Below are positions 1-64,000 of a stretch of DNA of 64,000 nucleotides, one piece after another. Made by a program: the position numbers and the translations under genes. The notes under the pieces were generated by a model, which was not told where the DNA came from, made no database searches, and saw nothing but the letters and a program-made list of their open reading frames with translations. The stretch lies in NCBI GenBank assembly GCA_947629335.1, contig CANRDI010000001.1, forward strand, positions 1 to 64,000, written 5' to 3'. Numbering within the stretch: the stretch's first letter is position 1; each line of letters begins with the position of its first letter. This DNA comes from an uncultured Clostridia bacterium (GTDB lineage Bacteria > Bacillota > Clostridia > Oscillospirales > Ruminococcaceae).

Positions 1-1
1 G

Positions 2-148
2 TATGTGGATTTCGAGCCTATGGGCGCGAATATGGGTCTTCTTCCGCCGCTTGACGCGGATCTGAATGTGAAGCTCGGTAAACAGGAGAAATATGAGGCG
101 CTTGCACAAAGGGCAATATCTGATTTGGACAAACTTATCGGGATATAA
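2..148 (+). CDS. trmFO: TrmFO, methylenetetrahydrofolate-tRNA-(uracil-5-)-methyltransferase, C-terminal fragment (5' truncated by window edge)
   Basis: Frame from nt 2 reads YVDFEPMGANMGLLPPLDADLNVKLGKQEKYEALAQRAISDLDKLIGI*, matching the TrmFO C-terminal 'F.PMGANFG.LPPL' motif. Confidence 0.8.
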   Translation, partial: YVDFEPMGANMGLLPPLDADLNVKLGKQEKYEALAQRAISDLDKLIGI

Positions 149-159
149 GGAGAAATTTG

Positions 160-1179
160 ATGAAAATAGTAATAGACGGCTTCGGCGGCGACAATGCGCC
201 GGACGAGGTGCTTAAAGGCTCGGCGCTCGCGGTAAAGGAACTTGGGATTGAAGTTATAGTTACGGGCGATGTTAAAGTCCTTGAAGAAAGGACAAAGGCA
301 TTAGGACTTTCACAGCAGGGGATAACGTTTGCCCCCGCACAGGGTGTTATAACCACCGAGGACAACCCAAAGTCCATATTGAAAGAGAAAGCGGGAACGT
401 CAATGGGCGTCGCTTTCAATATCCTCGCCGAAGGCAAAGCCGACGCGGCTATTTCAGCAGGAAGCACTGCGTCTATCGTTATCGGTGGGACAATGATCGA
501 AAAACGCATAAAGGGCGTAAAGAGAACGGCTCTTGTGCCGCTTATGCCGTGCCTCGGAGGAGTGAGATACTGCGTGCTTGACGGAGGGGCAAATTTAGAC
601 TGCCGTCCGGAGATGCTGCTCCAGTTTGCGATAATGGGAAGCTGTTTTATGAAAGCAACAATGGATATAGAAGATCCGCGCGTGGGCTTGCTCAATATCG
701 GCACTGAGGACGAAAAGGGCAGAGAGCTTGAACACGAAACAAAATTACTTCTTGAAAAAGCTCCGATAAATTTCGTCGGATATGTAGAAGCGCGCGAAGT
801 TCCGCTCGGCGCGGTAGATGTGCTTGTAACGGACGGATTTACGGGAAATGTATTCTTGAAAGCCTGCGAGGGAATGGGCGCGCTTATGAAAACGGCGCTT
901 AAAAACATTTTTTACGCGAATTTAAAGACAAAGATCGGCGCGCTTTGTGTAAAAGACCGACTTAATGATTTCATAGCGCAAATGGACTATAAAACCATAG
1001 GCGGATCGCCGCTTCTGGGTACGGCAAAACCTGTTTTCAAAGCGCACGGCGCTTCGGACGAGCTTGCTTTTCTCGGAGCATTCCGTCAGGCAAAGCTCTT
1101 TGTCGAGCATAACGCGATCGACGAAATGACTAAAGCAATAGCAAGTCTTCATATCGAGGAGGCTTCGGAAAATGCCTGA
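160..1179 (+). CDS. plsX: Phosphate acyltransferase PlsX
   Basis: MKIVIDGFGGDNAPDEVLKG...; PlsX family motifs; RBS aaggag upstream. Confidence 0.95.
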   Translation: MKIVIDGFGGDNAPDEVLKGSALAVKELGIEVIVTGDVKVLEERTKALGLSQQGITFAPAQGVITTEDNPKSILKEKAGTSMGVAFNILAEGKADAAISAGSTASIVIGGTMIEKRIKGVKRTALVPLMPCLGGVRYCVLDGGANLDCRPEMLLQFAIMGSCFMKATMDIEDPRVGLLNIGTEDEKGRELEHETKLLLEKAPINFVGYVEAREVPLGAVDVLVTDGFTGNVFLKACEGMGALMKTALKNIFYANLKTKIGALCVKDRLNDFIAQMDYKTIGGSPLLGTAKPVFKAHGASDELAFLGAFRQAKLFVEHNAIDEMTKAIASLHIEEASENA

Positions 1180-2137
1180 ACGAAATGCAATCGAACAAAA
1201 AGCATCTGAATGGAAACCAACCGAACGGAAACCAATTGAACCAAAAGCAACCGAACGGAAACCAATTGAACCAAAACAAACCGAACGGAAAGCAACAGAA
1301 CGGAAATCATCAGAATGGAAAACGAGCGGACGTAAAATGTCCAAACGCAAATCCGCAGGACGGATAATGCCGAAAAAGAAAAAGCCCGAACGGAAAATGC
1401 CCGAACTAAAAACTCCCAAACAAAATGCCGAGCTAAAATCGACGGAAAATGAGAGCCTTAAAGATCTTGAAGAAAAAATCGGCTACAAGTTTAAAAGGCG
1501 CGAGCTTTTGAAAATGGCAATGACGCATTCGAGCTATTCCGGAGGAAAAAAACGCGGAAGCAACGAGCGTCTCGAATTCCTCGGCGACAGCGTTTTACAG
1601 GTAACTGTTTCACAGTTTTTGTACATGAATATGACGACAGTTCCCGAAGGCGGTCTTACAAAGCTCCGTGCGTCAATTGTCTGCGAAAATTCGCTCTATG
1701 AGTTTTCAAAAAGGATCTCGCTCGGAAACTACATACTTCTCGGAAAAGGCGAGGAGATGACGGGCGGGCGCGACAGACGCTCTATTTTGGCGGACGCATT
1801 TGAGGCGATGATAGCGGCGGTCTATATAGACGGCGGATTAAATGCGGCGATGGATGTGATAATGCGGTTTATGCCGTCGATAGACGCGCTGAGGTCGGGA
1901 AAGGTAAGGCTCGGAGATTATAAAACAATCTTACAGGAGATAATACAGAAAAACCCCGAAGAGAAAATTTCGTACGAGGTCGAGGAGACTTCGGGAAAAC
2001 AGCACAAAAAAGTATTTTTTGCAAACGTTATGCTTAACGGTCAGACCATAGGCAGCGGAAGCGGATTTTCAAAAAAAGAAGCCGAACAGGAGGCTGCGAA
2101 AGAAGCTATCCTGCTTATGGGCTATGATATAGGATAA
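1172..2137 (+). CDS. rnc: Ribonuclease III with a long repetitive basic N-terminal extension
   Basis: Core LEEKIGYKFKRRELLKMAMTHSSY...NERLEFLGDSVLQ plus C-terminal dsRBD (GSGSGFSKKEAEQEAAKEAI); GGAGG upstream of the ATG at 1172. Confidence 0.93.
   Translation: MPERNAIEQKASEWKPTERKPIEPKATERKPIEPKQTERKATERKSSEWKTSGRKMSKRKSAGRIMPKKKKPERKMPELKTPKQNAELKSTENESLKDLEEKIGYKFKRRELLKMAMTHSSYSGGKKRGSNERLEFLGDSVLQVTVSQFLYMNMTTVPEGGLTKLRASIVCENSLYEFSKRISLGNYILLGKGEEMTGGRDRRSILADAFEAMIAAVYIDGGLNAAMDVIMRFMPSIDALRSGKVRLGDYKTILQEIIQKNPEEKISYEVEETSGKQHKKVFFANVMLNGQTIGSGSGFSKKEAEQEAAKEAILLMGYDIG
1178..1417 (+). repeat. 15-bp minisatellite (about 16 degenerate units) encoding the pentapeptide repeat [E/G/K]-[R/W/P]-K-x-[T/S/P] in the RNase III N-terminus
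   Basis: Translation divides as ERNAI EQKAS EWKPT ERKPI EPKAT ERKPI EPKQT ERKAT ERKSS EWKTS GRKMS KRKSA GRIMP KKKKP ERKMP ELKTP. Confidence 0.9.
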
Positions 2138-2138
2138 A

Positions 2139-3137
2139 TTGCACTCGGATATGAAGAAAACAAACGTCAGCATTTTTATTCCGCATATAGGCTGTCCTCA
2201 TTTGTGCAGTTTCTGCGATCAGAAAAGTATTTCTGGTGCGGTAAAAGCGCCTTCGGCAAGCGAGGTGCGGGATGTACTGAACGAGCAGGCGGAGCATTTG
2301 CTGAAAAATAATATTTCTGCTGAAATAGCGTTTTTCGGCGGGAGCTTTACCGCGATAGAACGCGGGTATATGGAGAGCCTTCTTGACGCCGCGAAAAGCG
2401 CGGTAGATAAATTTCCCGCTTATACGGGAATACGCTGTTCTACAAGACCCGACTGTATAAGCGAGGAAATTATAGACATACTTAAACGCTATGGAGTTAC
2501 GGCGGTAGAGCTTGGCGCTCAGTCAATGAACGACGAAGTTCTTAAAGCAAACGAGCGCGGACATACGGCTGATGACGTGAGAAATGCCTCAAATCTCATA
2601 AAAAGCTCAGGTATTGAACTCGGACTTCAGATGATGACGGGGCTTTATCGTGATACTCCAGAAAATTGCCTTTATACTGCCGACGAATTTATAAAATTAA
2701 GTCCTAAAACCGTCAGGATATACCCGACGGTGATACTCAAAAACACCAAACTCGGCAAACTCTTTGAGAGCGGGGAATTTAAATCGTTTTCGTTTGAGGA
2801 AACAGTTGAGTTGTGCGCAAAATTGCTCAGAAAATTCACCGAAAAGGGCTTTCGCGTAATTCGCTTGGGACTTCACGCAAGTGCCGATGTAGAGCGCGAT
2901 ATGCTGGGGGGAACGTATCACCCCGCGCTTCGTGAGATAGTTGAAAGCAGGATCTTTTTGGAAGATCTGCAAATGCGCCTTTTTGATATGGAAAAGGGAA
3001 AATATACCGTTTATACCGACCCTAAAAATATCTCAAAGGCTGTAGGACAAAAGAAAAGCAATATAAACGCGCTTGCAGAGCTGGGTTATGAAATCAAGTT
3101 CAGACCTATGACGGGCGAGTATATTTTAATTGTATAA
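2139..3137 (+). CDS. Radical SAM protein (Elp3/HemN-like superfamily)
   Basis: IFIPHIGCPHLCSFCDQ CxxxCxxC motif, FFGGSFTAI; usual rnc-rSAM-smc context of Clostridia. Confidence 0.85.
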   Translation: MHSDMKKTNVSIFIPHIGCPHLCSFCDQKSISGAVKAPSASEVRDVLNEQAEHLLKNNISAEIAFFGGSFTAIERGYMESLLDAAKSAVDKFPAYTGIRCSTRPDCISEEIIDILKRYGVTAVELGAQSMNDEVLKANERGHTADDVRNASNLIKSSGIELGLQMMTGLYRDTPENCLYTADEFIKLSPKTVRIYPTVILKNTKLGKLFESGEFKSFSFEETVELCAKLLRKFTEKGFRVIRLGLHASADVERDMLGGTYHPALREIVESRIFLEDLQMRLFDMEKGKYTVYTDPKNISKAVGQKKSNINALAELGYEIKFRPMTGEYILIV

Positions 3138-3148
3138 AAGGAAGATAA

Positions 3149-6100
3149 ATGTTTTTTAAAACACTGAAAATACAAGGATTTAAGTCCTTTGCGGACAAAA
3201 CGGTGCTTTCATTCGACGCAAAAACGACGGCTGTCGTCGGAAGCAACGGAAACGGAAAAAGCAATATTTCTGACGCGCTGCGCTGGGTAATGGGAGAGCA
3301 GGGCGCGAAAACTCTGCGCGGAGAAAAAATGGAGGACGTTATCTTCCACGGAACCGTCGAGAGAAAGCCTATGGGTTTTGCGAGCGTTTCGCTTGTTATC
3401 GACAACAGCGACCGCACGCTCAATGTGGACGATAACGAGGTAGAAATATCGAGAAAGCTCTACAGAACTGGCGAGAGCGAATATTCGATAAACGGAAAGA
3501 AAACGCGCCTTAAAGATATTCAAGAATTGCTCATGGGAACGGGACTTGGGCGCGATGGCTATTCAATAATCGGACAGGGCAGGGTCGCGGAGATCGTAAA
3601 CTCCCGCGATACCCAGCGCCGGGAGATATTTGAAGAAGCGGCGGGAGTTTCGCTTTTCCTGCACAAAAAAGAGGACGCCGAAAAACAGCTTGCTCAGGCG
3701 GCGGAAAATATCACCCGCCAGCACGACTTGATACGCGCGGACGAGGAAAGACTTCCGATACTGAAAAAACAGTCGGAAAAAGCGGCGCTTGCGTCAGAGC
3801 TTATGACGCAGAAAAAGGAGCTTGAGATCTCAGTGAGCGTCGCAAGGCTAAAGGAAAAACGCGCCGAGCTTCAAAAACTTTCGGATGACATACTGCTGAA
3901 CAAAAGCGAATGTGAGCATTACGACCGCGATATAGAAAAATCGGAAAAAGAGATTGAAGAACTTGCAAATGAAAAACTTTCGGCAAACGCCGCGCTTGAC
4001 CGTATAAGAAACGAGATAAAAAGCGCGGGCGACATTCTCTCCGAAAAAAACGCGGCAATAAAGGTTGCGGAAAACGACCTCGGACATAACGAAAAGCGCA
4101 GAGCCGAGCTTAAAGAACAGCTCGAAAAGGCTCAGCAGAGCGATTTCGCATTTGATAAGCAGATTGGGGAAATAAACGAGAGAATAGACGAAAAAAACAA
4201 AAGCGCCGAAAACTTCGATATTAAGATATCCGAAGCGCAGCAAAAGCTCGACGAAATGTCAAAAGCAAATTCGTCGTCGGGAGAAGAATTTTCCGCGCTT
4301 GAAAGTGAGCTTGCCGCGGCATACCGCGAAAAGACCGAATATTCGCTTTTGATATCCCAATCGAATTTGTCGCTCGAAGAATCCGAAAAACAGAGATCCG
4401 CCTTTATAAATGCCCGCTCTGATTCGGAGAATAAAATATCAGAATACAGCGAAGAACTTTCAAAGGCAAAGAAAAGATCGTCGGAAATTGCAGAAGAAAA
4501 AGCGACAGCCGAAAACAGGCTCGGAGGAATGGAAAAGCTCTCAGAGGGCAGGAAAAAGCGCCTTGAAAGCGCGCGCGCCGCTCTTGACAGCTCCGTCGCT
4601 GCGCTCGGCGAAAAACAACAGCGCTATAAAGTCCTTTCCGACATCGAAAAGAGCAAAGAAGGCTATTTCCGCTCGGTAAAAGAAGTAATAAGCGCAGGCG
4701 AGCAGGGCAGACTTTCCGGGATACACGGAATAGTCGCGGACGTTATAACTGTTCCGAAAAAATATATCACCGCCGTAGAAACTGTCTTACAGCCCGTAAT
4801 GCAGAACATTATTGTAGACAACGAGCAGACCGCGAACCGCTGTATACTGTTTTTAAAAGAAACAAATGCGGGCAGAGCTACTTTTTATCCGCTTACGTCA
4901 ATTAAAAGCAGAAGTCTTAACGAGCAGAATTTGCGCTCGGAGAGCGGCTTTGAGGGAATAGCGAGCGAGCTTGTCGGATTTGACGACACTTATCGTAATA
5001 TAATCGGAAATCTCCTTGGAACAACGGTCGTTGTTGACGACATTTCAACAGCTACCGTAATAGGAAAGAAATACGGTTATAGGTTCAGGATAGTCACCCT
5101 CGACGGTCAGGTCGTAAATGCAGGCGGTTCTTTTACAGGTGGTTCGCAGATAAGCAGAGGCGGCATTATTTCGAGAAAACAGGAGACCGACGAGCTTTAT
5201 TCCGAGATAAAGACCCTGCGTGAAGGGGAAAAAGCAAAACGCGACGAGTTTGAAAAATGCCGCGCGGAATATGCGAAATTTTCCATTGAACTTGAGGGTA
5301 TGCAGGATAAGATACGCGAACTTGAACGCGAGGACATAAGCGTCGGCGCGGAGATCTCCCGCCTTTCGGGACTTATAGAACAGCTTTCCGAGCAGAAGAG
5401 ATCGTCCGATCTGACCTTAAAACAGTTTGACGAGCAAATCTCTCGCCTTGATGAAACAATAAGCGGCGCAAAAGCAAAGACCGACGATATTTCAAAGAAA
5501 ATAGAAAAGCTCGAAGCAGAGCATACCGTCCTGTCCGAACAGCGCGGAGAAGCTGAAAACAGGATAAAATCGCTGTATGACAGCATAAGCGCACTGAATA
5601 TGGAAAAAATGTCGGCAATAAAGGATATAGACGCGCTCAAAGCGCAGATAAAGAATATCGAAGAAAACCGCCGAACGCTTTTAGAAAACAGCGGCGGATT
5701 TCAGAGCGCAATGACCGCTTTAGACAGTTCCGACCGTGAGATACGCGAAAATATCGAGCGCTTGAAGCGCGAAATCTCGGCGCAGAGCGGCGAACTCACG
5801 GAAAAGAATGCCGAGATAGAAAGCTATGTAAAAGAGACAGAAGAGCTTGAACGGAAAATAAACGAACTTCATAAAAGCATAAACGAGCTGAACCGCGGCA
5901 AGGAAAAGTTTACGGGAGCAGCCGCGCGCCTTGAAGAGCGAAAGACCTCATCTCAAAAAGAATACGACAGGATAGTTGCGCTTTTGTTCGACAGCTACGA
6001 GCTTACCGTTTCACAGGCTGAACAGGAGGCGAAGCTTCCCGACGACCTTTTTGCCGCGGAAGCTGAGCTAAAGGAACTTACGAAAAAAATTACCGACCTT

Positions 6101-6730
6101 GGAAGCGTCAATATGGCGTCAATCGAGGAATACCGCGAGGTTTCCGCGCGCTATGAGTTTCAGTCTGCACAGCTTAGGGATATCGAAAGCTCAAAGCGCG
6201 ACCTCGAAAAACTTATAGAACAGCTCACCGCAGACATAAAAACGCGCTTTCTCGACAGTTTCAACGACATCAACCGCCATTTCAAAAACATCTTCACACA
6301 GATATTCGGTCCGGGTTCTCATGCGGAGCTTGAACTGACAGATCCCGACGATGTGCTTAATTCCGGCATAGAAATAAAAGCCGCGCCTCCGGGAAAAGTC
6401 ATAAAAAATCTTATTTCGCTTTCGGGCGGCGAGCAGACAATGGTCGCAATAACTATCTACTTCGCAATTCTTATGCACCGTCCGACACCGTTTTGTATGC
6501 TCGACGAGGTAGACGCGGCGCTCGACGAGGTAAATGTCGAAAAGTATATACATTATCTCAACCAGTTCAGCCGCACGACCCAGCTTATGGTAATAACCCA
6601 CCGCCGCGGAACTATCGAGGGATGTTCGGTATTATACGGCGTATTTATGCAGGAAAAGGGCGTTTCCAGACTGTTGAGGCAGGAGCTTAGCGACGAGCTT
6701 TCAGACGAGCTGAACGAAATAATAAAATAG
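3149..6730 (+). CDS. smc: Chromosome segregation protein SMC
   Basis: MFFKTLKIQGFKSFADKT, Walker A GSNGNGKSN, hinge, LSGGEQTMVAI signature, DEVDAALDE Walker B. Confidence 0.97.
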   Translation: MFFKTLKIQGFKSFADKTVLSFDAKTTAVVGSNGNGKSNISDALRWVMGEQGAKTLRGEKMEDVIFHGTVERKPMGFASVSLVIDNSDRTLNVDDNEVEISRKLYRTGESEYSINGKKTRLKDIQELLMGTGLGRDGYSIIGQGRVAEIVNSRDTQRREIFEEAAGVSLFLHKKEDAEKQLAQAAENITRQHDLIRADEERLPILKKQSEKAALASELMTQKKELEISVSVARLKEKRAELQKLSDDILLNKSECEHYDRDIEKSEKEIEELANEKLSANAALDRIRNEIKSAGDILSEKNAAIKVAENDLGHNEKRRAELKEQLEKAQQSDFAFDKQIGEINERIDEKNKSAENFDIKISEAQQKLDEMSKANSSSGEEFSALESELAAAYREKTEYSLLISQSNLSLEESEKQRSAFINARSDSENKISEYSEELSKAKKRSSEIAEEKATAENRLGGMEKLSEGRKKRLESARAALDSSVAALGEKQQRYKVLSDIEKSKEGYFRSVKEVISAGEQGRLSGIHGIVADVITVPKKYITAVETVLQPVMQNIIVDNEQTANRCILFLKETNAGRATFYPLTSIKSRSLNEQNLRSESGFEGIASELVGFDDTYRNIIGNLLGTTVVVDDISTATVIGKKYGYRFRIVTLDGQVVNAGGSFTGGSQISRGGIISRKQETDELYSEIKTLREGEKAKRDEFEKCRAEYAKFSIELEGMQDKIRELEREDISVGAEISRLSGLIEQLSEQKRSSDLTLKQFDEQISRLDETISGAKAKTDDISKKIEKLEAEHTVLSEQRGEAENRIKSLYDSISALNMEKMSAIKDIDALKAQIKNIEENRRTLLENSGGFQSAMTALDSSDREIRENIERLKREISAQSGELTEKNAEIESYVKETEELERKINELHKSINELNRGKEKFTGAAARLEERKTSSQKEYDRIVALLFDSYELTVSQAEQEAKLPDDLFAAEAELKELTKKITDLGSVNMASIEEYREVSARYEFQSAQLRDIESSKRDLEKLIEQLTADIKTRFLDSFNDINRHFKNIFTQIFGPGSHAELELTDPDDVLNSGIEIKAAPPGKVIKNLISLSGGEQTMVAITIYFAILMHRPTPFCMLDEVDAALDEVNVEKYIHYLNQFSRTTQLMVITHRRGTIEGCSVLYGVFMQEKGVSRLLRQELSDELSDELNEIIK

Positions 6731-6748
6731 CGTTTTTGAGGAGTATTT

Positions 6749-7810
6749 ATGGGTTTATTTGATAAGTGGAAAAAACGAAACGAAAAAGCCGAAGAGGAAA
6801 GCCGCGAGCGGCTTGCGTTTCTCGAAAAACTTTCGAGCGGATCGCCGATATTTACCGACCATGAGTCCGATATCGAGTTCCAGAAGGAGTATGAAAAGGA
6901 GCTTGAAGAGTCCAAAAGCAAGATCCGCGAGGGACTTCGCAAGACAAAGGACGGCTTTGTCAGCAAGATAGAGCAGATAATCAATTCGTTTACGAAAATT
7001 GACGAGGAATTTTTTGACGAACTTGAAGAAACGCTTATACTTTCCGACATAGGCGCGCAGACAAGTGCCGAGATCTGCGAGGAACTGAGAAACCGCGTGA
7101 AGAAAACAGGCACGACCGAGCCTTCCGAGGTAAAACAGCTTTTAAAGGATATAATTTCCGAGATTTTGACAGGAGGAAACGATCTTAATTTAAGCACAAA
7201 GCCCTCCGTTATTATGGTCATCGGTGTAAACGGCGCGGGAAAGACGACTACTATAGGTAAAATGGCGGCAAAATTCAAGGCGAACGGAAAGAAAGTTATT
7301 GTTGCGGCAGCGGATACATTCAGAGCCGCGGCTATAGACCAGTTGAACGTATGGACAGACCGCGCGGGAGTTGATATTGTAAAACATTCCGAGGGCAGTG
7401 ACCCTGCGGCGGTTGTTTTCGACGCTATTTCCGCCGCAAAGGCAAGAGGCGCGGATATCGTGCTTTGCGATACGGCGGGCAGACTTCATAACAAGAAAAA
7501 CTTAATGGAAGAACTGAAAAAAATTGCCCGCGTCATTAACCGAGAGCTTCCCGAAGCAAGCATTGAAACGCTTTTGGTGCTTGACGCGACGACGGGACAA
7601 AACGCCGTAAATCAGGCGCGCCTTTTCAGCGAAAGCGCGGATATTACGGGAATAATCCTCACAAAACTCGACGGAACAGCTAAGGGCGGAATTATAATCC
7701 CGATAAGGAATGAGCTTGACTTGCCCGTAAAACTTGTGGGAGTAGGCGAAAAGATAGACGATCTACAGCCGTTTATACCGGAGGCGTATGTTGACGCGCT
7801 TTTTGAGTGA
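6749..7810 (+). CDS. ftsY: Signal recognition particle receptor FtsY
   Basis: [41 protein letters not shown] motifs. Confidence 0.97.
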
Positions 7811-7839
7811 TTGACAGACGGACGGAAATATGTTATAAT
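7811..7839 (+). promoter_or_regulatory. Sigma-A-type promoter TTGACA-17-TATAAT
   Basis: TTGACA gacggacggaaatatgt TATAAT directly after the ftsY stop. Confidence 0.8.
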
Positions 7840-8022
7840 TAAAATGACATATTGGTATAGGCTTGACAGTGTACGGCTTTGGTACAGCTTTCGGCGGCAG
7901 GTTTAGAGAGTTTTAGGACTTGACGGCTTTTTGTAAGCATTTCGGCGGATACCGCCTTTGGCTGTTCATAATTGTACACGGTCAATTATCAACTCTTAAC
8001 AGCGTTTGAAGAAAGGAATCAT

Positions 8023-8646
8023 ATGAGTAAAAACAACAGTGGCGACAAACCCCGAAGTAAGCTGATTATTGCCTCGAACAATGCGGGGAAAATTCGAGAA
8101 TTTCGTGAGCTTTTATCTCCGTTCGGATTTGAGGTCTTGTCAATGAAGGACGCGGGATTTGACAGGGAGATAGTCGAGGACGGCGAAACCTTTGAGGAAA
8201 ACGCACATATAAAGGCAAAAGCCGTCTATGAAGCTCTGAGACTTCCGACCATAGCCGACGACAGCGGTCTGGAAATAGACTTTCTCGGCGGCTCGCCGGG
8301 CGTTTATTCCGCAAGATACGCGGGCGAAAATGCGTCGGACAAAGAGCGCTGTGCAAAGGTATTGGAGGAAATGCACGGAGTTGCAAAAGAACTTCGTGAC
8401 GCAAGATTTGTCTGCTCGATATATTTCATATTCGACGACGAAAACGAATATTCCGTGCGCGGCGAGGTCTGCGGCTATATAGGCGATGAGCCTGTCGGAA
8501 AGAACGGTTTCGGCTACGATCCCATTTTTATGCTCGACGAAGATGAAAGTATGGCGACAATAAGCGAAAGTGAAAAAAATAAGATAAGCCACCGCGCAAA
8601 GGCGTTTGAAAGGCTTTCGGACATTTTAAAGGAGAAGTTTTCATAA
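8023..8646 (+). CDS. rdgB: XTP/dITP diphosphatase (RdgB/HAM1 family)
   Basis: KLIIASNNAGKIREF, DDSGLEIDFLGGSPGVYSARYAG, GFGYDPIF motifs. Confidence 0.95.
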   Translation: MSKNNSGDKPRSKLIIASNNAGKIREFRELLSPFGFEVLSMKDAGFDREIVEDGETFEENAHIKAKAVYEALRLPTIADDSGLEIDFLGGSPGVYSARYAGENASDKERCAKVLEEMHGVAKELRDARFVCSIYFIFDDENEYSVRGEVCGYIGDEPVGKNGFGYDPIFMLDEDESMATISESEKNKISHRAKAFERLSDILKEKFS

Positions 8647-8942
8647 TGCTCAGCAGTAAACAGCGCGCAAATCTGCGCTCACAGGCTATGCAGCTTTCGC
8701 CGATATTCTATATCGGAAAGCTCGGTATAACAGACGAGATAGTAAACCAGCTCGAAAACGCGATAAACGCGCGCGAGCTTATCAAAATAGGCGTGCAGGA
8801 AGCGTGCGATTATGACGCACGCGAAGCCGCCGATATAATAGCGCCGAAACTCTCGGCAGAGGTTGTTTCCGTTATCGGGCGGAAGTTTGTGCTGTTCAGG
8901 AGAAGCAAAGATCCTAAAAAGCAGGTGATCGAGTTTGATTAA
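8646..8942 (+). CDS. yhbY: YhbY-type (CRM domain) ribosome-assembly RNA-binding protein
   Basis: MLSSKQRANLRSQAMQLSPIFYIGKLGIT...VIGRKFVLFRRS. Confidence 0.92.
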   Translation: MLSSKQRANLRSQAMQLSPIFYIGKLGITDEIVNQLENAINARELIKIGVQEACDYDAREAADIIAPKLSAEVVSVIGRKFVLFRRSKDPKKQVIEFD

Positions 8943-9546
8943 CAAAACAGGAATTTTCGGCGGCGCATTCAATCCTGTCCACAACGGTCACGTTCATCTT
9001 GCCAAAGAAGCCGTTTCACAGCTTAAACTCCGCAGACTTCTGATAATTCCGACATACGAAAGTCCTCATAAGACCGTAAAGCTGCTGCCGTTCGAGCAGA
9101 GAGCCGAGATGTGCAGACTCGCGTTTTCGGGCATGGAAGATGGCTATACACATGGAAGATGTAATGTTGAAATAAGCGACATCGAGCGGCAAATGGGCGG
9201 CGTGAGCTATACGATAAACACTTTAAGAGAGCTTAAACGGCAGTATCCCGACGAGCGTTTCTATCTGATAATAGGCGGGGATATGCTGTATTCGTTTACA
9301 GAATGGTATAAATACGAATCGATCTTGAAAGAGTGTACGGTGTGCGCCGCGGCAAGGGGCGGCGACAATTTCGCGGATATGCTTGAATTTGCAAACGAAG
9401 TCGGAAGAATAAAGGTCATGCCGACAGAAGTCGTTGACGTAAGTTCTACTCAGATACGCGAAAAAATCAAGAACAATGAAAGCGTTTCGGAGCTTGTGCC
9501 GCAGAATGTTGAAAAATACATTTCAGACAACAATTTGTTTAAATAA
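8935..9546 (+). CDS. nadD: Nicotinate-nucleotide adenylyltransferase
   Basis: GIFGGAFNPVHNGHVHLA, IIGGDMLYSFTEWYKYE, VSSTQIREKI. Confidence 0.95.
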   Translation: MINKTGIFGGAFNPVHNGHVHLAKEAVSQLKLRRLLIIPTYESPHKTVKLLPFEQRAEMCRLAFSGMEDGYTHGRCNVEISDIERQMGGVSYTINTLRELKRQYPDERFYLIIGGDMLYSFTEWYKYESILKECTVCAAARGGDNFADMLEFANEVGRIKVMPTEVVDVSSTQIREKIKNNESVSELVPQNVEKYISDNNLFK

Positions 9547-9566
9547 CTTAAACGGGGACAAATGAA

Positions 9567-10160
9567 ATGAGCAGGTATGAGGAATTTGACGATTATGAAA
9601 AGCTGATAAAGGATAAGCTGTCAAAAAAACGCTTTGTTCACAGCATAAACGTCGCGGAGGAATGTTATGCTCTTGCAAAGCACTATGGAGCTGACGAAAA
9701 ACGCAGCTATCTTGCGGGGCTTTTACACGATATAATGAAAGAAGAAGAACCCGAAAAACAGCTTAAATATACAGCGGAGAGCGGACTTTCTCCCGATCCT
9801 GCGGAAATTGCCGCGAAACAGCTCCGCCACGGTATCGCAGGGGCGTATTATGTCCGTGAAAAGCTCGGAATAGACGACGAAGAGATAATAAGCGCCATAC
9901 GCTATCATACTGTTGGCTGCGCGAGAATGACGCTTATAGAAAAAATCGTGTACTTGGGAGATATGATTTCCGCAGAGCGCGATTATAAGGGAATTGAAAA
10001 AATGCGCGAATATTGCTATAAGGATATAGACCTTGCGATGTCGGTGGCGCTTATCTATCAGATACAGAGCGTGTGCGGGAAATGCGGTCATATACCCGTT
10101 TCGACATACGAGGCGTATAACTATTATCTGAAATTCAATAAAGAAAGGGAAACTCTATGA
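9567..10160 (+). CDS. yqeK: YqeK-type HD hydrolase (predicted Ap4A hydrolase)
   Basis: HSINVAEE...LAGLLHDIMKE...RHGIAGAYYVREKLG; located between nadD and rsfS. Confidence 0.92.
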   Translation: MSRYEEFDDYEKLIKDKLSKKRFVHSINVAEECYALAKHYGADEKRSYLAGLLHDIMKEEEPEKQLKYTAESGLSPDPAEIAAKQLRHGIAGAYYVREKLGIDDEEIISAIRYHTVGCARMTLIEKIVYLGDMISAERDYKGIEKMREYCYKDIDLAMSVALIYQIQSVCGKCGHIPVSTYEAYNYYLKFNKERETL

Positions 10161-10507
10161 CAGATATACAAGAACTCGAAATAATCGTAAAAGCGCTTTC
10201 CGAAAAGAAAGCCGAAAAGCTGACGGCATTAAAGGTCGAGGACATAACGAGCCTCGCAAATTATTTTGTTATCGCGGGAGCGTCAAGCACTACACAGGCA
10301 AAAGCTCTCGCGGATTATGTCGAATTTAAGCTCGGCGAAAAGGATATAAAGCCGAAAAATATCGAAGGAACAGGCGCGGCGGGCTGGATAGTATTAGATT
10401 ATATAGACGTTGTGGTCCATATTTTCACCGAAGAACAGCGCGATTTTTACCGTCTTGAAAACCTTTGGGCGGACGGGAAGATCGTGGATATTTCCGCGTG
10501 GGAATAA
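10157..10507 (+). CDS. rsfS: Ribosome silencing factor RsfS
   Basis: DITSLANYFVIAGASSTTQAKALAD...GWIVLDYIDVVVHIFTEEQRDFYRLENLWADG. Confidence 0.95.
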   Translation: MTDIQELEIIVKALSEKKAEKLTALKVEDITSLANYFVIAGASSTTQAKALADYVEFKLGEKDIKPKNIEGTGAAGWIVLDYIDVVVHIFTEEQRDFYRLENLWADGKIVDISAWE

Positions 10508-10510
10508 TAG

Positions 10511-10696
10511 AACAGGCTGTCGATAAAGCCTCGTCTGCGTTGTAGCGTTTTCCGCCAAAGGCGGATAATGCGGCGTTTTAATGCAGCAGCCATAAAGGAT
10601 AGTTGCATTGTCGTTTCGGCGTTTTTCGAGAAGCGCATAATGCGTGCATACAGGAGTTTTCTCAACAGCCTGAGTTTTGATTTTTATACAGAATGA
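10511..10696. repeat. Dispersed intergenic repeat, copy 1 (ends contain inverted 'caggctg')
   Basis: aacaggctgtcgataaagcctcgtctgc...cagcctgagttttgatttttatacag; related to 22118..22228. Confidence 0.65.
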
Positions 10697-10781
10697 TAGA
10701 ATTTATCCGCTAAAAAATTGCGGTTGAATTTGGATAAAGTTGCCAAAAACAAAAAAACTTGAAAATTTTGTGAAAATTCTA

Positions 10782-10810
10782 TTGACAAACATTATCGGAT
10801 AGTGTATAAT
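10782..10810 (+). promoter_or_regulatory. Sigma-A-type promoter for rpsU (TTGACA-17-TATAAT)
   Basis: TTGACA aacattatcggatagtg TATAAT. Confidence 0.85.
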
Positions 10811-10874
10811 AATGTATATACTGTTTGATGAGAGTATAAGCCTGTGCCGTTTGGCAAGGGGAGGGAAATTATAG

Positions 10875-11048
10875 ATGGCAGAAATTCGTCTTGGCAAAAA
10901 TGAGTCGCTCGAAACCGCGCTCAAGCGTTTCAAGCGTTCATGCGCAAGGGACGGCGTTCTTGCTGAAGTTCGTAAAAGAGAGCATTACGAAAAGCCTTCG
11001 GTAAAACGTAAAAAGAAGTCCGAAGCTGCTCGTAAGCGCAAGTTCTGA
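10875..11048 (+). CDS. rpsU: 30S ribosomal protein S21 (57 aa, not in the supplied ORF track)
   Basis: Translated directly: [60 protein letters not shown] gaggg upstream. Confidence 0.95.
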
Positions 11049-11132
11049 TCTCTGATATCGGAACTGAGCGGAAAACTAAGAAAACGGTTAAAGCGGGCAT
11101 TTTGTCCGCTTTAATTGGATTTTGGAGGAAAA

Positions 11133-11552
11133 ATGAAAACGTACCGTGTGGGGAATTGGGGCGTCGATGTTCCCGAAGATTGGGTACACGAAAAGGACGA
11201 AAAAGGCGATGATAAGTTTTATCCGCCGAATGATACAACTACACTGTACGCGCTTGATTTCACTGCTGATAGAAAAGGTGTTCCCGCGCCCGCAAAGATA
11301 CATGAGGATTTTTTTGCAAAGAATTTGGTAAGATTTGACACCGGGGAGATACCGCTCGAAGTTGGAGAGGGCTTTGGCGTGAGGGCGTTTTATTACGCGG
11401 GTAAAAAGGGCGTTTATTGCATCTCGGCGGGGGTGTTTACCGCGGGAAATCTGCTTGTGCTTAACATTTCCTCAGAAAATGAGGATACGGTCTACAGGGT
11501 CGCGGAACAGTTTTCCGCTGTGAAATTTTACGGAGAAAACAATGCTGTTTAA
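11133..11552 (+). CDS. Hypothetical protein
   Basis: ORF with RBS tttggagg; no family recognised with confidence. Confidence 0.6.
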   Translation: MKTYRVGNWGVDVPEDWVHEKDEKGDDKFYPPNDTTTLYALDFTADRKGVPAPAKIHEDFFAKNLVRFDTGEIPLEVGEGFGVRAFYYAGKKGVYCISAGVFTAGNLLVLNISSENEDTVYRVAEQFSAVKFYGENNAV

Positions 11553-12042
11553 ACCTACGTTCTGGCTGAAAAGCGTGCTTGCGATAGATGAAGAGTTTTT
11601 GAAAAAAAACGGCGTGAAAGCGCTTGTCCTCGATATGGACAACACCCTCTCAATGCATGGCGACCCTAAAGCCGAGGCAGGCGTCGAGGATTGGCTTGAC
11701 AAAATGAGAAAACTCGGCATAAAAATGCGCGTTGTTTCAAACAACACCATAAAGCGCGTAAAGCCGCTTGCAAATGCGCTTGGGCTTGATTTCACCGCAA
11801 ACGGAGCAAAGCCGCTTACGTTCGGAGTAAACCGAGCTGTAAAGGCAATGGGCGCAAAAAAAGCGGAAACGCTCGTGATAGGCGACCAGATATTTACCGA
11901 TATTTTGGCGGGGAATTTTGCGGGAATACGAACGGTTTTGGTAGAGCCGTTCCACCTTGAAAACAAGTGGACATTCAAATTTAAACGAAAGATAGAAAGC
12001 CTTGTGTTTAAGAGGGATTATTCAGATTTGGAGTTGAAATAG
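11542..12042 (+). CDS. yqeG: YqeG-family HAD IIIA-type phosphatase
   Basis: LVLDMDNTLSMHGDPKAEAGVEDWL...VIGDQIFTDILAGN. Confidence 0.9.
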   Translation: MLFKPTFWLKSVLAIDEEFLKKNGVKALVLDMDNTLSMHGDPKAEAGVEDWLDKMRKLGIKMRVVSNNTIKRVKPLANALGLDFTANGAKPLTFGVNRAVKAMGAKKAETLVIGDQIFTDILAGNFAGIRTVLVEPFHLENKWTFKFKRKIESLVFKRDYSDLELK

Positions 12043-12888
12043 ATGATAACATTCGGACCGGGAGGAAACTCGATAAGTTTCGGAAAACGCAAATTTCCCG
12101 AAGATTTGCCCGATTATCTCGGCGGTATGGGCCTTAACGGCTATGAGATTGAGTGCGGCAGAGGCGTGAGGATTGCCGAAAGCGTTTTGGAAAAACTTCC
12201 GAAAACAGCAAAGGAAAACGGAATATATCTTTCGCTCCATGCGCCGTATTTCATCTCGCTTTCGGGAGTTGTCGAGGAAACGCGCCTAAAAAGTGTGGAG
12301 TATATTTTACAGTCCGCGAGGGCAGCAAAAGCTGTCGGGGCGGAAAAAATAGTCGTCCACAGCGGGTCTTGCTCTAAAATGACCCGTGAAGAAGCGACCG
12401 AGCTTGCAAAAGACACGCTTCGGAGAGCGCAGGCGGCTCTTGATGAAGAAAAATTGTCCGATATTATAATTTGCCCCGAAACTATGGGGAAGATAAATCA
12501 GCTCGGAACGCTCGAAGAAGTCCTTAAATTATGCACGGTTGACGAGCGGTTTTTGCCGACGGTCGATTTCGGACACCTGAACGCGCGGACGCTCGGTGGG
12601 ATAAAAACGCGCGGGGATTATGCGAAAATGCTTGACCTTATCGCGGACAAGCTCGGAGCTGAACGCGCGTCAAAAATGCACATTCATTTCAGCAAGATAA
12701 TGTACACAAACGGCGGCGAGAAAGAACATCTTACCTTTGCTGACGAGCAGTACGGACCTGAATATGAGCCGCTTATGGAGGAGATCTTTAAGCGCGGACT
12801 ACAGCCGTCCATAATCTGCGAAAGCGCGGGAACACAGGCGGAAGACGCCTCTGAAATGAAACGGTATTATGAAAGCCTGTGCAAATAG
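12043..12888 (+). CDS. TIM-barrel endonuclease IV-like (AP endonuclease family 2) protein
   Basis: LSLHAPYFISLSG...VVHSGSCSKMTREEA...ICPETMGK...TVDFGHLNAR...HIHFSK. Confidence 0.85.
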   Translation: MITFGPGGNSISFGKRKFPEDLPDYLGGMGLNGYEIECGRGVRIAESVLEKLPKTAKENGIYLSLHAPYFISLSGVVEETRLKSVEYILQSARAAKAVGAEKIVVHSGSCSKMTREEATELAKDTLRRAQAALDEEKLSDIIICPETMGKINQLGTLEEVLKLCTVDERFLPTVDFGHLNARTLGGIKTRGDYAKMLDLIADKLGAERASKMHIHFSKIMYTNGGEKEHLTFADEQYGPEYEPLMEEIFKRGLQPSIICESAGTQAEDASEMKRYYESLCK

Positions 12889-12957
12889 ATAAAGCCGCGC
12901 GGTATCAGCTTTGAAAAAACGCCGATAATTCGGCGATGTGAAAAACGGGGGTATTTT

Positions 12958-13401
12958 ATGAAAATACTTGTAATAAACGGACCAAACCTCAATCTGCTCG
13001 GAGAGCGCGAGCCGAATATCTACGGGAGCGACACGCTTTCGTCAATAAACGAAGAACTGCGCGAAAAAGCGGAGAAAATGGGATATGAAACAGAGTTCTT
13101 TCAGAGCAACAGCGAGGGGGCGCTTATTGACGCGCTGCACAACTCGCGGCTCGACTGCGCGGGAGTTATCTTGAACGCGGGCGCTTATACGCATTACAGC
13201 TATGCGATAAGAGACGCTATAGCGGCGATTAAGATCCCCGTGGTAGAGGTGCATTTAAGCAACGTTAATTCCCGCGATGAATTCAGAAAAACAAGCGTTA
13301 TTGCGCCCGTCTGCGCGGGAAGCATAGCGGGTTTCGGCAAATACAGCTATCATATTGCGCTCGACGCGCTTGATTATCGTTTTTCAGAGGGCAGAAAATG
13401 A
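12958..13401 (+). CDS. aroQ: 3-dehydroquinate dehydratase, type II
   Basis: ILVINGPNLNLLGEREPNIYGSDTL...QSNSEGALIDALH...LNAGAYTHYSYAIRDA. Confidence 0.96.
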   Translation: MKILVINGPNLNLLGEREPNIYGSDTLSSINEELREKAEKMGYETEFFQSNSEGALIDALHNSRLDCAGVILNAGAYTHYSYAIRDAIAAIKIPVVEVHLSNVNSRDEFRKTSVIAPVCAGSIAGFGKYSYHIALDALDYRFSEGRK

Positions 13402-14462
13402 GTGCGGCAAAGGAACTTTCGGAATGGCTCGCGGACGAGCGGACAGCGGCGCTTATAACATCCGACCTGTCGCTCAGGCATTTATGCGGGTTCGGGCTTA
13501 TGCGCGGATTGATACTCGCGGCAAAAGAGGAAAATTTTCTTTTTGTGACCGAGGGCGAGTATGAATTTGCAAAAACTGCGGCAAAAGATTTTACGGTCTG
13601 CGTATACAGCAATATCAAACAGCTTCTTGACCTGCTTATAAAGCTGAACATCAGAAGAGTTCTGATAGAAAGCGACAAAATGACGGTGAGAGAGCTTAAT
13701 TATTATGCAAACGAGCTGCATTGCGCGCAGATGATAACAGACGACCTGCTTTCGCATAAGTTGGCGATGCTGAGGACAGTAAAAAGCGATTCCGAGCTTA
13801 AAGGCATACAAAAAGCCCAGATCGTCTGTGATAAAGCATACGACAAGCTCCTTATGAGCATAAGAAAGGGCATGACCGAGCGCCAGACAGCCGCAATGCT
13901 CCGCGGATTTCTGTACGAATACGGAGCAGACGAGCTTATGCCGAGAATGAGAACGGCTTCGGGAGAAAATTCCGCAAAACATTTTTCAAAACCTACGGAC
14001 AGGAAAATATCCGAAGGCGATTTTCTGCTTATAGATTTTGGCGCGAAGGTCGGAGGATATTGCGCGTCAATGGCGAGAACGGTCATTGTCGGGGAAATAT
14101 CGCCGAAGCGAGAGAATATATATAACGCCGTATTCTGCGCGGTTGAAGACGGATTGAATTCGCTGCGCGAGGGAATAGGCGCAAAGGTCGCACAAAGCGT
14201 GGCAATGGCGACCCTCAATAACTGGGAAATAGATAAATACGCAAAAGCCGATTTCGGACACGGAACGGGACTTGATTTTTCCGAACCGCCTTATCTTGAA
14301 CAGGGTTCACCCTCAATGCTCAAAACAGGTATGACGCTTATCTGCGGGTGCGAGTTGACTGCGCCGAACAGATACGGAGTGAAGATAGCGGATTGTGTGG
14401 CGGTGACTGAAAACGGATATGTTAATTTCACCAAAGCCACAAAAAGCCTTGTACACATCTAA
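13398..14462 (+). CDS. M24 family metallopeptidase (Xaa-Pro dipeptidase/aminopeptidase-like)
   Basis: MRTASGENSAKHFSKPTDRKISEGDFLLIDFGAKVGGYCASMARTV...GHGTGLDFSEPPYL. Confidence 0.88.
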   Translation: MSAAKELSEWLADERTAALITSDLSLRHLCGFGLMRGLILAAKEENFLFVTEGEYEFAKTAAKDFTVCVYSNIKQLLDLLIKLNIRRVLIESDKMTVRELNYYANELHCAQMITDDLLSHKLAMLRTVKSDSELKGIQKAQIVCDKAYDKLLMSIRKGMTERQTAAMLRGFLYEYGADELMPRMRTASGENSAKHFSKPTDRKISEGDFLLIDFGAKVGGYCASMARTVIVGEISPKRENIYNAVFCAVEDGLNSLREGIGAKVAQSVAMATLNNWEIDKYAKADFGHGTGLDFSEPPYLEQGSPSMLKTGMTLICGCELTAPNRYGVKIADCVAVTENGYVNFTKATKSLVHI

Positions 14463-14607
14463 CAGTGTAAAGTGTATAGTGGATAGTGTATAGTTAAATG
14501 TTTTAAGGCAATATGCAGACGAGAAACCTTTAAGTTTAATTACAATCAAATATTATCCGCGAAGCGGATACCATAACTATTTACTATTAACTGTACATTA
14601 TACACTG
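14463..14607. mobile_element. MITE-like element: about 145 bp bounded by imperfect 33-bp terminal inverted repeats
   Basis: cagtgtaaagtgtatagtggatagtgtatagtt ... aactatttactattaactgtacattatacactg (about 26/33 complementary). Confidence 0.55.
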
Positions 14608-14622
14608 ACTTGGAGGGAAAAT

Positions 14623-15000
14623 ATGTGGGAGCAATTTGAATTTAACCCGCCTTATGAAGGTGAAAAAATTACAAAAATAAACGGCGTTAAACTGCCGAAA
14701 AATTATCTCGCGTTTATGAAACAGCATAACGGCGGTGAGGGGGAGACCGCGGGCGGCTCGTGGCTCGTATTGTTTCCGCTCGAAGAATTACAGCAAATGA
14801 ACGACGATTATGAGATACCCGAATATCTCCCCGATCATATCATTATCGGCGACAACGGCGGCGGTGAATTTTTCGGAATAAACAAAAAAGGCGAGTATTT
14901 TATCGTTCCCGAAATTATTGACGAGGAAAATCTTTCGGTACTCGGCAAAGATATAAACGTGCTTCCCGAAGAGATCGACAAGTTTTGGAAGGATATATAA
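14623..15000 (+). CDS. SMI1/KNR4 (SUKH) family protein
   Basis: MWEQFEFNPPYEGEKITKINGVKLPKNYLAFMKQHNGGEG...IIIGDNGGGEFFGINKKGEYFIVP. Confidence 0.85.
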   Translation: MWEQFEFNPPYEGEKITKINGVKLPKNYLAFMKQHNGGEGETAGGSWLVLFPLEELQQMNDDYEIPEYLPDHIIIGDNGGGEFFGINKKGEYFIVPEIIDEENLSVLGKDINVLPEEIDKFWKDI

Positions 15001-15033
15001 AACTGCGGGAAAAAAGAGAGTGTTAAAAACTTA

Positions 15034-15062
15034 TTGACAAAATATTGCTTTTGTGATATAAT
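15034..15062 (+). promoter_or_regulatory. Sigma-A-type promoter for efp (TTGACA-17-TATAAT)
   Basis: TTGACA aaatattgcttttgtga TATAAT. Confidence 0.85.
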
Positions 15063-15128
15063 AAAACATAGAGTTTGCTCGAAAGAGCTTGAAACAGGTT
15101 ATGTTGAATAAAAATTTGGAGGTTCGCT

Positions 15129-15689
15129 ATGATAACAGCGGGAGATTTCAGAAACGGAATGACATTTGAAGAAGACGGAAACGTAATGCAGATTATCGAG
15201 TTCCAGCACGTTAAGCCCGGCAAAGGCGCGGCTTTTGTCAGAACAAAGGTAAAGAACGTAATTACAGGCTCGGTGGTTGAAAAGACGTATAACCCGTCGG
15301 CAAAATTCCCTACGGCTTTTGTGGAGAGAAAGGATATGGAATACACATATTCCGACGGCGAGTTATATCACTTTATGGATCAGGAAACATACGAAGATGT
15401 TCCCGTAAATGCGTCTGACGTCGGCGACAACTTCAAGTTTGTAAAGGAAAATATGATCTGTAAGGTACTTTCCTATAAGGGAAAGGTTTTCGGAGTTGAG
15501 CCGCCGAACTTTGTAGAGCTTGAGGTTACGACGACCGAGCCGGGATTTGCGGGAAATACTGCTACAAACGCTACAAAACCCGCTACGCTTGAAACGGGCG
15601 CAGAGATAAGAGTTCCTCTTTTCATAAACGAGGGCGAAAAGATACGCATTGATACAAGAACAGGCGAATATATGGAGCGCGTTAAGTAA
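15129..15689 (+). CDS. efp: Translation elongation factor P
   Basis: [48 protein letters not shown]-terminal TGEYMERVK. Confidence 0.97.
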
Positions 15690-15741
15690 CAGCCTGTGCG
15701 TATGATTATTGGTTTTAGGCTTAATAAACGGGGGTGTTTTT

Positions 15742-16140
15742 ATGACTATCGGAGAAAAGGTTTCTTATATAAAGGGCCTTTGCGAGGGACTGGGAAAAGA
15801 AGATAAGATCGTTTCGGCTATTCTTGACGTCCTTGCGGATATTGCGGAAAATCTCGAAGAGGTCGATGAAGAGCTTGATGATGTTGCGTCTGTAATGACC
15901 GACCTTGAAGAGAGCGTTTGCGATCTCGAAGACGAGATATACGGCGAGGTTGAAAATGACGATTATTATGATGAAGATGAGCTTGACGAAGACATCGGCG
16001 AGATGTACGAAACAGAATGTCCGAACTGCCATAACAAGATAAATTTTGATTATGACCAGGCGGCAAAGGGCGAGCTTGACTGCCCGAACTGCGGCAAAAA
16101 GCTCGTTTTCGATCTTGATGACGAAAGCGAAGAGGTATAA
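15742..16140 (+). CDS. Acidic zinc-ribbon protein (CD1247 N-terminal-domain type)
   Basis: MTIGEKVSYIKGLCEGLG...ETECPNCHNKINFDYDQAAKGELDCPNCGKKLVF; downstream of efp. Confidence 0.8.
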   Translation: MTIGEKVSYIKGLCEGLGKEDKIVSAILDVLADIAENLEEVDEELDDVASVMTDLEESVCDLEDEIYGEVENDDYYDEDELDEDIGEMYETECPNCHNKINFDYDQAAKGELDCPNCGKKLVFDLDDESEEV

Positions 16141-16272
16141 AAACTTGTTGTTCTCGCAAGAGCGTGTCTTCCGGGTTTTGAGAGGTCGGTCTTCCGTTTG
16201 TTTTTGGAAAGCCGTTCTCGCTTTTGAAGCGCGTTTTTGCGGGAACAATTTATTTTAAAGGGGATAGTTCAG

Positions 16273-17328
16273 ATGAGTTATAAAGACAATCTTCTGAAAA
16301 TCGACGCATATGTTGCGGGAGAACAGCCGAACAAAACGGATTTTATAAAGCTCAACGCAAACGAAAATCCATATCCGCCGTCTCCCGAAGTAATTAAGGC
16401 AATAAACGCCTTTAACGGCGAAGAGCTTCGCAAATACCCGTCCGCAAACGCCGTCGGGCTTGTTAAAACAATTGCCGCATATCACGGCTTAAAGCCCGAA
16501 AACGTTTTTGCGGGAAACGGCACGGACGACGTGCTGTCGCTTTGCTTTCGGGCATTTTTTAATTCGGGAAAACCTATACTGTTTCCCGATATAACTTATT
16601 CGTTCAACACCGTCTGGTGCGAGATTTTAAAAATACCGTATGAACAGATAAGGGTTGATGAAAATTTCAACATAAATCCTGCGGATTACCGCAGGGAAAA
16701 CGGCGGAATTGTGATTGCAAACCCAAACGCCCCGACTTCTATCGGCAGGGATAACGATTTTATCCGCACTGTTTTGGACGAGAACAGGGACGTGGTGGTT
16801 ATTGTTGACGAGGCGTATGTCGATTTCGGCGGGATAACGGCTGTGCCGCTTCTGAAAGAATACGAAAACCTCGTTATCACGAGAACGTTCTCCAAAAGCC
16901 GCTCTATGGCGGGTATGAGGCTGGGCTATGCTATGGGGAGCGCCGACGCAATTGCTGCTGTGTACGCCGCCAAAGACAGTATGAACAGCTATCCCGTGGA
17001 CAGCGTTGCACAAGCCGCGGGAATAGCCTCGATAGGCGATGAAAAATATTTCAGGGAAACGCTGAAAAAGGTTATGGATACGCGCGAAAGGCTGACGAGA
17101 GAAATGCGCGAAATGGGATATGATATTCCCGACAGCTCGGCAAACTTTATTTTTGCACAACACAAAACGCTGAAAGCAAAGGATATTTTCGAGTTTCTCA
17201 AATCAAAGGACATTTATGTTCGTTATTTCAACAAGCCGCGAATAGATAACCGTCTGCGTATCACAATAGGAACAAACGAAGAAACCGACAGGCTTTTAAA
17301 AGCTCTGAGAGAGTACATCAAAAATTAA
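16273..17328 (+). CDS. hisC: Histidinol-phosphate aminotransferase
   Basis: LNANENPYPPSPEV...AGNGTDDVL...VDEAYVDFGG...RTFSKSRSMAGMRLGYAM. Confidence 0.93.
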   Translation: MSYKDNLLKIDAYVAGEQPNKTDFIKLNANENPYPPSPEVIKAINAFNGEELRKYPSANAVGLVKTIAAYHGLKPENVFAGNGTDDVLSLCFRAFFNSGKPILFPDITYSFNTVWCEILKIPYEQIRVDENFNINPADYRRENGGIVIANPNAPTSIGRDNDFIRTVLDENRDVVVIVDEAYVDFGGITAVPLLKEYENLVITRTFSKSRSMAGMRLGYAMGSADAIAAVYAAKDSMNSYPVDSVAQAAGIASIGDEKYFRETLKKVMDTRERLTREMREMGYDIPDSSANFIFAQHKTLKAKDIFEFLKSKDIYVRYFNKPRIDNRLRITIGTNEETDRLLKALREYIKN

Positions 17329-17346
17329 ACACGAGAGGTGCATATT

Positions 17347-18612
17347 ATGAAAATAGAAACACAGTGCCTTCATGAAGGCTATTCCCCGAAAAACGGCGAA
17401 CCGCGCGTTATGCCGATAGTACAAAGCACGACCTATGTTTACGATTCGACTGATGATGTTGCGGCAGTTTTTGACGACCCTACAAAGGGACTTATCTATT
17501 CTCGCTTTGCAAACCCGACAACGGATGTTGTTGAAAAGAAAATTGCCGCTTTAGAGGGCGGCGCTGCGGCAATGTGTACGTCGAGCGGTCAGGCGGCGAG
17601 CCTGCTTTCTATTCTCAATATCTGCGAGTCTGGCGACAGCTTTATAGCCTCCGCGTCAATTTACGGCGGCACGATAAATCTGTTTGGCTATACTCTGAAA
17701 AAAATGGGAATAGAGTGCATTTTCGTAGAGCACGACTGCACCGAAGAAGAGCTTAACGCCGCGTTTAAGAACAACACAAAGGCTGTTTTCGGCGAAACGC
17801 TTGCAAATCCCGCGCTTACCGTGCTGGATATTGAAATGTGGGCGAAAGCCGCGCACGCGCACGGCGTTCCGCTTATAATCGACAACACTTTCGCAACTCC
17901 CGTTTTATGCCGCCCGATTGAATGGGGCGCGGATATTGTTGTTCATTCAACGTCAAAATATATGGACGGACACGCGCTTCAGGTCGGCGGAGTTATAGTT
18001 GACAGCGGAAAGTTCGACTGGAAAAACGGAAAGTTTCCGTGTATGACCGAGCCTGACGAGAGCTATCACGGGCTTGTTTACACCGAAAAATATCCCGCCG
18101 CGCCATATATTACAAAAGCAAGAATGCAGCTTATGCGCGATTTCGGCTGTTATCCCGCGGCAAACTCTTCTTTTTTGCTTAATCTGGGATTGGAAACGCT
18201 TGCCGTAAGAATGAAGCAGTACTGCGAAAACGCGCTTAAAGTCGCGGAGTATATAAAGTCCACGGGAAAAGCAGAGTTTGTGACATACCCTGCGCTTGAG
18301 GGAAGCAAGGGTCACGAGCTTGCGAAAAAATATCTCCCCGACGGAACAAGCGGCGTTATCTCGTTTTCAATAAAGGGCGGCAGAAGCACGGCTGTGAAAT
18401 TTATGGACAGCTTAAAGCTTGCGTCAAATGAAGTCCATGTCGCCGATATAAGAACTTGCGTTTTACACCCTGCAAGCGCAACTCACCGCCAGCTTTCCGA
18501 CGAACAGCTTGTCGCTGCGGGAATTGACGGCGGTCTTATCAGACTGTCTGTTGGTCTTGAAAATGTCGAGGATATAATTGCCGATTTAAGCACGGCTTTT
18601 GCGAATATCTGA
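17347..18612 (+). CDS. metY: O-acetylhomoserine sulfhydrylase / Cys-Met metabolism PLP enzyme
   Basis: METQCLHEGYSP-type N-terminus, YSRFANPTTDVVEKKIAALEGG, HSTSKYMDGHA PLP-lysine motif. Confidence 0.88.
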   Translation: MKIETQCLHEGYSPKNGEPRVMPIVQSTTYVYDSTDDVAAVFDDPTKGLIYSRFANPTTDVVEKKIAALEGGAAAMCTSSGQAASLLSILNICESGDSFIASASIYGGTINLFGYTLKKMGIECIFVEHDCTEEELNAAFKNNTKAVFGETLANPALTVLDIEMWAKAAHAHGVPLIIDNTFATPVLCRPIEWGADIVVHSTSKYMDGHALQVGGVIVDSGKFDWKNGKFPCMTEPDESYHGLVYTEKYPAAPYITKARMQLMRDFGCYPAANSSFLLNLGLETLAVRMKQYCENALKVAEYIKSTGKAEFVTYPALEGSKGHELAKKYLPDGTSGVISFSIKGGRSTAVKFMDSLKLASNEVHVADIRTCVLHPASATHRQLSDEQLVAAGIDGGLIRLSVGLENVEDIIADLSTAFANI

Positions 18613-18630
18613 TTTTAAAAGGAAAAATAA

Positions 18631-19416
18631 ATGCAGCAAAAATCACACAGATCAATTATCATCAGAACAATTATCATTGCATTTTCTTCGGTAATGCTCG
18701 TCTGGTCGCTCTGCAACAAAATAACAGAGGGAACTTATGTCGGCATTTTCGGCTTTGGCGGGATAATCGCCGCCTGCGTTTTTCAAAAGCCGCTTTTCAG
18801 GGCAGTAAAATTTTGTTGGAGCAAGATCGCGCTCAGGATAACTATTCTCGCGCTTGGCAGCGTTGTGGCTGTATTGGCGGGAATGTGCATATTTTTCTCG
18901 GTAAATATGCTCTTGCGCGTAAATGTGCCGATAAACGAACCAAAGGCGGTCATAGTGCTTGGGTGTCTGGTAAAGGGCGAAGAGCCCAGCCCGATGCTGA
19001 ATGCGAGAATGAACGCCGCGCTTGATGTCTACGAAAAAGCGCCCGATACGCTTTTGGTCGTCTGCGGCGGGAAAGGAAACGGCGAGAGCATTTCCGAGGC
19101 GGAGGCAATGCGCCGCTATTTTGCCGAACACAACGTCCCCGCCGAGAAAATAATCTGCGAGGACAACTCGACCTCGACCGAGGAAAATATCTTCTATGCT
19201 TCGGAAATTCTTAAAGAAATGGGGATAATCGACAATATCACAATTGTTACAAACGAGTTTCACCAGTACAGAGCATATGTTTTCGCAAAACGTGCGGGAA
19301 TTTCCACAGGCTCGTATTCCGCGCGGACATATTGGCTGAATTTGCCGAATTATTGGCTGAGAGAATGGGCGGGATTGTTTCATCAGCTTGTTTTCAGCAA
19401 TAAAAATACTGTATAA
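18631..19416 (+). CDS. YdcF/SanA-type DUF218 membrane protein
   Basis: AVIVLGCLVKGEEPSPMLNARMNAALDVY...VCGGKGNGESISEAEAMRRYF...CEDNSTSTEENI. Confidence 0.88.
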   Translation: MQQKSHRSIIIRTIIIAFSSVMLVWSLCNKITEGTYVGIFGFGGIIAACVFQKPLFRAVKFCWSKIALRITILALGSVVAVLAGMCIFFSVNMLLRVNVPINEPKAVIVLGCLVKGEEPSPMLNARMNAALDVYEKAPDTLLVVCGGKGNGESISEAEAMRRYFAEHNVPAEKIICEDNSTSTEENIFYASEILKEMGIIDNITIVTNEFHQYRAYVFAKRAGISTGSYSARTYWLNLPNYWLREWAGLFHQLVFSNKNTV

Positions 19417-19473
19417 AGAGATGTATCGGGCTATCGACAGCTTGATAATCGGATAATTGAAAGGGGACTTATT

Positions 19474-21087
19474 TTGATCACAGTTTCGGACGTTTCCGTG
19501 TCGTTTGGCGGACAGCTCTTGTTTAAGGACGTTGAGCTTAAATTCACGGCAGGGAACTGCTATGGAGTAATAGGCGCAAACGGTGCGGGAAAATCAACGT
19601 TTCTGCGCGTGCTGTGCGGAGAGCTTGAACCCACAAAAGGTACGGTGTCGCGCCCCGCAGAGCTTAGAATGAGCGTTCTTCGCCAGGACCACTACGCTTT
19701 TGACGAGTATACCGTAATGGATACCGTGATTATGGGAAATAAGCGCCTTTATGACATTATGAAGGAAAAAGACGCGCTTTATCTGAAAGAGGATTTTTCC
19801 GACGAGGACGGAGAAAGAGCGTCTGTTTTAGAGGGCGAATTTGCCGAGATGAACGGCTATGAGGCTGAAAGCGACGCGTCAAAGCTTGTTCAGGGGCTTG
19901 GTCTTTCCGAGGATATTTTGTATTCGCAAATGTCCTCGCTTTCGGGAAATGAAAAGGTAAAGGTGCTTCTTGCACAGTGCCTTTTCGGAAATCCCGACAT
20001 AATCCTTATGGACGAGCCGACTAACCACCTTGATGTTGACGCGGTATCGTGGCTGGAGGATTTTCTTGCGGATTATTTCGGAACAGTCATTGTTGTGTCT
20101 CACGACCGTCATTTTCTCAACAATGTCTGCACGCACATTGTCGATATTGACTATGGAAAGATAAAAATGTATGTCGGAAACTATGAGTTTTGGTATGAAA
20201 GCTCACAGCTTGTCCAGCGTATGATAAAACAGCAGAACAAAAAGACCGAGGAAAAGATAAAAGAGCTTCAAAACTTTATTGCCCGCTTTTCCGCGAACAA
20301 GTCAAAGTCAAAGCAGGCGACGTCAAGGAGAAAACTGCTCGACAAGCTGACCGTTGAGGAGCTTCCCGCAAGCTCCCGCAAATACCCGTATATCGGTTTT
20401 GAAATGGAGCGCGAGTCGGGAAAGGATATTCTTGAAGTAAGAGAGCTTTCAAAAACGATAGACGGAACAAAGGTGCTCAATAATGTCAGCTTTACCGTCG
20501 CAAAGGGCGATAAAATAGCATTTGTCGGGTCAAATGAAATAGCTGTAACAACTCTCTTTAAAATACTTACGGAGGAGATACCCGCAGACAAAGGAACGTT
20601 TAAATGGGGCAGCACCATAAGCGTTTCGTATTTTCCGAATGACAACAGCGCGTATTTCAACGGCTGTAAGCTGTCCATTCTCGATTGGATGAGACAGTAT
20701 TCAAAGGACGAGACCGAAAGCTATCTCAGAGGATTTCTGGGCAGAATGCTGTTTTCGGGAGATGATGTGTTTAAGCCCGTAGAGGTGCTTTCGGGCGGAG
20801 AAAAGGTAAGATGTATGTTCTCGCGGATGATGCTGTATAAAAGCAATATGCTTATTCTCGACAGACCCACGAACCACCTTGACCTCGAAAGCATAACCGC
20901 TGTGAACAACGGCCTTTCCGAGTTCAAGGGAAATCTCCTTTTCGCTACTCACGACCTCGAAATTCTCGAAACAGCTCCGAACCGTATCATTGAGATAACC
21001 GAAAGCGGCTGCCGCGATTTTGCGGGAAGCTATGACGATTATGTCGTATGGCGACGCGAAAATGTCGGCGGGGCGCTGGCGATATAG
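19474..21087 (+). CDS. ABC-F family ATP-binding protein
   Basis: Two ABC domains: GANGAGKSTFLRVL, LSGNEKVKVLLAQCLF, DEPTNHLD; second LSGGEKVRCMFSRMML, DRPTNHLD. Confidence 0.92.
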   Translation: MITVSDVSVSFGGQLLFKDVELKFTAGNCYGVIGANGAGKSTFLRVLCGELEPTKGTVSRPAELRMSVLRQDHYAFDEYTVMDTVIMGNKRLYDIMKEKDALYLKEDFSDEDGERASVLEGEFAEMNGYEAESDASKLVQGLGLSEDILYSQMSSLSGNEKVKVLLAQCLFGNPDIILMDEPTNHLDVDAVSWLEDFLADYFGTVIVVSHDRHFLNNVCTHIVDIDYGKIKMYVGNYEFWYESSQLVQRMIKQQNKKTEEKIKELQNFIARFSANKSKSKQATSRRKLLDKLTVEELPASSRKYPYIGFEMERESGKDILEVRELSKTIDGTKVLNNVSFTVAKGDKIAFVGSNEIAVTTLFKILTEEIPADKGTFKWGSTISVSYFPNDNSAYFNGCKLSILDWMRQYSKDETESYLRGFLGRMLFSGDDVFKPVEVLSGGEKVRCMFSRMMLYKSNMLILDRPTNHLDLESITAVNNGLSEFKGNLLFATHDLEILETAPNRIIEITESGCRDFAGSYDDYVVWRRENVGGALAI

Positions 21088-21192
21088 TTTGCTGTTTCGG
21101 CTGATTTAGAATGTTTGCGGCTTTTGTCAATGTTCGGTTGACATTTAATTTAAAGTTTATAAATAAAACAGAGGTTTTTTCTACAAACAGTT

Positions 21193-22104
21193 ATGAACTA
21201 CATTATTCTTGATATGGAATGGAACCAGGCGCTGAGCAAAGCGGCGGCGGTTCGTTCGCCGATAGTTCTGAACGGAGAAATAATCCAGATCGGCGCGGTA
21301 AAAACTGACGAAAACTTTGAGCTTATAGATAGGATAAAGCTGAATGTTCGGCCAAAATTCTATAAGAAGATGAACCCCTATGTAGAGGAAATAACGGGAA
21401 TATCGAGCATTGACCTGACGTGCGGGGAGAGTTTTCCTCAGGCGTTCAGGCGTTTTTCGGCGTGGTGCGGAGAGAGCTTTAGGTTTATAACGTGGGGATT
21501 TGACGACATAGTCATACTTTCGGACAATTTAAGACTTCACGGTCTCGACGATACATTCGGAAGAAATTATATAAACCTACAGCTTATTTTCAACCGCCAG
21601 ACAAACGCCCGCCAGCTTCAGTGCAGTCTGTCCTCGGCAGCCGAAAAGCTGGGGATACCGATAGACGTACAAGTACACGACGCGGCGAATGACGCATATC
21701 TCACATACGAGGTTTGCAAAAAGCTCGATATGGCGCTCGGCATAGCAGAGTATGCAGAGCTTAGTTCGGGGATATCCGAGCCGATATTCAAAGACGCGGT
21801 GAGAAATGTAGCGGATTGTAAGACAATGTTCCGCGACAGGCGCGTGTCGGATATAAAATGTCCCGAATGCGGAAAGAGACTTATATTCGCTGAATGGCTG
21901 TTTTCTAACGGGAGAAATTGTAAGACAGTTACCGAGTGCGGGTGTAAGAGGCTGTTTTCCGTAAAACTTAAAGCAAGCTATGTGAGCGAGGGAAATTTTA
22001 CCGTAGTAAGGTCGGTATATGCGGCGACTGAGGACGAGAAAAAAGCGTTTGAGGATAAGCTGAAAAAACGGGCGGAACATAGAAAAGGCAAATCTGAAAG
22101 TTAG
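21193..22104 (+). CDS. DEDD 3'-5' exonuclease family protein (KapD-like)
   Basis: YIILDMEWNQALSKAA...INGEIIQIGAVK...EITGISSIDL...WGFDDIVIL. Confidence 0.8.
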   Translation: MNYIILDMEWNQALSKAAAVRSPIVLNGEIIQIGAVKTDENFELIDRIKLNVRPKFYKKMNPYVEEITGISSIDLTCGESFPQAFRRFSAWCGESFRFITWGFDDIVILSDNLRLHGLDDTFGRNYINLQLIFNRQTNARQLQCSLSSAAEKLGIPIDVQVHDAANDAYLTYEVCKKLDMALGIAEYAELSSGISEPIFKDAVRNVADCKTMFRDRRVSDIKCPECGKRLIFAEWLFSNGRNCKTVTECGCKRLFSVKLKASYVSEGNFTVVRSVYAATEDEKKAFEDKLKKRAEHRKGKSES

Positions 22105-22117
22105 AGAGCAAAAACAT

Positions 22118-22228
22118 ATCAGGCTGTCTATAAAGCCTCATCTGCATTGCCGAGTTTTCCGCCTAAAGCAGATAACGCGGCGGCTCAATGCAGCAGCCTG
22201 TTTTGACTTTTTATACAGTTTGAACATA
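22118..22228. repeat. Dispersed intergenic repeat, copy 2 (shares ends with 10511..10696)
   Basis: caggctgtctataaagcctcatctgcattg...gcagcctgttttgactttttatacag. Confidence 0.65.
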
Positions 22229-22311
22229 TAAGTCCTGAAAATATTTTAATATATGACAACTTTTAATAATACGCCCCTTTTGAGCATACAATTTTAAAAG
22301 GGGTGATTTTC

Positions 22312-22602
22312 GTGGTATACAGCTTTAACGACCTGAAGTGCAAAGAGATAATTAACGTGAAAACAGGCGCAAGACTTGGCTATCCCGACGATATCGAGTT
22401 TGACAGCTGCACGGCTAAAATTTGCCGGCTTATCGTTTTCGGCAGAGCAAAACTGTTTGGGCTGCTTGGAAGAGAGGACGATCTGTTTATAAAGTGGTGT
22501 GATATTGAGGTCATTGGCGATGATACGATACTTGTTTCGTGTGATGTTCCGTCAAACTGCATAAAAAGGCGCGGTAAAGGTTTTGGAAATTTGTTTAAAT
22601 AG
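22312..22602 (+). CDS. YlmC/YmxH family (PRC-barrel) sporulation protein
   Basis: YSFNDLKCKEIINVKTGARLGYPDDIEFD...GLLGREDDLFIKWCDIEVIGDDTILV. Confidence 0.9.
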   Translation: MVYSFNDLKCKEIINVKTGARLGYPDDIEFDSCTAKICRLIVFGRAKLFGLLGREDDLFIKWCDIEVIGDDTILVSCDVPSNCIKRRGKGFGNLFK

Positions 22603-22617
22603 ACAGCGGAAAAATGC

Positions 22618-22646
22618 TTGATAAATATTGAAAAATATGCTATAAT
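22618..22646 (+). promoter_or_regulatory. Sigma-A-type promoter for rpsB-tsf (TTGATA-17-TATAAT)
   Basis: TTGATA aatattgaaaaatatgc TATAAT. Confidence 0.8.
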
Positions 22647-22800
22647 ATTATGGTAATTTCGGCATTTGTAAGTTGTGCCGAAAAATACACACACGCTAAA
22701 GGCTTTTTTTGGTGCGGAAATTTTGCCGAATGTCGGCAGGATACCGTGAGAAAGGCTGTTTTGGCGTGGAGGAAAATAACCTAAACAGGAGGAAAATCAA

Positions 22801-23535
22801 ATGGCAGTAGTATCAATGAAACAGCTTTTGGAGGCGGGCGTTCATTTCGGACACCTTACAAAAAGATGGAACCCGAAAATGGCTCCGTATATCTTTACGG
22901 AGAGAAACGGCATTTACATTATCGACCTTCAGAAGACTGTAAAAAAGCTTGACGAGGCTTATAATTTCGTTCATGAAACCGCGGCAAACGGCGGTGAGGT
23001 GCTTTTTGTAGGCACAAAGAAGCAGGCGGCTGATTCCATAAAAGAAGAAGCTGTACGCGCGGGTGCGCACTATGTAAATGCTCGCTGGCTCGGCGGCATG
23101 ATGACGAACTTTAAGACCATCCAGAGGAGAATTGCCCGTCTTGAACAGCTCCACACAATGGAAACCGACGGCACTTTCGATCTTCTCCCCAAAAAGGAAG
23201 TTATAAAGCTCAATCTTGAGATAGAGAAGCTCGAAAAATTCCTCGGCGGAATAAAGAATATGAAAAAACTTCCTGCGGCTTTGTTTGTAGTTGATCCGAG
23301 AAAGGAAAAAATAGCAGTAAGCGAAGCGAGAAAACTCGGTATTCCCGTTGTGGCTATTGTAGATACAAACTGCGATCCCGACGAGATAGACTATGTTATC
23401 CCCGGAAACGACGACGCTATACGCGCGGTAAAACTTATCGCGGGCGCAATGGCTGACGCAATTATTGCAGGAAATCAGGGAACGACCGAACAGCAGCCTG
23501 AGGAAGCTGAAGAAGAGCAGACTGCTGCTGAATAA
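22801..23535 (+). CDS. rpsB: 30S ribosomal protein S2
   Basis: [46 protein letters not shown]. Confidence 0.98.
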
Positions 23536-23564
23536 TTCTGATAGATACAGAGGAGATGAATAAA

Positions 23565-24473
23565 ATGGCTAATATTACACCAAAGGACGTAAAAGAGCTG
23601 CGCGATATGACAGGCTGCGGAATGATGGACTGCAAAAGAGCGCTTGAAGACGCAAACGGAGACCGCGATGAAGCTGTAAAGATACTTCGTGAAAAGGGTC
23701 TTGCAAAGGCTGCGAAGAAAGCGGGAAGAATTGCCGCAGAGGGCATTGTAAAGACGCTTATAAAGGGTAATGTCGGAATTATCGCCGAGATAAACTGTGA
23801 AACAGATTTCTGCGCGAAGTCGGATAAGTTCTTAGAGCTTGTTGATGAGATAGCAAATACAATTCTTGAAAGCGGCGCGGCAGATCCTGAGGCACTTATG
23901 AGCTGTAAGGTATCGGGAACGGACGAAACCGTTGAGGCTTATCTTACAAACAAGATAGCAACTATCGGCGAGAACATCAAGATCCGCCGCTTTGCAAGAA
24001 TGGAAGGCACACTTACGGGTTATATGCATGATGGCGGCAGAATAGGCACGCTTCTTAAAATTTCTACCGATAAGCCTGACAGTGCCGAGGTCATGGAATG
24101 TGCAAAGAATGTAGCGCTTCAAGTTACCGCACTTAATGCTCAGTATATAAGCAAGGATACTGTTCCGGCAGAGGTACTCGCAAACGAGAAAGAGGTTCAG
24201 ACGAAGCTTGTTGAGCAGGAAGGAAAGCCCGCGAATGTTGCGGAGAAGATCGTCGAGGGACGAATCAGAAAGTTCTACGAGGACGTTTGCCTGCTTGACC
24301 AGAAGTACTTTAAGGATGACAAGGTAACTGTCGGAAAGTATATTGAGGGTGCAGCAAAGGCTCAGGGCTGCTCGATAAAGGTCGAAGAATTTATTCGTTT
24401 TGAGCGCGGCGAGGGTATTGAAAAGAAGGCTGACGACTTCGCGGCAGAGGTTGCGCAGCTTGCAGGAAATTAA
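23565..24473 (+). CDS. tsf: Elongation factor Ts
   Basis: ITPKDVKELRDMTGCGMMDCKRALEDANGD. Confidence 0.98.
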   Translation: MANITPKDVKELRDMTGCGMMDCKRALEDANGDRDEAVKILREKGLAKAAKKAGRIAAEGIVKTLIKGNVGIIAEINCETDFCAKSDKFLELVDEIANTILESGAADPEALMSCKVSGTDETVEAYLTNKIATIGENIKIRRFARMEGTLTGYMHDGGRIGTLLKISTDKPDSAEVMECAKNVALQVTALNAQYISKDTVPAEVLANEKEVQTKLVEQEGKPANVAEKIVEGRIRKFYEDVCLLDQKYFKDDKVTVGKYIEGAAKAQGCSIKVEEFIRFERGEGIEKKADDFAAEVAQLAGN

Positions 24474-24495
24474 GGCAGATTTATTTAAAAGTTTT

Positions 24496-24524
24496 ACGGC
24501 TCTCCAAAGTGGAGAGCCGTTTTT
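24496..24524 (+). terminator. Rho-independent terminator after tsf
   Basis: acggctctccaaagtggagagccgttttt: 10-bp stem plus T tract. Confidence 0.9.
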
Positions 24525-24560
24525 AATAGAGGTAAGAATAAAAGTCGAACAACACTTCCT

Positions 24561-24965
24561 CTTTCCGACCGCTGCGCAAGAGGCGGCACATAAGTTTTCT
24601 GCGAATTATTTTGGGGGAAAACTTTTAAAAAAGTTTTCCCCCAAACCCCTTTTCAAAACTTTTGTGTTACTTGCAGTAATGGAAAAGCGTTTTCGCTTTC
24701 TAACTGCGCCGTAAGGCGCGGCACATAAGTTTTTTGCGAATTATTTGGGGGAAAACTTTAAAAAAAGTTTTCCCCCAAACCCCTTTTCAAAACTTTTATG
24801 TTACTTGCAGTAATTGGAAAAGCGTTTCCGCTTTCCGACCGTGCCGTAAGGCGCGGCACATAAGTTTTTTGCGAATTATTTTGGGGGAAAACTTTTGAAA
24901 AAGTTTTCCCCCAAACCCCTTTTCAAAACTTTTATGTTACTTGCAGTAATGGAAAAGCGGGTTCA
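24561..24965. repeat. Three tandem copies of a 135-bp hairpin-bearing repeat
   Basis: Unit 'ctttc..ac.g.gc.gtaaggcgcggcacataagttttttgcgaattatt.tgggggaaaactttt.aaaaagttttcccccaaaccccttttcaaaacttttatgttacttgcagtaatggaaaagcg' starts at 24561, 24696 and 24831. Confidence 0.92.
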
Positions 24966-25006
24966 AGTGGGAAAACCTTTTTTAAAAGGTTTTCCCACTT
25001 GCGTAA

Positions 25007-25279
25007 TTACGCCGTCTTTTTTTTCAGTTCTTTGTATTTCCGTTTAGTTGCCTCCCCGCCTCTGATGTGGCGCTCAAGTTTGTTTTTGTTCAGAACTGCC
25101 TTTACTTTTTCATAGAGAGCCTTATTGACCTTCGGGAGTTTTGAGGTTATATCCTGATGAACCGTGCTTTTACTAATTCCGAATTGTTTTGCGGTACTTC
25201 TGACGGTTGCGTTTTTTTCGACAATATATGTTCCGAGTACGACACACCTTTCGTCATTTCCTTCGTTTATTGTTTTCAA
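25007..25279 (-). CDS. spoIIID: Stage III sporulation transcriptional regulator SpoIIID
   Basis: ERCVVLGTYIVEKNATVRSTAKQFGISKSTVHQDITSKLPKVN. Confidence 0.96.
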   Translation of the reverse strand: MKTINEGNDERCVVLGTYIVEKNATVRSTAKQFGISKSTVHQDITSKLPKVNKALYEKVKAVLNKNKLERHIRGGEATKRKYKELKKKTA

Positions 25280-25361
25280 CGAAATTCAACCCCTTTCAAA
25301 GTGTATAGCACTAAATTTTATGTCCGTCACTTCACGAATATGATTGCGGACAAATTCGCTA

Positions 25362-25390
25362 TTGACAATTAACCGCAAAAACGTTATAAT
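25362..25390 (+). promoter_or_regulatory. Sigma-A-type promoter (TTGACA-17-TATAAT)
   Basis: TTGACA attaaccgcaaaaacgt TATAAT. Confidence 0.85.
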
Positions 25391-25433
25391 TAAAAGTGTG
25401 GTCATTGTCAGATCTTTAAATAAGGAGAAGAAT

Positions 25434-26684
25434 ATGATATTTGAATTCAGTCCCGAAATAGTTGAAGCAGAGCTTTCAGCTTTGGAAAAATGCAGAGAAC
25501 AGTTCGACGCGCTCGACAAGCTCTGCGAATACAACGGCGAAAAGGTCTTAAAGGCATTTATAGACAACAACATAGGTGAAATGCACCTTAAAGGTACTAC
25601 AGGTTATGGCTATGGCGACGGCGGCAGGGACAAGTTAGACGCTGTATTCGCACAGGTCTTGGGCGCGGAGGACGCGCTTGTACGCCACAATTTCGTAAAC
25701 GGCACTCACGCGATTGTAACCGCGCTGTTCGGAGTTCTGAGAGCAGGCGACAGGATATTGTTCACAACATCAAAGCCGTATGATACCGTTTGCGACGCAG
25801 TTTTCGGTGAGAACATAGGTTCTCTCCGAGATTACGGTATAACGGCGGAGGTAGTTCCGCTCACACAACAGCAAATGCCCGATTATGAAAAAATAGCCGA
25901 ACGCGCAAAGGGCTGTAAAGCGGCTTTTATTCAGCGTTCAAGAGGATATTCGCTCCGTCCGTCCTACGATATTGACACGATAGGAAAGATTATCGCCGCT
26001 GTCAAGAAAAATAATCCCGATTGTACAGTAATAGTTGACAACTGCTATGGAGAACTTGTTGAGGAAAAAGAACCGACTGCGGTCGGCGCTGACCTGATTA
26101 TCGGCAGTCTTATAAAGAATTTAGGCGGCGGTATTGCCGAAACGGGCGGTTATATTGCAGGAAGAGCAGACCTTATCGAAAAATGCGCCTATAGGCTCAC
26201 AACTCCCGGAGCAGGCAAAGAGGTCGGCTGTACATTAAATCAGCTCAGAGGAATGTATATGGGACTTTTCCACGCTCCCGAAGCAGTCTGCTCAGCGCTT
26301 AAAACTTCGGTTTTCGCCGCGGCATTGTTTGACGAACTGGGTTATGAAACTTTCCCGAAATATGACGAAAAACGAACGGATATTATTGCGGCAATAAAAC
26401 TTGGCGGCGAAAAAGATCTGTGCGCATTCTGCGAGGGAATACAAAGCGGCTCGCCCATAGACAGCGGCGTTACGCCCGAACCGTGGGATATGCCCGGCTA
26501 TGACAGCAAGGTTATTATGGCGGCAGGCGCGTTTACAATGGGAGCGTCGATTGAAATTTCCGCAGACGCTCCGCTCAGAGAGCCGTTTGCGGTATGGATG
26601 CAGGGCGGACTTACCTTCACAAGCGGAAAAATTGCCGTTATGAAAGCTGCCGAGCGCGTTTTGAGGGACAGAGAAAATGGTTAG
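25434..26684 (+). CDS. YnbB/'aluminium resistance'-type PLP protein (methionine gamma-lyase family)
   Basis: MHLKGTTGYGYGDGGRDKLDAVFAQVLGAEDALVRHNFVNGTHAI...GSLIKNLGGGIAETGGYIAG. Confidence 0.9.
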   Translation: MIFEFSPEIVEAELSALEKCREQFDALDKLCEYNGEKVLKAFIDNNIGEMHLKGTTGYGYGDGGRDKLDAVFAQVLGAEDALVRHNFVNGTHAIVTALFGVLRAGDRILFTTSKPYDTVCDAVFGENIGSLRDYGITAEVVPLTQQQMPDYEKIAERAKGCKAAFIQRSRGYSLRPSYDIDTIGKIIAAVKKNNPDCTVIVDNCYGELVEEKEPTAVGADLIIGSLIKNLGGGIAETGGYIAGRADLIEKCAYRLTTPGAGKEVGCTLNQLRGMYMGLFHAPEAVCSALKTSVFAAALFDELGYETFPKYDEKRTDIIAAIKLGGEKDLCAFCEGIQSGSPIDSGVTPEPWDMPGYDSKVIMAAGAFTMGASIEISADAPLREPFAVWMQGGLTFTSGKIAVMKAAERVLRDRENG

Positions 26685-27237
26685 AAAAATGATGGCGGTT
26701 TCAGGCGTGACGCTCGTACTTATGATCGTTTTCTGGAGCATATTTCTGCAAAACGAAAAGCGCATATTTTTCACGCTCGGCATTATCTCGCTCACTATTT
26801 GTTATCATTTTTCCGTAAGGCTCGTTATCGGCGGACTTATCGACTATAATATGAAAAACCGCGTCGATTACAAGAAAAAATGGTTTTCGGAAAAAGAGTT
26901 TGAAAAGAATTTGTACATAAAGCTGCGCGTAAAGAAATGGAAAGACTATCTTCCGACTGCCGACGAAGAACTTTTCTCTCTTAAAAATCACACGATTGAG
27001 GAAATAATTATAGCGGGGTGTCAGTCGGAGATTGTGCATTGGTTTTGCGCTGCGGCAGGATTTTTGACAGTGTTTTTGTCGATTTTGTTCGGTTATTGGT
27101 ATATTTTTTTGATAACTTCGGTATTGGCTGCGGCATATGATATGATTTTTGTGACAGTTCAGCGTTATAATCGTCCAAGGCTTTTAAAAACGCTTAAACG
27201 TGAAAGTCTGAAAAAACAAAACAATAGAGGAGAATGA
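26677..27237 (+). CDS. Hypothetical membrane protein
   Basis: Predicted TM segments by eye (VSGVTLVLMIVFWSIFL; ITSVLAAAYDMIFV); overlaps upstream stop. Confidence 0.65.
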   Translation: MVRKMMAVSGVTLVLMIVFWSIFLQNEKRIFFTLGIISLTICYHFSVRLVIGGLIDYNMKNRVDYKKKWFSEKEFEKNLYIKLRVKKWKDYLPTADEELFSLKNHTIEEIIIAGCQSEIVHWFCAAAGFLTVFLSILFGYWYIFLITSVLAAAYDMIFVTVQRYNRPRLLKTLKRESLKKQNNRGE

Positions 27238-27239
27238 AA

Positions 27240-28118
27240 ATGATCAGAAGTATGACAGGATTTGGCAGAGGAAATGCTGTGCTTAACGGAAGGGATATTA
27301 CCGTGGAAATAAAAGCGGTAAATCACCGCTATTATGAGCTTTCGTGCAGGCTTCCGAGAAGTATGAACTATTGTGAAGAGCGCCTTAAAACGCTTTTAAA
27401 CGGTCAAATTTCGCGTGGAAAGGTCGAGCTTTCGGTTCAGGTGCAAAGCATCGGTGAAGTGACTGAGCAGATAGCTGTAAATAAGGATGTTGTACGGCAG
27501 TATGTTGAGGCGCTTCGTGAGATAAAGGACGAGTTTAGTCTTATGGACGACCTTACGCTGTCGAATGTTATGCGTATTCCCGACGCATTTACGGTCGTAA
27601 AGGTCGAAACTGACGAAGAACAGCTCTGGGAGGACTTAAAAAACGTGACCGAGCAGGCTCTCTCAAACTTTATAACAATGCGCGAAACTGAGGGAGAGCG
27701 TATGAAAGCAGATCTGCTTTCAAGATTAACGACAATAGAGAAGTGGGTAGATATTATAGATGAGCGTTCGCCGAAAATTGTCGAAGATTATAGGAAAAGA
27801 TTGTATGACAGAATGTGCGAGGTATTGCAGGGAAAAGAGGCAGACGAGAACAGAATACTTCTTGAGGCGGGAATTTTCGCAGATAAAACTGCCGTAAGCG
27901 AGGAAACCGTTCGCCTAAGGTCGCATATCGCACAGTTCAGGCAGATGCTCGAAAGCACTGTTCCTATAGGCAGAAAGCTCGATTTTCTTGTGCAGGAGAT
28001 GAACCGCGAAACAAACACCATAGGCTCGAAGGTTCAGGATATTGAAGTGACAAAGATAGTCGTTGACCAGAAAAGCGAGATTGAAAAGATAAGAGAGCAG
28101 ATACAGAACATAGAATAA
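27240..28118 (+). CDS. YicC/YloC family endoribonuclease
   Basis: MIRSMTGFGRGNAVLNGRDITVEIKAVNHRYYE...FLVQEMNRETNTIGSK. Confidence 0.94.
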   Translation: MIRSMTGFGRGNAVLNGRDITVEIKAVNHRYYELSCRLPRSMNYCEERLKTLLNGQISRGKVELSVQVQSIGEVTEQIAVNKDVVRQYVEALREIKDEFSLMDDLTLSNVMRIPDAFTVVKVETDEEQLWEDLKNVTEQALSNFITMRETEGERMKADLLSRLTTIEKWVDIIDERSPKIVEDYRKRLYDRMCEVLQGKEADENRILLEAGIFADKTAVSEETVRLRSHIAQFRQMLESTVPIGRKLDFLVQEMNRETNTIGSKVQDIEVTKIVVDQKSEIEKIREQIQNIE

Positions 28119-28125
28119 AAAAGAT

Positions 28126-28155
28126 CATACCCATAAGCTCCTGCTTATGGGTATG
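28126..28155 (-). terminator. Hairpin between convergent yicC and lipoprotein genes (T tract on minus strand)
   Basis: catacccataagctcctgcttatgggtatg; minus-strand readout followed by atctttttt. Confidence 0.75.
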
Positions 28156-28235
28156 AAACTTATTTATGCGGCAGAGAAAATATCGCCTTTAATTGCCGTT
28201 TTGTTTAAATTGTTTTGCATTGCTGCTGTACTTAT

Positions 28236-29174
28236 TTAATTTTTGATTTTTTCAATTGAAACAATATTCCCGAATGCGCCGTTAACTCCTCCATAACCGC
28301 CCGCATTAAGTCGGATATTATCAAGAGTTACGGTTACTTCACATATTCCGCCCTTCTTTATAATTCCGCTGAAATCTATCTCATCGGTGTCAATATTCCC
28401 GACGCGAAAATAAAATCCGTCAGTCAGAAACGCTGCATTTGAGAAAAAGGCTTTTTGTAGGTAATATTTATCCTTAGAATTGTGGTTATAGTCTATAACG
28501 GGAATCAAAGAGTTGGTCGGATCCGCACAGAAATACAAATCACCTTCCGTCATATATCCGCCGATGTCGGGCGTACAATACAAAACTCCCGTTAATGTCA
28601 AAGTGTTTTTTTCCTCAAAAACAACCTCGCTGTCTGACTGGTTAATACTTGTTGTGCCGTCTACATAAGTACTTTTTTGAAAGGAACAGTGCGCCGACTT
28701 TACGACCAGACCGTTTTCAAGCTTATCTCCGGGCTTAACCACAAACCATTTCGGATCTTTTTGTGTAAGGATACCGTCGTATTTCGGCATTTCATAAGTA
28801 TCCGGGTTTACGAGATCGGGAGTTTTCAGAGTGTTGTCGAAAAAGGGAGCTGCCCAGCGGACATAAGTAAATCCCTCAAAATCCAACCTGCCATTTCCAA
28901 GCTGTTCTACAGCGTCTGATCCGTATAAAGTTTCGCCGACATAGCCCGTAAACTCTTCGGGGAATTTGCTTTCGGGAGACTGGATTGAATTTTCGGATTC
29001 ACTTGATGAAACCTCTGCGTGAGAGCTGCTTTCCGTGCTGCTTTCAACATCCGAATTCGCCGCGCTTGACGAGCTGTTCACAGACGAGCTTTCCTCGCCG
29101 CCGTTTTTGTCGCAGGCGCAGAGGCACAAAGCCGCCGCCAGGACAGTTGTGAGAATGATTGTTTTGCTTTTCAT
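28236..29174 (-). CDS. Lipoprotein of unknown function with Ser/Glu-rich linker
   Basis: MKSKTIILTTVLAAALCLCACDKNGGEESSSVNSSSSAANSDVESS: signal peptide and lipobox. Confidence 0.8.
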   Translation of the reverse strand: MKSKTIILTTVLAAALCLCACDKNGGEESSSVNSSSSAANSDVESSTESSSHAEVSSSESENSIQSPESKFPEEFTGYVGETLYGSDAVEQLGNGRLDFEGFTYVRWAAPFFDNTLKTPDLVNPDTYEMPKYDGILTQKDPKWFVVKPGDKLENGLVVKSAHCSFQKSTYVDGTTSINQSDSEVVFEEKNTLTLTGVLYCTPDIGGYMTEGDLYFCADPTNSLIPVIDYNHNSKDKYYLQKAFFSNAAFLTDGFYFRVGNIDTDEIDFSGIIKKGGICEVTVTLDNIRLNAGGYGGVNGAFGNIVSIEKIKN

Positions 29175-29494
29175 GGTAAAATTCCTCCTGTGATTTTTAT
29201 GCAGCACAAAAGCTGCGGTTTTCGCCTGAAAATGCGAAACCGAGGTTCTGTGCAGTGCTTTAGCGTTTGATTTGATGATTGGTTTGATCTTAGTTTATTA
29301 TCTGAATTAAAGTCTACCATAAAAACTGTACCTTGTCAATATGTTATGAATAAAAAATTTTATTGCCTTTAAAATCCCCCAAACGTCTTAAATCCTTGTT
29401 TGCATTTTCGGAGGTTTAAAATATTTAAAATGTTTTCTCGCAAGGAAATTTAAGCATAACGCGACAAGCCGAATTACATCAGATGCTGCATAAA

Positions 29495-29527
29495 ATAAAA
29501 CCCCGCGTTCCCAAACAGAACGCGGGT
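29495..29527 (-). terminator. Terminator for the DUF5662 gene
   Basis: aaccccgcgttcccaaacagaacgcgggt; T-rich tail on minus strand. Confidence 0.8.
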
Positions 29528-29533
29528 AGATTT

Positions 29534-30079
29534 TTAATAATCCTTGTTGTTTTTCAGATACTCCCTCAAAAACCTGAAAGTTTCTTCCTCGCCGCTTTCG
29601 GACAGCATACGCAGAAGCTTTTCAAGAAAGTCGGAGGTTTGGGGATGGATAAAACGATGTGCTTTTGCACGCAAAAAATAGTCAAGGGGGTCGCTGTTTT
29701 TGTACTCGTTTTTGCGGTATATCTTGCTTGCCGCAACCCTGTCGCAGAACATCTCCGCGACATATTTAAGCGGCATTTTCACGGGCGTCAGAACGCGCGT
29801 TTTCGGGTCGTAGTCCGTCCAGTATTCAAAGTGGTGGCGGTTTCTGCCCTTGTGATGAAGCCACGCTTTTGAATAGCCGTAGGCTTCGCGCTCACCCTCG
29901 TTCGGACTGCGCTTTCCCGTAGAGAATTTCGCGCCCTGAAAAAATTCGGTCGGAGAGTATTTCGACAGGTCGTGAAAAAGTCCCTGCCGCAAAATTCCCG
30001 CTTTTGCACAGTGTGCGATAACCTTGTGGCGGTGCTTTGTAATTGTCCGAAAATGAAGGACTGCGCCCCTTATTGACAT
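29534..30079 (-). CDS. DUF5662 family protein
   Basis: HRHKVIAHCAKAGILRQGLFHDLSKYSPTEF...AWLHHKGRNRHHFEYW. Confidence 0.85.
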   Translation of the reverse strand: MSIRGAVLHFRTITKHRHKVIAHCAKAGILRQGLFHDLSKYSPTEFFQGAKFSTGKRSPNEGEREAYGYSKAWLHHKGRNRHHFEYWTDYDPKTRVLTPVKMPLKYVAEMFCDRVAASKIYRKNEYKNSDPLDYFLRAKAHRFIHPQTSDFLEKLLRMLSESGEEETFRFLREYLKNNKDY

Positions 30080-30085
30080 AAATTA

Positions 30086-30706
30086 TCACTTTTCCCTATA
30101 CATAGAATTGAAAATTGGTCTTAATTTCTTGTAGAGCAGAATTGAGAATGTCGCCGCGATAAGACCTTTTACAAACGTAAACGGAACATTGAATATAAGC
30201 AGACATTCAGCAAGCGTATCCACATTCGGATTTATCGCCTGATACCTTCCGATAATAGCTTCTGTTGTCCAGCCCAGGTTTGAATAAAGCGGATAAATGA
30301 GGAAATAATTCGACACAAATCCGAACAGAGCCATTGTTACCACGCCGACTATACAGCCGATAACCGCGCGGCTGAATTGTTTTTGCTTGTGCGAAATTAG
30401 TCCTGCGGGAATAACAAGCGCTATGCCGAGGATAAAGTTTGAAAGTTCGCCGATGCACGCCGTTTTTGTTGTAAAACAGCCTATTACGTTTTTTATCAGG
30501 CACACGAAAAATCCCGAAACAGGTCCCATTGTTAGCGTCGCCAAAACCGCGGGAGCGTCCGAAAAGTCGAACGTTATAAAGCTCGGCATTATCGGTATCT
30601 TGAACGTCAACGTTTCCGCAAGCACTATCGAAAGTGCCGCCATAAGCGCGGTGAATACCAGCTTTCTGACATCAAACCGCTTTCCTTGTTTTGCTGTGTT
30701 TTCCAT
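30086..30706 (-). CDS. ribU: Riboflavin ECF transporter S component RibU
   Basis: KLVFTALMAALSIVLAETLTFKIPIMPSFITFDFSDAPAVLATLTMGPVSGFFVCLIKNVIG; FMN riboswitch upstream. Confidence 0.9.
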   Translation of the reverse strand: MENTAKQGKRFDVRKLVFTALMAALSIVLAETLTFKIPIMPSFITFDFSDAPAVLATLTMGPVSGFFVCLIKNVIGCFTTKTACIGELSNFILGIALVIPAGLISHKQKQFSRAVIGCIVGVVTMALFGFVSNYFLIYPLYSNLGWTTEAIIGRYQAINPNVDTLAECLLIFNVPFTFVKGLIAATFSILLYKKLRPIFNSMYREK

Positions 30707-30807
30707 AAAAAGTCCTTTCCTCAGGGTATGACTTTTTCTGAACAAAAATCCCGATTTTCGGACAACAATCCAAAAATCGGGGCGCAAATATGTGACTATT
30801 TGTGTTC

Positions 30808-30922
30808 TGTTCTTTCATCCGGACTATACCGTCGGTATCGGAATTTCACCGATTCAACAGCCGTTTGACAGCCGCTCGCGGACTATACCGCCGGTGAGGA
30901 CTTTCACCTCGCCCCGAAACAG
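30808..30922 (-). promoter_or_regulatory. FMN riboswitch (RFN element)
   Basis: Reverse complement reads gtttcggggcgaggtgaaagtcctcaccggcggtatagtccgcgagcgg...gaatcggtgaaattccgataccgacggtatagtccggatgaaag, the conserved RFN core. Confidence 0.95.
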
Positions 30923-31001
30923 ATAAAATTAATTTGTGATCTCTCACACACATATTATATTACAATTCGTGCAGTTTGTCAAGAGGTTTGAAAAATTTTT
31001 T

Positions 31002-31352
31002 TTAATCCAGCTCGTTTAGTCCCGAAATAACTTTTTCATACTCGGCACGGACAGTCTCGCAAAGCTGCGGCGTATTTGGCGCGACTTGATTTCTCAAGGC
31101 TTCCGTAAGGTCTGAAGCCGCCTTTTGAAGCCTGTCAAGTCCCAGATTTGCGCAAAGTCCCTTTAAAGTGTGCGCCATTCTGAACGCAAGCTGATAGTCC
31201 TCTTTGCTTATACATTCAAAAAGCTGTTCAGCGGTCTTGTCGTTCGGAAATTTCCTTACGAATTTATCCAGCATTTTTTCCGAATTTCCCATTCTCAGAA
31301 GCGCGGAGTTGTAATCCGAGCCGATTTTATCATAAAAGTCCTTTAATGTCAA
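31002..31352 (-). CDS. Hpt domain protein
   Basis: AFRMAHTLKGLCANLGLDRLQKAASDL: phosphotransfer His motif. Confidence 0.88.
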   Translation of the reverse strand: MTLKDFYDKIGSDYNSALLRMGNSEKMLDKFVRKFPNDKTAEQLFECISKEDYQLAFRMAHTLKGLCANLGLDRLQKAASDLTEALRNQVAPNTPQLCETVRAEYEKVISGLNELD

Positions 31353-32940
31353 TGTGATCTGCTCCCTTCAAGATCCCGTATCCGAACTCCATAGGAACGA
31401 TTTTTCCTATAACGCCCGTATAATTGTCATTTTCCCATGTCGTAAGACAAAGTATTCTATAGCTGCAAGTGTCCGCGCCTTCGGGACATTCTATAGTTTC
31501 ATCGCTGCTTAAAACAAAGAGTTCTTTTAATTCGCCGTCGTAGTTTTGTACAAGCTCGTGGAGATATAAATACAGAACAGGCGATTTCGGCGAAGAATTT
31601 CTTATCTGCGAGATGATATACTTTATTACGTCCGCTCCGAACATATTTGAAAGCGTTTTGTCCGAAAAAGGATCCATAATAGTTTCGGGAAGTCCGAGTG
31701 AAACCGCTGCGTTTCTTGAAATAGTCATCATTCTTGTGGAAACGTGATATTCAAAGCTGCATTCGCCTGTAACGGCGTCGAAAAAGCGGTTTTTGAGCCT
31801 TTCATGGTCAAGTCTTTTTACTACCCTGTCTGACGAGAACAAAACATCGTTCTTTAAAAGCTCGCGGGCATAAGCCTTTATATCATGTTCGCTCTTTTCC
31901 GAAATTGACTTTTCCTTTATGCTTCGCATTTCATCTTTAACAAGGTCGAGGCAAAGCAACAGCATAGGATTAAAAGTTCCGCATTCACCGCCCAATATCA
32001 TTGAAACAGCCTTTTCGTGAGTAAATGCTTTTTTGTAAACCCTGTCCGCGGTGAGCGCGTCATATACATCTGCGAGCGAAACGACCTGAGCCGCTATCGG
32101 TATGTCGTCTCCTTTAAGCCCGTCGGGATAACCGCGCCCGTCCCACCGCTCGTGATGCCAGCGGGCAATGTCATACGAGAGCTTTACTATAGGTTCCTCG
32201 TTGTAAAACGGAAGATCCGAAAGCATTCTTGCTCCCGCAGCCGAGTGAGATTTCATGATCTTAAATTCTTCATCCGTGAGCTTTCCAGGCTTGTTCAATA
32301 TCTCGTCGGGAATTGATATCTTTCCTATATCGTGGAGTGCCGAAGCGTTTGAAATTATCTCGATCTCCGCGTCGGTAAACTTATACTTGTTCGTTATTCT
32401 CATAAGTCCGCGCAGAAGTATCTCGGTATATTTCTGCACATTTTTTACATGAAGTCCGCATTCGTTGTTCCTGAATTCAACAATATGCGCAAGAATATCT
32501 ATCATCATGTGAGAATTTTTTTCTCTCTCATAAAACTGGTCTGCAAAAAGGTCGGTCAATTTTTTCTGCTTTGCATACAGCGCGAGGATATTACGGCAGC
32601 GCTTTTGTACGATAAGCGCGTCAAACGGGCGGCGGATATATTCCGTGACGCCCAGCTCATATGCCATATGAGTAAGCTCCGGCGAATCCTCCGAACTTAT
32701 CATGATAACGGGAATGCCGTCGAGCCACTTGTTTTTGCCCATGATTTCAAGGACTTCAAGCCCGTCCATTTCAGGCATCAACATATCGAGCAGTATCAGC
32801 GATATTTCGGTCGTTTGCTCGCGCACGATTGCGACAGCCTCTTTTCCGTTTTCCGCCTCGATGATCTCATATCCTCCCAGCATATCTGCGAGGATCTCGC
32901 GGTTCATCTGTGAATCGTCTACAATAAGTATCTTTCCCAT
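31330..32940 (-). CDS. Response regulator with HD-GYP domain and C-terminal PAS-like region
   Basis: KILIVDDSQMNREILADML; LHDIGKISIPDEILNKPGKLTDEEF; WHHERWDGRGYPDGLKGDDIP. Confidence 0.88.
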   Translation of the reverse strand: MGKILIVDDSQMNREILADMLGGYEIIEAENGKEAVAIVREQTTEISLILLDMLMPEMDGLEVLEIMGKNKWLDGIPVIMISSEDSPELTHMAYELGVTEYIRRPFDALIVQKRCRNILALYAKQKKLTDLFADQFYEREKNSHMMIDILAHIVEFRNNECGLHVKNVQKYTEILLRGLMRITNKYKFTDAEIEIISNASALHDIGKISIPDEILNKPGKLTDEEFKIMKSHSAAGARMLSDLPFYNEEPIVKLSYDIARWHHERWDGRGYPDGLKGDDIPIAAQVVSLADVYDALTADRVYKKAFTHEKAVSMILGGECGTFNPMLLLCLDLVKDEMRSIKEKSISEKSEHDIKAYARELLKNDVLFSSDRVVKRLDHERLKNRFFDAVTGECSFEYHVSTRMMTISRNAAVSLGLPETIMDPFSDKTLSNMFGADVIKYIISQIRNSSPKSPVLYLYLHELVQNYDGELKELFVLSSDETIECPEGADTCSYRILCLTTWENDNYTGVIGKIVPMEFGYGILKGADHIDIKGLL

Positions 32941-33423
32941 ATTTCTCCTGTTTTCAGACTGCTGATAAAATCAGATAATGACTTTTGCACAGTCTGATGT
33001 GTTGCAATTAAAGATTTTTCAAGACTTTAAGCCTTGAACCTACATACGCAATTATACCACATAATTTAATTTTTGTCAACAAAAATCGTATATTTTTTTT
33101 AAAGTTAAAACTGTTCAGCATGAAAAAAATCCAATAGAAAAAGTTTAACTACAGCTTGTATACAAAATCAAACAAACTGTTGGCAGACGCTTATTTGCGT
33201 TGTCGGAAAACGCCGATAAAGCAGAAGGGATTTTATCGGCAGTCTGTATCAACCCAAAAACATATGCTCAATCTCCCGAAAACAAGGGCAAGCAAATTAA
33301 AAAGCTCCCGTTTTGCCGAAAGCATATGCCCTTAGGACTTTCCCTTCATAAATTTATGCAGAAAAGCGCTGTTTGGGTACTTTCGCGGTTCGGCTATATT
33401 TTTTCCGCGCTTGTTTTTTTGTG

Positions 33424-33452
33424 TTGACAATTTTATTATTTTATGGTAGAAT
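33424..33452 (+). promoter_or_regulatory. Sigma-A-type promoter (TTGACA-17-TAGAAT)
   Basis: TTGACA attttattattttatgg TAGAAT upstream of 33495. Confidence 0.75.
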
Positions 33453-33494
33453 GTTATTAGGTTGATTATATTATTTATAGAAAGTGTGGTTTGA

Positions 33495-34376
33495 ATGAAA
33501 TACAGAATACTTGTAAACGGCACAAATACTTCTTTCGTCAAAGAATTTCTGGGGTATAAGGATAATTATTTCGAGTGCCTTAGTACTACGGATTGTATCT
33601 CGGACCTTCAAAAGCATTTCAGTATTTTCCGACCTCACGCGCTCTTGTGTTTTGTGGAGAGAATTTACGAGGGATTTATCGAAACGCTTCAAGAACTTAA
33701 AGAGTATGAGGATTTTAATGACGCCGCGATAATTTTCGTCGCAAAAGAAGAAGTACTTTATGAACTTGAAGCAAGATCTCTGAAAGGTTTCGCAGATGTT
33801 TTCATTCATCGCCCCGTGACAACCGCAAACGTTATCCTGAGAATGATGAATTATCTTGAGGACAGGACGCGCAAGAAATTTTCTTCTGAAAGCTCATTTT
33901 CCTCCGACAGTGTTTCTGCTGCTGAAGTCAACGCCGCTTCTGCAAGACCCGCTGTTTCGGAACAGCCTGCCGCTTCATCACAGCCCGCTGTTCCTGTTCA
34001 ACCTACAGCGACTGAACGGAAAAAACATATCCTTGTTGTTGACGACGACAGAAATGTACTTAAAATGGTCAAAGCCGCGCTTGAAGAAAAATATGATGTT
34101 ACTGCTTCGGCAAACGGCGTTCTTGTGGAAAAGGTGCTTGCCGCAAAGCCTACCGATCTTATTATCCTCGACTATGAAATGCCGATAATGACTGGCGCGG
34201 ACGTGTTCCGAAAATTAAAGGATAATCCTTTTCACAGAAATATACCCGTCTGCTTCCTTACGGGCGTTTCCGAACAGGCAAAGGTTCGTGAAATTATGTC
34301 ATTAAGACCCGACAGCTATCTGCTAAAGCCGATAGATATGAAAATGCTGATGGCGACAATAGAAAATCTAATTTAA
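33495..34376 (+). CDS. Two-component receiver protein (divergent N-terminal REC-like region, Ser/Ala/Pro linker, canonical C-terminal REC)
   Basis: KKHILVVDDDRNVLKMVKAAL...DLIILDYEMPIMTGADVF...YLLKPIDMKML. Confidence 0.85.
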   Translation: MKYRILVNGTNTSFVKEFLGYKDNYFECLSTTDCISDLQKHFSIFRPHALLCFVERIYEGFIETLQELKEYEDFNDAAIIFVAKEEVLYELEARSLKGFADVFIHRPVTTANVILRMMNYLEDRTRKKFSSESSFSSDSVSAAEVNAASARPAVSEQPAASSQPAVPVQPTATERKKHILVVDDDRNVLKMVKAALEEKYDVTASANGVLVEKVLAAKPTDLIILDYEMPIMTGADVFRKLKDNPFHRNIPVCFLTGVSEQAKVREIMSLRPDSYLLKPIDMKMLMATIENLI

Positions 34377-34394
34377 GAAACGGTGGTCTGAAAT

Positions 34395-37094
34395 ATGTCG
34401 GATGAAAGAAGCATAAATCAAAGCTCAGTTGACGAGCTTCATCTTACCGACCTTATAGATGTCGAGATATTACAGCAGATACAAGACGCGTTTTCGGATA
34501 TGACGGGAATGGCTGCGCTTACGACTGATGCGGCGGGAGTTCCTGTTACAAAAGGAAGTAATTTTACCGACTTTTGTATGAACTATACGCGGAAATCTCC
34601 GCTCGGAAGCAAGCGCTGTGAGCATTGCGACAAATACGGCGCGGAGATAACGCTTGAAAGCGGAAAGTCTTGTACATATTACTGCCACGCGGGACTGGTC
34701 GATTTTGCCGCGCCTATAATGGCAAACGGAGTTATGGTCGGAAGTTTTATCGGCGGACAGATACTTACGAGCGAGCCTGAGCTTGAAAAATTCGCAAATA
34801 TCGCAAGAGAGCTTGATATTGACCCTGAGCAGTACAAAGAAGCCGTAAAAAAAGTCAGGATAACCGACAAGCAAAGCATAGACAAGGCGGCGCAATCGCT
34901 TTGTACCATAGCAAATACGCTTTCAAACATAGCCTATAAGAGCTATTGTCTGTATCACAGCAATATTGAGATCGAAAAAGCGTCGAATATGAAAAGCGAC
35001 TTTCTCGCAAATATGAGCCACGAGATAAGGACCCCCATGAACGCTATTCTCGGAATGGTAGATTTGGCTCTGAGAGAGGAAATGTCTCCCGCGGCAAGAG
35101 ATTTTATAAAACAGATAAGAACTTCGGGAAAAAATCTTCTTGTTATCATAAACGATATTCTCGATTTTTCAAAGATCGAAGCGGGAAAAATGGATATAAT
35201 AGAGGCGGCATACGAGCCTCTGTCGGTCATAAATGACGTCGCAAGCATCGTAAACAGCAGAATCGGCGTAAAACCCATAGAGTATACTATGGATATTTCG
35301 AGAAAACTTCCGAAAAAGCTGTACGGAGATAATTACAGGATACATCAGATATTGATAAACCTTTTGAACAATGCCGTAAAGTTTACAAAACAGGGCGAAG
35401 TGCATTTGTCGGTGAGCTGTGAGATTGACAAAAACGATCCCGGCGTCGTCATAATAACCACTTCTATTTCCGATACGGGAATAGGTATCAAAAAAGAGGA
35501 TCTGGGAAAGCTCTTTAATTCTTTCCAGCAGGTAGACAGCAAACGAAACCGAAATATAGAAGGAACAGGCTTGGGACTTGCCATATCGCAGCAGCTCTTA
35601 CATATGATGAACGGGTCTATCTCTGTCGAGAGCGAGTATGGAAAGGGAACGACGTTTACGTTTGTTCTGCCGCAGAAGATAGTAGACGGCGCATATTGTA
35701 TACCGCCGCTTGACGAGCCGAAATATGCCGCGGTATTTGTGGATAACGCATATGTAAGGAAACAGCTCTACAAAGACCTCGATAACATAAAGGTAGGTTA
35801 TTCGGAGATAGAAGAGATAAACGAGCGCAAGGACATTATGTGGGACTTTGTGATAGTAGGGGAGAATTATCTGAACGAAAAGCTGTTCGATTATCTCAAA
35901 AACAACCCCTCCATAACGTGTATTGCCATAACAAGCTATACCTACAGAAACACGATCTCGAATATTCCGAACATAAGGATAATAAGAAAGCCCGTTTATT
36001 CGCTCAGCCTCTATAACGCCATGGGACTTGCAAGCATTGAGCTTGAAATGGACGGGGCGGAGGAAAACGCATTTACGTTTACAGCGCCGAATGCGAAGAT
36101 AATCATAGTAGACGATAATTCTGTTAATCTGACTGTTGCAAAGGGGCTTTTAGAGCCGCTTGAAATGCAGATAGATACTGCCGACAGCGCGGGAAAAGCT
36201 ATAGAGATGATGCATCAAAAACAGTACGATCTTATTTTTATGGATCATATGATGCCCGAAGTAGACGGCGTAGAGGCAACGCATATAATCCGCCGCCTTA
36301 TGCGTAATTACGACAAGATCCCGATAATCGCGCTTACGGCAAACGCAGTCAGCGGCGCAAGAGAAATGTTCATTAAAGAAGGAATGAACGACTTTGTGGC
36401 AAAGCCCATTGAAATAAAGGATATACTCTCGAAACTAAAGCTGTGGCTGCCGCCCGAAAAGATAGTGCTGACTTCGGGAAAGAGCATACAAAGCGGCGAG
36501 AGGCTGCTTCCTGATAATATAGAGGGGCTGAATAAAGCCGAAGCAATAAAGCTCTTGGGCGGAGAAGCGCTGTACAGAACGGTTTTGAAAGAGTATTTCT
36601 GCTCGATAGAGAAGAAAGCGAAAGCAGTCGAAACTCATCTGACCGAGGGCAGAATACGCGAATATACGATTGAAGTTCACGCGCTTAAAAGCAGTTCAAG
36701 GCAGATAGGCGCAGACGAGCTTTCGGAGCTTGCGCTGGAGCTTGAAAAGGCGGGAAATGCGGAGAATATAGAGTATATTGAAAAGAAAACGCCCGAACTT
36801 CTTTCAAAATACCGCAGGTATAAGGAGATATTAGCGCCGCTGTTTCCCGAATGCGAACAGGAAACGCAAAAGCAAAAATCGACTAATGACGCAACGCGGG
36901 AGCTTTTGAGCGAGATGAAAGAAGCACTGGATAACTTTGATACATTACAGGTAGATGAAGTTATAGAAAAGATGTCGGGGTATGATTATCCCGAAGAACA
37001 GATGATGATATTTGAGCAGTTAAAGGCTGCTTCGGAAAATACCGATACAGAGCTTTGCGAACAGATAGTTAATGAATGGCTGACGCTGCTCTGA
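34395..37094 (+). CDS. PocR-domain hybrid sensor histidine kinase (PocR-HisKA-HATPase-REC-Hpt)
   Basis: CMNYTRKSPLGSKRCEHCDKYG...CHAGLVDFAAPI (PocR); FLANMSHEIRTPMNAI; DTGIGIKKEDL; MDHMMPEVDGVEA; EVHALKSSSRQIG. Confidence 0.9.
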   Translation: MSDERSINQSSVDELHLTDLIDVEILQQIQDAFSDMTGMAALTTDAAGVPVTKGSNFTDFCMNYTRKSPLGSKRCEHCDKYGAEITLESGKSCTYYCHAGLVDFAAPIMANGVMVGSFIGGQILTSEPELEKFANIARELDIDPEQYKEAVKKVRITDKQSIDKAAQSLCTIANTLSNIAYKSYCLYHSNIEIEKASNMKSDFLANMSHEIRTPMNAILGMVDLALREEMSPAARDFIKQIRTSGKNLLVIINDILDFSKIEAGKMDIIEAAYEPLSVINDVASIVNSRIGVKPIEYTMDISRKLPKKLYGDNYRIHQILINLLNNAVKFTKQGEVHLSVSCEIDKNDPGVVIITTSISDTGIGIKKEDLGKLFNSFQQVDSKRNRNIEGTGLGLAISQQLLHMMNGSISVESEYGKGTTFTFVLPQKIVDGAYCIPPLDEPKYAAVFVDNAYVRKQLYKDLDNIKVGYSEIEEINERKDIMWDFVIVGENYLNEKLFDYLKNNPSITCIAITSYTYRNTISNIPNIRIIRKPVYSLSLYNAMGLASIELEMDGAEENAFTFTAPNAKIIIVDDNSVNLTVAKGLLEPLEMQIDTADSAGKAIEMMHQKQYDLIFMDHMMPEVDGVEATHIIRRLMRNYDKIPIIALTANAVSGAREMFIKEGMNDFVAKPIEIKDILSKLKLWLPPEKIVLTSGKSIQSGERLLPDNIEGLNKAEAIKLLGGEALYRTVLKEYFCSIEKKAKAVETHLTEGRIREYTIEVHALKSSSRQIGADELSELALELEKAGNAENIEYIEKKTPELLSKYRRYKEILAPLFPECEQETQKQKSTNDATRELLSEMKEALDNFDTLQVDEVIEKMSGYDYPEEQMMIFEQLKAASENTDTELCEQIVNEWLTLL

Positions 37095-37108
37095 GAGTTG
37101 ACGAAAAA

Positions 37109-37144
37109 AGCGCAGGAGGAAATTTCGGTTCTCCTGCGCTTTTA
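37109..37144 (+). terminator. Rho-independent terminator after hybrid kinase
   Basis: agcgcaggaggaaatttcggttctcctgcgctttta. Confidence 0.9.
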
Positions 37145-37288
37145 ATTGTCGTCATTTCTGAACATTGCAGACTGCCGTTTTTTTATCATTATTGTGCAAA
37201 ATCACAATACAATTAGCTGTTCCTAACTCATTGATATATACATATTGCCGAAAATTTCCTGTAGGTAAAAAAATGTTTGTTATTCCTA

Positions 37289-37317
37289 TTGACAAAAAAT
37301 AAAAAATTGTGTAATAT
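37289..37317 (+). promoter_or_regulatory. Sigma-A-type promoter of feo operon (TTGACA-17-TAATAT)
   Basis: TTGACA aaaaataaaaaattgtg TAATAT. Confidence 0.7.
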
Positions 37318-37325
37318 ATTATTTG

Positions 37326-37375
37326 GTTAGTGAATGCTAACTTATTTTTGAACACAAGGGTTAGTTTTTACTAAC
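37326..37375. promoter_or_regulatory. Two tandem dyad operators (gttagtgaatgctaac and gttagtttttactaac), candidate DtxR-family iron boxes
   Basis: Palindromic GTTAGN..CTAAC sites just downstream of the feo -10. Confidence 0.7.
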
Positions 37376-37393
37376 AAGAAGGAGATGACAATA

Positions 37394-37603
37394 ATGCCGT
37401 TGACATTAGCGAATGAAGGAGAAGAAAACATAATAAGAAAAGTCGGCGGAAATCCCGAAACAAGAAAATTTCTTGAAACTCTCGGATTTGTCGCGGGCGA
37501 GGTCGTAACCGTCATTACGGAAAACGGCGGAAACGTTATTGTAAGCGTAAAAGGCTCAAGAATTGCCGTTTCAAAGGAAATGGCGTGCAAAATAATGATT
37601 TAG
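37394..37603 (+). CDS. feoA: FeoA family protein (first)
   Basis: TRKFLETLGFVAGEVVTVITENGGNVIVSVKGSRIAVSKEMACKI. Confidence 0.92.
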   Translation: MPLTLANEGEENIIRKVGGNPETRKFLETLGFVAGEVVTVITENGGNVIVSVKGSRIAVSKEMACKIMI

Positions 37604-37613
37604 GAGGAGTTTT

Positions 37614-37835
37614 ATGTCAACATTAAAAGAAGCCGAAGTCGGTCAGACCGTGACCGTTAAAAAACTAAACGGCGAGGGCGCGGTAAAACGCAGAATCATG
37701 GATATGGGCATTACAAAGGGCGTCGAGGTATATATCCGTAAGGTCGCGCCGCTCGGCGATCCTATTGAAGTGACTGTTCGCGGATATGAGCTTTCTTTGA
37801 GAAAAGCCGACGCGGAAATGGTCGAGGTCGATTGA
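37614..37835 (+). CDS. feoA: FeoA family protein (second)
   Basis: KRRIMDMGITKGVEVYIRKVAPLGDPIEVTVRGYELSLRKADAEMVEV. Confidence 0.94.
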   Translation: MSTLKEAEVGQTVTVKKLNGEGAVKRRIMDMGITKGVEVYIRKVAPLGDPIEVTVRGYELSLRKADAEMVEVD

Positions 37836-37891
37836 TTTTATTATACAGCACCATGCGGTCTGAGCGGACTTAAAATGTTTATGGCTGCGCA

Positions 37892-37910
37892 TGGGTTAGC
37901 CTAATCTAAC
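37892..37910. promoter_or_regulatory. Candidate DtxR/IdeR-type operator upstream of feoB
   Basis: tgggttagcctaatctaac resembles the DtxR consensus TTAGGTTAGCCTAACCTAA. Confidence 0.65.
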
Positions 37911-37930
37911 AGAAAGAAAGGATTTTATCT

Positions 37931-40330
37931 ATGGATCTGAAAATTGCGCTTGCGGGAAATCCGAACGCAGGCAAAACTACGCTTTTTAATGCCCTTACAG
38001 GCTCTAATCAGTTTGTGGGGAACTGGCCGGGAGTAACGGTAGAGAAAAAAGAGGGAAGGCTTAAAGGACATAAAGACGTCATAATAACTGACCTTCCGGG
38101 AATATATTTGCTGTCGCCGTATACTCTCGAAGAAGTTGTTGCGAGAAATTATCTGATAAACGAGCGCCCCGACGCGATCTTGAACATAATCGACGGAACA
38201 AATCTCGAACGCAATCTTTATCTCACAACTCAGCTCGTTGAGCTTGGGATACCTGTTGTATGTGCAATAAATATGATCGACGTTGTAAAGAAAAACGGCG
38301 ATAAAATGAATATCGAACAGCTTTCGGAAGCGCTCGGCTGTAAGGTCGTTGAAATATCGGCGCTTAAAGGAACAGGCGTAAAAGAAGCGGCAAACTTAGC
38401 TGTTGAAGCAGCAAGAGCAAAGGAAAAGACCGTTCCGAAACACAGGTTCAGCGGCTGTGTAGAACACGCAATAGCACATATCGAAGAAGCAGTTTTACAT
38501 AATTCTCCCGAAGAACAACAGCGCTGGTATGCGATAAAACTGTTTGAGCGCGACGAAAAGGTCTATGAGGCACTTAAAGTTTCCGAACAGACAAAGGCGC
38601 ATATAGAAACCGACATCGCCGCTTGCGAAGCGGAAATGGACGACGACAGCGAAAGCATTATAACAAACGAGCGATATGTTTATATAGCAGAGATACTTAA
38701 AGGCTGTCAGAAAAAGAAGAGCAGGGGACTTACCGTTTCGGATAAGATAGATAAGGTAGTTACAAACCGAATTTTAGCGCTGCCGATATTCGCGGTGGTT
38801 ATGTTTATAGTGTATTTCGTTTCGGTAACGACCGTCGGCACTTGGGTCACGGATTGGACGAACGACGGGCTTTTCGGCGACGGATTTCACCTTTTCGGAA
38901 TAGGCTCGGCGGAATTTGACGAAGCAACTTCCGCTTATGCCGAGGAAAACATTTTTACGGAAGAATTACAAAGCCTTGTAAAGTCTGCGGCGGACGCGGG
39001 AGTTGTCGGCGCGGAGGAAATTCTGGGAGCGGTCGAGGAAAAAGACTTTGGCGCGTTTGACGAAGCGCTGGGGTCGTATGGGGACAGCCTTGCGGAAAGC
39101 GGATTTGACGCTGCGGCGCTTGTTGAGGAGCAAATGGAGGGACTTCCTGCGCCCGAAGACTACGGCGTTTGGGTAACGGGCATACCGGTGCTGCTCGACA
39201 ACGCTCTTACATCCGTAAACTGTGCGGAATGGCTTAAAAGCCTTATAATTGACGGAATTGTCGCGGGCGTGGGCGCTGTTCTGGGATTTGTTCCGCAGAT
39301 GCTGGTACTGTTTATATTCCTCGCATTTTTAGAGTCCTGCGGCTATATGGCGAGAATTGCGTTTATTATGGACAGAATTTTCAGAAAGTTCGGCCTTTCG
39401 GGTAAATCCTTTATACCGATGCTTATCGGAACGGGCTGCGGAGTTCCGGGAGTAATGGCTTCGCGCACTATCGAAAATGAGCGCGACCGCAGAATGACCA
39501 TTATGACAACGACATTTATACCGTGCGGAGCGAAAATGCCGATAATCGCGCTTATCGCGGGAGCATTGTTCGGAAATGCATGGTGGGTCGCGCCAAGCGC
39601 ATATTTTATAGGCGTATTTGCTATAATTGTTTCGGGAATAATGCTTAAAAAGACAAAAATGTTCGCGGGAGATCCTGCGCCGTTTGTAATGGAGCTTCCC
39701 GCATATCATCTCCCGACAGTCGGAAACATTTTGCGCTCTATGTGGGAGCGCGGCTGGTCGTTTATCAAAAAAGCGGGTACAATAATCCTGCTTTCGTCAG
39801 TTATTATCTGGGCAGGCTCGGTATTCGGCAATCTCCCCGACGGCGGCTTCGGTTTCAGCACAGAGCTTGAATTGTCGGACAGCGTGCTTGGAATTGTCGG
39901 AAACGCGATTTGCTGGATATTTGCGCCTTTGGGATTTGGCGAAGCGACAGCGGCTATCGCAACCATTATGGGACTTGTCGCAAAAGAAGAAGTTGTCGGA
40001 GTGTTCGGCGTTCTCGACTTTATGGGAATGACCGCGCTTGCGGGGTATTCTTTCCTTGTGTTCAACCTTTTGTGCGCTCCTTGTTTTGCGGCTATCGGAG
40101 CGATAAGACGCGAGATGAACAGCGCAAAGTGGACAGCGTTTGCAATCTGCTATCAATGCGGCTTTGCATATTCGATTTCGCTTATCATTTACCAGTTCGG
40201 GCTTTTGTTTACGGGAGCGGTAAATGTTATAGGGCTGATATTTGCGGTATTGCTATTAGCGCTGATGATCTATATGCTTGCAAAGCCGTATAAAGAAAGC
40301 AAAAAGCTTACGGCAAAGGTTAAAGTGTGA
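37931..40330 (+). CDS. feoB: Ferrous iron transporter FeoB
   Basis: MDLKIALAGNPNAGKTTLFNALTGSNQFVGNWPGVTVEKKEG; GTGCGVPGVMASRTI. Confidence 0.97.
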   Translation: MDLKIALAGNPNAGKTTLFNALTGSNQFVGNWPGVTVEKKEGRLKGHKDVIITDLPGIYLLSPYTLEEVVARNYLINERPDAILNIIDGTNLERNLYLTTQLVELGIPVVCAINMIDVVKKNGDKMNIEQLSEALGCKVVEISALKGTGVKEAANLAVEAARAKEKTVPKHRFSGCVEHAIAHIEEAVLHNSPEEQQRWYAIKLFERDEKVYEALKVSEQTKAHIETDIAACEAEMDDDSESIITNERYVYIAEILKGCQKKKSRGLTVSDKIDKVVTNRILALPIFAVVMFIVYFVSVTTVGTWVTDWTNDGLFGDGFHLFGIGSAEFDEATSAYAEENIFTEELQSLVKSAADAGVVGAEEILGAVEEKDFGAFDEALGSYGDSLAESGFDAAALVEEQMEGLPAPEDYGVWVTGIPVLLDNALTSVNCAEWLKSLIIDGIVAGVGAVLGFVPQMLVLFIFLAFLESCGYMARIAFIMDRIFRKFGLSGKSFIPMLIGTGCGVPGVMASRTIENERDRRMTIMTTTFIPCGAKMPIIALIAGALFGNAWWVAPSAYFIGVFAIIVSGIMLKKTKMFAGDPAPFVMELPAYHLPTVGNILRSMWERGWSFIKKAGTIILLSSVIIWAGSVFGNLPDGGFGFSTELELSDSVLGIVGNAICWIFAPLGFGEATAAIATIMGLVAKEEVVGVFGVLDFMGMTALAGYSFLVFNLLCAPCFAAIGAIRREMNSAKWTAFAICYQCGFAYSISLIIYQFGLLFTGAVNVIGLIFAVLLLALMIYMLAKPYKESKKLTAKVKV

Positions 40331-40376
40331 TAACAACGCCGAAAACTCGATTTTCCGCGTTTGAAAGAGAGTAATT

Positions 40377-40553
40377 ATGATTGATTTTATTTTGGAAAAC
40401 TTATCGACAATAATCGTCTTGCTTTTGGTTTTAGGGCTGTTGTTCCTTGCGGGATTGAAGCTCTATAAGGACAAGAAGAGCGGAAAATCATCATGCGGCG
40501 GGGATTGCTCGCGGTGCGGGTCGTGCTGTAACGGCAAGAAGACGCGGAAGTAG
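40377..40553 (+). CDS. FeoB-associated Cys-rich membrane protein (58 aa, not in supplied ORF track)
   Basis: MIDFILENLSTIIVLLLVLGLLFLAGLKLYKDKKSGKSSCGGDCSRCGSCCNGKKTRK*. Confidence 0.9.
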   Translation: MIDFILENLSTIIVLLLVLGLLFLAGLKLYKDKKSGKSSCGGDCSRCGSCCNGKKTRK

Positions 40554-40580
40554 TGGTAAGAATTGAAAAGGCGGACAGCA

Positions 40581-41270
40581 TTTCCATTACATCACGTTGC
40601 ATAAAAGTTTTGAAAAGGAGTTTGAGGGAAAACTTTTTCAAAAGTTTTCCCTCAATTGGGGCGCGGGAGCAGCGCCACCGCAAATCCGTCAACGGAAAAA
40701 ACTGTAAGGGGGAAGACCTTTTAAAAAAGGTTTTCCCCCTTTAACCCTCTTTCCAAAACTTTTATGTGCCGCGCCTTAAGGCGCAGTCGGAGAGCGGAAG
40801 TGCATTTCCATTACAGCACGTTACATAAAAATTTTGAAAAGGGGCTTGGGGAAAAACTTTTTCAAAAGTTTTTCCCCAATAGGGGCGCGGGGACGAAGCC
40901 CCCGCAAAGAAAAAATTAGCAAAAGTGCATTTCCATTACAGCATGTTGCATAAAAGTTTTGAAAAGGAGTTTGAGGGAAAACTTTTTCAAAAGTTTTCCC
41001 TCAATTGGGGCGCGGGAGCAGCGCTACCGCAAATCCGTCAACGGAAAAAATTGCAAGGGGGAAAACCTTTTAAAAAAGGTTTTCCCCCTTTAACCCTTTT
41101 TCCAAAACTTTTATGTGCCGCGCCTTGCGGCACGGTCGGAGAGCGGAAGTGCATTTCCATTACAGCACGTTACATAAAAATTTTGAAAAGGGGTTTGGGG
41201 GAAAACTTTTTTAAAAGTTTTCCCCCAAAAAACTAAAAAAACTTTCACGGTGCGTCTTTTGGTGCAATCG
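40581..41270. repeat. About 350-bp higher-order tandem duplication made of hairpin modules (same family as 24561..24965, opposite orientation)
   Basis: 'tttccattaca.cacgtt.cataaaa.ttttgaaaagg' recurs at about 40581, 40804, 40930 and 41154; each is followed by a perfect hairpin such as ttgagggaaaactttttcaaaagttttccctcaa. Confidence 0.88.
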
Positions 41271-41301
41271 GAGAGTGAAGGCGCTGTTCGTTTATTTTTC
41301 C

Positions 41302-42177
41302 TCAAATGTCAGCAGTATTGCTGACAATATTCCTTAATTTCCCTATTTTCTCAACTTCACACACAACCTCGTCTCCCGCTTTCAGATAACGCGGCGGCTC
41401 CATTCCAAGTGCAACTCCCCCCGGCGTTCCCGTAGAAATTATCGTACCTGCTTTAAGAGTTATTCCGCGCGAAAGTTCGCTTATTGCATAAGGAATTTTC
41501 GTTATCATAAGCGAGGTGTTGCTGTTTTGACGAAGCTCACCGTTGACCCTGCACGAAATTGAAAGCCTGTTTATATCGCCTATCTCGTCTTTCGTCACAA
41601 TGCATGGCCCTATCGCCGTATATCCGTCAAGGCTCTTTCCGTAAAACCACTGCTTGTGTAAAAATTGCATATTTCTGCCGCTGATGTCATTTATAATGGT
41701 ATAACCGAAAACATAGTCGAGCGCGTTCTGTTCGGAAACATTTTTGCAGTCCTTTCCGATTATAACCCCCAACTCCGCCTCATAGTCCAGACTGTCCACG
41801 AAGTCATAATTCGGGATAATTCCGCCGTCGCCAAGTGCATAATTCGCGCGTTTTGAAAAGTAAACACACGCTTCATTCCCGACAAAACTTTCTATCTGCT
41901 TTGTTTCCTCAATATGTTCGGCATAGTTGACGCCAAGGCAGATAAGATCGTGCTTCGGTTCTGGAATAGGCGCGCAAGTCTGTATTTCGTCAAATGAAAC
42001 AGCTCCGTTATCGTTTTCGCAGAGCGTTTTTTCTTTGATCTCGCATAGTTTTTTTTCATCCGCATTTTCAATCAGTGCGTTAATGTCCTCAAATTCATTC
42101 AGCAAGATCAGCTTTCCGCTTTTGTGAAGAACTGCCGCGGATCGATTTTTGTTGTGTACCACCGTGTAAAATCTCAT
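41302..42177 (-). CDS. Fumarylacetoacetate hydrolase family protein
   Basis: CLGVNYAEHIEET...DYEAELGVIIGKDCKNVSEQNALDYVFGYTIINDISGRN. Confidence 0.9.
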   Translation of the reverse strand: MRFYTVVHNKNRSAAVLHKSGKLILLNEFEDINALIENADEKKLCEIKEKTLCENDNGAVSFDEIQTCAPIPEPKHDLICLGVNYAEHIEETKQIESFVGNEACVYFSKRANYALGDGGIIPNYDFVDSLDYEAELGVIIGKDCKNVSEQNALDYVFGYTIINDISGRNMQFLHKQWFYGKSLDGYTAIGPCIVTKDEIGDINRLSISCRVNGELRQNSNTSLMITKIPYAISELSRGITLKAGTIISTGTPGGVALGMEPPRYLKAGDEVVCEVEKIGKLRNIVSNTADI

Positions 42178-42321
42178 AATGTTCCTTTCATTCGTTCGGC
42201 TGACAATACGCCGTTTTTTCCAAATAACTCCTATATAATTATAACCCTGCCGCTGATTTTTGTCAATATCAATTTTAAACTGCAAGCTGACATACAATTT
42301 ATAACAATTGTGTTTAGGTGG

Positions 42322-42350
42322 TTGACAATTGAGCAAATATAGTGTATAAT
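42322..42350 (+). promoter_or_regulatory. Sigma-A-type promoter (TTGACA-17-TATAAT)
   Basis: TTGACA attgagcaaatatagtg TATAAT. Confidence 0.85.
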
Positions 42351-42398
42351 GTATATGTGAAGTTTAGAAGTATCCGAGCGTGAGAGGTGTGAAATGCT

Positions 42399-42818
42399 TT
42401 GGAAAACGAACCGCACAGCTTAAAACAGCAAAGTGCAGTTGAAAAGCTGAAAAATTGCAGGTCGGAAGAGGCTCTCTGGCAGGCAGTCGAGGCTTTTCAA
42501 AACCACATTTTCTATACTTCTTCGGGACTTCCGTTCAGATATACTATAAAAATCGGCAGGAACGGAGAGCCTACGAAAGAATTGTGGATCGACCGCAGAG
42601 AAAACAGCAAATCCCTTTCGTGGAGCAGCATTGTGCTTGCCTTTAAAAGCGCGCTTTCGATGACCGAAAAGGTCGTTTCCGGTCCGAAATCTCTGGGGAA
42701 TATCCGCGGCGTGTCTTATATTTATCCGATTTTTTGGAGTTTTGGACTTATCAATGTTCCCGAACAAATAGCACAAAAAATGAAAAACAGTTCTTTTGAG
42801 GTTTCAGAGGAAGAATAA
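42399..42818 (+). CDS. Hypothetical protein
   Basis: 139-aa ORF behind a consensus promoter; no family recognised. Confidence 0.7.
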   Translation: MENEPHSLKQQSAVEKLKNCRSEEALWQAVEAFQNHIFYTSSGLPFRYTIKIGRNGEPTKELWIDRRENSKSLSWSSIVLAFKSALSMTEKVVSGPKSLGNIRGVSYIYPIFWSFGLINVPEQIAQKMKNSSFEVSEEE

Positions 42819-42991
42819 TTCAGAAATGTTTTACTGCAAAACTTTGTGAAACAGTTTTCTGAATGCTTTCGGCTTACTTAAACAAAAGGATTTTCGACAT
42901 TTTATTCATCTTTTGGAATAATTTTCATAAAAAATTCTTTTTTGATAAGATTTGGGCATTGTATCGTGGTTTTGCACAAAAATTTCGCTTG

Positions 42992-43008
42992 TTTTTTTTT
43001 TTTTTTTT
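42992..43008 (+). repeat. Homopolymer T17 tract
   Basis: g-T17-g directly upstream of the candidate glycan-locus promoter. Confidence 0.95.
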
Positions 43009-43022
43009 GGACGGTTTTAACA

Positions 43023-43051
43023 TTGACATATGTCACTGTTTGCTGTAAAAT
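43023..43051 (+). promoter_or_regulatory. Candidate glycan-locus promoter (TTGACA-17-TAAAAT)
   Basis: TTGACA tatgtcactgtttgctg TAAAAT; about 300-nt leader to 43355. Confidence 0.6.
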
Positions 43052-43354
43052 GTAACTATATGTGTATCGGTTATATTTTATAACTTTTGTTAAATACAGC
43101 ATTATCGGGCTTTACGCCTGTCAGATCTGCAAAGAAACATACGGGTTCGCCGATTTGTTTCAAAATGAAGTATTTTTGAATAATATGCGAGAAAAAAATG
43201 TAAAATTTGGTCTACAAAGCCTTACTGTTAATTTGTTATAATATATATTAATGAAAATTGTTTTTCCGCTTTCATATTGCCGCTGTTAGGGGAAACGGCG
43301 GAGCAAAGACCTTCGATATGATCTTGCGGACGGCTTATATAAAATAAATTAGGA

Positions 43355-44116
43355 GTGAAAAAAGTGGCTGAACTGGAAACTATCGAGCGCGACGCCGTTG
43401 CTCAGACAGTTGAAGTAGTCGAAAAACCTGAAGAGGGCGTTTACAGAAAACGTCCGGCATTCTTTTTCTTTAAAAGGGTGTTTGACATTTTTGCATCGCT
43501 TTTGGCGAGCATTATTCTGATCGTTCCGCTGGCGGTTGTGGCGGTGATGATAATGATAAAAGATCCGGGAAATCCGTTTTACATACAGACCAGAGTAGGA
43601 AAAGGCGGAAAACCTTTGAGAATATTAAAATTCCGCACAATGAGAAAAAATGCGGACAAGCTCGAAGATATGCTTACACCCGAACAGCTTGAAGAGTATA
43701 AAAAAGAATATAAGCTCGATGATGATCCGAGGCTTATCGGATATAAGAAAGAGGGCGACGGAAAAACGTGCTTCGGAGCGCGTTTAAGACAGATGTCAAT
43801 AGACGAGCTTCCTCAAATTCCGTATAATATCCTCATAAAAGGCGATATGTCGGTCGTTGGACCAAGACCGATACTAAGAGAAGAGCTTGAAAAATACTAC
43901 ACCCCCACACAGCAGGATGATCTGCTTGCGGTAAAACCCGGACTTACAGGTTATTGGCAGGCGTATGCGCGTAATGATGCCAAATATCAAATCGGGGGGG
44001 GCGGAGAGCGTCAGCAAATGGAGCTTTATTACATAGAGAATATGAGTCCGACGTTGGATATAAAGATAATCTTCAAGACAATAAGCTCCGTACTTCTCCG
44101 CAAAGGTGCGAAGTAA
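43355..44116 (+). CDS. Undecaprenyl-phosphate sugar phosphotransferase (priming glycosyltransferase)
   Basis: KRVFDIFASLLASIILIVPL...IQTRVGKGGKPLRILKFRTM...MSIDELPQIPYNILIKGDMSVVGPRP...KPGLTGYWQAYARND. Confidence 0.93.
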   Translation: MKKVAELETIERDAVAQTVEVVEKPEEGVYRKRPAFFFFKRVFDIFASLLASIILIVPLAVVAVMIMIKDPGNPFYIQTRVGKGGKPLRILKFRTMRKNADKLEDMLTPEQLEEYKKEYKLDDDPRLIGYKKEGDGKTCFGARLRQMSIDELPQIPYNILIKGDMSVVGPRPILREELEKYYTPTQQDDLLAVKPGLTGYWQAYARNDAKYQIGGGGERQQMELYYIENMSPTLDIKIIFKTISSVLLRKGAK

Positions 44117-44733
44117 AGCCAAAACCGTTTTATGATTTTGTTAAAAGAACGTTTGATATTGTCGTGGCGGTTGTGTGCCTTACGGTTGGGCTTCCGATTT
44201 ACATAATAATCGCGGTCGCGGTTGTGATTGACGATTTTGGAAATCCGTTTTTCGTGCAGGAGCGCGTCGGAAAAAACGGAAAGCTGTTTAAAATGGTTAA
44301 GTTCAGGACAATGTACGTTAATGCCGATGATATGAAGCACGAGCTTGAGGGTAAAAATGAGTATGAAAGCGTTCATTTTAAGATAACAGACAATCCGCGC
44401 GTTACAAAAGTAGGAAAATTTCTGTGCAGGACGTCTCTTGACGAAACGCCGCAGGCTCTGAATTTACTAATGGGTTCAATGACTATCATAGGTCCGCGGC
44501 AAATTATGTAGGACGAGATTTGGGTGAATTATTTGCCAGAAGAGCAGAAAATGTTGCTTTCAATGAAGCCTGGACTGACCAGACATTGTAAGGTGTATGT
44601 TAGGAATGGCGCTGCTTATGTTGACTGCATGCGTCAACAAATGGAGGAAGATGCGTATGTGCAGAGGTCATTTTGGAATTATTTGATTTTGTTAGTTACA
44701 GTCAAGACCGTCGTGGGACAAAGTGGGGTATAA
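44113..44733 (+). pseudogene. Second sugar transferase, inactivated (no proper start, in-frame TAG at 44509-44511, eroded C-terminus)
   Basis: KPKPFYDFVKRTFDIVVAVVCLTVGLP...RTSLDETPQALNLLMGSMTIIGPRQIM*DEIWVNYLPEEQKMLLSMKPGLTRHCKVYVRN, read in one frame through the amber codon. Confidence 0.85.
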
Positions 44734-44780
44734 GATATATTGCCCGTGTGATAAATTTAAAGAAAAGTGGATAGTTATCA

Positions 44781-45647
44781 ATGATAAAGATTGGAATTGT
44801 AATTCTTACTTGGAATTCGGAAAAGTGTATAGACCAGTGCTTGAAATCCATTAAATCTCTTAACAGCAATTTTCTTTCCGTTAAGGCGATTGTTGTTGAC
44901 AACGGCTCATCTGACAAGACTTTAGAAATAGTTAAGTCTTATACTGAATTTTCAGACGAAGGTTCCGACTTTACGTTTGAAACTATATCACTTGATAAAA
45001 ACTATGGCACTACTTTGAGCAGAAACAAAGGAATTAAAAAACTTTTGGAGGATCCAAATATAAGTTATATTTGCATTCTTGACTCTGACACGGTTGTAAA
45101 TACCGAAGCTGTCATAAGACTTGTTGATGTTGTAGAAAATGACATGGGTTGTGCTGTTGTTGGACCGAAAATGAAAGACAAAAAGGATGTTTATCAGAAT
45201 TCGGGCAGAAATATTCCTACATTGACCGAAAAGCTTTTTAAGGTTCTTCCAATCAAGTCATTAAAGAAAAAAGGTCGGGCAATGGAAGCCTCTGTTAATG
45301 TAGACGGAAGCGGAACCGCCGAGGTAGGGTATCTTTTATCAGCCTGTTGGATGATGAGAAAGGAAATTTTCAGAACGGTTGGTTTATTGGACGAGAAAAT
45401 TTTTTACGCTCCCGAGGATGTTGAATTCTGTATCAGATGCCACAAAGCCGGATATACGGTTAAGTATTGCCGCGATGCAGAAATTATACACGAGTGGCAG
45501 AGACTTTCCAGAAAAAAGCTTTTCAGCAAGCACAATTTTGAACATATAAAAGGGCTGGCATATATGTTTATAAAGCATAAATATCTGTTCAGCACTGAAA
45601 AGATAGAAAAAATATATGAAGAGAACAGGAAATCGGTGGAAATATGA
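44781..45647 (+). CDS. Glycosyltransferase family 2
   Basis: IGIVILTWNSEKCIDQCLKSI...VDNGSSDKTLEI...LDSDTVVN. Confidence 0.9.
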   Translation: MIKIGIVILTWNSEKCIDQCLKSIKSLNSNFLSVKAIVVDNGSSDKTLEIVKSYTEFSDEGSDFTFETISLDKNYGTTLSRNKGIKKLLEDPNISYICILDSDTVVNTEAVIRLVDVVENDMGCAVVGPKMKDKKDVYQNSGRNIPTLTEKLFKVLPIKSLKKKGRAMEASVNVDGSGTAEVGYLLSACWMMRKEIFRTVGLLDEKIFYAPEDVEFCIRCHKAGYTVKYCRDAEIIHEWQRLSRKKLFSKHNFEHIKGLAYMFIKHKYLFSTEKIEKIYEENRKSVEI

Positions 45648-47110
45648 AAGTTTTTTTTGTGAACCCTCCATTCAAATCAGAATACGGAAAGTTTTCAAGG
45701 GAAAACAGAAGCCCTGCGGTCACGCGAAGTGGGACACTGTATTATCCGCTGTGGTTGATCTATTCCGCCGCAGTCTGCGAAAAGGACGGATTCGATGTTC
45801 GGTTTTTGGATGCCCCCGCATCACCTCTCAACGAAGAACAGTCATTAGAAATCATCGCTAAAGAGGGAGATAATGCGAAGCTGTTTGTAATCAGTACCAG
45901 CACGCCGTCCATTTACAGCGATGTTGCATTTGCGGAGAAAATCAAAGCGCTTTATCCCGATTCCTTTATTCTGCTTGTTGGTACGCACCCATCAGCGATG
46001 CCGGAAGAAACGCTGCGACTGAGTGAAAAAGTCAACGCCGTGGCGCGAAAGGAATTTGACTATATCGTCAGGGGTGTTGCAAGAGCTTTAAGGGACGGTA
46101 AAAATCCCAATGAGGTCAACGGGCTTACATATCACGAAAAAGGAGAGATAAAGGCAAACCCGGATATGGAGTATATCACCGAGCTTGATGAGATACCATT
46201 TGCTGCGGAATTTATAAAGAAGCATCTCAATGAACGCGACTATTTCTTTGCAGCTTCGTCATATCCCGAAATTCAGATTTTTACCGGAAGAGGGTGCATG
46301 GCAAGGTGTAATTTTTGTGTCTATCCTCAAACAATGCATGGACATCAGTACCGCCTGAGAACTCCCGAAAATGTTGTCGCGGAGTTTCAGTATATAGCAG
46401 ATAATTTTCCGGACGTAAAAGAAGTCGTTATTGAGGACGATACCTTTACAGCCAAAAAGGACAGGGTAATAGAGATATGCAAGCTGCTTGTCGAAAAGGG
46501 CCTTAATGAGCGTCTGAAATGGCTTTGCAATGCAAGGGTAAACCTTGATCTTGAAACTATGGAAGCGATGAAGGCAGCGGGGTGCCACCTAATAATCCCC
46601 GGAATTGAAAGCGGCTCTCAGCAAATTCTTAACAACATCAAAAAGGGAACAACCATTGAGCAGATACAGAACTATATTTCGAACGCGAAAAAAGCGAAAC
46701 TTATGGTTCATGCCTGCTATATGGTAGGAAACAACGGCGAAACGCGGGAAACAATGGAAGAAACGTTCCGACTCGCGCTCAAGTTGAACACTGATACAGC
46801 TCAATTTTATCCTCTTTTGCCTTTCCCCGGAACTGAAGCATATTATTGGGCAAAAACGAACGGATATATAAAAGGCGGCTATGACGATTACCTGAAAGAG
46901 GACGGAACGATTAATTGCGTTTTGGCGTTACCAAATTTGTCATCGGATGAACTGGTGAAATTCTGTGATGACGCAAGAAGAAAGTATTATCTGAGACTGA
47001 GATATATTCTTCACAGGATCTGGATGGGTATCAAGAGCCCCGAAGATTTGAAGAGAAGTCTTAAAGCATTTGGAAGCATTAAGGGGTTTTTGTTTAAGAA
47101 AACTAAGTAA
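45644..47110 (+). CDS. B12-binding-domain radical SAM protein
   Basis: N-terminal cobalamin-binding-like region, then TGRGCMARCNFCVYPQTMHGHQYRLRTPENVVAEF (CxxxCxxC). Confidence 0.88.
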   Translation: MKVFFVNPPFKSEYGKFSRENRSPAVTRSGTLYYPLWLIYSAAVCEKDGFDVRFLDAPASPLNEEQSLEIIAKEGDNAKLFVISTSTPSIYSDVAFAEKIKALYPDSFILLVGTHPSAMPEETLRLSEKVNAVARKEFDYIVRGVARALRDGKNPNEVNGLTYHEKGEIKANPDMEYITELDEIPFAAEFIKKHLNERDYFFAASSYPEIQIFTGRGCMARCNFCVYPQTMHGHQYRLRTPENVVAEFQYIADNFPDVKEVVIEDDTFTAKKDRVIEICKLLVEKGLNERLKWLCNARVNLDLETMEAMKAAGCHLIIPGIESGSQQILNNIKKGTTIEQIQNYISNAKKAKLMVHACYMVGNNGETRETMEETFRLALKLNTDTAQFYPLLPFPGTEAYYWAKTNGYIKGGYDDYLKEDGTINCVLALPNLSSDELVKFCDDARRKYYLRLRYILHRIWMGIKSPEDLKRSLKAFGSIKGFLFKKTK

Positions 47111-47120
47111 CGGAGGGGTT

Positions 47121-48134
47121 ATGTCCGAAAATAAATGTTACAGTTGGATAGTTTCCATGCGGGCATTTGCAGCGTCTGCAATAGTTCTTTTGCATGTAAT
47201 TGCAGGTTGGATAATAGAAATTCCTTCGGGGGGGGTAAATGGCATAAGATGGGTATTAGATTGCGTTATTGTACAAGTACTTGTCAGATGGGCTGTTCCC
47301 TGCTTTGTGATGATAACAGGCTTTCTTTTGCTTGACCCGGAAAAAAATATTGATCTTAAGAAGAATTTAAGATATGTTCTGAGAATGGTAGCAATTTTGT
47401 TGACTTTCGGGTTATTATACTGCCTTATGGAGTCAGCTGCCACTGATGGCTTTGGAAATATACCCAAAACTGTTATAAATTCAGTAAAAAATCTTTTTGA
47501 AGGTCATAGCTGGTCACATATGTGGTATGTGTATATGCTGATAGGTCTGTATCTCCTGTTGCCCATGTTCAGAACTTTAACAAAGTTTGCTGATAAAAAG
47601 ACATATGAATTTATTCTTGCAGTGTTGTTTTGCTTTACAGTGGTGAGACCAACGGTAAACGAGATTTCGGGAATGGAGCTTGAAGCATATATCCCAATTA
47701 GCACATCATTTCCTTTTTATCTTTTGCTTGGATACTATATCCGTCAGTATGGTATTAAGAAAGAATTATCCGTGTTTAGCATCATTTTAGGAACCGCAGG
47801 AACGGCAGTCGGTCAGTTATTTGCTTTTGGAAATCAGCCTGACAATTTGTTTGTAGCACTTTATTCGGCGGGAATTTTTTCCCTTGCAATGAATAACAGC
47901 TTTCTTGAAAAAGCCGGGAAAAATAAAATTATCAAGCAAATTTCAAAATATTCCTTCGGTATATATTTAATACATCCATTGTTTTTGAATGTATTGAACA
48001 AGGTGTTTGGCATTTTTCCTGACATACTTTCGACAGGTATAGGAGAATTGGCGTTTTATATTGTAGCATTCAGCGGAGCGTTTGTTTTATCGTGGATTCT
48101 TGGCAAGATACCGCTGGTTAGAGAAATTTTATAA
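47121..48134 (+). CDS. Acyltransferase family 3 membrane protein; contains a G8 tract
   Basis: SWIVSMRAFAASAIVLLHVIAGW...ISKYSFGIYLIHPLFLNVLNKVFG. Confidence 0.87.
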   Translation: MSENKCYSWIVSMRAFAASAIVLLHVIAGWIIEIPSGGVNGIRWVLDCVIVQVLVRWAVPCFVMITGFLLLDPEKNIDLKKNLRYVLRMVAILLTFGLLYCLMESAATDGFGNIPKTVINSVKNLFEGHSWSHMWYVYMLIGLYLLLPMFRTLTKFADKKTYEFILAVLFCFTVVRPTVNEISGMELEAYIPISTSFPFYLLLGYYIRQYGIKKELSVFSIILGTAGTAVGQLFAFGNQPDNLFVALYSAGIFSLAMNNSFLEKAGKNKIIKQISKYSFGIYLIHPLFLNVLNKVFGIFPDILSTGIGELAFYIVAFSGAFVLSWILGKIPLVREIL

Positions 48135-48156
48135 AAAGTTTAGGGTGACAAAACAA

Positions 48157-48697
48157 ATGAAAATTTTACAGGAAATAAAACGAATCTATCGTGGAGAGGT
48201 TCCATTGTCAGTATTACTCAAACGTGGCTTGACGGTCGGAGAAAATTTTAGTATGCAGTCAAGCGTAACAATTGATCCTTGCCATTGCTAGTTAGTTAAA
48301 ATCGGAGACAATGTAACATTGGCACCTCATGTGCAAATACTTGCTCATGATGCCAGTACAAAGCGATATTTGGGCTATACAAAAATTGGTCGCGTCCTTA
48401 TAGGAAACAATGTCTTTGTTGGCGCAGGAACGATTATACTCCCCTCGGTAGCAATTGGAAATAATGTAATAATTGGTGCAGGGGGTAATTACGCATGATC
48501 TTCCGGATAATGGCGTATATGTGGGTGCTCCGGCAAAGTTCTTGTGTTCTACAGACGAATATATCAAAAAAGAAAAGGAACGCATGACAGTCTCTGTTTG
48601 TTACGATGAATCTTATACGTTATATGGTGGTGTATCAAGTGAAAAGAAAAATAAAATGATTCATGATTTGGAAAATTATAGCGGATTTATTCGGTAA
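48157..48697 (+). pseudogene. Hexapeptide-repeat (LbH) acetyltransferase, disrupted by TAG at 48289-48291 and a frameshift at a G5 run (48481-48485)
   Basis: MKILQEIKRIYRGEVPLSVLLKRGLTVGENFSMQSSVTIDPCHC*LVKIGDNVTLAPHVQILAHDASTKRYLGYTKIGRVLIGNNVFVGAGTIILPSVAIGNNVIIGAG/VITHDLPDNGVYVGAPAKFL across two frames. Confidence 0.9.
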
Positions 48698-48723
48698 AAA
48701 GGTTTTTAAGTGGAGATGTGAAA

Positions 48724-49956
48724 ATGACGGATAAAAAAATTATCCTTGTGTACGATTTTGCATGTATAAACGGTGGCGCAGCCAAAGTAGCTATTACGGA
48801 AGCAGTTGCTTTAGCAGAAAGAGGTTATGATGTAACTTTTTTTGCCGGCGTCGGACCCGTGGATGAGAAATTGAAAAGTGCCGGGGTAAAAGTAGTATGT
48901 CTTGAACAGACTGAGTTGAAAAATCAACTGAGTGGACTGAAGGGCAAACTTAAAGGCGCAGCACAGGGCTTTTGGAATACATATGCTGAAAACAAATTTG
49001 CTGAGTTATTAAGTTCATATTCTCCCCAAAATTCGATTGTACATTTTCACGGTTGGTCATTAGCTCTGTCACCTGCATTGTTTTCTGTCACTGCAAAAAG
49101 AGGATTTAAAATAGCTATTACCACGCATGATTACGAAGTGGATTGTCCGGTGCGCACATATTTTAACTATCACAAAGGAAAAATGTGTGACTGTGCTGCG
49201 ATGTCTTATAAGTGCATTTTTACAAACTGTGATAAAAGGAGTTATGTTCAAAAGCTATACAGGATCATTCGTCAGAAAAAACTCATTTCACTTTTGAGAA
49301 AAAATGATGTATCTCTTATATGTCTTTCCGAATTTAACAAATCGATCATAGAGCACGATCTTAAATTTAACTGTAAAAGATACATTGTTCCAAATCTTAT
49401 TGATATTCCTCAGAAAATAGAAACCTGTCCGGAAAACAATAAGTTTTATTTGTTTGTAGGTAGATTTAATCCTGAAAAGGGTGTTGAGTTGTTCTGCGAA
49501 GCTGTTTTAAAAGCAGGAGTTAAAGGAATTGCAATAGGGGATGGCGATCAAATAGAAGAACTCAAAAAGAAATATCCAAATGTTGAATTTTGCGGATGGT
49601 TAACAGCAGAAAAAATGAGACCTTATATAATGAAATCAAGATGTTTTGTTGTACCATCTTTGTGGTATGAAGGAGCACCATTGACTGTACCGGAAATCCA
49701 GTGTGCATACGCATTACCGTGTATTGTGCCAACCCCTTGTGGCGCTCAGGAGTATATAGAACATGGAAAAAATGGATATATTTTCAAAAGTGGAGATTTA
49801 AGCGAGCTGGTCAAGTACATGGAAGAGTTTAAAGATGATGCACTTGTTCATAATATGCATGAAAATTGCCTTAAGATATCTTATAAAAGTCAATATGAAG
49901 CATCCAGTCATATTAACACCCTTATTAAATGCTATTCGTTAATCTTAGAAAGCTAA
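48724..49956 (+). CDS. Glycosyltransferase family 4
   Basis: NGGAAKVAITEAVALAERGYDVTFFAG...FVGRFNPEKGVELFCEAV...VVPSLWYEGAPLTVPEIQCAYALPCIVPTPCGAQEYI. Confidence 0.92.
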   Translation: MTDKKIILVYDFACINGGAAKVAITEAVALAERGYDVTFFAGVGPVDEKLKSAGVKVVCLEQTELKNQLSGLKGKLKGAAQGFWNTYAENKFAELLSSYSPQNSIVHFHGWSLALSPALFSVTAKRGFKIAITTHDYEVDCPVRTYFNYHKGKMCDCAAMSYKCIFTNCDKRSYVQKLYRIIRQKKLISLLRKNDVSLICLSEFNKSIIEHDLKFNCKRYIVPNLIDIPQKIETCPENNKFYLFVGRFNPEKGVELFCEAVLKAGVKGIAIGDGDQIEELKKKYPNVEFCGWLTAEKMRPYIMKSRCFVVPSLWYEGAPLTVPEIQCAYALPCIVPTPCGAQEYIEHGKNGYIFKSGDLSELVKYMEEFKDDALVHNMHENCLKISYKSQYEASSHINTLIKCYSLILES

Positions 49957-49989
49957 GATGAAAATAAACATTTGGGGATTAATTGCATA

Positions 49990-51114
49990 ATGATATATTT
50001 CTTTACCTTTATTTCATCCATAGTTTTATGCTATGTCGGAGAAAAATTAGAAAAAAGCAAAAAGAAAAAATATGGCCCTTTTCCGTATCTTCTCTACGGA
50101 TTTGCTGTGTTACTGTTAATTATTATTGCAGGATGCAGAGATTACAGCATCGGTACAGATATAGGAATTTATGGAAATTTGCTTTTCAATGGGGCAACGA
50201 TTAATTCAAATTTTGCCATTTATTTGAAAAATTATGGCTCTCGTGCCGAACCACTTTATCTGTTACTTAATTTCATAATCAGCAGACTGACAGATTCTGC
50301 ACATTGGCTATATGCAGTAGTGGGTGCGATTATATATATCGGCTTCTTTGTCGGTTTATACAGGTTTCGGGATCGTGTTTCGCTTACATACGGTTGGACG
50401 GTTTTTATTCTTTTGTTTTATGGAATCTCTTATAATCTAATGCGCCAGATGCTTGCCATGTCTATGCTTTTTATGGGAAGTATCCATCTCCTGAATAAAA
50501 AATATGTTCGATTCCTTCCGTATGTTATACTTGCTGCTCTGTTTCATCAAACATCTATAGTTTTTTCTGTAGCAATTATTGGGATACGAATCCTTATTCC
50601 AAAAAAGAATAAGGGATTATATAAATTCGCCGTATTTATGGGCGCGGTTTTTTTGATTTTTGGTTATAGTTATGTCATCCAATGGTTGATTGGACATGGA
50701 ATACTTGCGGAAAAGTATAGTCAATACATTTATCAGTATAATTTTAATATTGCAATCAATCCGCTCATTCAGCGTGCATTTCCAATTCTTATGTTCCTTA
50801 TCTTTAGCAAAAAGAAATACAAAGATGAGGATGAAATCAGGACGTTTCTACAATCAATGATGTATCTTGATTTGATTTTAATAGTTATGGGTAGTTTAGG
50901 AGCTGCTCCATTACAGAGAGTAGCAGCATACTGTTCAATTTATAATTTATATGCATATCCATTTTTCATTAGAAGAATTAATCCAGAATACAACAGAAGA
51001 GTTGTCGGAACTTTTATCGTTATTGCATTGATAGGCATTTGGATTTATCAATATGTATATAGAGGAAATGCCGAGATTTTCCCATATACATCAGAAGTTC
51101 TTGGAATTAAATAA
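49990..51114 (+). CDS. EpsG-family membrane protein (likely repeat-unit polymerase)
   Basis: GCRDYSIGTDIGIYGNLLFNG...YGISYNLMRQMLAMSMLFMG; polytopic. Confidence 0.88.
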   Translation: MIYFFTFISSIVLCYVGEKLEKSKKKKYGPFPYLLYGFAVLLLIIIAGCRDYSIGTDIGIYGNLLFNGATINSNFAIYLKNYGSRAEPLYLLLNFIISRLTDSAHWLYAVVGAIIYIGFFVGLYRFRDRVSLTYGWTVFILLFYGISYNLMRQMLAMSMLFMGSIHLLNKKYVRFLPYVILAALFHQTSIVFSVAIIGIRILIPKKNKGLYKFAVFMGAVFLIFGYSYVIQWLIGHGILAEKYSQYIYQYNFNIAINPLIQRAFPILMFLIFSKKKYKDEDEIRTFLQSMMYLDLILIVMGSLGAAPLQRVAAYCSIYNLYAYPFFIRRINPEYNRRVVGTFIVIALIGIWIYQYVYRGNAEIFPYTSEVLGIK

Positions 51115-51134
51115 CATATTTTTGAGGTATTGGT

Positions 51135-52130
51135 ATGAAAATTCTCTCTATAAGCGTTGCCGCATACAATGCAGAAAAATGGCTATCAAAATGTCTTGAT
51201 TCATTTTGTATTCCCGAGGTCATGGATGCATTAGATGTAATAGTTGTCAATGATGGATCTTCTGACGGAACGTGTGAGGTCGCAAATAAATATGTTGCTG
51301 CTTATCCTGAAACATTCAGATTGATAGACAAGGGAAATGGAGGTCACGGCTCGACTATTAATGCATCTATTCCTAAGGCAGTCGGAAAGTATTATAAAAT
51401 TGTGGACGCAGATGACTGGGTTGAAAAGGATGGACTTGTTGATCTTATCAATAAGTTGAGATCCATAGATGCAGACGTAATTTATTCTCCGTATTATAAA
51501 GTGAATGCTGACAGTTTCAGTAAAACAAAATTTTTTGGAATGGAGAATAACAGTAAATTATATAACAAAATAATTGATATAGAGCTGCTTGATCCTGTTT
51601 TTGATATACAAATGCATGCGCTGACTTTCAGAACTGAATTGCTGCAAAAGAACTTTACAACCATAGATGAACACTGCTTCTATGTCGATATGGAGTATAA
51701 TGTCTTTTATTTTAGCATGGTAAAGAGCATATATATTTCGGATGTCCCTGTATACGATTATTTGGTCGGCACGAATGAACAAAGTGTAAACATGAAAAAC
51801 ATGGTTAAGCGCCGTGACCAACATCTGAAAGTCTGCAAACGGCTTTTTTCGTTTTATGGAAAAGGGCAGAGTTACATAGACAGGTTGATTGAAAACTGCA
51901 TAATAAACGAGTATCGTATACTTCTTGAGATAGCAGATCCTATTCGGTCAAAAAATGAACTGCTTCAGTTTGAAACGGTATTGAAAGAGTCTGACGAGAA
52001 ATTATATAATCACACGGTGTCAAATGGAATAAAAGACAAGAAACAAACCGCCATGGTCATTTGGCTGATTAGATTACTTCATTTTTGCGGATATAAAGGT
52101 GTTCACAGATTGATACATTTAAGAGGGTAA
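51135..52130 (+). CDS. Glycosyltransferase family 2
   Basis: ILSISVAAYNAEKWLSKCLDSF...VVNDGSSDGTCEVANKYVAAYPETFRLIDKGNGGHGSTINAS. Confidence 0.93.
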   Translation: MKILSISVAAYNAEKWLSKCLDSFCIPEVMDALDVIVVNDGSSDGTCEVANKYVAAYPETFRLIDKGNGGHGSTINASIPKAVGKYYKIVDADDWVEKDGLVDLINKLRSIDADVIYSPYYKVNADSFSKTKFFGMENNSKLYNKIIDIELLDPVFDIQMHALTFRTELLQKNFTTIDEHCFYVDMEYNVFYFSMVKSIYISDVPVYDYLVGTNEQSVNMKNMVKRRDQHLKVCKRLFSFYGKGQSYIDRLIENCIINEYRILLEIADPIRSKNELLQFETVLKESDEKLYNHTVSNGIKDKKQTAMVIWLIRLLHFCGYKGVHRLIHLRG

Positions 52131-52131
52131 A

Positions 52132-53235
52132 ATGCAGAAAGAAAGTATTATAAACAAAACTGATAATAGACTTCATTGGGTAGATGTTGCCCGCGGATTG
52201 GCAATACTATGCGTCATTCTTGGACATATGGGATTAGAAAATCTGAATATTTTTATCTTTTCCTTCCATATGCCGTTGTTTTTTCTGATTGCCGGATATT
52301 TTCAGAAAAAGCAAAAGCCTTCAATTTTTATAAAGCAAAAGGCAAAGTCATTACTTATCCCATATCTATTTACGAGCGTTGCACTTATTTTGGCAACTCA
52401 GTTAAACAATATTGCAAAAATCATTTTTCATAGAGATGATGCTGAATCGACAATTTATCTGTTTGTTGAATGGGTTAAAGCTGTTTTTCTGGGAAGCGGC
52501 GCAAGAAAAGACTTCATTTTTGTAAAGTCTGATATTGCGGTAGGAGCGATTTGGTTTCTACTTGCAATGTTTTTGGCACAAGTTTTAGTAAACTTGCTGA
52601 TCAATAAAAATAAATTCGGGGGGGGTACATTATTCATAGTTCTCATTGCAATTACTGGGATCGTAAGCTCAAAATTTATTTGGCTTCCTCTTAGCATACA
52701 GGCAGGTGCTGCCGCTTCAATTTACGTTGCAGTCGGACAAGTCTACAAAATGGCAGAGCAGGGTATATTGTCTAATCTTTTTAAGAGAAAGACAGTAATA
52801 ATTTCTTACTCCTGCATGTGGATTTTGTATTTGTGCGTCTCGTACTACTTTAATAATGTATTAGGTCTTGTTGCAGCATCTTATCCGCTGGGCTTATTTG
52901 ACTACATAGGATCCACAGCAGCTGTAATAGTAGTTTTGTTTGTTTCATATCAGATTTTTGATAAAATTCCATTAGTAAATACATTTTTGGCGTGGTTTGG
53001 GAAAAACAGCCTAATTGTACTATGTTTTCATTTAATTGAATTGACAGCTTTGCCATTTCAGAGTGTAATAGACTTTGGGCTGTCGATAGTAGGGATAGAT
53101 GTTTTCGGTTTGTCAGTTATTCTTACTTTTATTGCAAAAGTACTGTGGTGCAGTTTGGCAATATGGATCGTGAATAAAAGCAGAGTACTCAGGTGGGTTT
53201 TTAATAAAAATGAGGTGTATAAGCACGTTAAATAG
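52132..53235 (+). CDS. Acyltransferase family membrane protein; contains a G8 tract
   Basis: RLHWVDVARGLAILCVILGHMGLENLNIFIFSFHMPLFFLIAGYF. Confidence 0.9.
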   Translation: MQKESIINKTDNRLHWVDVARGLAILCVILGHMGLENLNIFIFSFHMPLFFLIAGYFQKKQKPSIFIKQKAKSLLIPYLFTSVALILATQLNNIAKIIFHRDDAESTIYLFVEWVKAVFLGSGARKDFIFVKSDIAVGAIWFLLAMFLAQVLVNLLINKNKFGGGTLFIVLIAITGIVSSKFIWLPLSIQAGAAASIYVAVGQVYKMAEQGILSNLFKRKTVIISYSCMWILYLCVSYYFNNVLGLVAASYPLGLFDYIGSTAAVIVVLFVSYQIFDKIPLVNTFLAWFGKNSLIVLCFHLIELTALPFQSVIDFGLSIVGIDVFGLSVILTFIAKVLWCSLAIWIVNKSRVLRWVFNKNEVYKHVK

Positions 53236-53314
53236 TTATATGTTGCATGATGGTATGGTTATAAAATAATCAATTAACTTAAATACAAACAGATAGAAGG
53301 AAAGAAAGGAAATT

Positions 53315-53395
53315 ATGAGTACCGTTGCTTTTATTTGTCCGTTATATGACATGAAAAATCATTTAGATCTTGCCATAATTTTTTTACATAAATAA
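53315..53395 (+). pseudogene. 26-aa N-terminal remnant, probably of a glycosyltransferase
   Basis: RBS ggaaagaaagg then MSTVAFICPLYDMKNHLDLAIIFLHK*; stop follows a T7 run. Confidence 0.55.
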
Positions 53396-53478
53396 TGAAA
53401 ATAATAAAAGCAGTAAAATATAAAAGACATCCAATCTTTTCTTACATAATTTTTGACATGACCTTTTTGAGGTGAAAT

Positions 53479-54945
53479 ATGTATCAACCAAGCTTGAAAA
53501 TGAATTATATTTATAGAATACTATATGAGGTAGTAACAATAATTACCCCGTTGATTACCATGCCATATGTTTCGCGTATTCTGGGGTCAGATGGGATAGG
53601 TGTGTATAGCTATACCAATTCAATAATATCATATTTTATTATTTTTTCAGCACTTGGAACCGTGTCATATGGAACGAGGGAAATTGCAAGAAATCGTGAT
53701 GATAAAAATAAGGTAAGTTTACTATTCTGGGAGATTGAGATATTAACTGTCTTTACAACATCAGTGTGCATATTACTTTGGTGCATATTGATTGTTTTAA
53801 GCAACGATAATAGATTATATTATCTTGCATTAACACCTTTATTGTTAGCAACGCTCTTTGATATCTCATGGCTGTTTATGGGACTGGAAGATATAAAAAA
53901 GATCACATTCAGAAATATTATCTGCAAGATAATCGGAGTTGTATTGCTGTTTATTTTTATAAATGATAAACAGGATCTTGTTTTATACATAGTAATTAAT
54001 AGCAGTATCCAGCTGCTCGGCAATTTATCGATGTGGGTTTATCTGCCGGGGATTCTAAAAAAAATTGATTTTCGGAATATAAATGTTATAAGACATCTGC
54101 GTCCCATAATCGTTTACTTCATTCCAACGATTGCTACATCTGTCTATCAAATTCTTGACAAGACATTAATTGGGTTAATTACTACGGACTACAATCAAAA
54201 CGGGTACTATGAGCAGGCGGAAAAAATCATTTCCGTATGTAAAATAATTTCATTTTCGGCCTTAAATTCTATCATGACAGCGAGGATGTCATATTTATTT
54301 CAGAAGGAGCTTTATGGAGAGATCAAGAGAAGAATAGAGCTATCACTAAACTGCATTCTTTTGTTAGGGTGCGGCTGTATGTTTGGGTTATTTGCTGTCG
54401 CAGGTGATTTTGTCCCCATGTTTTTTGGCGATGGGTTTGAGCCTGTTGTAGGTGTTCTTTATATTATGTCGCCGCTTATTATCATTATCGGAATAAGCAA
54501 TTGTGTGGGAACACATTATCACGGACCGATCGGTAAAATGAAGCAGGCCTCTTGTTATTTAGTCATTGGCGCGGTCGTGAACCTTATTTTAAATTCAGTT
54601 CTTATCAAAGCATACGGTATGTTTGGGGCGGCTGCGGCATCGGTTGCTGCTGAATTTATCGTACTTGTATTATTTATCAACAGCTCAGATGGATATTTTA
54701 CGTGGAGATCTATTTTCCTTATTATATGGAAAAAATGTATAGCGGGAGTAATCATGCTTGCGGCAGTTCGCTTGCTTGCTGCTTCCGTTGAAATATCAGC
54801 CGCTCTTTTGATTGTCTTAGAAGTTGTTGTGGGTTGTTGTGTTTATGGGATAACATTGATTTTGCTTAAGGATAAATCGATAAATGGCTTGCTGAAAATA
54901 ATTGCGAAATATATCGGTCATAAAAAAAAGAGGGATGTTGAATAG
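53479..54945 (+). CDS. Wzx-type flippase / polysaccharide biosynthesis protein
   Basis: YRILYEVVTIITPLITMPYVSRILGSDGIGVYSYTNSIISYFIIFSALGTVSYGTREIA. Confidence 0.93.
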   Translation: MYQPSLKMNYIYRILYEVVTIITPLITMPYVSRILGSDGIGVYSYTNSIISYFIIFSALGTVSYGTREIARNRDDKNKVSLLFWEIEILTVFTTSVCILLWCILIVLSNDNRLYYLALTPLLLATLFDISWLFMGLEDIKKITFRNIICKIIGVVLLFIFINDKQDLVLYIVINSSIQLLGNLSMWVYLPGILKKIDFRNINVIRHLRPIIVYFIPTIATSVYQILDKTLIGLITTDYNQNGYYEQAEKIISVCKIISFSALNSIMTARMSYLFQKELYGEIKRRIELSLNCILLLGCGCMFGLFAVAGDFVPMFFGDGFEPVVGVLYIMSPLIIIIGISNCVGTHYHGPIGKMKQASCYLVIGAVVNLILNSVLIKAYGMFGAAAASVAAEFIVLVLFINSSDGYFTWRSIFLIIWKKCIAGVIMLAAVRLLAASVEISAALLIVLEVVVGCCVYGITLILLKDKSINGLLKIIAKYIGHKKKRDVE

Positions 54946-55016
54946 TATACATAAACATAATATGACTAATATGGCATGAGAATCATTTAACTTCAATTCT
55001 GAGGAGAGAATAAAAA

Positions 55017-56057
55017 ATGGATATGCATACTAATCGAGATAATGTCAACTGGTATGATAAGATTGAATCGGTTAAATTATTTTCGGGCTCTGAATCAGAA
55101 CAACACGTAAGAGTGTCATATGTTATACCTACGTGCAATCGTACAGATACATTAGAAGAAACAATAAATAGTATATTGCATCAAAAGAGAACTTATACAT
55201 TCAATATTATTGTCGTTGATAATTCTGGTGACATTACTGAAAATAATCTCACATATCGTCTTATAAAAAAAATAAATAATTCACATATTGTTCTGTATGT
55301 TAATCGTCAAAATATAGGTGTTTGCGGAAACTTAAACAGATGCATGCAATTAAGCAATGGTAGGTATGCGGCTATGATCCATGATGATGACTTGATTGCA
55401 GATGATTACAGTATATATATTAATAATATTTTAAATAGAATTGAGAAGAAAAATATACGGTTTGGTGCTTTGAGGGTTAGTCGTGCTGATTTTAAATCCT
55501 CAGATCATTTACCAGTTTTGAAAAAACGTAATGGGAAATTCCACAGATATTATCTGATAAACAGTTTAATAGTAGATGGAATCGGACCTACACACTGCCC
55601 AACGTGCGGAATGATTTTTTCTAAATATGCTTTCATGTCTGCAGGAGGTTTTGACGAAGAATATTATCCTGTAAGCGATCATGTTTTAGGATATAAAATG
55701 TTAAAAAGCGGATTCGCAATATTTGTGACTGATGATATTTTTGGCTATTACCGTATCGGAATAAATGCTTCAAATGAGAAAGAAATGCAGCGTCTGTTTT
55801 GTAAAGGTGATTTTGAATTCAGAGAAGAGATGTATCAAGATAGCCTTTTAAGTAAAATATGGGGACACTTTTTTAGAGATTGCCAATATACAGTTTCTGT
55901 AAAAGGAAGGTGTACTCAATGTACCCGTTTTGGTTTGAATGGCACCATTGATGATTTTGATTTTAGGGATGGATATAATGATCATTCTTTTAGGTTCTTG
56001 GTTTATAAGGTGATCCGCAAAATTGTTAGTATAATTACGACATATATACCGTGTTAA
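55017..56057 (+). CDS. Glycosyltransferase family 2
   Basis: VSYVIPTCNRTDTLEETINSILHQ...VVDNSGD...MIHDDDLIADDY. Confidence 0.9.
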   Translation: MDMHTNRDNVNWYDKIESVKLFSGSESEQHVRVSYVIPTCNRTDTLEETINSILHQKRTYTFNIIVVDNSGDITENNLTYRLIKKINNSHIVLYVNRQNIGVCGNLNRCMQLSNGRYAAMIHDDDLIADDYSIYINNILNRIEKKNIRFGALRVSRADFKSSDHLPVLKKRNGKFHRYYLINSLIVDGIGPTHCPTCGMIFSKYAFMSAGGFDEEYYPVSDHVLGYKMLKSGFAIFVTDDIFGYYRIGINASNEKEMQRLFCKGDFEFREEMYQDSLLSKIWGHFFRDCQYTVSVKGRCTQCTRFGLNGTIDDFDFRDGYNDHSFRFLVYKVIRKIVSIITTYIPC

Positions 56058-56096
56058 CTTAGTTTATATGAATAAGAAATAGGAGAAGAAAACATA

Positions 56097-56876
56097 ATGA
56101 AGGTCGTAATCTTGGCAGGCGGATTCGGAACGCGTATCTCCGAAGAATCCGCTTTTAAACCCAAACCGATGATTGAGATTGGCGAAATGCCGATACTGTG
56201 GCACATAATGAAAGGTTACTCCGCGCACGGCATCAACGAATTCATCATATGCGCCGGGTATAAGCAGCACGTTATCAAGGAGTGGTTCGCGGACTACTTC
56301 CTCCACACTTCAGACATAACTTTCGATTTCACTCGCGGTAACGAGATAATAGTTCACGACAAGCACGCCGAGCAGTGGAAGGTAACGGTTGTGGATACCG
56401 GATTGAAAACAATGACCGGAGGACGAATAAAGCGCGTACAAAAGTATATTGGAAATGAGCCATTTTGCCTTACATACGGCGACGCAGTGTGCGATGTCAA
56501 CATAAATAAGCTTATTGAATTTCACAAAAGCCATGGTAAAATCGCAACGTTGACTTCTGTCAGCCTTGTACAGCAAAAAGGAGTTCTGGACATTGGCTCG
56601 GACAATGCGGTAAAATCGTTTCGTGAGAAAAATCTTTCAGACGGAGCGCTTATAAACGCGGGATACATGGTGTTAAACCCGGAAATATTTAATTATATAG
56701 AGGGAGATAATACGGTGTTTGAGCGCGAACCGCTTGAAAAGCTTGTAGCACAAGGCGAGCTTATGTCATACAATCATCGAGGCTTCTGGCAGTGCATGGA
56801 CACCAAGCGTGAAAAGGACAAGCTTGAGGAACTCTGGGCTACCGGTCGCGCGCCGTGGAAGACTTGGGAGGACTAA
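56097..56876 (+). CDS. rfbF: Glucose-1-phosphate cytidylyltransferase
   Basis: MKVVILAGGFGTRISEESAFKPKPMIEIGEMPILWHIMKGYSAHGINEFIICAGYKQHVIKEWF. Confidence 0.96.
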   Translation: MKVVILAGGFGTRISEESAFKPKPMIEIGEMPILWHIMKGYSAHGINEFIICAGYKQHVIKEWFADYFLHTSDITFDFTRGNEIIVHDKHAEQWKVTVVDTGLKTMTGGRIKRVQKYIGNEPFCLTYGDAVCDVNINKLIEFHKSHGKIATLTSVSLVQQKGVLDIGSDNAVKSFREKNLSDGALINAGYMVLNPEIFNYIEGDNTVFEREPLEKLVAQGELMSYNHRGFWQCMDTKREKDKLEELWATGRAPWKTWED

Positions 56877-57929
56877 ATGGATCTATCATTTTATCGCGGC
56901 AAGCGCGTCCTTGTGACCGGTCATACAGGCTTTAAAGGTACATGGCTTTGCAAAATGCTTGTAAACGCGGGAGCTGTTGTAACGGGCTACAGCTTAGAGC
57001 CGCCAACGACGCCGAATTTGTTCAGCATATCGGGGCTTGAATTTCAGATGAAAAGCATAATTGCTGACATTCGAGATTTTGATAGGCTGAAATCTGTTTT
57101 CGCGGAAACACAGCCAGAAATTGTTCTGCACCTCGCCGCGCAGCCTATTGTTCGTGAAGGCTATCGCAATCCTCGCTATACATACGAAACAAACGTTATG
57201 GGAACGGTAAACGTTATGGAATGTGTGCGTCAAACTCCCTGCGTGAAAAGCGTTCTCAATGTCACGACCGACAAGGTATATAAAAACAACGAGTGGTGTT
57301 GGGGTTACCGCGAAGATGAACCCTTGGACGGTTTTGACCCGTATTCAAATTCAAAATCCTGTTCGGAGCTTGTGACGCATAGTTATATAAACAGCTTTTT
57401 CACGGACACGGACATTGCCGTATCAACTGCGAGAGCAGGAAACGTTATAGGCGGCGGAGATTTTGCAAGCGACCGAATCATCCCCGACTGCGTTCGAGCA
57501 ATGAAAGTCGGAGAGAAAATAGGCGTTCGCAATCCGTACTCTACACGCCCATATCAGCACGTTTTAGAGCCGTTGGCGGTTTATCTTACTATCGCTGAAA
57601 AGCAGTTTGAGGACAAGTGTTATGCGGGTTTTTACAATGTCGGACCCGACGACTGCGATTGCGTTACGACGGGAAATTTGGTAGACCTCTTCTGCAAGCA
57701 TTGGGGCAACGGCGTAGAGTGGGTCAATCAGGCAGAGAAAAATGCACCGCACGAAGCGAATTTTCTGAAGCTCGACTGCTCGAAAATAAAGAGCGTTTTC
57801 GGTTGGAAACCAAGGTGGCATATTGACGAATGTATGAAATTTACAACTCGGTTCTATAAAGCATGGCTCACCGGCGAAGATATTTCAGCGGAGATGGATA
57901 GAGAGATAATGGAGTTTTTGGAGGGATAA
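56877..57929 (+). CDS. rfbG: CDP-glucose 4,6-dehydratase
   Basis: GKRVLVTGHTGFKGTWLCKMLVNAGA...TDKVYKNNEWCWGYREDEPLDGFDPYSNSKSCSELV. Confidence 0.96.
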   Translation: MDLSFYRGKRVLVTGHTGFKGTWLCKMLVNAGAVVTGYSLEPPTTPNLFSISGLEFQMKSIIADIRDFDRLKSVFAETQPEIVLHLAAQPIVREGYRNPRYTYETNVMGTVNVMECVRQTPCVKSVLNVTTDKVYKNNEWCWGYREDEPLDGFDPYSNSKSCSELVTHSYINSFFTDTDIAVSTARAGNVIGGGDFASDRIIPDCVRAMKVGEKIGVRNPYSTRPYQHVLEPLAVYLTIAEKQFEDKCYAGFYNVGPDDCDCVTTGNLVDLFCKHWGNGVEWVNQAEKNAPHEANFLKLDCSKIKSVFGWKPRWHIDECMKFTTRFYKAWLTGEDISAEMDREIMEFLEG

Positions 57930-57930
57930 G

Positions 57931-59283
57931 ATGTCGAATTGGAAAAGCGAAGCAGAGGCAAGAGAGCAGATAAAAGCTCTTGTCGCTGATTATTATCATA
58001 ACTTCAAGGAGAAAAAGGAGCCGTTTAAGCCGGGCGACAGGATAAGTTATGCTTCCCGTGTGTTTGATGAAAAGGAAATGCAGAGCCTGACAGATGCGAT
58101 GCTTGATTTCTGGCTCACGACAGGCAGATTTTCCGAAGAATTTGAAAAGAAATTCGCCGAGTGGATAGGAGTAAAATACGCGCATTTGGTCAACAGCGGT
58201 TCATCTGCAAACCTTATTGCTTTTTCGGTATTGACTGCTCCCGAACTTGGAGACAGACAAGTTAAACGCGGCGATGAAATTATTACAGTAGCCTGTGGAT
58301 TCCCAACAACTGTCACTCCCATTTTGCAATACGGCGCAGTTCCCGTGTTTGTAGATGTAACAGTACCGCAGTACAACATCGACGTGACAAAGCTCGAAGA
58401 AGCGCTGTCGCCTAAAACAAAGGCAGTGATGATCGCTCACACTTTAGGTAATCCGTTTGATCTTAAAGCAGTTAAAGCTTTTTGTGATACGCATAACCTC
58501 TGGCTTGTTGAGGATAATTGCGACGCACTCGGTACGCAGTACACTATAGATGGTGTGACTAAATTTACCGGCACATGGGGCGACATAGGTATGAGCAGCT
58601 TCTATCCTCCTCATCACATGACAATGGGTGAGGGCGGCTGCGTATATACAAATAATCCGCTGCTGCACAGGCTTATCCTTTCATACCGTGACTGGGGACG
58701 CGACTGTATTTGTCCGTCGGGACAAGACAATTTCTGCGGACACCGTTTTGACGGACAGTTTGGCGAATTGCCGAAAGGCTATGACCATAAATATGTCTAC
58801 AGTCACTTCGGATATAACCTCAAAGTCACAGATATGCAGGCGGCAATTGGTGTTGAACAGCTCAAAAAGTTTCCGAAGTTTATAGAACGCCGTCGTCACA
58901 ACTGGGAAAGATTGAGAGCCGCGCTTGAACCTGTTTCCGACAAGCTCATTCTTCCCGAACCTGCTGAAAACAGTCGCCCGTCATGGTTCGGATTTTTGAT
59001 TTCAATCAAAACGGAAAGCGGGCTTGACAGAAATAAGGTCATAAGATACATAGAAGAACATAACGTTCAGACGCGCCTTTTATTCAGCGGCAATCTTATC
59101 AAGCACCCGTGCTTTGACCAGATCCGCGGCACTGACGCTTATCGCGTTGTCGGCGACCTTGATAAAACTGACTTTATTATGAACAACTCGTTCTGGATAG
59201 GAGTTTATCCGGGTATGTCAGACGTAATGATAGATTATATGGCGGAAATTATTGCTGACAGTTTATTGGCTTCATTAAATTAA
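57931..59283 (+). CDS. rfbH: CDP-4-dehydro-6-deoxyglucose 3-dehydratase (E1, RfbH/DdhC)
   Basis: SSFYPPHHMTMGEGGCVYTNN (His in place of the PLP lysine) and RDWGRDCICPSGQDNFCGHRFD (Fe-S cysteines). Confidence 0.96.
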   Translation: MSNWKSEAEAREQIKALVADYYHNFKEKKEPFKPGDRISYASRVFDEKEMQSLTDAMLDFWLTTGRFSEEFEKKFAEWIGVKYAHLVNSGSSANLIAFSVLTAPELGDRQVKRGDEIITVACGFPTTVTPILQYGAVPVFVDVTVPQYNIDVTKLEEALSPKTKAVMIAHTLGNPFDLKAVKAFCDTHNLWLVEDNCDALGTQYTIDGVTKFTGTWGDIGMSSFYPPHHMTMGEGGCVYTNNPLLHRLILSYRDWGRDCICPSGQDNFCGHRFDGQFGELPKGYDHKYVYSHFGYNLKVTDMQAAIGVEQLKKFPKFIERRRHNWERLRAALEPVSDKLILPEPAENSRPSWFGFLISIKTESGLDRNKVIRYIEEHNVQTRLLFSGNLIKHPCFDQIRGTDAYRVVGDLDKTDFIMNNSFWIGVYPGMSDVMIDYMAEIIADSLLASLN

Positions 59284-59336
59284 TGACCTACTTCTCGAAA
59301 ATATATCACATTATATACGTTGTAAAGGTGAATATG

Positions 59337-61010
59337 ATGAAGGCTACAGACTATATTATCGAATTCTTAATTGAAAAAGGTGTGACAGATATATTTGGGT
59401 ATCCGGGCGGTGTAATATGTCATTTGATCGATTCAGCTGCAAAATATAGCGATAAAATTCATACCCATATTAACTATCATGAGCAAGCGTCTTCATTTGC
59501 CGCTTGCGGTTATGCTCAGGAATCCACAAATATAGGGGTAGCTTTTTCCACATCTGGTCCGGGTGCAACGAATCTTGTGACCGGGATTGCCAATGCATAT
59601 TTTGATTCCATTCCGACGATCTTTTTTACAGGGCAAGTAGACACATATGGTCTAAAAGGCGATTTGCCAATAAGACAAAGAGGATTTCAGGAAACGGATA
59701 TTGTAAGCATGGTGAAATGCGTTACAAAATATGCAGTTCGTGTTGATGATCCAAAGGAAATAAGGCTTGAACTGGAAAAGGCATTTTATATTGCGAAAGA
59801 GGGAAATCCCGGTCCGGTACTTATTGATTTACCGGCTGACGTTCAAAGAGCAGAAATTGAAATCAACAGTATAAAAAAGTTCAGTCATATGACAGACAAA
59901 CGTAATATAAAAGTGAAAGATTTCTCACAAAAGATACGTGAAGTATGCAAGCTTTTGCAGAAATCCAAAAGGCCGTGCTTGATCATTGGAAATGGAGTAA
60001 AGCAGGCCGGTGAAATACGATTGTTGCGTAATTTTATTGACCAGGTTGGGATTCCGACAGTATTCTCTATGCCTGCTTTTGATACGATACCTTATGATAG
60101 TCCGTACAATTTTGGCTTTATCGGAGCAAACGGACCAAGATACGGAAACTTCATTTTAGGTAAATCGGATCTGATCATTTCTATCGGTTCAAGGCTCGAC
60201 TTGAAACAAGTCGGTAATGATAGAGGCGCTTTTGCACCGAATGCAAGGCTCGTTAGGGTTGACATTGATGCTGGGGCTTTTTCAAACCCTATTCATGATG
60301 ATGATATACACATCAGGGTAGATTTACGGGATTTTTTAATGACGCTTTCCGATTTGACTGCAGGAAAGTACAAGTGCACTGACAAGTGGCTCAAAATCTG
60401 CAAAAAAATAAAGGAACTTTTATTAGGGTATGACGATGAAGAATATACTGTGCTGCTTAGAAAATTCGGGCAAAGTCTTCCCGATAATTGTTCCATTGTC
60501 ACTGATGTTGGACAAAGTCAGGTATGGTTGGCACAGCAACTTTGTATAAAAGAAGGGCAAACTGTACATATGTCTGCGGGACTTGGAGCTATGGGATTTT
60601 CCTTGCCCGCAGCCATAGGCGTGTACTATGCAAAGAGACGTCCAGTATACTGCTTTAACGGTGATGGCGGAATACAAATGAACCTTCAGGAGCTGCAGTT
60701 CTTGGCAAGGGAGAACATTCCTGTCCATGTAGTTATCATAAATAATCACGCGCTGGGAATGATCCGCGGATTTCAAGAGGTAAACTTCAATAAAAATTAT
60801 TCACAAACTATAGAAGGAAAGGGCTACTCTGTACCGTATTTTTCTAAGATTGCGGATGCTTTCGGACTTCCTTATAAAAGGGTCATATGCAGTGAGGACA
60901 TAGAAGCTTCTTTAGGAGAAACGGAAGCGCCGTCCGTTATTGAGATCAATATACCTTTTGAAACCGTTTTAAACCCCAACTTCGGAAGAACGGGGAAAAT
61001 TGAGGATTAA
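59337..61010 (+). CDS. Acetolactate-synthase-like ThDP-dependent enzyme (candidate YerE-type carboligase)
   Basis: IFGYPGGVICHLID...INYHEQASSFAACGYAQ...FNGDGGIQMNLQELQFLARENIPVHVVIINN; follows rfbFGH. Confidence 0.88.
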   Translation: MKATDYIIEFLIEKGVTDIFGYPGGVICHLIDSAAKYSDKIHTHINYHEQASSFAACGYAQESTNIGVAFSTSGPGATNLVTGIANAYFDSIPTIFFTGQVDTYGLKGDLPIRQRGFQETDIVSMVKCVTKYAVRVDDPKEIRLELEKAFYIAKEGNPGPVLIDLPADVQRAEIEINSIKKFSHMTDKRNIKVKDFSQKIREVCKLLQKSKRPCLIIGNGVKQAGEIRLLRNFIDQVGIPTVFSMPAFDTIPYDSPYNFGFIGANGPRYGNFILGKSDLIISIGSRLDLKQVGNDRGAFAPNARLVRVDIDAGAFSNPIHDDDIHIRVDLRDFLMTLSDLTAGKYKCTDKWLKICKKIKELLLGYDDEEYTVLLRKFGQSLPDNCSIVTDVGQSQVWLAQQLCIKEGQTVHMSAGLGAMGFSLPAAIGVYYAKRRPVYCFNGDGGIQMNLQELQFLARENIPVHVVIINNHALGMIRGFQEVNFNKNYSQTIEGKGYSVPYFSKIADAFGLPYKRVICSEDIEASLGETEAPSVIEINIPFETVLNPNFGRTGKIED

Positions 61011-61069
61011 CGACCTTACATTGATAGATCCTTGTATAATAAACTGATGGATTTGTAGGAGGCTCAAGT

Positions 61070-62131
61070 ATGATCAAGCTGTTGGAATGTACTTTAAGAG
61101 ACGGCGGGTACATAAATGACTGGAACTTCGGTTCCGAAGCGATTGCGGAAACTGTCAAAAGTCTTGAAACTGTGGGTGTTGACATTCTGGAGCTTGGGTT
61201 TTTGAAAAATGAGCCTTACGATAAAAACAGAACTGTTTTCAATAATATGAAGCAACTCGAAGCGCTCATACCCAATAAGAAGATAGGAATTGATTATGCT
61301 GCAATGATAGAAGTTGTTAATCCGATTCCTTTGGATATGTTGAGCAATAGGAACGAGAAGAGCGTGGATATCATACGAGTTATTGTTTGGAAAACCAAGC
61401 ATGACGGCTCCGGAAAAGTTGTTGATGCTTTAGAAGAGGGATATAACTATTGCAAAGGTATTGTTAATAAAGGGTATAAGCTTTGCGTGCAGCCTGCAAG
61501 GGTTGATCAGTATAGTGATACAGAATTTGTATCTATGATTAAGAAATTTCAAGAGTTAGATCCCATGGCTATATATATTGTTGACAGTTGGGGAACGCAA
61601 AATACAGAGCAAATAATGCACTATGTTCAACTTGCCAATGATAATATGAAGGCAGATATCGCAATCGGTTACCATGGGCATAACAACCTTATGCAGGCGT
61701 TTGGAACGGCGACCGGTTTTATTCGGTCAAAAATAAACAGAGATAAAATTGTTGATGCGAGCATATATGGCATCGGTCGAGGCGCAGGAAACCTGAACGT
61801 AGAGCTGATTACTAAATATTTAAATGATACTTACGGTTGCACCTATGAGCTGTCTCCCTTAATAGAATTATACGAAAAGTATATCAGGGATATATATTCG
61901 AGACATCCGTGGGGATTTTCCTTACCGTATTATTTGACAGCCCATTACAATTGCAATCCGAATTACGGAGAGTATTACGGAATAACAAAAAAGATGGCAG
62001 CCGATGAGATTGAAGGAATACTTAAACTCATCGACAAGGATGACCGCGTACTTTTTACCAAAGCAAAGGCAGAGCACTATCAAAAAAAATATGAGGAGAA
62101 TGAAAAATGCAGGATATCTCAAGAAAATTAA
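61070..62131 (+). CDS. DRE-TIM/HMGL-like aldolase-domain protein (4-hydroxy-2-oxovalerate aldolase-like)
   Basis: LLECTLRDGGYINDWNFGSEAI...YIVDSWGT...IGYHGHNNLMQAFGTATGFI. Confidence 0.87.
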   Translation: MIKLLECTLRDGGYINDWNFGSEAIAETVKSLETVGVDILELGFLKNEPYDKNRTVFNNMKQLEALIPNKKIGIDYAAMIEVVNPIPLDMLSNRNEKSVDIIRVIVWKTKHDGSGKVVDALEEGYNYCKGIVNKGYKLCVQPARVDQYSDTEFVSMIKKFQELDPMAIYIVDSWGTQNTEQIMHYVQLANDNMKADIAIGYHGHNNLMQAFGTATGFIRSKINRDKIVDASIYGIGRGAGNLNVELITKYLNDTYGCTYELSPLIELYEKYIRDIYSRHPWGFSLPYYLTAHYNCNPNYGEYYGITKKMAADEIEGILKLIDKDDRVLFTKAKAEHYQKKYEENEKCRISQEN

Positions 62132-62901
62132 GAAAAGAAGCTTTGTATCTTTCCCACAGATGCGGTGATGGCAATTTACAGAGCGTTTTTTCCTGTATTG
62201 ATATCGTATGGGTGCTGTATGATAAGGTAATGAATTGGAGCCCTGAAAAGGCGCGGGATGACAATAGAGACTTTTTCATTATCAGTAAAGGACAAGCCAC
62301 ATTGGCGCTATATCCTGTATTAATTGAAAAGGGAATGTTTGACGAGAAAGAAGTTGCACGTGAAATCGGAAACTTTAACAGCAGATACTGTATTCAGACC
62401 GATTTGACTAAATTTCAGGGCGGAATTGAAAATAATGCAGGGTCGCTTGGGCATGGTCTGCCTTTTGCAGTTGGGGTCGCCTATGCAAATAAAATAAAAC
62501 ATTCCCAGTCCTTGGTATATGTTTTGTGCGGTGATGGGGAATTTTGCGAAGGAACGATGTGGGAATCGTGCATTTTTTCAAGCGCGAGACATCTGGATAA
62601 TTTATGTATTATTATTGATGATAATGATTCGGTTGGTGCAATGGTTGAAATGGGCGATATGCAACAAAAATTACAAGCATTTGGTTTTGATGTTTTAAAG
62701 GTGAATGGACATAATTTGATAGAACTTGAAGAGACTTTTATGAAATTAAAGACACAAAAAAGCGGCAGACCAAGAGCGATTATTGCAAAAACTAAACGTG
62801 GATATGGAAGCCAGACAATGGAACAAAATGATATTTGGTTCCATAAATCACCTAATGAAGTTGAACTTAGTATTCTGCAAAAGGAGATCGATGAGTTTTG
62901 A
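62107..62901 (+). CDS. Transketolase, N-terminal (ThDP-binding) subunit
   Basis: SLGHGLPFAVGVAYANKIKHSQSLVYVLCGDGEFCEGTMWESCIFSSARHLDNLCIIIDDND. Confidence 0.92.
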   Translation: MQDISRKLRKEALYLSHRCGDGNLQSVFSCIDIVWVLYDKVMNWSPEKARDDNRDFFIISKGQATLALYPVLIEKGMFDEKEVAREIGNFNSRYCIQTDLTKFQGGIENNAGSLGHGLPFAVGVAYANKIKHSQSLVYVLCGDGEFCEGTMWESCIFSSARHLDNLCIIIDDNDSVGAMVEMGDMQQKLQAFGFDVLKVNGHNLIELEETFMKLKTQKSGRPRAIIAKTKRGYGSQTMEQNDIWFHKSPNEVELSILQKEIDEF

Positions 62902-63785
62902 GAAGAGCATTTTTGAATCGGATTGCGGAAATGATTCGTAATGAAGAAGATACGGTGTTTTTTACCGTTGATATAGGTATGTGGGCAATCAGAGACGAAC
63001 TAATGGAATATCCTGATCGCTGTGTGAATGTTGGAATTTATGAGGACGGTATGTTTTCAATTGCAGCGGGAATGGCGAGCCGAGGTCTGGTTCCCACACT
63101 TTTTGGAATTCAACCATATTTGATTGAAAGGACCTTAGAGCAAATCAAAATGGATTTAGCTTATCAAAAATTGGGGGTAAATATTGTCGGCACAGGTGCT
63201 GCGGTCGATTATTCAAAATATGGATATTCACATTACTGTGCAGAAGATGTTCAGATCATAAAGATGATACCGGGATGCGAATTTGTTGCACCCGGAACTG
63301 CAAAGCAATTTTTGCAGTTATTCAACGAATCTTACAGGGACGGACATCCGACATTTTTCCGTGTAAGCGATCATCCAAACACAAAGTATGATGTAGATGT
63401 GGAATTCGGGAAAGCAAATGTAATACAAACAGGCAATAAAGGTACTGTTATTGCAGTGTCAGTCATGCTGGATGCAGTGATGGAGGCGTGCAATGGTAAA
63501 GATGTAACAGTGATTTATTATACTACTTTGGAGCCTTTTGACCGCAAAACCTTAGCCGAAAACTGCAGTTCATCAAAATTATTGATTGTTGAACCGGAGT
63601 TTGAGGGAAGTCTTTTATATGATGTGCATAAAGCATTCCCCAGTGCCGAACTGCAGATAGACAGTATTGCATTCCCGCGAGAGATCTTTAGAAATTATGG
63701 TACATATGATGAAAAAATGGCATATTATGGCCTGACGAAAGATGTAATTTGCAAAAAAGCAGATGAGTTTTTTGAGATAGGTTAA
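62898..63785 (+). CDS. Transketolase, C-terminal (pyrimidine-binding) subunit
   Basis: NVGIYEDGMFSIAAGMASRGLVPTLFGIQPYLIERTLEQIKMDLAYQKLGVNIVGTGA. Confidence 0.9.
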   Translation: MRRAFLNRIAEMIRNEEDTVFFTVDIGMWAIRDELMEYPDRCVNVGIYEDGMFSIAAGMASRGLVPTLFGIQPYLIERTLEQIKMDLAYQKLGVNIVGTGAAVDYSKYGYSHYCAEDVQIIKMIPGCEFVAPGTAKQFLQLFNESYRDGHPTFFRVSDHPNTKYDVDVEFGKANVIQTGNKGTVIAVSVMLDAVMEACNGKDVTVIYYTTLEPFDRKTLAENCSSSKLLIVEPEFEGSLLYDVHKAFPSAELQIDSIAFPREIFRNYGTYDEKMAYYGLTKDVICKKADEFFEIG

Positions 63786-63898
63786 GGTATAGTGACGGAA
63801 TGATAATTTATCAATAGATCAAGAGAAAAGCCTATCTATGACAGATTTGCGGGCGACACTTTATTTCAAATATAGGATAAACGCAAAGGAGAAATGTT

Positions 63899-64000
63899 AT
63901 GAATGACTTTACCGGAAAGACGGTGCTTGTTACAGGAGGAACATCAGGTATAGGTAGAGCCTGTGCTATGCGATTTGCAAAAGAGGGCGCAAATGTAATA
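63899..64000 (+). CDS. Short-chain dehydrogenase/reductase, N-terminal fragment (truncated by window edge)
   Basis: [34 protein letters not shown]. Confidence 0.9.

Follow-up and report, generated by a model that had tools for sequence, protein, structure and literature searches.

A coding minisatellite seeded by the rnc start site in a single clostridial lineage

Minisatellites that lie within genes and keep the reading frame are common. In prokaryotes, repeats are biased toward the 5′ ends of genes, a tendency reported for mononucleotide tracts in work cited by PMC2621210. Arrays of the heptamer TAACTGA lie just upstream of start codons in the Beggiatoaceae and are found also in Cyanobacteria and Bacteroidetes (PMC4679880). 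Here, we describe an array in rnc, the gene for RNase III of a gut bacterium that, judged by its relatives, is of the Oscillospiraceae type, within the window (the whole 64,000-nucleotide stretch of DNA that was analyzed), which appears to be built from the gene's own start site. Among open-licence papers, we found no precedent for an array of such origin or for an RNase III with such an N-terminal extension.

The rnc locus and its array

The window starts with the gene order plsX, rnc, radical SAM, smc-like, and ftsY-like, and its plsX-rnc neighborhood is the same as in congeners. plsX, encoding phosphate acyltransferase (160 to 1179, forward strand; TIGR00182, E value 3.3e-90), ends with a TGA at 1177-1179. 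rnc (1172 to 2137, forward strand; 321 aa; TIGR02191, E value 6.8e-73; Pfam PF14622, PF00636, and PF00035) begins at an ATG at 1172 that overlaps the plsX 3′ end. The radical SAM gene (2139-3137) was named by profile match, the smc-like (3149-6730) and ftsY-like (6749-7810) genes from their translations only.

By its sequence, rnc encodes a genuine bacterial RNase III with an ordinary core domain order and putative dsRNA cleavage activity. The core, composed of the nuclease domain and the dsRBD, spans residues 93 to 321 (1448 to 2134, forward strand), and its identity with congeneric cores reaches 85%. A profile search matched TIGR02191 at residues 99 to 313 (244.8 bits; curated cut-off, 166.25) and PF00035, the dsRBD, at residues 250 to 314; to residues 1 to 92 it matched no family. 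The core that is shared with congeners begins at residue 93, about where the earlier note had placed it. In an alignment of 35 RNase III sequences, the ERLEFLGDS signature is conserved, and N131, R133-D139, D208, and E211, which include acidic active-site residues, are invariant. This protein is the sole PF14622 match in the genome.

Among the matches listed, RNase III is present in at least 194 of the 197 genomes of the order, and three genomes of the same family (G107, G141, and G222) have three to five TIGR02191 matches instead of one. In G028, the window RNase III matches nothing but a divergent RNase III-like protein (L136; contig 19, 200-3500) that shares 29% identity with the window core and has a long C-terminal part, seemingly with two dsRBD-like stretches.

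Between codon 3 of rnc and the core lies an insertion of exactly 267 bp (1181-1447) that encodes 89 extra residues and is purely array, with no other inserted sequence. Sixteen in-frame 15-bp units with the consensus protein [R/P]Kx[T/P/S]E (1181 to 1420, forward strand) are followed by two decayed units recognized by reading the sequence (1421 to 1447, forward strand): a 12-bp unit, CAAAATGCCGAG (1421-1432), which encodes QNAE, and a final 15-bp unit, CTAAAATCGACGGAA (1433-1447), which encodes LKSTE. No stop or frameshift interrupts these 18 units, and the single length change, of 3 bp, is in frame. TRF reported arrays with periods of 15, 30, and 45 over 1176-1438 (scores, 108 to 142). With head-to-tail units of at least 10 bp, a frame-keeping length, and an open array, this is a coding minisatellite. 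Thus, the 16-unit, 15-bp in-frame minisatellite of the earlier note is real, while its end has to be moved from 1417 to 1447 to take in two further units.

The near-perfect duplication of a central 30-bp double unit, also described before, is evident as well: 1226-1255 and 1256-1285 (together 1226 to 1285, forward strand) share 28 of 30 bases. Units 4 and 6 do not differ at all, and neighboring units agree at about 9 to 10 of 15 positions. This similarity is moderate, so the greater part of the array must be old and has decayed; the central doublet alone is clearly recent.

TRF detected no coding repeats comparable to the rnc array elsewhere in the window. At 24556-24959, an intergenic repeat of 135 bp that contains strong inverted stretches (GGGGGAAAACTTTT...AAAAGTTTTCCCCC) occurs three times in tandem in the window, and at 40578-41228 there are two tandem copies, 95% identical, of a 349-bp repeat that looks noncoding; the two loci have a AAAAGTTTT/GGGAAAACTTTT motif in common. 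On another contig of the window's genome (L123; G000 contig 34, 1498-1551), three 17-bp repeats of TTTCCGAACGGAAAATC directly follow the terminator-like hairpin of an EF-Tu gene. The string CGAACGGAAAAT is common to these repeats and the rnc array, probably by chance.

Origin of the array from the rnc start site

We compared rnc 5′ ends across 29 congeneric genomes with a readable rnc start. All 29 lack the array and have an ATG, a few residues, and then the core. Copy number does differ between related genomes, with no inserted units in the 29 congeners and 18 here, a difference between species. In the nearest array-less congeners, the start site is letter-identical to that of the window, GAGGAGGCTTCGGAAAATGCCTGAA, and is followed directly by the core sequence. 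On a core-protein tree, the window gene is nested within an array-less clade (support, 100/99), indicating that the array was gained here and not lost in the others. From these sequence comparisons, we conclude that the array arose in a single lineage.

A wider TRF scan of 111 loci near the rnc start, among which single genomes are in part represented more than once, returned a 15-bp array in the window genome only; at one locus (L054), a 12-bp repeat is present in two copies. In a survey of the order, long upstream open frames before RNase III, among the matches listed, had no evident tandem repeats in those that were read. G051, G070, G105, G128, G164, and others were considered as further extended RNase III genes and were set aside, as their frames mostly seem to run through the upstream gene.

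What abuts the 5′ side of the insertion is a 15-mer, CGGAAAATGCCTGAA (CGGAAA-ATG-CCT-GAA; 1166 to 1180, forward strand), which consists of the last 6 nt before the start, the ATG, and codons 2 and 3, and which also contains the plsX stop. Since array-less congeners have this 15-mer, it is ancestral and the likely progenitor of the array. Compared in phase, it matches the 16 units at a mean of 9.69 of 15 positions, against a window background of 3.92 (standard deviation, 1.31), and only 2 of 63,691 other 15-mers of the window match the units as well. Three units keep the ancestral ATG in phase: unit 11 (Met56, codon at 1337 to 1339, forward strand), unit 13 (Met66, codon at 1367 to 1369, forward strand), and unit 15 (1391 to 1405, forward strand), CGGAAAATGCCCGAA, whose ATG is Met76 and which agrees with the ancestral 15-mer at 14 of 15 positions. 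The in-phase match and the retained ATGs lead us to conclude, at the level of sequence, that the array began when the rnc start was duplicated in tandem. Most units match the 15-mer at 7 to 12 of 15 positions, and with this much decay the order of expansion is beyond reconstruction.

Codon usage in the tail bears the same mark. CGG accounts for six of the nine Arg codons and CCA for five of the 10 Pro codons, versus ∼4% of Arg codons and ∼4% of Pro codons, respectively, in neighboring genes. The recurring Arg-Lys and the odd codons are explained if the spacer CGGAAA, formerly noncoding in this frame, is now translated.

In the scenario that we favor, CGGAAAATGCCTGAA would have been tandemly duplicated in one lineage and expanded until ∼18 units had been added, through replication slippage, as we infer, or through unequal recombination. 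The product would be a disordered, basic tail of 89 residues that takes its Arg-Lys pairs from the spacer and its internal Met residues from copied start codons. The unit length, 15 bp, is divisible by three, the plsX stop precedes the insertion, and the Shine-Dalgarno sequence is not part of the unit; all units would therefore be in frame and read from the original ATG. The position of the insertion also leaves plsX intact. We consider it likely that a start-born minisatellite of this kind extends an otherwise normal RNase III, that its translation begins at the first ATG, and that it is tolerated as a nearly neutral change at the exposed N terminus of the enzyme.

Function and translation of the tail

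The earlier note called the N-terminal extension highly basic, and residues 1 to 92 indeed have a computed charge of about +14.5 at pH 7 and a pI of 10.35, compared with about +1 for the core. AlphaFold2 gave pLDDT values of <50 for residues 2 to 80, a helix from residue 82, and a confident core; the 89-residue tail is thus predicted to be disordered. These properties, together with the fact that the substrate of RNase III is dsRNA and that most units retain K at their second position and E at their fifth, are what a selected, expandable Lys/Arg/Glu linker would have if it tuned the binding of RNase III to RNA or ribosomes and evolution used copy number as the dial. However, unit-to-unit pN/pS is 0.69 in the coding frame and 0.83 and 0.72 in the other two (16 nonindependent units), revealing no frame-specific purifying selection on the tail, and all relatives with a readable start lack it. 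The spacer sequence is enough to account for the basic residues. As for the GAA and AAA codons of the array, their synonymous sites hardly vary either, and their conservation therefore looks like DNA-level kinship. The binding role that was proposed for the repeat thus gained no support, and we regard a selected linker as rather unlikely.

The lack of frame-specific constraint among units favors a tolerated, near-neutral expansion, and the tail, judged from 16 nonindependent units, probably has little or no function. It may plausibly add at most a weak, nonspecific affinity for RNA, from its charge alone. It is unlikely, in our judgment, that the start-seeded array, having turned noncoding spacer into a basic, RNA-friendly tail, alters both the length of RNase III and its possible start points through spare ATGs, and is perhaps a selected regulator of RNA turnover. 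An mRNA structure for RNase III autoregulation was considered and rejected, as no fold signal for a structured element was found at 1140-1500 (z score, +0.82).

The Shine-Dalgarno sequence of rnc, GAGGAGG (1156 to 1162, forward strand), lies 9 nt before the ATG and is identical in array-less congeners G002, G005, G007, and G010, bearing out the GGAGG that was reported at proper spacing before the 1172 ATG overlapping plsX. Its duplex energy is −11.6 kcal/mol, versus −5.9 kcal/mol or weaker at internal ATGs (−3.5 kcal/mol at Met56 and −1.1 kcal/mol at unit 15). It was not copied, as it sits just outside the repeat unit, and its presence only at the first ATG makes it very likely that translation begins at 1172 and includes the tail. 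A star-like neutral simulation yielded stop-free arrays in 6 to 9% of cases (P of about 0.06 to 0.09), and an open array by itself therefore lends translation little support.

Alternatively, the real start could be one of the copied ATGs, of which Met66 is the best candidate; most of the array would then be an untranslated leader, and the enzyme would have an extension of ∼27 residues or exist in mixed forms. The internal ATGs are copies of a true start, Met66 is preceded by an SD-like AGGACGG (−5.9 kcal/mol), and no unusual RNA structure is predicted over the internal ATGs (z score, +0.82). However, the ancestral Shine-Dalgarno sequence and its ATG have been preserved, with pairing of twice that strength (−11.6 kcal/mol), and 18 frameshift-free units are best explained by translation from the first ATG. 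We consider an internal start quite unlikely.

It is very unlikely that a ready-made minisatellite or mobile repeat came from elsewhere and was inserted at codon 3. The insert is clean, as this origin would predict, and a 21-bp stretch of the array has an exact match in a relaxase-like gene of G001 (L132; contig 71, 486-506; peptide KPIEPKQ). However, the native 15-mer that abuts the insert is itself a repeat unit, the insert is wholly array with no element ends, and the G001 match is isolated, does not lie in an array, and is probably due to chance. We found no second copy of the array in the genome and no matches to it in plasmid, phage, and viral-contig collections; the ends, target-site duplication, and further copies that mark a mobile element are missing. 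An assembly artefact is extremely unlikely: the genome is a draft in 50 contigs, but it is of high quality, with 100% completeness and 0.67% contamination, and the array is short (267 bp), in frame, and made of units of which almost none are alike.

Comparison with known repeat systems

A start-born array makes a de novo protein extension traceable, with its progenitor, its insertion point, the empty sites of sister species, and the reading-frame origin of its residues all in view. In-frame tandem duplication of a purine-rich ribosome-binding spacer would give a Lys/Arg-rich disordered tail, and RNA enzymes in general may have acquired basic N-terminal tails in this way. Annotation of start sites and arguments for linker function both call for comparison with such empty sites.

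The window enzyme has the core domain order and signature motif of bacterial RNase III (TIGR02191) and differs in its 89 additional N-terminal residues; congeners have ∼0 to 14 residues before the core. Like bacterial coding minisatellites and VNTRs, its array is an in-gene tandem repeat with a unit of 3n bp that yields a low-complexity, disordered segment and has undergone a recent double-unit duplication. Unlike in those, what is repeated is the segment from which the gene's own translation starts, part of it noncoding spacer. Its position at the very beginning of the gene agrees with the 5′-end bias cited in PMC2621210, and unlike the mononucleotide tracts of that source, a 15-bp unit cannot shift the frame. 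With the TAACTGA arrays (PMC4679880), it has in common a tandem array at a translation start. Whereas in those arrays the same heptamer recurs at many loci and mostly precedes the start codon, the array in the window belongs to one gene, has a private unit, and follows the start codon as part of the reading frame.
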